In this document: in pieces, positions 1 through 64,000 of the stretch
How positions within the stretch are numbered: the stretch's first letter is position 1
How the letters are laid out: each line of letters starts with the position of its first letter
NCBI GenBank assembly: GCA_963930775.1
Contig: OZ005704.1
Span: 5,518,001-5,582,000 of the forward strand
Direction of reading: 5' to 3'
Source of the DNA: Cliona cf. orientalis
Lineage: Eukaryota; Porifera; Demospongiae; Clionaida; Clionaidae
Length of the DNA: 64,000 nt
Translations under genes and position numbers: made by a program
The notes under the pieces: model-generated
The model's database searches: none
Seen by the model: only the letters and a program-made list of their open reading frames with translations
Told to the model about the DNA's origin: nothing

Positions 1-1
1 T

Positions 2-2302
2 GTTCCAGATCTCGTTTTTGAAGACATTGACTCAGAATTTCTCTTGGATGCTGAGGAGATTCACTATCAAGAAGACGATACTTCATTACTTGGTAAGGGA
101 GGATATGCAAAAGTGTACCGAGGAAAGTGCAAAGGAAAATCTGTAGCCATTAAAATGTATCTCTCTCGTAGTGAAGAAGCTTTTGCTGAACTTCACTCAG
201 AAGCCAAGCTGCTCCAGCAGTGCCACCACCCCTGCCTAGTGTGTCTCATTGGGGTCTGTGTGCACCCCTTGATGGCTCTTGTACTTGAAGAAGCTCCACT
301 CAAGTCTCTCGAGTTTCCACTTCTCAAAAAGAAGATTCCTGTTCATCGCCTTACCATTTTCAGGATAGCTGCAGAAGTGGCAGCTGCTCTGCGCTTTCTT
401 CACAGTCGAGGCATCATCTACCGTGATCTCAAAGCAGCCAATGTTTTGCTATGGACTCTGGATCCAGATTCACTTTGTCATTGTAAACTGGTTGATTTTG
501 GAACCTCCACTTACCTATCCCCTATTGGAGTGAGAGGACTTCAAGGCACAAAGGGATTCATTGCTCCTGAAGTGGTGCACATTGGTAAGAGAAACCAGCG
601 TTCAGTCTATGACCACAGAGCTGACATCTTCTCCTTTGGCATGTTCCTCTATCAGGTCATTGCTCGCAGACATCCTTACCACAATATTCCTCCTCATAGA
701 ATTGACATAGCCATCGAACAAGGCGATCGTCCCAAGCTTCAAGATGTTGACATTGCTCGTACAGGCTACCACTACCTCACTCAAGTCATGCAGGCTTGCT
801 GGGAAGACAATCCCAAGAATCGCTTTGACACTGACACAGTCATCAAGAAAATCTGCAGGTCAGCAATTCAAATGGTGATGTGTGTGCTACCTATCAGTGG
901 AAAGCAATCACTTCGCCGAGCTATAGCCATAACCACGTCTGACTTTACCAAAGCTGGGTACCCCCATCGGCTTCACAGTGAGCTCTGGGTATGCTGTGAT
1001 GGAGCTGAAGGCGCTGAAGTCAGCATGTTCAACACCCACACCATGGTAAAGATCAACCAATCTTTTATCAAGGACAACCAAGTCCAGTGCATGGCACTCT
1101 GTGGTGACCATGTTTGGGTGGGGTCAAGAGCCGGAATTGAGTATGGAATCATTGATATTTTCAGCATTGGTTCAAGAGAATTGGTGCACAAAGTTCGCAT
1201 GTGTGACAACTCTGTCTCCTGTATCACAGCCACCGACAAAGCAGTTTACTTCGGTACACTAGAAGGATACTGTTTTTCCTTTAATAACGATATCAATGGA
1301 ATACGTGCCAACGTCAGGCCAAGGTACAAGTACATCTCAGAGTATGCAGTTGATGGCATTGTCTGCACCCAACAGTGTGTGTGGGTCTCTCATACAAGGT
1401 ACATCTACTTCCTTAACTTTAACAACCTCGTTCTTGAAGGCTCCATCCATCGTGAGAAAGAGCGAGAGGCCTATATTGGTCAGCTGTCCTTTGACTCTGA
1501 TACCAATGTCATCTGGAGTGCTCATCTTGGTGGAGTGATTCTCTCTGCCTGGGATGCTTACAATAAGTGTCACATGTACGATATTGATACAGTAAAGCAC
1601 TTAATGAGAATCCCTGTTCATGCAAAAGATCCTGACCAGCTTATCACCGCTATGACACCTGCTCTGGACACAGTCTGGGTAGGCATGGCCTCTGGACACA
1701 TCATGGTGTTCCATGAAGATGAACTTCTAGTTTGGTTTCATCCTTATGGTGATTATGTCCGATTTCTCACTTGTATTCCATCGTCAGGTCCCTGTGAAAT
1801 GGAGAAAGCCATCGTGGCAAGTGGAGGTAAAGGATTCAGACCTTTGATAGAAGGTTTTGATCAGAATACCACAGAGGGAAATGAAGCATCCACTACTAGT
1901 GGTCACAGTGGCACTATCATCATGTGGGAAGCCTACGAGGCTAAAACCATGAGGCAGGTGAAACTACTTGAAGAAAATTCACCTGGCTTTTTGAATGATC
2001 ATGGGACTGTATATCAAATGATTCACCAAGGTCAGTTCCGAGATGGTACACACATCCAGCCCAGTTTATCAGGTGCAGATGCCACTGATAATACAGTCTA
2101 TAGCTACTCTCACGATAGGAATGCACAGCCTCTGGAGCTCAGTCTGTCACTAAGGGAGAGTTTCTCTATGAATCCTGCCAGAACAGACAGCAGGAATACT
2201 AACTTCTTTACTGAAGGTAGTGAAGGTAGTATAATAGATACTAGTCAACCTCCTACTGAGGAAGACCGTGGTGAAGAACTCCCCTATAACAATGACCCCT
2301 GA
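2..2302 (+). CDS. Roco/LRRK-like protein kinase, C-terminal part (5' end outside window)
   Basis: The frame is already open at base 2 and there is no convincing start methionine, so this is the 3' part of a larger gene. Near the start is a serine/threonine kinase domain: glycine loop LGKGGYAKVYRG, VAIK lysine, catalytic YRDLKAANVLL, DFG metal site and APEV. The YRDL form and the spacing resemble LRRK-family Roco kinases, where the kinase follows the ROC-COR GTPase. LRRK2 has DYG where this gene has DFG. About 400 residues of beta-rich sequence with recurrent VWVG/VWSAH strands follow, as expected for the C-terminal WD40-like propeller. It ends in a low-complexity Ser/Glu tail with a TGA. The family acts in membrane and cytoskeletal signalling; the substrate cannot be told here. 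ROC, COR and any N-terminal repeats lie outside the window, so a single-module kinase-WD40 gene cannot be excluded. Kinase call certain, Roco call likely. Confidence 0.8.
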   Translation, partial: VPDLVFEDIDSEFLLDAEEIHYQEDDTSLLGKGGYAKVYRGKCKGKSVAIKMYLSRSEEAFAELHSEAKLLQQCHHPCLVCLIGVCVHPLMALVLEEAPLKSLEFPLLKKKIPVHRLTIFRIAAEVAAALRFLHSRGIIYRDLKAANVLLWTLDPDSLCHCKLVDFGTSTYLSPIGVRGLQGTKGFIAPEVVHIGKRNQRSVYDHRADIFSFGMFLYQVIARRHPYHNIPPHRIDIAIEQGDRPKLQDVDIARTGYHYLTQVMQACWEDNPKNRFDTDTVIKKICRSAIQMVMCVLPISGKQSLRRAIAITTSDFTKAGYPHRLHSELWVCCDGAEGAEVSMFNTHTMVKINQSFIKDNQVQCMALCGDHVWVGSRAGIEYGIIDIFSIGSRELVHKVRMCDNSVSCITATDKAVYFGTLEGYCFSFNNDINGIRANVRPRYKYISEYAVDGIVCTQQCVWVSHTRYIYFLNFNNLVLEGSIHREKEREAYIGQLSFDSDTNVIWSAHLGGVILSAWDAYNKCHMYDIDTVKHLMRIPVHAKDPDQLITAMTPALDTVWVGMASGHIMVFHEDELLVWFHPYGDYVRFLTCIPSSGPCEMEKAIVASGGKGFRPLIEGFDQNTTEGNEASTTSGHSGTIIMWEAYEAKTMRQVKLLEENSPGFLNDHGTVYQMIHQGQFRDGTHIQPSLSGADATDNTVYSYSHDRNAQPLELSLSLRESFSMNPARTDSRNTNFFTEGSEGSIIDTSQPPTEEDRGEELPYNNDP

Positions 2303-2340
2303 GTTACACATCCAAAGTGTTTGTCCCCGAATTACCACAG

Positions 2341-2591
2341 CAGTCATGGAATCCTTTATAATCAATGTGAAGCTTCCAGATTCAGAGAAGATAGTAGTCA
2401 GATGCAATAAGCCAGCGAACTTTCAAGTTCTCCTTGATGAAGTGCAGGTGACTGTTGCTGCGGATAGTTGTAGGCTGGAGTACTACCATGAGGGGAGACT
2501 GTACAAACTTCAAAGTCAGGAACAGCTAGATGAATATTTGAGGCTGCCACCTCAGAGGCCTCCGCTTTGCACAGTAGTACAAAAACTATAG
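2341..2591 (+). CDS. Probable last exon of the Roco kinase gene, PB1/ubiquitin-like fold
   Basis: An open frame of about 80 residues ends at TAG 2589-2591 in a different frame from the kinase. It begins ESFIINVKLPDSEKIVVRC and has the alternating strands and acidic DEVQ/QLDEYL pattern of a small beta-grasp (PB1 or ubiquitin-like) domain. An intron from GT at 2217 or 2226 to the AG at 2339-2340 joins the kinase frame to this one in phase (one leftover base plus CA). It would remove the TGA at 2300-2302. Alternatively this is a separate small gene or an unspliced 3' UTR. The splice is inferred. Confidence 0.5.
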
Positions 2592-2889
2592 AAAAGTAAA
2601 TAAGGGCATGTGTATCTAAGGTCTAAGGTATTTTATTACAAAATATACACGAATGTAGGTATGAAGTTGTATTATTGTTCTATAGTAATAGCAAAGATTC
2701 TCATCCTTGATCTGTACAAAATATTACTAGCTAGTGCACTACATAAAATTAATAGACTTGAAGACCTGAGTGAAGTGATTATTAAATGAGTCTACACTAG
2801 TTCTGGGACGTCAGATCCCCTTTTTACATGATACTATTATAAATATGAGATTGAGAGTGGGGCTGCTCAGCATAATTTGCCCTTTCTGA
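2592..2889. other. AT-rich convergent intergenic gap
   Basis: These 298 bases lie between the 3' ends of the kinase gene and the minus-strand ABCC copy 1. The stretch is AT-rich and I see no coding potential or repeat. It must contain both polyadenylation regions. Confidence 0.6.
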
Positions 2890-3098
2890 TCATAAATAAC
2901 TTCTAACAAGCTTTGTTCTGCTCATGTGAGCATCCACTGCCATTTGACGGAGTTTCTTTGACGCTGGAGGACCTGTCTTTTCCACCATCTTTGTCAAGAG
3001 GCTGTTTTCATTTCCAAGGAGGTTGTAGGGACTGTCAAACTCCTTCACTTGCCCTTTACTCATTACCTGCAAATTGATAATAGTCAGCTGAGGTACTA

Positions 3099-3416
<318 letters not shown>

Positions 3417-4033
3417 TTACTGCCTCCCTCAGACACCTCTCCTTCAAGCTGACCCTCCAGCTGCTGCACGGCTGACTTCAGCTGCACCTGTTCCAGGGCC
3501 TCCCACAATTCAGCATCCGTGTACTCATCAAAGGGGTCCAGATTGTAACGCATCGTCCCACTGAACAGCACGGGGTCCTGAGGAATGATGGACATCTTCT
3601 TGCGCAAATCATGAAGACCGATGGTCTTGGTGTCCACGCCGTCAATGGTGATTGCTCCACGTGGTTCTCCCAGTCTGTAGAGCACTGAGATGAGAGAGGA
3701 TTTGCCTGCACCCGTACGTCCAACAATGCCAATCTTCTCAGAGGGTTTGACGGAGAAGCAAAGGTCCTTGAGCACCAGAGGCAGCTCGGAGGAGTACTGG
3801 AATGCCACGTCCTCCATTGTGATGTTGCCCTTGTCTGGCCCTGGCAGTCTGGTGGTGGCTTGTTGTCGGGAGGAACTGTCTCCAGGGGAGCCTCTGGCTT
3901 CAGACGGCAGTAGTCAAGCACCCTCTCGGCAGATATCACCTGCACCAGATTGGAAATAGGTTCAATCCAGGGAAGTACAGTATACTAATTTCCCAATATC
4001 CCAGGCTAGGGATTTCCTTGTAGCATACGGATA

Positions 4034-4403
4034 CAGTGTAGCGTGCCACAATGGCTCCGTGCTACGTGCTGGAATGGCCATAGTGAGGCGCGCGCAACAA
4101 TGGCTCGTTCATGTATACTAATATACATATACGCGGTATGGATGGGAGGGGCTGGGGGGGTTGGGGATGGGTTGTCAATGGTTAGCAGGGTTAGTCTCTA
4201 GGGTTTGTCTATGATAGGGGGGAAATAATGATTGGCAGCAGCGACAACAGCGGTGGTGTAGTGGTTGGGGCTCTTGTGTGTGGAACAGAATGTAGCAGGT
4301 TCAAATCTCACTTTATGCTTTGATTTTTTTTTTTCTTTTTCATTTGTCAAAATTTTTCTAAGTTCTTGCGAGCCACTCCAGCACGGAGTCAGTATAGCAT
4401 GCT
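4034..4403 (-). mobile_element. tRNA-like SINE or short element in a copy 1 intron
   Basis: This insertion is absent from the matching introns of copies 2 and 3. It is bounded by a short direct repeat (ATACAG). Within it, on the plus strand, TGGTGTAGTGG (about 4252) and GGTTCAAATCTC (about 4308) sit at the spacing of pol III A and B boxes and are followed by a T-rich tract. The ends also form an imperfect inverted repeat (CTCCGTGCT near 4050 and AGCACGGAG near 4380). It could be a tRNA-derived SINE or a short inverted-repeat element carrying a tRNA-like core. Transcription direction would be plus, opposite to the host gene. Confidence 0.55.
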
Positions 4404-7063
4404 GCAATACAGCAATGCTGCATAGCACCATCTACAATGATTATCATTACTCTAACATTACACAGCTTCATCCCCACAAGCTTTTCAATCAGAGATAAAA
4501 ATCACGCTTTCAGCATATAACACCTAATGGTGGAGTAAGGCCCCAGCCCAGCCGGGGGGTGACAGTATGGTAATGCACAAAGAGATCGAGTCTAGTGGAC
4601 TATAGACATCTCAATAGTAACCTGGGAGATTGTCACGTGAGTAACAGAAGCTTACAATGCTTTCAACTTCAGCACTCTGTGTCACTGCATACTGCAGTAA
4701 GCCTGCCAGAGAGATGAGGTAGGTAAGAGATAGGCCAACCAAAGCAGGATTCAGACCTGAAGGGAGTAGAGTGAGTTAATGCTTTGTTTGGTCACAGACA
4801 CAATGCACAGCTTACTTGTTGCAAGTGGTACTGATATAAATACGACAACAGATAGGAAGATAGCATTGAGCATGTCAATCCTCATTCCAAACCACCGAGC
4901 AGTGATGATATAAAGATACCAACTCTGCAATTATTATTAAAGAACAATCAGTGCAAGCTATAGCACCTTTAAATTTTGAGCCAGATTCTAGATCTGCCAT
5001 ATTTAGGGGACAAAGCTAGTTGTAGATTGGTAGTACAATGCATTATGGATGTGTAGCCTAGCTAATGGTTGATACAATGCTAGCTACCCTGCTTTAGCTC
5101 TAGCTTGAATGCTGCGGTGTACTCTATGATCAAACCTGAGTGTGTTCATTTTGGTACTTGTGAAAGAACTGGAGGGATGTTCCCATCTTGTCAAAAGCTC
5201 TGATGGTTGAGAGACCTTGCAGTGTCATTGATATGTGGGAGTACACCGGACTTCGCGCTGTGAGGGTAGAAAAATGTGAATATTTAATAAGCCATCTTGC
5301 TTGTTTGCAAGGTCTATTTAATAATAATTATTATGCTGTAAAGCAAAAATAACAAGCCACCTACTTCTCTTATTAGCACAGTTTCAAACAATGGTTAATT
5401 TCTTGCATATCAGATAACCTGCCATGAGTATAATATATGATCACACTAACCAATGGCTTCGAGTCGTTTGACATCCCTCGACGTTCTGAGATAATACTGA
5501 CGCATGAAGATGAAGACTGCCACCAGTCCTGCAGCCAGGGGTAGCACCCACACAATGGACACCACCGTTGTCACAAACACAGCCACACACCTCCCAAACA
5601 GCTATATTAATAATTACATTTCACTTTAAACAATAATAGATGTATGGCAGAGCATATTCACCAGGACATACTCACAGAACACATACGACAGCAGATCATC
5701 AAGAAAGCCAATGTCTTTTGAAAACCGATTTAGAATACGTCCTACAAGTACAATGGTCACTTTAATAATCAATTATTGATTTTAACAATTATATTGGCTA
5801 ATCACCTATTGGATTTGTGTCAAAGAAGCGCACAGGAGCTCTAAGAACAGAAGCAAACATCCGATTGTGCAGAACTCTTGAGGCATTGACACAGATGAAG
5901 TAGAAGAGAATAGCTCGTGTGAAACTGAGTACAATTGCTGATGCAGCACAGGCGGAGTAAATGACAATCCTCTGGCGAGTGGAGAGGAAGCAGGTAGAGG
6001 GAACAGATATTCTCCTCCAATCTAAGGGTGACATTGATCTGAGAGCAAATGGCCCTAAAATAAAAGACATTAATTAAAATTTAATATTGATTTTCGTGTG
6101 GCTAATCGGATGCCAGGAATGCTTACCAGTCAGACAACCACCAATCAGACACGATAAATCCACCCTGGAAAATAAATAATGGAATAATACACAGATCAAT
6201 GATAGTGCAATAGCTTCATGAATTTTTATGTAAGCTCATTCTCCAAAAATTATTACACACTCACTTCTCCTAGTACGAAGATGATGACCATGGCAGTGAG
6301 GATGAATACATTGGCACCAGCTCTGAAGAACTTGTAGTATGTTCTGAAAGAGATGGTGCCATGAGCTCGAGACTCCTGCTGCTGAGTTAACGTCAAGCTG
6401 GGTGCCTTTTAATGATTATGTACATACATAATAATATTATACGCAGGTCAATATCAATGTGCACTACAATCATTAACACATGTATGACATTGTGGTACCA
6501 TAATATCATCAACTTACTTCCTGCTCAGTGCTGGACACATCTTCCGACTGTGGATGAAGTGACATGGATATAATTCCATTTGGCTCTTCTGCATACAATA
6601 AGGAATACTATGAGAGTCTTTAGTAGCTTGTGTCTATGTACTCCGTGCTCAAGAATCATGTGCATTTGTGGAATTACATGAATATGTATAGCAGTATGGA
6701 GTGTGAATCAGTCGGTACGTACTTTCATCTTCTGGCTCCAGGTCATCCTTGATGTAAAATTGTTCTTCACCTTCCTTCTCCTCCTCCTCATTCTGGTGAG
6801 TGATGAGCCCCAGCAGCTGGTTAGGATCAACCCCCATTGCCTCCAGCTCTGAAAGGCTGCCATACACTTCAGTATGACCCTATAATCATTGTAGCTAATA
6901 CTGAATTGTATTGCTGCAATGAGAAGGTGTGAGGAGACGTACCTCCTTCAGTGCCAAGATCTTGCTCGCTAGCAGAGCAAACTGCACTTGATGCGTGATA
7001 AGGATAACAAGACGATCTTTCAAAAGGCCGCATATGCACCTGAGTTTGAGAGGAGTGTACTTA

Positions 7064-7282
<219 letters not shown>

Positions 7283-8110
7283 CTATAGAAACATTTAATA
7301 GGATGCTCACTCAACTGGTTGCTTATTACATGTAAATGCCACTTTGATATCTAAATTAATGCTCAGTGAGTCTAACTTGAAACTTGGTAGCCTTGTCCCC
7401 AGGCCTTTCTGAGATTTAATGCTTTACATGCCCTTCTCCTTGTAAAATTAATCATGGGGATCGAAAGATTTAGCAACTGTGATGAGAAGAGTCTGGGGAT
7501 GTCATGAGGCAAGAGGCTAGATTTAGACTAGCAATTCTAGATGAGGCAAGTATAGTTCTTTTATGCTTGAACTGATCATGCATAGCTCACTTTATCCAGA
7601 GCACAAGCCTCTATGACACTGTTGTACCAAGCAGGCTTGTAGGGTTGGCCGAAGAGAATATTTTCCCTAAGAGTTGCTGAGAACACCCAGGCATCTTGAG
7701 AAGCATAGGACACCTTCCCCTCAACATTCACAGTTCCCTTCAGTGGGTTCAGCTCTCCAAGGAGACACTGCAGGAGGCTGGACTTACCCACTCCAACAGG
7801 ACCAATCACAGCAAGAAGGGAACAATGCTAGCATATTAGATAAACCAACAAAAATATCGAAATGTCATGTGTAAAGATTGACTACAAGGAGACAGTGCTA
7901 GCAAGTATACAATATCTTACATTGTCAACCTTAAAGGAGATGTCGTTTAGGATCAAATTCTCCCGGTCTTGACTCCATGAAGCTGAGATACAATCCACTT
8001 CCACGCAAGCTTCTTTCATAGTCTCTAGTATGAAAATAATACATGTGGAGATATCAGTATTATTATTTATCACTCTCAGCCTGTACAATGTGTCATGTAA
8101 AGTATTTATA

Positions 8111-8312
8111 TACCGTATAGTGGGTAACTTTGGTGAGCATTAAACTTGGTGAAATGGCTCTCAACTGGTAATAATGAAGTTTAAATTTGGCAATCTGAAT
8201 GCTTACCTCCATAGGTGCACTTAAATTGGCAAGCTTTTAATTTGGCAATCTATACCAAATTCACCAAATTGCCAAATTAAAAACCTCACCAAAGTTTCCC
8301 CGCTATATGGTA
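8111..8312. mobile_element. CCGTA-ended short inverted-repeat element in a copy 1 intron
   Basis: It begins TACCGTATAGTGGG and ends in a near-inverse (CCCCGCTATATGGTA). Subterminal 'accaaa' and 'tttggt' tracts mirror each other. There is no coding capacity. The same element sits in the matching intron of copy 2 (23631-23834), while copy 3 has an uninterrupted TATA site at about 33972. Confidence 0.75.
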
Positions 8313-10608
8313 GTAACATGCATGTACCTTCGATTTTGTTATCCTGCTGAGCCAGTTCTTTCAATATAAAGAATTTCTGTATATAGATGTACATGCATAT
8401 ACATACACTTAATAATATTATTATAGTGAATTAAGGCTTTCTCTAACCTACCTGGAGACGAACCAGTGCAACCCATCCCTCAAACAAATTCAGCACATTG
8501 TGCACGCTCCACTGAACAGAAATGAGCCTCAGCGTTATAAGCAGAGAGATAGTGATGAAGACCTTTCTGGGACTCAGCTCTCCACCAGTCCCAGTGTAGA
8601 CAGAGAAGACCAAGAACGTGGCTGTAGTGAGGGCAATGTTGACAGAGCCCAAACCACAGGCACGGATTATACCACCCTCAAGTATCAAATTGGATTCTTT
8701 CCTGAGAAACAATAGCGTACATTGCTACAATGCACACTACACATGGCTAACAAACCTTCGTAGCTGTTTGATGAGCTTCTTGAAGGCATAGTCCCAGGCG
8801 TACATCTTGACCACCCTAATTCCTGAGATGATCTCATTCATGATGCGCACACGCTTATCAGTCACCTTAGCCGACTTCAATCTACAATTTATAATAATAC
8901 AGTACAGACCAGAGCCAACTTGTCATACCCACGCGAGTTTGAGCGAGTTACATGTAATAGATACAAATTACAGTAAAACCAGGCCATTGGTATAATGTCA
9001 AATTTCATAGAATACCGGTATCAGTACAAGTCTTTCTTTTTTTTCAGCTACATGTATCAGATCTCACCTCAGATAGGCAAAGCATCTTCCAAAGAAGACC
9101 TGGAGTGGCAGCTGCAGTAGAAAGTATCCGGTCACTAGAAATGCTGTCCAGCCAAGTTCAAGGTACACGAGGTAGGTGATGATTGCCATTATGATGGGAG
9201 CAATCCATGTCGTTTGGATGTAGATGAAGACCTGCACCAATCATGCAATAGGTTGAAGCAAGCCGGCCAAGCACAGTTTCACTTGTCTCCCCTCAGAGTC
9301 TATTCTAGACACAGTTTATATTATAGCATCCCAATCAAAGGAGGTGTCCTCATTTCAGGGGAAGTTTTTTATACATTTTTATGTAGCTGAGAGTCCGAGA
9401 CCAATTAAGGAATATATTATGCAGGGGTATCCTTATAGAGGAAGGGATTCCACTATATAATATTATACTATCATGTAGCTTGAGTGACCTACCATGTCCA
9501 ACCGATGAACATCATTGGACGCCAAATTGACCACATGACCAATGGTGAGCCTTCCTATGGTCACCTGATTCAGCGTTAGGATCTTCTGATATATGGCAGC
9601 TGAGAGGGTAATTCTAGCGTGCATTCCAACTTTATAGGCCGATAAGAAAGATTGGTTGATCAGTACTGACAAAATTAGTGCAAAGAATACAATACCTGTG
9701 AACAAAGAGATAATGGAGAATAAGAGAGTGTGACAGAGAGGGAAAGAGAAAGAAAGAGAGATAGAGAGGTATATATCACTAGATCACTGTCATGTGAATG
9801 TCTTACTCACTGAATGCAAAGAGGTATATGCACTCCTAGTCTCACTATCAGTCGGCCTATCGATAGTGAAGTAGTCAGTGAGATACCCAAGAAGAACAGA
9901 CTGCCCAATAACACAAAGAGGCTGCATAATAATATAGGAAGACAAATTTATTAATTGGTATTACATGTATGAATATACCTACATGCACATATAGCTGAAT
10001 GCTGAGCACATTAAATGGTAAGTTGCATACTCAAGTTGATACCTGCGCTATCATAGTCACACCAAGCACACAGATTCTCCACCAGAAGCACTTAAGGATG
10101 ACAACATAGAGCCGTGGCTTTAGCCCTCTACTCTTTCGCTCAAGTTCACTATTCCAGTATCTGATGGGAAAAACAATCATTCACTAAAGTACCCATACAT
10201 ACCATGTTTATGCTAATAAAAACGTATGATCTAATTAGTGCAAGAAAATTCACGTTCTAGGATTTTTCATAGTGTATCTCAATGAGTGTGTGACGACCTT
10301 TACCAGAAAACCAAGCAAACTTAAAAATCGTAATTTGTGTCCTATTAGCATAAACATACCATTCCACCATGTATGTAACCATAAATACACGGCACTAGCC
10401 CACAATGGTCAAATATGGAGGATGGTCTAAGTGGTCCCCCGAATGGCAACTGCGCATGGTCCCTCCCCCACCATTTACGAGAGGGATCAGGGCTGGGTTT
10501 CAGGTATAAAATTATAATGGTTAACAGGGTTAGTCTCAAGGGCCTGTATGGCAGTTAGTCTCCAGGGTTTATCCTGGGAGCTAGGATGCATAGTGGACAG
10601 TCCCGGGA

Positions 10609-10611
<3 letters not shown>

Positions 10612-10634
<23 letters not shown>
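10612..10634 (+). repeat. Poly-G tract in a copy 1 intron
   Basis: An uninterrupted run of 23 G, followed by further G-rich sequence to about 10650. It lies in the second intron of ABCC copy 1, near a stretch shared with the matching intron of copy 3. Length may be unreliable in sequencing. Confidence 0.9.
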
Positions 10635-10639
<5 letters not shown>

Positions 10640-11273
10640 GGGGGAGGGGGGTTGAACCTTTGATGGCATGACAGGTCTAGCTGTTCTATACAGGGGAACT
10701 GCCTGCTACACTCCTATTACCGTACACGTTCTAATTAATGCGCCATAAAAAATAATTATGAGTGCTGGGTGGCGCGCCGTTAGAGCGTGAAAATATTCTT
10801 CGCGACCAGGTGGCACACAAAATTGTACACAAAAGTATAGGGACGCGTGGGTGGGCGCATTTAAATAGAGCGTAAAAATTATACTTTAGGCCGAGGTGGT
10901 GCATTAATTAGATCGGATACAGTATCCACAAATTATGCTCACTTATTGAAAGTTTTCAGCAGTTTCTCTGAGTCTGCTTCACTGGGGTGGGTGTAAAGGT
11001 CACTCTGCTCCAGACTGCGGCAACAGCCAATCCAGAACAGTGGGTCTACCCAACTAGAGGAGAGAGAGAGACAATTGTAACCCAACTGAGCTGAATAATA
11101 AATTATAATTTATACAATTTGTATAAATTATAATTTATGATTATTTTATACCATAGCAGTAGCCGGGAGAAGATGTTGTACTTTGCCTTGTTTCTCGGAT
11201 CCCTTGGGCGATAAATTTTTCCTACGACTCCTGATGCTGGAAAATCGGGCTCTGTGGACTCATCCATGTCCAT

Positions 11274-11373
11274 CGACCCATACCCACCCGTTCTCACTCT
11301 GATGTCGCATAATTTTCCGCGCATGCACAATTAAAGCGCGACCCCGAGTGAGTGTTTTGCTTCGTCAGCAAAG
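11274..11373. promoter_or_regulatory. Candidate bidirectional promoter between ABCC copy 1 and CHP
   Basis: Only about 100 bases separate the start codons of the divergent ABCC copy 1 (minus) and CHP (plus) genes, so both promoters and 5' UTRs must share or overlap here. The stretch contains CpG-bearing GC-rich segments (GCATGCACAA, GCGCGACCCCG) and no clear TATA box. That it drives both genes is inference from position. Confidence 0.5.
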
Positions 11374-12620
11374 ATGGGGAACGTCAACACTTTCTTGTCA
11401 GAAGACGACTATCGCCAAATCAACGAGGAGACTGGGTGTAAGTATTCATGCTAAATATTTAGTATGTTTGGAGCGATCAATGATGTCGAATAATATTTTT
11501 TTCAGTCAATGAAAGTCAGATTCGTAGGCTGTATTCGAGGTTTGCCCATCTGGACAAGAGAAGCAAAGGCTATCTAGTGTAAGTTCCCCGGGGACCCATA
11601 GATTTTGTTTTAATACACTATTCAAAAGAAAAAGCTCACGTTGAAGCATAGCAGTAAGTTTTTGCTTGTAAATATTTGGCTGAGGTCTTGAGGGGAGAAG
11701 AAAGAGCCTGCACGGTACACTGGCACAATCATTACCAATCACAGTAATAATATTATAAGTGAAAGAGCCAACTGATCACTCTCCCATATGGTAGTCAACA
11801 TTGGTATTCAAAATGATACAGTGTAGCATCACATAGGCAACAATCATTCGCCAAATTTGTTGACTTGCTATCACTATGTGGTTTAATGGCAAGCATTCAG
11901 AGAAAAGTCTAGTCAGGACACGAATATAGATTTGTGAGCGGACAAGTATCCAAGCCTCTAGACTCTTGAAGAGCAGAACATCAGATTCTGTGTACCAGCC
12001 ATTTCTCCTCCCCTTGTGGGGATGAACCTAGGCTGTACGTATGGTTTGTGCTCGTCCTGCCTGTTATGTCAACACTATGGACATGAAGAGTTCCTGCAAG
12101 TTTGATAAAATAATCCTTGCTGTCGCACACACAGTCATAGAAGATATGCATGCACACACACACACACACACTGTGATACGTTAGTCGTCAGGATCTGATG
12201 CTGATTCCTGAGTTGGCAGTAAACCCACTGGGAACACGGATCATTGAGGCTTTTTTCACTGACGAGTAAGTCTTCTGTATTATTGTAAATATCTAGATAG
12301 ACACAAGTATTTGTAGGAGGGACAAACGGTGCTTTCGTCCTCTCTTGGGATAGTCCACCCCCAATCTGGACATTTCCCCCACTTGAGCGAAATCCTACAA
12401 TTTACTCTGCTTTGTATATGGTGTATATACTCATACAGACGTGATTCGAGTATATCTGTGGAGTCCATCAACTTCCGCCAGTTTGTAAGAACGTTGGCAC
12501 GATTTAAGAGAGAGTCCAAAGGTCACGAGCATGAGATGAACACAAGGGAAAAGAAGCTTGACTGTGAGTAGACAATATGGCTGACCTGTTGTGCTCTTGG
12601 TTGATGACTCTCTTTCCCAC

Positions 12621-12652
<32 letters not shown>

Positions 12653-13827
12653 TTCCCCCTCCACCCTCTCTCATTAGTTGTGTTCAAGGTGTACGACATT
12701 GATAGAGATGGAAAGATATCGAAAGATGACCTAAGACATGTGGGTTAAATTTCAGGCCGTATTTACTGTACCATTATTGGTGTTCTAGTTTGATTCTGTA
12801 CACCTACTGGCACTTAGTTCTGATATAATAGCATGTCATCAGCACGTGGTCCAGCAGTCTTGTTGTTACTATCTTCTGCTGACTCGAGCTATGTTATTGT
12901 TCCTCAACGCAGGTGCTGAGGGCAATGGTCGGACTGCACATCCCAAAGCAGCAGGTATGTGTGTCATATTACACCTTCTACAGTAGATTGGGAATTTTCA
13001 TTATTGGTTCAAGCCACTGAGGTTGATATTAGTGATATGAACTATTTATTCTTGTGCACGTGTACATGTATGGGGCAAAATCCCTAGCCATAAAAAAATT
13101 GACTACAGTAATATTTTCCAAAAAAGGTAATTTGTGATGAAATAGACTTCCCATTTTTTTGGGTGTATGGACAGTAAAGGAAGTAACCTGAGATTTTACG
13201 TTCCTAGAAGTATATAATAATATTATGCTACTTACATACATAGTGACCCTTTACCATATACAATGGAGGTATATACTAGGGCTATGATAAGTGTTTCATT
13301 ATTACATAATATTATTGTTTGAAAGTGTTGGCTACATGTTTGGTTCATCTGGGCTTTAACTGCAGCTTGATTCTATTGTGAGGCGGACAATGAAGGAGGC
13401 TGATAAAGATGAAGACAACTTGATCGACTTTGAGGAGTTTAAGCAGGTAAACTGGCACAATGTCATGTAACCAGCCTTGTTTGTGTGGTGTCTGTCACTA
13501 GCCGCCAAAATGAGAGGAGAGGGGATGATCTGGTTTAATTAGCAAGTACCTGACTGGCAGTGACTGCATAATGTATTGCTTTAATAACGGATATAATAAT
13601 AATTATTATGATGATTGGAATCATGACTAATAATTATTGTGCAATCACATGCTTTAATACCCTCCTTCTGAGTTTAATATTCCTGTAAAAGTCTTACATT
13701 CATGTAGGTTACCCATCAAAGTCACAGCAGCTCTATAATGATTATTATATTGTATTGTTTGTTACTGCAGTGTCTCTCTGAACTGGATGTCAACAATAAG
13801 ATGAGCATTCGATTTCTCCAGACATAA
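11374..13827 (+). CDS. Calcineurin B homologous protein (CHP1-like EF-hand protein)
   Basis: Eight exons join in phase to 194 aa: 11374-11437, 11506-11578, 12185-12265, 12439-12563, 12678-12739, 12913-12954, 13366-13446, 13771-13827. The product starts MGN, a myristoylation-type N-terminus, and human CHP1 is 195 aa. It carries INEETGFNESQIRRLYSRF, then four EF-hand units. The last two have canonical loops: DIDRDGKISKDD (exon 5) and DKDEDNLIDFEE (exon 7). The first two are degenerate, as in CHPs. The C-terminus MSIRFLQ matches the CHP signature and separates it from calcineurin B proper. The family binds calcium, attaches to membranes and acts as an obligate cofactor of Na+/H+ exchangers; it can also restrain calcineurin. 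It is head-to-head with ABCC copy 1. No lesion was seen, and the gene is probably functional. Confidence 0.93.
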
Positions 13828-14214
13828 AAAACTGATTCCATTGTGTAATTAAGTATTCACTAATTTTAATCAATCACGGAAGACTTCTTTTATTTCGCTA
13901 TATACCTAGTGTATGACTGAAGTTGTGTACATTTTCCACAGTATTATCAGGAGTAGATAAGGGATACTCCTGTTTACGTTATCATGCATGTATGACAATC
14001 TCGAGTCTCGTATATACCTGCAATCTTCTAAGTTCTATAGTTAGCTGGCCATTAGTCAGTCTATGGAACGTCTGCATCTCTAGATCTGTGCAGACGTCGA
14101 CCCCCATTGCCAACTGGAGAGAGAGAGAGAGAGAGATAGCTTGATGTTCTTGGATCTGAGTGTGGTATAGATCATGCTATCATGCGTATTGCTGGAGAGT
14201 GCAGCACACAGTAC
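13828..14214. other. CHP 3' flank, duplicated in front of ABCC copy 3
   Basis: This is non-coding sequence after the CHP stop. From about 13900 to 14210 it has a diverged direct copy at 30258-30513 (shared blocks include CTAGTGTATGACTGAAGTTG and CATTGCCAACTGGAGAGAGA). The shared sequence stops where the inverted-repeat element at 14215 begins, so it marks the duplication unit and the insertion point. Confidence 0.75.
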
Positions 14215-15084
14215 GTTTTTTATCTATTTTTCTTACCTGTTCTATCTAGGCCATCTTTCACTTCTAGGACTCCAAACAAAGACCAGAAGACAGAGCAACT
14301 CTTCTACTTTCAGCTCGTTCAAGTCCCATAACCCGGAGACATTCATGAGCTCCGCGGCGATCGCTTTTGTGCATGCTGTTTGCAAGCGCTCACAAAAGTG
14401 CCTCGCGCAAAAAGTGGTACGTTTTGGTTCCCTAGGATGGATTCCCATGATTCAAGTACCATTCAATAGCTCTTGTGTTGCTCTACAATATGAGACTGGA
14501 ACGAAGTTTTTCCATCGAGCGGTTCCAGAGTTACACGGCATCAAAAATCAGAAAATTTCTGTACAACCGCGTGGCATTTTCCATATCTTCTCAAGGTTTT
14601 ATCGAGTGTCTGACCTTCTGACCATCCAAGAATGAGCTATAGGCTTAGTAGCGCTCATTATGAAGCTCCACGTTTCTAGAGAGGAGGCATCTATGGCATT
14701 CCAACACTGACAAAATTGGCAAGCTCAAATATATGATCAAACTTGAGTCAGATATATGGTCAAACTCAAATATGTGGTCAAAATTGTTGCCTATATATGG
14801 TCAAAGCTAAATATATGGTCAAACGAAAGTTATGGTCATTTTGCCCATATATGGTCAAACACGCAGCAAATATATGGTCAAAATTCAAGAAGATCCCCTT
14901 ATAATATTATAATAGTCACGGATATGACGTATCTATTAGTTAATTGGACCGACGTGACGTCAACAGAATCACAGCCAGATAATCCGCGTTCGCAAATAAA
15001 ATTCGCGATCGCGCGCACAAACGACCCTTTACCCGCTATGTAGTCTCGTTCATGGACCCGCCCCCTCTGGGGACTTGGCCATCT

Positions 15085-15405
15085 AGTCTCGTCCCCAGAC
15101 CCCACCCCCAAAAGGAGGAAAGGGTCTGGTACACATCGAGCGCTTTTTGGGTCTTGCTGACTTGGCATGTCTGAATTCTGTCGCACCAATCAGATTCACG
15201 CCATGTGGCCTGCATGTGATTATCGTGTGACACCGCGCGCTAGCCGCCTATTGCTGCACGTGAGAGCCGCTGATGCGTTGCCATGCCTATACGACGCGTT
15301 GTCATGACGATCACATGACATGCTGCATCCTGTGTGCCCCAAAAAGCACTCGATGTGTACCAGACCCTTTCCTCCTTTTGGGGGTGGGGTCTGGGGACGA
15401 GACTA
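15085..15405. mobile_element. Foldback element with 10-bp target duplication
   Basis: Terminal inverted repeats of about 65 bases start AGTCTCGTCCCCAGACC and end in the inverse GGTCTGGGGACGAGACT. The direct repeat TTGGCCATCT flanks both sides (15075-15084 and 15406-15415). The element splits the left arm of the larger inverted repeat, and the intact right arm (around 16200-16230) shows the uninterrupted order. The duplication length would fit a Mutator-like or hAT-like element. There is no coding capacity. Confidence 0.7.
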
Positions 15406-15516
15406 TTGGCCATCTCGCTCCGCTACAATCCCTCCTTCGTAGGGCTGGCGCGCGAGACTAGGTACAATCGGACATTGTAAGGTAAGTATGAATGAAATTA
15501 GCTGAGCTAAACCAAG

Positions 15517-15956
15517 TCAATCATTAGTTTCTGGTCACACCAGTTGTCTCAAGTACATGCGGGCGGGCGGGTGGTTAGGACTATGGGACTATGACTAATT
15601 GAATTAAGACAGGAAGAGGAAGTACTTAAATTATACCACAAATGCATGGTCAGCAAACCTCGAGTGCAAACAATGGCCTGTCAGATCATATCAGCTAGCT
15701 ATGAGCTGTTGAAGTACACTGGCAGGTCAACAGAATGCAGGATGACGAACCGATGTGACACAGTGAAGTTTAGAGTATTCGATTCACCACGTGCAGCAAG
15801 GCAATGAGCTCGAGGTCGAGATCTCGAGAGTATCATAATGTTTTATGATGACTCAATATATGTAATTTTACGTCATCTTTCTATGAATATCATTATAGTC
15901 CTCATAAACTGGCTTTTCAAAATATGATGCGGGCGGGTGACCAGAAACTAATGATT
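15517..15956. mobile_element. Short inverted-repeat element in the loop
   Basis: AATCATTAGTTTCTGGTCAC (about 15521) is matched by the inverse GTGACCAGAAACTAATGATT (about 15936), with 'gcgggcggg' tracts just inside each end. The roughly 400-base interior shows no coding region that I recognise. Confidence 0.55.
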
Positions 15957-16436
15957 GATTTGGAGTGGCCTAACCGTGTCCCCAGGCCCTCTCTCTATCT
16001 TCCATAATAAATGCTGGGAGATCGAGAGAGGGCCTGGGATAAGGCTAGCCCAGGTAAAACACACCAGGTGCAGTAGGATTATATTATAGTACATGATTAG
16101 CTAATAGTAGTTTCATTCATGCTTACCATACTGCTTTAATACCATACAATGCAATGTCCGATTGTACCTTGTCTGGCGCATCAGCCCTCCCACGTAGGAG
16201 CGGAGCGAGATGGTACATGGTAAAGTCCCCAGACTCCGCCCTAAAGGGGGCGGGTCCGTGAACGCGACTACATAAGGTAAGGATCGTCGGTGTACGTTTG
16301 TGCGCGCGATCGCGAATTTTATTCGCGAACGCGGATATATTCTGGCTGTGTTTCTGTTGACGTCACGTCGGTCCAATTAACTAATAGATACGTCATATCC
16401 GTGACTATTATGTAAGGGGATCTTCTTGAATTTTGA

Positions 16437-17087
16437 CCATATGTGACCGTCTATGGGAAAACCCGCCATATGGGATTTTTTGTGAAAGTTGAGTTTGATG
16501 CATCTATGATAAGCTCTACCATAGAGCTAACTTGCGTTCAAGTTCTAGACCGATCATGCGCTTCGTTGTGGAGATACAGCGCTTTGTTTGCGATCGCGCC
16601 ACACCCCCAATAATCGAGAAATTGCGGTCTAAAGGCGTTGCTATGCACGCGTATGGCGTTTCCGCGTGACCCGGAAATCAATTAAATGGACCTGGGCGGA
16701 GCCGTTCGAAATGAACGTAAAGATCGAGCAAGAGTTGAATTTCGTTGTTGACAACGACAGCCGATTGTTCTTAGATGCCCAAGAAGCTAAAAAGGTGAGC
16801 GAACGTACAGTAGATCGATGAATCTAGCTGTATCTAGGTAGAGAATTCTAATTAGCGCCCATAGCAACGGGCTCTGTGTGCCGACTAGGTGGGTCAAAAT
16901 GAAGGCTTATTTCGCCTTCGTATAGCACGACTAGCCTCCGTAGAAGACGGCAACAGTTAGAAGAAGGGTTGTTCGACATGTATATGACAAAATCTGGACT
17001 TCAATAAATTTCGACCTGAGCTACTAAAAACGCGTATTGCGCAAATAGCGCGCGGATCCCATATGCCGGGTTTTCCCGTAGACGGTC
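16437..17087. mobile_element. Inverted-repeat element carrying an exon-like segment
   Basis: The left end GTGACCGTCTATGGGAAAAC (about 16444) and right end GTTTTCCCGTAGACGGTCAC (about 17068) are inverted copies of about 35 bases. It interrupts the right arm of the larger element. Its interior is GC-richer than the surroundings and holds an open segment at 16711-16794 ending at a consensus splice donor. No transposase is recognised. Confidence 0.6.
16711..16794 (+). CDS. Exon-like segment inside a transposon (28 codons, splice donor)
   Basis: ATG at 16711 opens 28 codons (MNVKIEQELNFVV... ending DAQEAKK) that stop exactly at AAG|GTGAGC, a strong donor with phase 0. A GC-rich stretch with CpGs precedes it. 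Nothing downstream in the element is clearly the next exon. It may be the first exon of a lost autonomous transposon gene or a captured host exon. No function is recognised. Confidence 0.35.
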
Positions 17088-17115
17088 ACATATATTTGCT
17101 GCATGTTTGACCATA

Positions 17116-17559
17116 TACCGTAGACTCTGGTTAATAAGCGCATGCGCTTATAGCGGTAAACGGAATGACAGTATGCGCTTAATAAAGGATATGCGCTTAT
17201 AAGGCACATAACCACGCCCACTAACGTTTGGGCACGTGATGGATGCGAGGCCCGCTAGCACTGTACCAACGCTCGATCGATCGATCGAGCACTTTAACGT
17301 TTACAGTTGCCGCTCAAGATGATGAGTGCTGGCGATTTGTCGATCTTTTTGCATGATAACGTTATTCGTGGCCATCATTTCTCCAAAGATAGCTGGACTC
17401 CAAATACTTTCCAGCCGGTCAAGGTCAGGTTCATAGAACGCCACGCCTATTAAGCGCATGCGCTTAATAAACAATAGCTTATGACAAGAAGAGGGCATGC
17501 GCTTAATAAATAATATGCGCTTAATAGCGAGGTGCGCTTAATAACCAGAGTTTACGGTA
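17116..17559. mobile_element. CCGTA-ended element inserted in an inverted-repeat arm
   Basis: It runs from TACCGTAGACTCTGGTTAAT to the inverse ATTAACCAGAGTTTACGGTA. The interior has several palindromic GCGCATGCGCTTA units. It splits 'gaccatata|tgggtaaaatg' in the right arm of the larger element. The left arm (about 14842, inverse) keeps the unsplit site, so TA was the target. Confidence 0.8.
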
Positions 17560-18039
17560 TGGGTAAAATGACCATAACTTTCGTTTGACCATGTATTTGA
17601 GTTTGATCATATAAAATTTGACCATATATTTGGCTTTGACCATACATATTAAAGCAACAATTTTGATCACATATTTGAGTTTGACCATATATCCGACTCA
17701 AGTTTGATCATATATTTGAGCTTGCCAATTTTGTCAGTGTTGGAATGCCATAGGCATCGTCATCCAGATGGATAGTATCTTTCTGTGCTCATAATTTCAA
17801 GAACTGAAGGTTGGTGTCAAGTGTGTGTGAGGCCAAGTAGCTAGCTAGCTATTGAACTACGTATACTTACCAGGCAAACAATAAAGCCCAGGGATGAGGG
17901 CGAGCCTTACCAGCTAAAGAACAAGCAACACAGAAGAGTCTCACTGTTGTGCCTATGCCATTATGAATTTTTACAGTAAAGCCGAAAAGCACGAGTTCCA
18001 AGGGGTGGGCAACTAGACCATCTAGCTCATTTCTCTAAC

Positions 18040-18164
<125 letters not shown>

Positions 18165-19076
18165 CCCCATGTACGTACACAATTCATTAGGTGATTAGCA
18201 GCTATTGATGTCGGAGTAGGGGGCAGAAATGGAGTTCCACAGCCTAGAGAAGGGGCTGCCTAGGCCTCAGGCTGTAGCTATGTAATGAAGCTGACTTCTG
18301 AGGTGCTGAGAGCCTACTCCATTTACTGAGGTCCTCACTCGTACCGTCTCTGCAGCTGATCGAGTACTTTCCCTGTCAACCATAGCTTTTATGATGCCAG
18401 ATGGCATAGGAAACTGGTTATGAAAGCTTTAACAACCTTCAGCAAACCTTTAAGAAGACATTTGGTAGCTAGAAATCTTTGTAGTACCTAGATAGTGCTG
18501 TGTTAGCTATCATTAGTTTGTACGTATTCATTCAATATTTGTGTTGTGAAATATAAATTTTTATACCGTTTTTAACAGCGTGTAACTCTGGAACCGCTCG
18601 ATGGAAAAACTTCGTTCCAGTCTCATATTGTAGAGCAACACAAGAGCTATTGAATGGTACTTTAATCATGGGAATCCATCCTAGGGAACAAAAACGTACC
18701 ACTTTTTGCGCGAGGCACTTTTGTGAGCGCTTGCAAACAGCATGCACAAAAGCGATCGCCGCGGAGCTCATGAATGTCTCCGGGTTATGGGACTTGAACG
18801 AGCTGAAAGTAGAAGAGTTGCTCTGTCTTCTGGTCTTTGTTTGGAGTCCTAGAAGTGAAAGATGGCCTAGATAGAATAGGTAAGAAAAATAGATAAAAAA
18901 CGGCAAAAATTGCATGCACTGGAATGTGCCACCGGATGTACTTCCTGGATCTGCAACGTTTTTAACGACTGCACATGCTGCGCTCTGGTATTTAAATCAG
19001 GCCAGCCCCTCCAATATTCTTTGTAGGTAGGCGGGGCTCACCCGTTCGTAGACGTCAATCACTGAGTGAGAACGCG

Positions 19077-29826
<10,750 letters not shown>

Positions 29827-30257
29827 TCAGATAGGGCCAATTATGCTGAGCAGCCCCACCCCTCAATCTCATAGGGTTTACTATTATTATTTTTATGTAA
29901 TTCCAAGTGGCAAGTGCATGTAGATTTATTTGCCAGTTATGCGGTAGCACTTGCATGTAGTCATTATTGTACATGACATTGTATACCAATACAACTTGAT
30001 TGACTTTAAGGAATTCATGATACAGTCCCTCCCTGTAGGGCTCATGTCCATATGTTTACTATTATACAGTTCCTAAGGGCCAGGGCAAACATTCATGCAG
30101 TTCTTGAGGGCTAAAACCATGGAAACAATGGGCTAGAAAATAGTTATCGACCAATCCCTTGCTTTGTATGCAGTATAGAAGCACTAATCCCTCTGGATTT
30201 GTGCTTCTATACTGAATACAAACCTTAATTGGGAGTTGATCAATAACTACCGGTATT
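29827..30257. other. Intergenic region with a short palindromic element
   Basis: The gap after ABCC copy 2 is non-coding. Bases 30142-30249 form an imperfect palindrome of about 110 bases (TAGTTATCGACCAATCCC against GGGAGTTGATCAATAACTA, with GCAGTATAGAAGCA inside). This is a likely short inverted-repeat transposon. Nothing else is recognised. Confidence 0.6.
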
Positions 30258-30513
30258 ACATATACCTAGTGTATGACTGAAGTTGTATACTTTTCCACAG
30301 TATCATCAGGAGTGGGATACTCCTGTTGCTTTGGATGACATTGTACAATCAGATTCTCGAGTCTCATACCTGCAAGATGTCCATTAGTCAGTCTACAGAG
30401 CGTCTGTATCTCTAGATCTGTGCGGACGCCGGCCATTGCCAACTGGAGAGAGAGATACAATGTTCTTCGATCTAGATAGTATTGCATATTGCTGGAGGGT
30501 GCAGCACATGATC
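30258..30513 (+). repeat. Second copy of the CHP 3' flank
   Basis: A diverged direct repeat of about 13900-14210 is fused directly to ABCC promoter-like sequence (CAGGCCAGCCCCTCC at about 30514, matching about 18997). It marks the edge of the unit that was duplicated to give copy 3. It lacks the 14215-18902 insertion. Confidence 0.75.
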
Positions 30514-30624
30514 AGGCCAGCCCCTCCCATATTCTTTGTGGGTAGGCGGGGCTCATCCGTTTTATACGTAGGCGTCAAGTTATGTCGTGGTGCATAATCA
30601 CTGAGTGAGAACGGGTATGGATCG

Positions 30625-38529
<7,905 letters not shown>

Positions 38530-38702
38530 TCAGAAAGGGCAAATTATGCTGAGCAGCCCCACCCCTCAATCTCATAATTATTATTTATATATCGTGTAAA
38601 AAAAGGTTAAAATTAAAATTTAATTTGATGTGCGTTATTTGGAGATTTCGCCATGGTTTCTGAACCTACAAACAAAGCGGGGAGGATTTGAGGCCATGCG
38701 CC

Positions 38703-40288
38703 ATGGTGAAGTCGGGTATAAAGATATTTGCGAGAATACGGCCCACGAAAAAGCAAACAGGGGTGAGTTTACTGCACAGAGTGGTACATAGTTCTAGCTC
38801 TGGTGGTCTGAGTGCTACATTTGCTTTGCAATAGTTGTATGAGTTGGGTGAAACTGACGACGGAGCTCCTACCATTACCATCCACGTACCTCGCTCTGAG
38901 GCCAGTGGATACATCAACAACAAGAAAGAAAACTACTCGTTCAGGTCAGCTCTCCATGGATCGAAGATGTAGTATACATAATATATTTGATCTCAACTGC
39001 ATCTGCCATGAGCAGGATTGCCAAATTTCATTAGATATTTATGTTGTGCACATAGGTTCAATCAAGTGTTTGATCAGAGCACAAAACAGGAGGAGATCTT
39101 TGAAAATGTAGCCCACGGAGTGATTGACAAGTACATAATTTGCCTTTGTTTTTCTTTTATGGTTCATTCTTAAGTTAATTCTCCCTCCCCTCCAAAATAA
39201 CATAGCTGTCTTGAGGGCTACAATGGTACCATCTTCGCATACGGACAGGTATATTTCTCTCTCTTGACTGATGTTGTTAAACCAGGAACCATGTATAATT
39301 ATGTGTACATTCGTGCTTAATACATTGATAGACTGGTTCTGGCAAGACGTTCACGATCACTGGAGGGGCTGAGCGCTATGCTGACAGAGGGATCATTCCA
39401 AGGACACTCTCCTACCTCTTCCAGGAGTACCAAAGGGTATGTATGAAATTTAATAACAGCTACTGAAGTGATATCGTTCTCAGTTGCTATCTGCATGAAA
39501 CAAACAAAGATTCTTTGCGGACAACTTAACTGTTTGGTAAAACTTCCCAATGTTTCGACTAGATGCTCTAGTCATCCTTTTGCCCTGAGGATGACTAGAG
39601 CATCTAATCGAAACGTCGGCAAGTTGTACCGAAGTTAAGTTGTCCGTAAAGAATCTTCGTTTATTTCAATAACAGCTACTGCTGAGGTTAGCATGCACAG
39701 CTTCCAAGTGCCAAGTACATGTACATGTACATGTAGATTGATTTATCAGTTATGTGGTAGCAGATCTATCACTTGCGTGTAGTACTAGTATCATTATTAA
39801 ATATGTATACCAATACTTTCAGAGTCCTGGAACCATCTACTCCACCCATATTTCCTATCTGGAGATCTACAATAACAGTGGATATGACCTTTTGGACCCA
39901 AAGCATGAAGCAGCCAAGCTAGAAGAACTACCGTAAGATATACATGTGCAACACACAATGTCATGCATTCAGTAAGCTAATAATATTATTTTATGTGAAT
40001 CGGAACAACCTAAATAACTTTGATAAATAAATTCACGTACGTGTATGTGCCTGAATTTTGCAGTAAGGTTCAGATGATGGAAGATTCAGATGGTAATATG
40101 CACCTCAAGAACCTCTCGCTTCACCCAGCTGCCAACGAGGAGGAAGGTGAGGAAGAATAAGGCAGTTGGTTTTTGCTTGTGATTTCATCCACCACTATAC
40201 GTAGCTTTGAATTGGCTATTTCTTGGAGACACAAACAGAATGATTGCTGAGGTACTTGCTCATACATTGTATTTTTGTATGTGTGTGT

Positions 40289-40334
<46 letters not shown>

Positions 40335-43300
40335 AGATGACTGATGACTATTCACCTTCTTGCAGACTCCCATGAACATGGCCTCTACTCGCTCTCACTG
40401 CATATTCACCATTCACATCTCATCACGAGAGGCTGGCTCTGACACTATCAAGAAGGCCAAGCTACACCTGGTTGACCTGGCTGGGTGAGTACATGTACAT
40501 GTATGGCATTACATAAGCATTAAAGATAGAGCTCTATCTCTCTAGAGTACATGCATGTTATTCCCCACATGCTGTATCTGCATCCTGCATCGATTTGCAC
40601 AGAGATCTGATAAGCATAATTCTTTCACTGCAGGTCAGAGAGAGTGAGCAAAACTGGAGTTGGGGGGACCTTACTGGCAGAGGCAAAGTACATCAATGTT
40701 TCACTCCACTGCTTGGAACAAGTAAGCAGTGTCTTCACTGCACGAGTTCTATGTGGATGATGTAATCCACTTAGCTGCATTCAGTTCGTGTGTGTTTTAC
40801 ATCCTATAGGTGATTGTGGCCCTTTCGGAGAAGAACCGTTCCCATGTCCCATACCGAAACTCCATGATGACCTTAATGCTGAGGGACAGGTATGGGACTG
40901 CCGGCATGATACAATGCCCTTAACATTAACTGGGGACAATTACTGTGATGCTATTCCACTGTACGGAATGCTGAAGAGTACAAAATTTAATATTCTGACA
41001 TGCATATACATTTATTCAGTCTTGGAGGAAACTGCATGACCACAATGATTGCCACATGTTCAGTGGAAAAGAAATACATGGACGTAAGAGGGAATACAGT
41101 GTACATACAACCAGTGTGAGCATTTATTTCACAGGAGACCATCTCCACATGTCGGTTTGCCCAGAGAGTGGCATTGGTCAAGAATGAAGCTATCCTCAAT
41201 GAAGAACTCGATCCTAAACTGGTGTGGTTCTCTCCCTCCCCCCTTCTCTCTCTCTCTCTCTCTCTATTTCTCTCTCGTCTCTCCATTGCTCCCTCCCCCT
41301 TCTCTTTCCACCATTTGATGATCCAATATCCCCCCTCCACCCAGATGGTTGCTCGTTTGAAGCAGCAGGTGCAGGACCTTAAGGATGAGCTGAGCATGGC
41401 CACTGGAGAGGAGAGGACAGATGAACTCACGGATGAAGAGAAAGCCAAGTAAGTTTGCCGATCCACCTTTCCAAACAGCCAATGATATGCATGTGTATGT
41501 ACTTTATCTATTTTTGCAGGTGTAAGGAGCTTGTGAAGGTATACATTGAGGACTTGAACCCTGAAGCTAGGCTACCAGTTGGTAGTGATATGAGGAAGAT
41601 GCAACTCTGCTTCCAACTGCTGAAAGTAAGTAACACTCACATACCAGTATGTGTGTATAGTCTGCGTTAACATGCACTTTTCCTTACAGGCGGAAATATT
41701 GAAAAGGTCACAGGTGGAAGAACCTCCATCGATTCCCTCTCCCACTTCCAAGGAAGAGTATGTGCACGTCTGTATCTGTAATACCGTAATATTCTTTGTG
41801 GCAAAGTTTCATAGTATTGACCTTGTACCACTTAAAGTAACATGATTCATCTCATTCATTTCAATAGGGATCCCCAGCCTAATACTAGTGATGTAAACCA
41901 GCAACAATCTTCCCTCGTATCTCCTCAACCTGGTTTGGACAAGCCTGTACCTACCACTGTTGCTTCAAATAAGAAAGAAAGAGTCATATCTGATGGTGAA
42001 CTGCAGCAGCTGAGGGAGCTCCTCCAGCAGAGAGATGATGAGATCAACGTTCTTCTGAAGATACTCAAGCAGGAGAGACGGCGAGCCAATGAAGCTGAGT
42101 CAGCACTGAAGGAGGCTGGCCTGTCCATGGAGAAGAGGAGGCCTTCTAGTCCGATCCTTGGTCGAACCAGCCCGCTCCGGGTGGACGGGCCTGTGCCAGA
42201 GTCAATGATATCCATGGTCTCATCAACAAGCAGCGCTTCGAGTCGAAACACCGTTGGGTCTACTGCGTCCTTGCCGTCATCACAGAGTAGGTCAAGTTCA
42301 GCCGTGACTAGCTCCGAGCGGCGTCACAGTAGTGGTGCTGGTGATGCTACTGCTACTGTTACTGCTACTACTGCTGCTAATGGATCTCGTAGCACCAGTG
42401 GAGTGGGAGAAAGCCGTTCTAGCCAGGACTGGAGTGCTATGAAAGCAGGTGCAATTAGGATACAATTATTTAAGCCTCAAATTTGGGTAAAGGGATGTGG
42501 CACATAGTAGAAACTTGATTTGTACTAAGTGGGCAGCTATGTGTACCACTATATGCTTGTTTGTTCTAGAGTTATCTCAGGCAAGACAGGATGCATTTGA
42601 CCTGTTCAGGAAGAGCTATGCAGACACAACTACCATAAGTCAACACAAGAAGATGCTCAAGATTAAGTAAGACTTAGTATCAATTAGCAAAATTGATCCA
42701 GTATTAAGTTATGTTTTTGATAACCAACTAATATAGGTACTCTGAGGCCAAGGCCTTGGGAGAGAGAGTCAACTCCAGCAGAATGAAGATCAGTAAGTTC
42801 ATCAGCTACCGTATTACCTCTAATTTAACGGACACCAGAAAAATAATTATTTTGGCCAATGTCCGCTATAATTAGAGCACACGAAAATAGCCGGCGTTCG
42901 AAGTGTCCGATGAATTAGAACACGCTTTCACGCCTGCGCATTCGGTCAAATGGACGTGCGATCGAGCAGCTGCAGAGATTGAGAAAATGAGACGGTACTT
43001 GGAGCTCCCTGTTCATGGTGGGAAAGAGAACAACTCGCCTCCTTCAGTACTACCAAAGAAGCAGCTGTCCATTGCAAATTTTGCTCGATCAGTACCACGC
43101 TAGCGCGAGCTGTCCAACGATGTCCGGATAATTAAAACAACAAAAACTCAAACTTCATTGACTGTCCGGTGTAATTAGAGGTAAAAAAATAATTCGAAAT
43201 GGTGTCCGGATAATTAGAGATGTCCGTTAAATTAGAGACAATACGGTATTCACATCATTGGATGTTAGTGATAATTGGTAATTTATTCAACAGACAAGCT

Positions 43301-46300
43301 GAAGGCAAAGATTGAGCAGCATAGAGTGTCTCAGGGCATACAAGGTGAGGGAGTGTTATGGGCGGGTGCGTACAATTTTACACTGATGAAAAACATGGCC
43401 TCTATACTATAGGGGCCATTTAGTGTACCCCTATGCTGTTTGTTCCCAATAGTTACTATAGGGAACGAACAGTGTACCCCCACTGAAGGTGTCCTGTGTT
43501 ACTATAGGGGACAAACAGTGTACCCCTACACTGTTTGTCCCCTATAGTGTAGGGGGGCTCGACGCTAATATGGTCTGTATTGCATCCACGTTAACTGCCC
43601 AAGTATATAGGAGATGGACAGCGTATGGGTACACTGTTTGTCTCCTATGGTACTAAAGGAGGCTTTGTAGGGTTTAACCACTAGCACTATAACAGTTTTG
43701 TACTTAATCTCCATGTCAATGAGGACAAATTAGAGTAGTGCAATAACGTACTGCTAATTATAGTTAGAAAGTTATAGATCAATAGTGTCTGGCCTGGCTA
43801 CACGTTCTATTTCCTTAACAGTGGGAAAGGTATCGATGTGTCTCTTCTTAATGCAGTCCACAAAGAACGATCTCATACACTGCTATTTGAATTTTATCTT
43901 GCCAGATATTTTCCAGTGGCCAGGCTCACAGTGTACACGATCATAAAGAGGCCGCAGTCCACAGTGCCCTGTTGCTGCTGCACTCGTACCACCATCACTT
44001 TTGGAGTCTTCATCAGATGCCCATATAATATAACTCTCAGCTGCTGCTTCACTTAGTCGCTAATGGCTTTCAGATCGGATTCTCTCATGCCACACATACA
44101 TGTACATGCACACCAGCCAAGAAAAGTCACTCCTCAGCTGACGACCACCCATCAGTTATTTCAGAGGGTCTAGCTAACAAAGTCCAGAAGGGTCGCTTAA
44201 TAGGTCTACTGAATCCAAGTGACTACCCTATGCTCAAATCAGCAGCTTAGGCACTATACCCAGACAAATGGCATCTGATCCTAGTTCTTTCCCACCCGGC
44301 CGACACAAGTGTTAATGATGGAATATCGAAATCGCTCTGCCCCCTCAGCTATATGAAAATCCAGGACATGGTCAGGCATATCTTGAAATTAGGCCGCAGC
44401 TGCTTTAATTAGATGTTGACAGCGCATTTTGCAATGTGCCAGTCCACCCCCATGATCGCCCCCACTTGGAATCAGCAGCTTTCATAGATGCTGTATATAC
44501 TACCCTTTGGCCTGAAATCAGCCCCCAAAATTTTAATGTGGTTGCTGCTGCCCTCCGCTGGATCACTGCGCAAAGGGATGTAACTTACCTTACCATTTCC
44601 TGGATGATTTCATTACGGCCGCAGCCACAACGCACAAATGTTTGGGTAACCTCACATTGCTGCCTGCGACATCGACCTTAATTTACCTCTCTCTCTCCCC
44701 AAATGTGAGGGACCCTTGACAACTTTAGTGTTTTTGGGCATCGAATTTGACACAATTGCACTCGAGCTATGCCTGCCAGCACAAAAACTAGAACGACTAA
44801 AGTCCATAATTCAAAAATGGCATGACAAATTCTTTTCATAACCATAAACCTTTCTATAAAAGAAAGGAACTGGAGTTCCTTATCGGTCTACTTGATGCCA
44901 GTATTGTAGTTCGCCCAGGCCATACCTTCCACAGCTGTCTGATTAACCACCTCAAATCTTCCCACCACAGACAGGGCAACATCTTCATTCACCTTTACAA
45001 GGAAGCACAGTCTGATATTGTGTGGTGGCATTGTTTCATAGAGCATCAGAATGGTACTCTATGATGCTGGACGACCGTAAAGACCACCCAGATATGAAAT
45101 CACCATCCCCTCCAAAGCAGCCTATGATCCTACAGTGCATCTGAGCTTTGCAAACATTGCAGTTGACGATCCTTCCAAGCCTTCTATTATTCAAATGACC
45201 ATTAAACAATCAAAGACGGACCCATTCGGTCAGGGTGTGAATATATACCGGGGTTCTACAGGTACCACTCTTTGTCCAGTAACAGTTCTCTTAAATATTC
45301 TGCAAATAAGGAGAAATCATCCTGGTACCCTATTTCACTTCCGTGCATCTCAGCATATTGAGTGGTTAATTCTGGAATTGACACCTTCAGAATTGATATC
45401 AAATTTTGACATATCAAATTAGCAAAAATCACACCCAGTTGCTAGAATACTCTCAGCAGAGTCCCAGAAAATAGAATACCGTATGGTGGGTAATTTTCGT
45501 GGGGACTAATTTTCGTGGAAAGTCCGAAAAGGCTCTCAAAATTAATTTTTGTGGTTTTAAATTTCGTGACAGCAACCAGTCCAGGGGCGTGGCACTGCTG
45601 CACTAACGATGATGTAATCGATACAAGCGCTCACGATCTTCTTTGTTACTAAGCCATACCTACAGAGACTTGGACAAATAGAATGAGATATAAGAAATTA
45701 TCAGTGTCAAAGATGCTATCAGCTGGATGACAGTGGTTACTGTAGCTTGCTATACTGGAAAGTATTGGCCGCGCTGCCACGATGTTTGTGGCCACGCCCA
45801 TCATCATGGACTCGCATTGTACCATATCACTGTAGGCATTAATTTTCGTTGGTGGGAAATTTCGTGACTGCCAAGTCAACCACGAAAATAACGAAAATTA
45901 GCATCCCACGAAAATTACCCGCCATACGGTATTATTTTCCTACAGCCTCCTATAATACTATAGGGGACAAACAGTGTAGGGGTACACTGTTTGTCCCCTA
46001 TAGTAACACAGGACACCTTCAGTGGGGGTACACTGTTCGTTCCCTATAGTAACTAATGGGAACAAACAGCGTAGGGGTACACTAAATGGCCCCTATAGTA
46101 TAGAGACAGTGTTTTTCATCAGTGTAATTTTATCTTAACCCGTTATGGGCTGGAGTCTCAGTGTTATCATGTACACATGCATGCAGGCTTGACATATGGT
46201 ACGCAACCCAGTGGACCAGACCCCAAGGAGGAGGAGATGAAGAAGGAAATAGAAACTGAAAAAGCCAAGTAAGAGACTGTTTCTTCAGCAGCAATATTAC

Positions 46301-47661
46301 CAGCACGATAATGATTGTACAAGTGAAGGGGTGTGGAAAGTCCACAATTTCATGTATATAGATGGTTCCCACTATAATATAGAGACTGGAAGAAAAAAAT
46401 TACCTTCCTAAACTTTGATGCATCATTATGCACAGCTTCAAGGCACTGTATGGACAGCTAAGGGAACTGAAGACAGAGATAGAGCACATTCAGCACCTGC
46501 TGGAGAAAGCTAAGGTGAAGCTGCAGAAAGACTTTGAACAGTGGTGGAACCAGCAGTCCAGCAACTCAAAGGTATCAATCAACATTGCTGACTAAGCAAA
46601 ATTTAATAATAGTGAAATAGTCCATAATACACATGAAATCTGCATCCATTCTCAGGACCCGTCGTCCGCAAGGAGTGCTTGGTATACTCCCCCAACAAGT
46701 GGCTCCCCCTCTCGGCTTCAGCCCCACCCACCTCCAAGGCCTCCCTCCTCCTCCTCCTCCTCTGTCTCTGGTTCCACCTCCTCATCCCTACACGGCAGCC
46801 GGAGCCACTCTAGGTCAAGACACAGAAGCTCTCGGTCTTCTCATCGAACCATGGCTGCACAGTTCACACAACCTGGCCATGGCCAGCACTCAAGTGACAA
46901 ACCTACAACAGATTCTGTCACTACATCTTCATTCATGAGTAGTCTGAATGGAATAGGCTTGGTTGAGAGCAAGAGTTCGAGTCGGTTGTCATCTGCCGGG
47001 CGGAGTGGTGACGTGTCAACGTCCTCTGGTGTCGGCAGCAGTTTATCTTCCTCGGACTATCTCTATCAAAGTGGTAGCGGTGGTGGTGTGAAATCCTCTT
47101 CTTCAGTTACAGGGAATAATACTGGCAGTAGTAGGATAGCGAGACGACAACCTGATTCACTTCCAAGAGTGGGGACAGTGTCTGATCGAGATTCCCTATT
47201 GAACAGTCAGAGTTCAGGTCATGCCGTCACCAGTACTGCTCTCAGTCATCCAAAACCACTCTTTGATGTGGGAACGACTTCTTTGGATAGGTATGTTGGT
47301 TATGAGCATACATTATACTTCTAGACTTGTCCTAGCTTTTCAATGTTGCATATTGATGAGGATCAGCTGCAGCATACTCGTACAATTTATTACTGTAGTT
47401 GTTTGGAGAAACAGACTAGCACTCTATATATGACTAGCCAAAATTTTTATGATGTAATTGCTTGATTTCTAGGTCTCATTCATCTATTCCCCTGACTGGA
47501 GACTCAAGAGCTGATGCCGACATCATTGCCTTCTATAGAGCTAGGCAAAAACTCATACAGAAAGGTAAGCTTCGGCGAGCATGCTACCATGCACTACAGT
47601 CTTATACACATGCACTTCATCTCTGGCTATCAATCTTGTTTCAGAGCAATCGCCAAGGTGA
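38703..47661 (+). CDS. KIF6: Kinesin-9 family motor, KIF6-like
   Basis: Twenty-five exons chain in phase to 1,031 aa: 38703-38762, 38835-38944, 39056-39130, 39206-39248, 39332-39436, 39823-39932, 40064-40146, 40205-40251, 40366-40484, 40634-40721, 40810-40889, 41020-41083, 41135-41221, 41345-41448, 41520-41625, 41690-41757, 41868-42448, 42570-42666, 42737-42792, 43294-43344, 46187-46268, 46436-46571, 46656-47290, 47473-47564, 47645-47661. The N-terminal motor has P-loop GQTGSGKT, switch I STRSHCIFT (here from MNMASTRSHC), switch II LVDLAGSERV and neck FAQRVALVKNEA. A coiled coil follows, then long Ser-rich spacers (exons 17 and 23). The C-terminal SSIPLTGDS...ADIIAFYRARQ block is diagnostic for KIF6 over KIF9. 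By family it moves along microtubules, probably in cilia. A DIRS-like element occupies the intron before 46187. Intact. Confidence 0.92.
39490..39668. mobile_element. Foldback element in a KIF6-like intron
   Basis: About 175 bases form one long imperfect hairpin: AAACAAACAAAGATTCTTTG and CAAGTT/AACTTAA blocks on the left mirror those on the right. The centre is CTAGATGCTCTAGTCATCC with its inverse. Non-coding; probably a miniature transposon. Confidence 0.7.
40287..40330 (+). repeat. (GA)n microsatellite in a KIF6-like intron
   Basis: A near-perfect GA repeat of about 44 bases just upstream of the exon at 40366. Confidence 0.85.
42807..43248. mobile_element. CCGTA-ended element, 'gtccggataattagag' type
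   Basis: It runs from TACCGTATTACCTCTAATTT to the inverse end ATTAGAGACAATACGGTA, inside a KIF6-like intron. The interior has an open frame of 66 codons (42903-43103, with MRRYLELPVHGGKENN and KKQLSIANFAR) that could be a transposase or captured-gene remnant. No domain is identified. Confidence 0.75.
43371..46129. mobile_element. Decayed DIRS-like retroelement between long inverted repeats
   Basis: It occupies a KIF6-like intron. Ends at 43371-43640 and about 45950-46129 are inverted copies made of short units such as GGGGACAAACAGTGTACCCC. The interior, on the plus strand across several frames with stops, shows reverse-transcriptase/RNase H-like traces (NVPVHPHDR region 44430-44480, LPFGLKSAPK at about 44507, VFLGIEFDT at about 44730). 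A tyrosine-recombinase-like block follows (45135-45300, with IKQSKTDPFGQG and LCPVTVLLNIL). RT followed by a tyrosine recombinase, with inverted repeats, defines the DIRS group. No intact product is possible. A CCGTA-ended element (45477) has inserted near the right end. Confidence 0.65.
45477..45931. mobile_element. CCGTA-ended element, 'ttttcgtgg' type, nested in the DIRS-like element
   Basis: It runs from TACCGTATGGTGGGTAATTT to the inverse AAATTACCCGCCATACGGTA, with alternating 'attttcgtgg'/'ccacgaaaat' units inside both ends. Non-coding centre of about 250 bases. Confidence 0.8.
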
Positions 47662-47890
47662 AGAGCAATCAATAATTGAGATACAAATCCCATACCAATC
47701 AGTATAGGAGATAGGGGATAAAAACACAGGATCATGACTGTATATTCAGCAAGTGTAATAATAATTATTATGTGTACAACAAATTTAACGTTGATGTGGT
47801 AAATGATAACTGATGTGTGTTAATGCAATAGTAATGTTATACAAGGGTGCTGCATAGTGGATTGTAGGGGTCACTATGAGCAAGTAGCTG

Positions 47891-48060
47891 TTAACGTTTT
47901 CTCATCTTTTTATTGGCAATGAATTGTTTTGCCTCAGAGAGCAGTTCATCAATGTCATTGTCATCGTCATTGGCTGCTACTCCAGTGGGTGGGGCTACAG
48001 GGGGAGGGGCCCAATCCGAGTCCTCAGATTCCCCTCCATAACTGCTACTACCCACCGACT
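47891..48060 (-). CDS. Probable terminal exon of an unidentified minus-strand gene
   Basis: On the minus strand a pyrimidine-rich acceptor (CTTCAG) at 48061 opens 55 codons. They are acidic, then proline-rich, then basic (GGESEDSDWAPPPVAPP, NDIDELLSEAKQFIANKK), ending at TAA 47891. It is convergent with the KIF6-like gene, whose stop is 230 bases away. I could not find upstream exons before the decayed gene at 49 kb. The protein is not recognised. It may be a relic. Confidence 0.4.
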
Positions 48061-48120
48061 CTGAAGACAGTAATATGGTAGTTGAAGAAAGTATAATCAT
48101 AGATCGGAGTATGGTAGATC

Positions 48121-48989
48121 TTATCCAATGGTTCCCAGTTGTTTTGTGACATTAGAATGGACAACGTCATGGGGGTGGGGGCTATATATTCTGTATGATA
48201 AGTTCCTTATGCAATAATAATGGATCATATGCCAGTATAAGGGACCTGGGCAATTAAAATGGCGTGGTCACATAACATGCACCACACTTATGACTTTGAT
48301 GTGGTTTAGGGGGCGTATCCCCACCTTACGCTCACACAATTAAGGTCGTGCCGTATAAGTCAGTCAGTCTACGTAGCTACTGAGAGTAAGTACATGTAAA
48401 TCACGTGTTGCATTTTATGATTGAAATCAATTTTATTATCAATAAGTAGATTACCAGATCATTTTGGCATAAGATAAATGAGTATAATGCATAATATATT
48501 ATTATAATTTTTGGTTAAATGATTGGTATAAGGTATGATAGGTTAAATAGTTGGTGATAATTGATACATGGTTAAGTTAAATATTTGATTTGAAAATTAA
48601 ATGATCATGAGATTAGCATAAGAGGTATAAATGATAGTGGTAGCTAGAGGAAATAAGATCAATGAAAGTCAGATCTCGAGTAATAAAAGTGAAAAATAGC
48701 AACATGGAGTGCAAAATAATATAGTGAGAAATAGCAATGAAAAATGGATAGATAACTATAATAGCAACAAAGAAGAAAGTAGCAACATATTAAATTTTAT
48801 ATAAATGGATAGGCAACATCGGTGAGGAATATAGCAACATTATTGAATGACAGGCAATATACTATGAGAAGTGGCGACATACAGACAACATACAGTGAGA
48901 AATAGTTTACTATTGAATGATAAGCAACATACAGTGAGGAGTAGCAACATAGAGACAACAGATAGTGAGAAATAGTTTCAAGTTTGCTT
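48121..48989. other. AT-rich gap with degenerate short repeats
   Basis: I see no gene here. From about 48700 to 48975 the plus strand is a run of imperfect units mixing 'agcaacat', 'gacaacata' and 'cagtgagaaatag', repeated six or more times with drift. This is a decayed tandem array. The left half (48121-48700) shows nothing beyond AT-richness. Confidence 0.55.
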
Positions 48990-50000
48990 ATTAATTTCTC
49001 ATTACTCCAGTGAGGATGTGGTATTCATTGTACGCAGCATCAAATGAGGGTGCAGTAAGCAGATTTTCTGCCGTGACTGGATTGTTTCTGGTTATCGCTT
49101 GTAGCATGTCTTGGTAAGCTCTGATGGTTACGTGTTGTAGATTATATCTGCTCCTTCAAGGAACAATTTTGCAGTCTACTTCGTAGCATGCAATTCTTGA
49201 GTGGTGTTGCAGAGGTCGCATGTGGAAATGTTCCCTTGCTGAGATGACAACTATCCCTTTTTGCAATGCAAACATACTGATGTAAATGTTTTCCAGTTGA
49301 TGCACACCAATGACTTTAGCACCCACCAGGACGTCATCTGCTTCGTGATCACTATCTTCAGTCTCACTTACGTCACTCAGGTCGTCGATGGCTGTATGGA
49401 AGCTCCAGATGCTGGGAGTGAAAGGTTGGTTTACCCTTTGAAGCTTCGAACGACGATTCTGTTGAATTGGTACGACTCTCCAAGGTTGAGGCTGTCAACA
49501 TCTTTTTCCCACATTGTGAGAGTAGCTGATCCCGTGTCATCTTTGATGGTTATGTCTTGTTTGGTTTTCCCACCACCTACCATCTGTGGTTCCGTTTGTT
49601 TCGTTACGACAGCTCTGCAAATGACTCTGTCATACTCTTCGAGGCTACTAAGTTCCTTCAGTTTGATCCTTTGAGCTCCTAGAGACTGAGTGCTCAAGTC
49701 AGTAGGGCTGCATGAGATCGAAGCATGGGGAAGAAGGAGAAATTTTTGTATAGTCTTTAATTGCCACTTCTAGTTTCTGGTTGGTTTGGTTGAATTGGAT
49801 GCGGCAGCCTTCTAGTGTCACTGGTCAATTCATTTTGTAGTACGATTCCATTACTTCTCTTTTATATGCATAATTTTCGAAAGCCAAGAAGCCTTATACC
49901 ATCAGTTAGTTCACCATCGAAGTACCTCCCTGATTTTCTGGGTGGTGAAAGGGATGCTACGAGGGCATCAACAGTAGTGTTGGGAGCTGGTGATTCGATT
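48990..50000 (-). pseudogene. Decayed OB-fold / zinc-ribbon (RPA-like) protein gene
   Basis: The fragments read leftwards on the minus strand and shift frame repeatedly. Segment about 49990-49870 reads SPPRKSGRYFDGELTDG. The clearest part (49431-49697) reads RIKLKELSSLEEYDRV...TIKDDTGSATLTMWEKDVDSL, an OB-fold signature as in replication protein A large subunits. Further on, CLHCKKG and CDLCNTTQELHATK form a CxxC...CxxC ribbon, with a stop between them. The final piece reads RAYQDMLQAITRNNPVTAENLL. At least three frame changes and internal stops make it non-functional. RPA-like proteins occur as host genes and in Helitron-type transposons; which source applies is open. Confidence 0.55.
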
Positions 50001-50034
50001 TTACTTGGACTCAGGGACAGCTTGTTTTTCTTTC

Positions 50035-50160
50035 TTGATCTTAATTACAGTGCAACAAGGCCAAGATCAAGAGGAGTCAGATTGAAAATCATGACTTATG
50101 TTAAATTTCATTTCCATGTATTGTCTATCATGTATCATCCTTCATACAGATCATGTGTAC
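50035..50160 (+). repeat. Copy of a gene tail also found before the second NACHT-LRR gene
   Basis: The block from about 50045 (AGTGCAACAAGGCCAAGATC then AAGAGGAG...CAGATTGA, AAAATCATGA) is repeated with small changes at about 61419-61490. Both copies lie 0.6-0.8 kb upstream of a NACHT-LRR start. At 61 kb it follows DCAF6-like exons, so it is probably the 3' end of that gene. Confidence 0.6.
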
Positions 50161-50169
50161 TTTGGCAGT

Positions 50170-50200
<31 letters not shown>
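50170..50200 (+). repeat. Poly-G run (31 G)
   Basis: An uninterrupted G homopolymer between the duplicated gene tail and the NACHT-LRR gene. Its exact length is uncertain in any assembly. Confidence 0.9.
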
Positions 50201-50822
50201 CGTACAACACCGGGTGTGCATGTGTTTGTCTGTGCCCAATCACGATTAGTGTACCTACCCTTGCATGCATGTAATGTAATGGTTTTGTTGTTTTTATTAT
50301 AATTATTGCACCTGTAGCCTATCGAATTCATGTGATTAGCCGTGATTAGCTAGAGGCCAATAACGAAAAACTAGCAAACGAATGCTAAATTAGACGATCT
50401 TTACCTACTTTCAGATGCAAAATGTGGTCTGGGAACGAGACTAAATTAATACTTCTTGCGCTCGCGTTCCCAGCTATCGTTCCGCCCGGGAACCGGAACG
50501 AGACTATGTGTGCTTATCCTTTTTTTGAGTGCCTCGACCAACTACATAAACTAGTAAGTTATCATTTGTTCACAACTCTCACCATATGCATAATACCGGT
50601 ATTATCTCTGTTGTCCATCATACAATAGGAAGAAACTACTTGCGTCATCGGGAAGAAATCGCTTAGCTGTTCTGGCAGTCGACCGTGCATGCTATTAAAT
50701 CAGTACAATTTGAAGTTGAGTTAACCCTGTATCTATTTTAATGTGATAATCAAAGTTGGTGTGTAACAGTCAAACTATCAGAACGTAAGGATAATTTATA
50801 GAATAGTAGTTATAGTATATCC

Positions 50823-53800
50823 ATGGATCAGTCTGAAGCTGTGAAAGATTTTTTACGGAAGATCAAACTAAAATACAGGGAGAAACGACTCAATGATGAG
50901 GAGCAGTTGTTTCCATTAAAAAAACTGGTCAGGTTAGAGTTAGTGGAGGGGGAACAAAGACAGGGATATGCTGCTGGCCAAACAAGAGGTAGAGACAACC
51001 ATGCCATCAAGCGAACCCCTCTCACGGCTTATTCTGATATCTTGAAGGCTAAGGATGGTGACTCAGTTAGAAAGGTCCTTGTAGAAGGTGATGCTGGAAT
51101 AGGCAAGACCACTCTCTGTACAGCTCTCTCTAAGGACTGGGCAAATGGAGAGTTATTTCAAGAATTCAATATGCTTCTCTTATTATACCTTCGTCAGAAG
51201 AAAATAGCATCAGCTCGCTCACTCTTAGGTTTGCTTAAGGCTCTACACCCTAGTTCTGAAGTCTGTGAATCAATAGCTAAATATATTCAGGGTCAGGAGT
51301 ACAAGGTGCTTATCATTGCTGATGGCTGGGATGAGCTTAGTAAAGAGGATAGTAGCAAAAAGTTATTTTTATATGAGTTTTTGTTTGGTGAAACTTACTG
51401 TGTATCTGTCATAGTGACATCCAGACCTTATGCTTCTGTTTCACTTCGTCGCCTTCCATGCATTGATCGGTTAATTGAGGTGTGTGGGTTTAGTAAGGAT
51501 AATATTAAAAAATTCATTGACTGTAAGTTTGTCAAAGAAGCGGATAAGGGTAGTGGTCTCTTAGAGCAGTTGGAGGGTAACCCTCTAGTTAAGAGTATAT
51601 GTAGTGTTCCCCTCAACTGTGCCAGTGTCTGTCATTTATGGGACTGTCTTGGTGGAGTTCTACCCACCACCATGACAGGGTTCTACACAAAAATCATTTT
51701 GAATATTATTTGGCGTAATATGCGGAAAAAAGAAGAATATGAAGACTTTCACTCTTTGTCTCATTTTGATGCTTTACCCGAGCCCTTAAAGCAACCTTGG
51801 TCAAATTTGTGTGAGCTTGCTTTTCAAACACTTTCTGAGGACAAAATTGTCTTCTCTTATGAAGATTTAAGCAGAAAATTTCAAAATTTAACTACGGATA
51901 GTGCTGAGGTACGTTATTTTGGTTTGCTTCAGTCTGCTGAGCCTATATTGGTAGATGGTCATGGAGTATCGTTTCACTTTCTCCATCTGACCTTTCAGGA
52001 GTACCTTGCTGCCCTGCACATTGTGAGGCAGCCAACAGACAAACAGCTTCAGCTCTGTCAGTTGTATGCTGGGTCAAAGCGCTTTAGAATGGTCTGGAGA
52101 TTCTTCTTTGGTATCAAATTTGTCATCTATAAGCAAGCAGTTGACTTAAGGGCACTAACTGCACTCCTGAACAAGTACAAGTCAAGGTATAACTATGTGT
52201 TGCTATTTTGCCATTTTGCTCTCGAAGCCAATCAGAGAAATGTAAACACTCTAATTACATCAAAAATTATTGAAGATGCCTGTTATAATGTTTGGTTTCA
52301 AGCTCACACTGCTTTTGACTTTGCTGCTGTTATTCATGTTTTAGCAAATCTTCAGGATTGTAGTGATATTAATATAGGTCTCAGTAACTGTGGCCTGGGA
52401 GATGAACAAATTGCAGCATTAATGTCTGCTTTGGCTGGTGAACACAGAATGTTGCATGTAAAGAAGCTGGCCCTCAGTGCATGTAGTAACAAGTTAAGTG
52501 ACCAGAGCTTAGCTGATCTCTTTGATGGAGCATCACCTGCTTTTAATCAATCTCTGTGGTATGTCAATCTACACAATAATAAGTCTATTGGTCCAAAGAC
52601 TATTAATTCACTAACAAGGGTACTAGCTGAATCACTCTTAGTGGCTAGTAAGGCGTGTGGTTATGGTGATGATGATGATGATGATGACGATTATTACTAC
52701 GGGTATACATGTACATATCTTGTTCTAGATAACTGTTCTCTTGGAGTAGGTGGTATTAGTGCGCTGGCAGATGCACTATGTGCTGATAGACTAGCCTATC
52801 TACACCAATTGTCTCTTGACAGATCTCTTACTGATGATGCAAACACCAATGCTAAGTTGATACTTGCTTTAGGATCAGGTCACTGCAGTAGATTAAAACT
52901 ACTTAATCTCTCTAGAAACAACTTGGGTGTACCTGGTGGAAATGCCCTCGGAGAGATCTTGCCATGCCTCCATAGTGGACTATCCTTGATTCTGGAGGAG
53001 ACTATGCTTGGTGATGAGGGTATTTCTGCCTTAGTTCAAAATTTGAATGATGCAGTATTGTCTGAATTGACTTTGAGCAGCAATGATATCCAAGTTGCTG
53101 GTATATCACGTCTGGCTGAGAGTGTGTGTACAGGAAGTATTAAACTGTATGATTATACCTTCCATCTAGGAAATAACCCACTTGGATTAGGAGGAGTTAT
53201 ATCTGTGGTCAAAATACTTACAAGTGACCAGCCATACAGCATTCATCTATCTGGATGTCAGTTGACAACAGCTGGAGGGATTGCCACAAACCCTTACTTT
53301 CTTAATGCTGTAGATGTACAACGGTTCATTTGTAGTCAGCAGCTACAGACAACTCGTTCGGTTTATGAGTTTATGGTTGGTAACAATAACTTCAGTGGAG
53401 AGGGCATTCACATTCTAGCTGCCTTTATGTATGCTTGTCCATGTATGAAACATCTGTTTTGTAGTAGCTGTGGAATCACTTCCAATGATCTTGAACAGCT
53501 TTTTATTCTGCTTTCTGAGCTAAAGCTAAAGTTGCCGTATCTTAATGTATGGGGTCTCGATCATAATGACATTGATGATCGTGGAGTATCTGCCCTGATT
53601 CAACGCCTGTCAATGTTCCCAAAGTTGACATACATACGTTTAGTTGGCAACACCCGTGTCAGTCCTGGGATGTTGAAAACACTAGAGGAGAATCTGGATA
53701 CAGGAAAGGTACATTAAAAGAACTTGTGTGTATCATTAATTATGCCCGTAATCACTGTTTAGACTACAAATTAATGTATACCTTGTAGAATTCCTCTGGC

Positions 53801-56800
53801 TCAGACTCTGAAGGTGATTTGACAAGTGACAGTGACATGACTGAAAGGGAGGACCATGGAGAAGACTCTTCATCACACACGGAGGACAGCGATACAGTAT
53901 GTGCCGTCAGGGTCAATACTTGTACATCCCCTTATTTAATAGCACATTACCTCATATAGGAGGAGCAGTACAGAGCAGCTAAGGAGACTAGGATCACTAC
54001 AGTCACTCTGAAGGACATGGGAAACAGACCAGGATGTGGGTGAAATTAATTGTCATTACTGCTTGTGTACTTGTTATAGTGAGCTGTGGGATTAAATTTA
54101 GTGAACAGTAATGAAGCGCTTTCATCCAGCAAGAGAGTGAGGACTGTGGAGGATGAAGGAGTGGAGCAGCTGCAGCTGAATTTGGTTGAGGCAACCACAA
54201 TAGGTGAGACCAGTAGTGAACATGTGTTGTGGTGTACATGCACAAGTGCTGCTGTACCCTAATCCTAATCACATATAATATACCACATCACACACATGTG
54301 CAGTACAGTCATATTGATAATACATGTATCTTGCCACATAGAGCCACTGCTATGTATGTGGTTACCTGTTTATATATGTACCGTAGAATCCCGCGATTAC
54401 GCCCCCCCCTCGCGCATAAGCCCCCCCTCCATTTTTAGCTCAAGTTCCTGCATAGGTACTTTTGTCTCGCGTATAAGCCCCCCCCTCCCTGACTGTAAAA
54501 TGGAGCCCATAAATCAACAAAAACAGTAGCTACAGCTAGCAAACTAGCTATTTGTGTCATATTATGCCTTACTTTGTCGTTTTTCTCGAGTTTTGCCCAC
54601 CAAACAGCATGAGAAAGTACAGAGATCGCGCGCCCACGTGGCATACGACGGTCGGTAATGGTCGTCACACGGAAATGTCAGGATCCCACGTATAAGCCCC
54701 CTCCCCACTTTTGCCCAATCCTAGCATGCACAAAGGGGGGGCGTAATCGCGGGATTCTACGGTACATCCCATAGGAGCAGGAAGTGAGTCAAGTCAACAG
54801 GAAGTGGTCCATCTATCAACTAGCTCAACATCAACACAGTAAGTGTGTACTCATCCTATGCTAGTAGCTAATGTTCACCTGGATCACTTAGGGTTCAAAG
54901 GTTGGATCTGGTGTTGGCTTCTGATGGTGAAGTTTCAAAGCACCTTGGACAGATTGCTGATGACATGTGTGAGTGGGAGGGGCCAATTTCTGAGCAGCTG
55001 GGGCTGACAGAGGAGCAGTACAGAGCAGCTAAGGAGACTGGGATCAATCTGAAGGACATGGGAAACAGAACAAGATGTGGGTGAAATTGATAATATTTTC
55101 TTGTATATACTTGCTATTGAGGTGTAAATTACATTTAGTGAGCAGTATTGAAGAGCCTCCATCAAGCAAGAGAGTGAGGACTACGGAGGATGAAGGAGTG
55201 GAGCAGCTGCAGTCAGCAGTACTGCACTCAGCCTCAGCAGAGGCAACCACAATGGGTGAGGGTAATCTGGAAAAGGTACATTAAAAGAACTTGTGTGTAT
55301 CATTAATTATGCCCGTAATCACTGTTTAGACTACAAATTAATGTATATCTTGTAGAATTCCTCTGGCTCAGACATGATTGAAAGTGAGGACCATGGAGAA
55401 GACTCTTCATCACACACGGAGGACAGCGATACAGTATGTGTCATCAGGGTCATACTTGTGCATCCCCTTATTTAATAGCACATTACCTCATATAGGAGGA
55501 GCAGTACAGAGCAGCTAAGGAGACTGGGATCACTACAGTCACTCTGAAGGACATGGGAAACAGACCAGGATGTGGGTGAAATTAATTATCATTACTACTT
55601 GTGTACTTGTTATAGTGAGCTGTGGGATTAAATTTAGTGAGCAGTAGTGAAGAGCCTTCATCAAGCAAGAGAGTGAGGACTATGGAGGATGAAGAAATGG
55701 AGCAGCTGCAGCTGAATTTGGTGGAGGCAACCACAATAGGTGAGACCAGTAGTGAACATGTGTTGTGGTGTACATGCACAAGTGCTGCTGTACCCTAATC
55801 CTAATCACATATATACCATATCACACACGTGCAGTGCAGTCATATTGATAATACATGTATCTTGCCACATAGAGCCGCATATATGTATGTGGTTACTTGT
55901 GTATATATAATATACATCCCATAGGAGCAGGAAGTGAGTCAAGTCAACAGGAAGTGGTCCATCCATCAACTAGCTCAACATCAACACAGTAAGTGTGTAC
56001 TCATCCTATGCTAGTAGCTAATATTCACCTGGATCATTTAGGGTTCAAAGGTTGGATCTGGTGTTGGCTTCTGAACATGGTAGAGTTCCAAAACACCTTG
56101 GACAGATTACTGATGCCATGTGTGAGTGGGAGGGGCCAATTGCTGAACAACTGGGGCTGACAGAGGAACAGTACAGAGCAGCTAAGGAGACTGGGATCAA
56201 TCTGAAGGACATGGGAAACAGAACAAGATGTGGGTGAAATTGATAATATTTTCTTGTATATACTTGCTATTGAGGTGTAAATTACATTTAGTGAGCAGTA
56301 TTGAAGAGCCTCCATCAAGCAAGAGAGTGAGGACTACGGAGGATGAAGGAGTGGAGCAGCTGCAGTCAGCAGTACTGCACTCAGCCTCAGCAGAGGCAAC
56401 CACAATGGGTGAGGGTATCAGCAAGATGTACCGTAGGACCGGTTTTAATTACGTAGTGTAATAATTGTGTTATAGTCAAGTCTGGCCAAATTGCGAATCC
56501 AATAATATTGTGAACGACGACCCCGTACCGTAATGTAGTATACGTGCACGTTTGTGTTTGCGAATCTTTTAATTGCGAAACATAGAATAACTCGCAATTC
56601 GCAATTAATAGATACTCGCAATTAAAACCCAACCTACGGTATATAGTATGCTGTGTATGCACATGTGCAGCTAGAATTGTGTCTTGGCCCCAGAATATTT
56701 ATTATTTTGTCTCTTGTCTCACAGAAGCAGAGTGTGAGTCAGGAGATCAACTTAAAGTGGTTCATCTGTCAGCTAGCTCATCCCCTGCTACTGATTCATC

Positions 56801-58293
56801 AAGAGACTGTCATAGTGAGAAAGCTTCACTACACATGGCAGACAGTGATGAGGTACATGTTGTTTAAATTTAGACCAGATACGTAGTAGCTGAACAGTAA
56901 ATAGTGCAAGGGTCGTTTATAACGAAGTGGGTGGCGCTTTGATCCACCCGCACAGTAGGCTTTAAATAGCTATAGCCTGGCTATAATGATATGGCAATGT
57001 ATACCTTGTGTGTGTGCCTCAGCCATAAACATGACCCTTACAATTGCATTATTTATTATTCAGCTACTAAGGTTCGTTTTAATTATCAATCACAAACAAA
57101 ACCAGAGATTACGCACCCACGTGGCATTTGTCAAGGGTAATGATGGTTGTCACGATCCCACAAACAAGCCCCCCTCCTGTTTTGCCCAATGCAGGGGGGG
57201 GCATATTTGTGGGATTGTACAGTAATAATATTTTTATTAACTGTTACAGGAAGTGAAACTTGTAAGTGATTTCAAACTACAATCCTTTGAAGAAAATTCT
57301 GAGTTCCCATATGTATCAGCAACCACCCGTTGGGAGTTAGAGAATGTCCATGGAGTTGGTTTAAATGGAACAGGAGTTGTTATTGCTATTCTTGATACTG
57401 GCATAGACACAAAACATGATGCATTCAAGGATAAGCTTACTCAAATCAAGAGTCGTGACTTTCTTTCCGATAACAACTCTAACCCAGAATCCCATGGAAC
57501 CATGGCAGCCTTTGTGGCAGCTGGGAGGGGGTTTATAGCTAAGCACATACAAAAAGGAGGGGAAACCAAACCACTGCAGAAGCCCATTGATATTGCTAGT
57601 GGTGTTGCTCCAAGTGCAAAGCTTGTCATTTGTCGACTTGAAACCAACATAAAGTGTATTATAAAAGCTCTTAACTGGTTAATTGAAGAGAAGAAAAAGG
57701 AACAGAATGAGTGGGATGTTGATGTTGTTTCCATGTCATGGGGGGTAGTAAATGACGCACTGAATGAATCGGCCATACAAGACCGAAAGAAAGTACGGGA
57801 ACAGATTGAGGAATTGTCTCGACTTAAAGTGATTTTTATTGCTGCCGCTGGTAACTATGGCGACACTAAGCCAGAACTTTTTCCAGCCAGTCTCTCAAAT
57901 GTAATTTCTGTGGGTGCATTTGACCCATATAATAAGCCAGCAAATTTTACCCCATCATATGGTACTGATGTTTATGCACCTGGTACAAAAATTGTTTTTC
58001 CACTTGTACACAAAGGCATACATGATGGAATGGCGGTAACTCAAGGTACTTCATGTGCTACTCCAGCCATTGCTGGACTGGTTGCCTTGAAGATACAGTT
58101 CGAGAGAAATAAGCACGAATTTCTCAAAGGCATGAAGGATAATCTTCATGTTAAGAGCATCTTAGCGGGAGGAGAAAACATTCACTTCGATGACATGAAG
58201 AAAATGTTCAAGCGTATGCGGATGGATTGTGATAGACCACATGTTCTTTTACCTTACGAATATTACAGGGATAGATGTCATCTAAACATTTGA
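50823..58293 (+). CDS. NACHT-LRR receptor with death-fold-like hinge and C-terminal subtilisin protease
   Basis: Fifteen exons keep phase throughout and give 1,784 aa: 50823-53708, 53789-53896, 53960-54035, 54102-54203, 54775-54838, 54892-55076, 55139-55275, 55356-55433, 55496-55571, 55638-55739, 55925-55988, 56042-56229, 56292-56408, 56725-56852, 57250-58293. Exon 1 (962 aa) has Walker A GDAGIGKTT (residues 89-97), Walker B KVLIIADGWDEL (161-172), sensor VIVTSRP, the FHFLHLTFQEYLAAL helical segment, then ribonuclease-inhibitor-type LRRs. An acidic linker and two death-fold-like units follow (about 1079-1141 and 1293-1356; HLGQIADDMCEWEGPISEQL). The last exon is an S8 peptidase with Asp1486 (LDTGID), His1519 (SHGT), Asn1639 (AAGNYG) and Ser1705 (GTSCATPA). 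No signal peptide or I9 prodomain is seen, so it is probably intracellular. Inferred role: sensing through LRR/NACHT releases a protease effector. AATAAA follows at 58372. Confidence 0.82.
53709..55275 (+). repeat. Hinge module, first tandem unit
   Basis: This multi-exon block (acidic exon, short EEQYRAAKE exon, SSKRVRT exon, Ser/Gln exon, death-fold-like exon, second SSKRVRT exon) is repeated almost intact at 55276-56408, introns included. It ends NLEK|GTACATT, nearly the same junction as the end of the LRR exon (GK|GTACATT), so unit length and phase are preserved. This unit is longer because of the 54379 element. Confidence 0.85.
54379..54764. mobile_element. CCGTA-ended element, 'cgcgattacgccccc' type
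   Basis: It runs from TACCGTAGAATCCCGCGATT to the inverse AATCGCGGGATTCTACGGTA. It lies in an intron of the first hinge unit. The second unit has the empty site (about 55905-55918), so it inserted after the hinge duplication. A decayed relative lies at about 57100-57226 in the same gene. Confidence 0.85.
55276..56408 (+). repeat. Hinge module, second tandem unit
   Basis: Second copy of the block at 53709-55275. Differences: a shorter first acidic exon (26 against 36 codons), one extra codon in the death-fold-like exon (EHGRV against DGEV), and no 54379 element. It keeps phase and joins through 56725-56852 to the protease exon. Confidence 0.85.
56429..56641. mobile_element. CCGTA-ended element, 'ggttttaatt' type
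   Basis: It runs from TACCGTAGGACCGGTTTTAA to the inverse TTAAAACCCAACCTACGGTA. It is a close relative of 26265-26486 and lies in the intron after exon 13 of the receptor-protease gene. Confidence 0.8.
57100..57226. mobile_element. Decayed relative of the 54379 element
   Basis: The block 'gcacccacgtggcat', 'aagcccccctcctgttttgcccaatgc' and 'gtgggattgtac' matches the right half of the 54379 element, in the intron just before the protease exon. The left half is not recognisable. Confidence 0.6.
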
Positions 58294-58371
58294 GTAGCTA
58301 GTGAAACTATGTGTACCCATAAATTTCCATTGGTACTAATTTTGTATATCTGGCAAAAAAAAAACCTGCAG

Positions 58372-58377
58372 AATAAA
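58372..58377 (+). terminator. Polyadenylation signal of the receptor-protease gene
   Basis: AATAAA lies 79 bases after the stop, just past a run of A. It is the first such hexamer after the coding end. Confidence 0.55.
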
Positions 58378-58379
58378 AT

Positions 58380-61300
58380 TTTGTGTTTTAATTTCATTTG
58401 CTAGAGCTGCCGGACCACACTCATGCAGCTCACCGACTGTCGAGATAGCCTGCAGCACAGCATGGTGATCTATATCCAGGTTTATGAGCCTTTTAGTTTC
58501 TGTTGTGGTCGAAGGACTGATGCTAAGAGATCTCTGGGTAGGCCACTCAAAGATTTGTTTTTAATATTGGCAAAGCTACCAGCATTCACCACGTGCCAGT
58601 TGCGAGGTCAAGGTTTGCGCAAAAATGCTCAATTAATTTTGTTTTTACATGCATAACACTCATGCAAATATTATATAAAAATTAGCACCATACGAAAATA
58701 TCCTGCTATACATTATGTTATGTGAATGCTAGATGTGTGTTCCTATAGTGTGTTTGTGTGTCTCAATTTTATCAAGTGGCACTATTTTTAATTGTTTTGT
58801 AACAATTGTGGTCACTACACATATTGTCACCATTGTAATCTAGAGTTAATTTTTCCTCTTACATTCTATAAGCTGGCTTCAAAAGGTGACAGCGTGCTTC
58901 GACAGCTTCTAGCTACAACGCTTCATGAGTCACGTGACAGCCAAAATGGATCACATGATAATGGATTGTTGTCGTATAGCCATGACTACAAAGGATATCG
59001 AAACTCGAGAACTATGGTGTGTGCACATACGTGTATTAAGTGTATCTATTATGCTACGCTCGCTCGCTCTCTCTCTCTCTCTCCCCTCAGATCAAGCAAG
59101 TCAACTTCTGGGGAGAGAACTGGGTCCTCAGTGGCAGTGACTGTGGTCGTGTGTTCCTCTGAGACAAGTGGAGTGATAGGGTGGTCAACATGCTTGTAGC
59201 TGACTCTCATGTTGTCAGCCTCATCCAAATGCTTATGGTACAGTGATGTATAATGAAACATAGTACATGTGTATGCATGCACTTATGGCAATGCATAACT
59301 TATGAGGCTCAGAGCACTCACACATCATGCATGCATATAAACACCCCACCTATATATCTTCCTGCAGTCCTAGCCACCAGTGGTATAGACTATAACATCA
59401 AGCTTTGGGAGCTACTGGCAGCTGAACCAGGTTCACTGGGAAACCTACAGGAGGTCAGTCAACGTGGTATGATATGACATTGTGTATGGTACGGTATGTG
59501 TGTATGTGTGTTCCTTTAGTGTGTTTGTGTGTGTCAGTTATCATAGTGCATCACTTGAGTGTTTAGAATTTTTGTGGTCATTGTGGTCACTGTACATAAT
59601 TATTGTCACCATAATTTAATTATTCATCCCACATTGTGCATATATGCAAGAGTAAATAATAAGGAGGAGAAGAGAGTATTGAACGCACTATATACTCCGT
59701 ACAAGATGTTTTCGGAAAGTCACGTGCCAGGAATTCAAAAAAATGACCAATCAGAGCACTCGATTCAAATGGTACGTTGTGGGCGTGTCCTCGAGTGCAA
59801 GCTAACACAAGCACGATTTCGACCGAAAGCACGAGCAGATCACAATATAAAATGAGCATTTATGAAGAATCTAGCATAAAGCTCATGAAAAACGCCTCTA
59901 TTCTTCTCAGTTCCAAGAAAAATCAAGTGTTTAGCCCCTCGGGCTAGTCACGTGCGTACGGCTGCAAGTCACATTACTTGCCAAAAGCATATTATATACA
60001 CGGGGTATATAGCACGTTCGATACTCTCTTCCCCTCCTTATTGTTTACTCTTGATATATGTGAATGTTAAATGTGTGTGTGCTCCTTTTTATGTTTGTGT
60101 GTGTCAATTATCATAGTGCATCTTTTGAGCGTGGTACTTTTAAATTATTATTATTGTCACCATAAATCTAATTTTTTGTTCTCCCACATTCTTCTATTCC
60201 AAGCGGGCTCCAAAGGTGACAGTGTGCTTCTAGCTGAACTGGTTCATGAGTCACATGATAGCCAGAAGGGATCATGTGATGATGGATTGTTGTGTCGCCA
60301 CTACTACAAAGAAAGGACATCAATACATGTATTTGTTCATGAAAGTGTGTGTATCTGTTACGCTGCTCTCTCTCTCTCTCTCTCCCCTCCCCCTCCCTCC
60401 CTCCCTCTCCCCCTCAGATCAAGCAGGCCAACTTCTGGGGAGAGAACTGGGTCCTCAGTGGTGGGGAGAGAACTGGGTCCTCAGTGGCAGTGACTGTGGT
60501 CGTGTGTTCCTCTGAGACAAGTGGAGTGGTAGGGTGGTCAACATGCTCGTGGCTGACTCTCATGTCGTCAACTGTGTCCAGCCTCATCCAAATGCTTATG
60601 GTAATGACTGAAGTTCATTAATCCACATGTACATACGTATTATGTATACACAATGACATGTGCATACACCTTTCTCCCTGCAGTCCTAGCCACCAGTGGT
60701 ATAGACTATAACATCAAGCTTTGGGAGCCACTGGCAGCTGAACCATGTTCACTGGGAAACCTACAGGAGATCAGTCAACGTGGTATGATATGACACTGTG
60801 TATGAAGTATATAGCAGCAAGGTAGATGTGACTGGTCATTTTAGGTGACAAAGAATTTCATTCCTATGTGTGCAGTAGCAGAGGTTCCCTACACACTAGC
60901 CAAATCAGCCACTTGCTACTGTATCCTTCACTTGGCTACTAGTGCCTGGACTGAGTAGCCAATTTTTGCACTACTTTTCCTATACAACCTGCTTTTAATG
61001 TCAGTGCTGATCAGTAATATCTTTAGGAAATGGCTACAAGATTTAGTAAGCTTCAGGAACCCCTGAGTAGCCTTCTTCCCAGGCCTGTTTCCAGCTTTTA
61101 ATGTAACTCACTGAAAAGCTGGGCCTGAGGATGAGGCTAGCTGTACAATATACATCACTGTATAAGAGCTAACCATCCCTCCCCAGTAGTCTGTCACTCC
61201 ATGCATATAATATTATAATATTGAGCGTGAATACTTTAGAGTGAGCTATATATACACCTCACAGGTTGTTGATCGTAATGAGGTTATGCTTGAGGAGAGT

Positions 61301-61440
61301 CATAACACTATCACCGTACCCTCCATGTTGTCTTCAGGATACTGGCTTACCTACACAGGAGGAGGAGAACTGAGTCATCCACTTCATAATATTAATTTAA
61401 TATTTACTAAACATGTAACAGTGCAATAAGGCCAAGACCA
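58380..61440 (+). pseudogene. Duplicated fragments of a DCAF6-like WD40 gene
   Basis: Two consecutive copies of the same exon set are present. Exon pairs 59091-59236 and 60418-60600 read IKQVNFWGENWVLSGSDCGRVFL, stop, DKWSG, then HVV..VQPHPNAYV. Pairs 59368-59466 and 60684-60782 read LATSGIDYNIKLWEPLAAEP. A single further exon (about 61266) reads VVDRNEVMLEESHNTITVP. This is the C-terminal WD40 region of DCAF6 (NRIP), a CUL4-DDB1 substrate adaptor. Both copies carry TGA where family members have Trp (VFLWDKW). Copy B also has a tandem duplication of about 24 bases in the exon. An exon upstream of each (58872 and 60205; GDSVL...LVHESHDSQKGS) is also shared. Neither copy can encode a full propeller. 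Confidence 0.7.
59649..60055. mobile_element. Inverted-repeat element between the two DCAF6-like fragments
   Basis: The left end AGAGTAAATAATAAGGAGGAG...GAGAGTATTGAACG is matched by its inverse at 60013-60055, about 44 bases. The interior of about 320 bases carries a CG-richer segment without a recognised product. Confidence 0.75.
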
Positions 61441-61649
61441 AGAGGAGGAATCAGATTGATAGAAACACAAGAAAATCATGATGTTGTGTTAATAATTCCC
61501 GTATCATATGCATGCCACTGTTATTCATCAATATATAATATTATGTTTATTGTATATAATTATGTATATATATCCCCATAATTATGGTATGATTTCATGC
61601 TGCTACTACTGTACTGTGTGTGTAAGCATTGTGGGTAAATGAGAAGATC

Positions 61650-61980
61650 TAGATGTGGATGAAATATGTAGCAATGCAAAGCCTTTTGGTTGCTTCTATG
61701 TTATGACTAGACGACCTTTACCAACTTTTCATAAGATAGATGGCAACACCCACCTAGTCTCGAGCTCCTGTCTCCACAACGCTCCGATCGGCATTCGGTG
61801 TGCTTCAGCCTGTCAAGTGAGTTTAATGCTTGGATATCATACCACGAACTATCAAGCTTTATTGTTGGTTCTCAACTTCCACAGAAAGAAAACTTAACGC
61901 AGGTCCATTCAGCTAGGCCGCTCTACGTGATCACACCACTTCAAACAAAGCCCGGAGCTGAGCCAAATTTTGATGTTTGA
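61650..61980 (+). other. Unidentified open segment upstream of the second NACHT-LRR gene
   Basis: An open frame from 61655 (MDEICSNAKPFGCFYVMTRR...) passes near 61800 into a second frame (SSEFNAWISYHELSSFIVGS...) that ends TGA 61978-61980. A shift or a very short intron would be needed to join them. No homologue is recognised, and no counterpart was seen before the first NACHT-LRR gene. It could be a 5' exon, a small gene or a relic. Confidence 0.3.
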
Positions 61981-62057
61981 TTAACTTTCTTAGTACGATT
62001 TAACTGCTTTGAACATAAGGATTGTTGCAGTGGTAGTTTATTAATACATGTACCAGT

Positions 62058-64000
62058 ATGTCTATGGAGCAGTCTGAAGCTGTAGAGAAGTTTGTAGAGA
62101 GGATCAAGCAAAAGTACACTGAGAGACGGCTGAACTGTGAGAAACAGTGGCCTCCGTGTAAATCAGAAAAATTGGTCAGGCTAGAACTAGTTGAAAGGGG
62201 AAAAAGAGAGGGTTACTCTGCCGGCCAAACAAGGGGGAGAGATAATGAGACTGTCAAGCGAAGCCCTTTAGCTTATTCAGATATCTTGAAGGCTAAGGAT
62301 GGTAAGAGGACAGTGAGAAAGGTCCTTGTAGAAGGTGATGCTGGAATAGGCAAGACCACTCTCTGTACAGCTCTCTCTGAGGACTGGGGAGACAAATTAA
62401 TATTCAGTGAAGAATTCGATATTCTACTCTTATTGCATCTTCGCCGGAAGCGAATAGCTTCAGCTGGCTCTCTCCTAGATTTGCTTAGGCTTCTACACTC
62501 TAGTTCTGAAATCTGTGAGTTAGTGGCTAAATATATTGAGAATCAGAATGAAGGCAAGGTGCTTATCATTGCTGATGGCTGGGATGAGCTTAGTGCTGAG
62601 GATCGTAGTGAAGGGTCATTTTTATATGATCTCCTGTTTGGTGAGTGTTACTCACTGTCTGTTATAGTGACATCCAGGCCTTATGTCTCTGCTCCGCTTC
62701 ACAAATGTCGATGCATCGATCGATTCGTCGAAGTTCATGGCTTTAGTAAGGATAACATCAAAGAGTTCATCCAGTGTGAGCTTGCCAGTGATGTGGATAA
62801 GGGTAGTGGTCTCTTAGAGCAATTGGAGGGTAACCCACTAATTGAGAGTGTGTGTAGTGTTCCCCTCAACTGTGCCATTATCTGTCATTTGTGGCCCCAT
62901 TTTGAGGGAGCTCTTCCCACCACCATGTCAGAGCTCTACACAAAGATCATTTTGAATGTCATTTTGCGTAATATAATATGCAAAAAACCTGAATATGAAA
63001 ATATTTCTGCTTTGTCTCATTTTGATGCTTTGCCAGATAGCTTGCAGCAACCATGGTCACTTCTGTGTGAGATAGCATTTCAAACACTATCAAAAGATAG
63101 AATTGTCTTTTCGTATGAAGACTTAAACATAAAATTTCCAAATTTATCCTCGGGTAGTGAAGTATTTAGCTTTGGTTTGCTTCAGTCTGCTGAATCTATT
63201 TTGGTAGATGGTCATGGAGTATCATTTCATTTTCTCCATCTGACCTTTCAGGAGTACCTTGCTGCCCTGTACATTGTGAGGCAGCCAACAGACAAACAGC
63301 TTCAGCTCTGTCAGTCGTATGCTGGGTCAGTGCGCTTTGATATGGTCTGGAGATTCTTCTTTGGTATCAAATTTGTCATCTGTAAGCAAGCAGTTGACTT
63401 AAGGGTACTAACTGCATTCCTGAACAAGTACAGGTCAAGGCATCACTATGAGCTGCTATTTTGCCATTTTACTCTCGAAGCCAATCAGAGTAATGTAAAC
63501 ACTCTAATTGCGTCAAAAATTATTAGTTATGATGTTAAGTTTCTTGCTCGCACTGCTTTTGACTCTGCTGCTGTTATTCATGTTTTAGCAAATCTTCGGA
63601 ATTGTAGTGATATTAATATGGATCTCAGTAACTGTGGCCTGGGAGATAAACAAATTGCAGCATTAACGTCTGCTTTGGCTGATGAACACAGAATGTTGCA
63701 TGTAAAGAGCCTGACCCTCAGTGCATGTAGTAATAAGTTAAGTGACCAGAACTTAGCTGATCTCTTTGATGGAGCATCACCTGCTTTTAATCAATCTCTG
63801 TGGTATGTCGATCTATGCAAGAATAATAATACTATTGGTCCAAAAACTATTAATTCACTAACAAGGGTACTAGCTGAATCACTCTTAGTGGCTAGTGAAT
63901 TAGATGATTATGATGAATGGGAGTTCGAAGAGTATACAAGTCTTAATCTAGCTGAAACTTCTCTTGGAGTAGATGGTGTTAGAGCACTAGCAGATGCACT
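62058..64000 (+). CDS. Second NACHT-LRR receptor gene, paralogue of 50823 (3' end outside window)
   Basis: ATG 62058 (MSMEQSEAVEKFVERIKQKY) opens a frame of 647 codons with no stop before the window end. It is collinear with exon 1 of the first gene, with high identity. It has Walker A GDAGIGKTT, Walker B GKVLIIADGWDEL, VIVTSRP, FHFLHLTFQEYLAAL, then LRRs (LSNCGLGDKQIAAL). Starting at the second ATG (62064) would match the first gene's start. In the LRR region the first gene's Asp-run (about 52670) is replaced by ELDDYDEWEFEEY. Whether it also ends in hinge and protease exons cannot be seen. Intact as far as it goes. Confidence 0.9.
   Translation, partial: MSMEQSEAVEKFVERIKQKYTERRLNCEKQWPPCKSEKLVRLELVERGKREGYSAGQTRGRDNETVKRSPLAYSDILKAKDGKRTVRKVLVEGDAGIGKTTLCTALSEDWGDKLIFSEEFDILLLLHLRRKRIASAGSLLDLLRLLHSSSEICELVAKYIENQNEGKVLIIADGWDELSAEDRSEGSFLYDLLFGECYSLSVIVTSRPYVSAPLHKCRCIDRFVEVHGFSKDNIKEFIQCELASDVDKGSGLLEQLEGNPLIESVCSVPLNCAIICHLWPHFEGALPTTMSELYTKIILNVILRNIICKKPEYENISALSHFDALPDSLQQPWSLLCEIAFQTLSKDRIVFSYEDLNIKFPNLSSGSEVFSFGLLQSAESILVDGHGVSFHFLHLTFQEYLAALYIVRQPTDKQLQLCQSYAGSVRFDMVWRFFFGIKFVICKQAVDLRVLTAFLNKYRSRHHYELLFCHFTLEANQSNVNTLIASKIISYDVKFLARTAFDSAAVIHVLANLRNCSDINMDLSNCGLGDKQIAALTSALADEHRMLHVKSLTLSACSNKLSDQNLADLFDGASPAFNQSLWYVDLCKNNNTIGPKTINSLTRVLAESLLVASELDDYDEWEFEEYTSLNLAETSLGVDGVRALADA

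Follow-up and report, generated by a model that had tools for sequence, protein, structure and literature searches.

A putative NACHT-LRR receptor with a C-terminal subtilisin-type protease in the sponge Cliona cf. orientalis

The main signalling route of animal NLRs is thought to be the recruitment of caspases through N-terminal adaptors, and bacteria possess IetAS, an anti-phage pair of an ATPase and a subtilase that are encoded on separate genes. NACHT proteins of animals assemble into toroidal complexes by which effectors are deployed (PMC8195603), and putative membrane-bound NLRs have been mentioned for sponges (PMC12909245). In fungi, some of the proteins that control gasdermins are NLR sensors equipped with an S8 protease, and the subtilisin-like HET-Q2 likely cuts the gasdermin HET-Q1 (PMC12881547). 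A fungal precedent for the NLR-S8 arrangement also appears in PMC4986451, and the first-pass annotation of the present locus had likewise pointed to such fungal proteins. The arrangement is known from fungi; in the open-licence literature searched, in which the fungal S8-NLRs did appear, we found no report of an animal NACHT-S8 protein, in line with the suggestion of the same annotation that it had not been described in animals. In the main text on the NLRs of Dysidea avara (PMC12909245), the words peptidase and protease are absent.

Here, we describe a locus in a window of 64,000 nucleotides, i.e. the whole stretch of Cliona cf. orientalis DNA that was analysed. The reading we favour, at a probability of roughly 0.6, is that a NACHT-LRR receptor and an S8 protease are spliced into one protein. 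In this protein, a ligand would drive ring assembly of the NACHT-LRR part, which would cluster or free the C-terminal subtilisin-type protease, and the latter would then cut its own cellular targets.

Gene model and domains of the predicted protein

Independent rebuilding of the gene model from the sequence yielded 15 exons at positions 50823-58293 (+ strand) with a predicted product of 1,780 aa (Table 1). All 14 introns are bounded by GT-AG, the phases are continuous and internal stops are absent, which confirms the earlier observation of a 15-exon model keeping phase from the NACHT-LRR exon to the S8 exon. The length given at that time was 1,784 aa, and the four catalytic positions were each 4 too high as compared to the rebuilt numbering; the four residues themselves are all present. 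Without splicing, the frame of exon 1 runs into a stop two codons beyond the donor; the join between receptor and protease therefore depends on splicing.

Table 1. Features of the locus, in window coordinates
Feature	Position	Strand	Basis or remark
Exon 1: NACHT, winged helix, helical domain, LRRs	50823..53708	+	Pfam, AF2, Foldseek, motifs
TAA reached by unspliced exon 1 (frame end ...GKVH, then stop)	53715..53717	+	sequence
Hinge copy 1, exons 2-7: 53789-53896, 53960-54039, 54109-54203, 54775-54838, 54892-55080, 55146-55275	53789..55275	+	exon model
Transposon-like insert in intron 4, 42-nt terminal inverted repeats (93%)	54376..54767		missing from hinge copy 2
Hinge copy 2, exons 8-13: 55356-55433, 55496-55575, 55645-55739, 55925-55988, 56042-56233, 56299-56408	55356..56408	+	exon model
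Exon 14, linker directly before protease	56725..56852	+	exon model
Exon 15: S8 (subtilisin-type) peptidase; stop codon 58291-58293	57250..58293	+	exon model, Pfam
AATAAA	58372..58377	+	sequence
Second NACHT-LRR exon in tandem, start part; cut by window end	62064..63998	+	72% identical to exon 1; Pfam NACHT E 3.6e-18

The predicted protein contains a NACHT domain (PF05729, aa 84-236, Pfam E 2.3e-20) with the Walker A motif GDAGIGKT at aa 89, which together with LRRs marks a bona fide NLR, and a match to NOD2_WH (Pfam E 6e-5). Its LRR_6 match (E 5.4e-4, 20.2 bits) lies under the Pfam cut-off of 23.4; LRRs exceed the cut-off in the close copies P0059 and P0060. A C-terminal LRR array is recognised from alternating strand-helix repeats in the AF2 model of exon 1 (mean pLDDT 81.4, pTM 0.70) together with the structural matches of this model to NLRs. 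Foldseek matched it to NOD2, NLRP14 and NLRP3 (E 2.4e-27 to 1.4e-25, TM-scores about 0.4-0.5); the low TM-scores to whole NLRs, about 0.3-0.5, count against the favoured reading. The nearest solved sequences to exon 1 are 5irl (NOD2 by title) and NLRP3. In exon 1, the hinge and exon 15, Pfam entries up to E 1 include no CARD, PYD, Death or DED, in agreement with the recruiter-free N-terminus noted previously. As far as exon 1 is concerned, the protein lacks the N-terminal recruiter (CARD, PYD, Death, DED or BIR) of an inflammasome-type animal NLR, a further exon upstream being possible. Since no recognisable domain precedes NACHT, the protease is the sole recognisable output in the predicted protein. 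The second NACHT-LRR start at 62064 corresponds to P0060, whose full ORF was recovered among the relatives, and comparison of the NACHT exon with its tandem copy gave a dN/dS of 0.54 over 638 codons with no stop. The single NCBIfam match of the NACHT exon, DS8_antiphage (E 7.9e-4, 17 of 790 bits), is at chance level and was set aside; PADLOC models gave zero matches to this exon.

Exon 15 matches Peptidase_S8 (PF00082, Pfam E 4.1e-33), has the subtilisin fold of family S8 and contains the motifs DTGID, SHGTM, AGNYG and GTSCATP, which provide the Asp/His/Ser triad and the oxyanion Asn (Asp1482, His1515, Asn1635 and Ser1701 in the rebuilt model). Pfam, motif check and fold agree with the original call of a subtilisin-type domain with intact Asp, His, Asn and Ser motifs: judged by its sequence, the window S8 domain is a subtilisin-type protease with intact catalytic residues and predicted activity. 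Its best matches in the NCBIfam and PADLOC scans were T7SS mycosin (E 1.5e-25, far under the cut-off of that model) and a generic subtilase model (E 7.3e-12), and neither was used to assign an identity. Neither a signal peptide nor an I9 prodomain is apparent, as had been stated before: no I9 is among the Pfam entries up to E 1 for either large exon or the hinge, and in a simple hydropathy test for a signal peptide or membrane helix every 19-residue stretch of the predicted protein stays below a mean hydropathy of 1.6.

The hinge between the two large exons is acidic and rich in Ser and Glu, with no Pfam domain above cut-off in copy 1, and copy 2 is a tandem duplicate of copy 1. Purifying selection was looked for between the copies and not found. 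Their exons differ at 26 of 632 and their introns at 20 of 514 positions, that is about equally, and dN/dS is 0.87; thus, selection does not show that the hinge is coding. The indels between the copies in exons measure 30 and 3 nt, both multiples of three. A 33-residue segment of the hinge resembles the Death-like part of the S8 protein P0023 (36%, E 7e-4 for one comparison), with no Pfam match.

Relatives and further NACHT-LRR-S8 proteins

A search with the S8 exon gave 39 matches at E 1e-3 or better, itself (P0001) included; of 7,997 candidates scored against the NACHT exon, 1,064 matched at E 1e-20 or better, 120 of them listed. All four catalytic motifs are kept in 23 of the 32 S8 rows checked (the window's own included); six rows are truncated calls (P0011, P0012, P0013, P0014, P0019 and P0026), and three carry substitutions, namely P0008 (His and Ser), P0018 (Asn) and P0025 (Asp to Glu). 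P0023 combines an S8 domain with a Death-like N-terminus (Death E 0.0054, under cut-off) and has no NACHT match. No relatives were confirmed in prokaryote genomes, whether the S8 exon or the P0040/P0041 alignment was used, nor in viral contigs with the S8 exon or P0040; as each of these searches relied on two to six short patterns, the lack of relatives argues weakly against a bacterial source.

For further fusions, the whole predicted protein served as query and its S8 part was scored; 18 matches came from proteins 0.55-1.75 times as long. The best two of these, P0040 (1507 aa, on a contig of 882,717 bases) and P0041 (1443 aa, on a contig of 156,265 bases), carry NACHT, LRR and Peptidase_S8 within a single open frame, NACHT and S8 being above and LRR above or near the Pfam cut-offs; NACHT is listed in none of the remaining 16. 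Absence of the fusion elsewhere, which the first-pass annotation had named as fatal to its reading, is therefore not what was found. P0040 and P0041 are 41% identical over nearly their whole length, and the window protein shares 24% identity with P0040 in the NACHT region and 35% in S8. The S8 tree, built from 39 rows without P0013, has the window clade as one group (100/100) and P0040/P0041 in another, together with P0030 and P0035 (100/99). The NACHT tree, obtained from 29 rows by a quick method, sets P0040/P0041 apart from the window's family on very long branches, the NACHT domains being about 5 changes per site away from each other. These distances and the separate S8 clades give no support to a common origin of the two fusions, the branches being long. 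The simplest reading, subject to the same long branches, has S8 domains from a single broad family joining NLRs on more than one occasion, or moving between NLRs.

These comparisons also bear on the idea that the locus is a decaying or non-functional fusion, generated by chance capture of an exon in a fast-evolving NLR cluster and without protease output. The neutral-like hinge, its recent duplication and the transposon-like insert in intron 4 would be in accord with decay, as would the loss of His and Ser in one relative, P0008. However, both large exons are open and all motifs are present, most of the complete S8 relatives at 50-60% identity have kept theirs, and NACHT-LRR-S8 recurs in a second, distant lineage. 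Decay is accordingly the explanation to which we attach very little credence.

P0040 and P0041 differ from the window protein in that a hydrophobic segment (mean 2.09 and 2.85, respectively) separates LRR from S8. It could place their protease across a membrane, in which case the site of action would be a different one. A common mechanism cannot be assumed, given this segment in the single-frame relatives and the neutral-like divergence of the hinge. At the N-terminus of P0040, a Death match (Pfam E 0.17) lies under cut-off.

The FIIND module of NLRP1/CARD8 is self-cleaving, and self-processing is common among S8 enzymes. By analogy, the protease might process its own receptor, cutting the hinge in cis or in trans and thereby freeing a part that would be the signal. 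The habit of S8 enzymes speaks for such hinge cutting, as do the length, the acidity and the rapid change of the hinge, but no cut site was identified in the hinge, and only ~100 residues separate the last LRR match from S8 in P0040. We consider self-processing improbable and retain cleavage of separate cellular targets as the preferred reading.

Splicing of the receptor to the protease

The donor of exon 1 and the acceptor of exon 15 are both phase 0, and their direct join is open over 1,309 aa with no internal stops; thus, the fusion does not depend on the hinge model. Gene model and direct join together support the initial proposal of a NACHT-LRR exon and a phase-compatible C-terminal S8 exon. 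Skipping from exon 1 to exon 14 was dismissed, being out of frame; the exon 14 donor (GAG/gtacat) has six intron bases identical to those of the exon 1 donor. The earliest in-frame ATG of exon 15 is at exon residue 85, behind Asp49 and His82 of the exon, so that a whole protease needs an upstream exon. At the acceptor point, LQE is present in all five window-clade S8 rows that reach upstream (P0008, P0009, P0010, P0013 and P0019), which fits cag/GAA; P0015, P0017 and P0018, from other S8 clades, differ. Open 75-nt stretches after AG number 269 in 53709-57249 as compared to 159 (sd 21) in crude shuffles, the count being inflated by internal repeats of the region.

Alternatively, the locus may comprise two adjoining genes, i.e. 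an NLR ending unspliced at 53717 and a separate S8 gene with its first exons in the hinge, whose products would act in trans. The stop two codons past the exon 1 donor, next to which lies one (at 53713) of five ATTAAA in the hinge region, would suit this arrangement, as would 13 in-frame Met codons in the hinge that could start a protease gene, and the existence of P0023 as an S8 protein without a NACHT match. The sole + strand AATAAA in 53709-62063 is at 58372, however, 79 nt past the last base of the protease stop, and its absence from the hinge counts against two genes, as do the single-frame proteins P0040 and P0041. Moreover, in 35 of 37 NACHT rows (P0058-P0094, the window's own included), a Val that follows the last LRR stands behind an amino acid with at least one codon ending in G, the pattern expected from a G/GT donor; this test is crude, made on proteins rather than DNA.

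Rows were assigned to a common contig by matching contig size alone. The 302,673-base contig of the window S8 also holds P0060 and P0002, an S8 copy 89% identical to the window's. NACHT and S8 counts among the matches listed are 2/2 on this contig, 7/2 on that of 599,531 bases and 1/1 on that of 42,121 bases. Three of the six long contigs with window-clade S8 (330,492, 645,012 and 234,741) have no NACHT among the 120 matches listed, which again favours two genes, and of nine long contigs that carry the NACHT rows nearest to the window's (P0058-P0094), six have no S8 among the matches listed (355,672, 489,361, 509,412, 96,024, 120,653 and 1,087,131). On balance, we judge separate genes to be unlikely, and the NACHT-LRR exon and the downstream S8 exon are likely spliced into a single protein, as far as the sequence allows.

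Proposed mode of action and comparison with known systems

What the sequence and the searches show directly is the presence of the two domains, the catalytic residues and splice sites of compatible phase, and the existence of two further proteins with NACHT, LRR and S8 in a single frame. As the best explanation of these features, we infer splicing in vivo, a cytosolic location, oligomerisation, and the protease rather than an N-terminal adaptor as output. If the fungal S8-NLRs that control gasdermins are a guide, the outcome may be cell death or an immune response. It is conceivable, though we put it forward tentatively, that a one-protein danger switch arose at least twice in early animals, its NLR by-passing adaptors and caspases with a C-terminal subtilisin executioner of its own, and that the many sponge NLRs in which no effector is recognised may likewise hide theirs in downstream exons. 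The exons downstream of the NACHT-LRR exon would then be the place to look for the output of sponge NLRX receptors without a recognised effector.

Like IetAS, the predicted window protein would couple an NTPase to a subtilase, which in IetAS are on separate genes; the match of the S8 domain to IetS (PADLOC) is weak (E 4.3e-5). P0023 has a related S8 domain, but no NACHT or LRR match and a Death match under cut-off. NLRs of the NLRP3/NOD2/NLRC4 type share NACHT, winged helix, helical domain and LRR with the window protein (sequence and Foldseek), in which, by contrast, no N-terminal recruiter was found and a protease in the predicted chain takes the place of a recruited caspase. The Dysidea avara NLRs (PMC12909245) resemble the window protein in having NACHT-LRR without a recognised N-terminal effector and in their tandem clusters; they differ in their extra domains, for which a figure legend there names caspase, ubiquitin and others. 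Finally, the fungal S8-NLRs (PMC12881547 and PMC4986451) likewise combine an NLR-type receptor and an S8 peptidase in one protein, with the protease as output, which is predicted here. In the fungal proteins, the protease is N-terminal and the superstructure-forming repeats are WD40, ANK or TPR, whereas in the window protein the protease is C-terminal, following LRRs in the last exon. A receptor with its own protease, if true, would thus represent a different, self-contained output, convergent with the fungal S8-NLRs.

Divergence of the tandem NACHT-LRR exons

Comparison of the second NACHT-LRR exon with exon 1, the NACHT-LRR exon of the predicted 15-exon gene, yielded a dN/dS ratio of 0.44 for the first 500 aligned codons versus 1.6 for the next 138. 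This difference, which is based on few sites, suggests that the sequence close to the LRRs may be under diversifying selection.

Repeated and inserted sequences

Three exon blocks in the window, whose translation, as judged by eye, reads like an ABC transporter, share 95-96% identity, one of the three being inverted. The two copies of a repeated open reading frame are 99% identical across 324 bases. Two further stretches, 72% identical to each other, each contain an exon that we regard as WD40-like from visual reading of its translation; both are located after the protease exon and before the next NLR (62064). The transposon-like element occurs in just one of the two copies of the hinge, which is predicted to connect exon 1 to the protease.

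Additional features of the window
Feature	Positions	Strand	Basis
Second NACHT-LRR exon, in tandem with exon 1	62064-63998	+	Sequence comparison with exon 1
ABC transporter-like exon block, three copies	3307-3982, 28748-29416, 37443-38107		Sequence comparison
Repeated open reading frame, two copies	14171-14635, 18579-18902	Opposite strands	Sequence comparison
Transposon-like element, 42-nt terminal inverted repeats	54376-54767 (intron 4)		Sequence
Stretch with WD40-like exon, two copies	58881-59480, 60226-60795		Sequence comparison

S8 relatives in the protein database

P0008, a database match whose S8 domain groups with that of the window in the S8 tree, has lost both the catalytic His and Ser and is a possible pseudo-protease. 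Another match, the S8 protease P0023, carries a Death domain-like stretch at its N-terminus (Pfam E 0.0054, under the cut-off).
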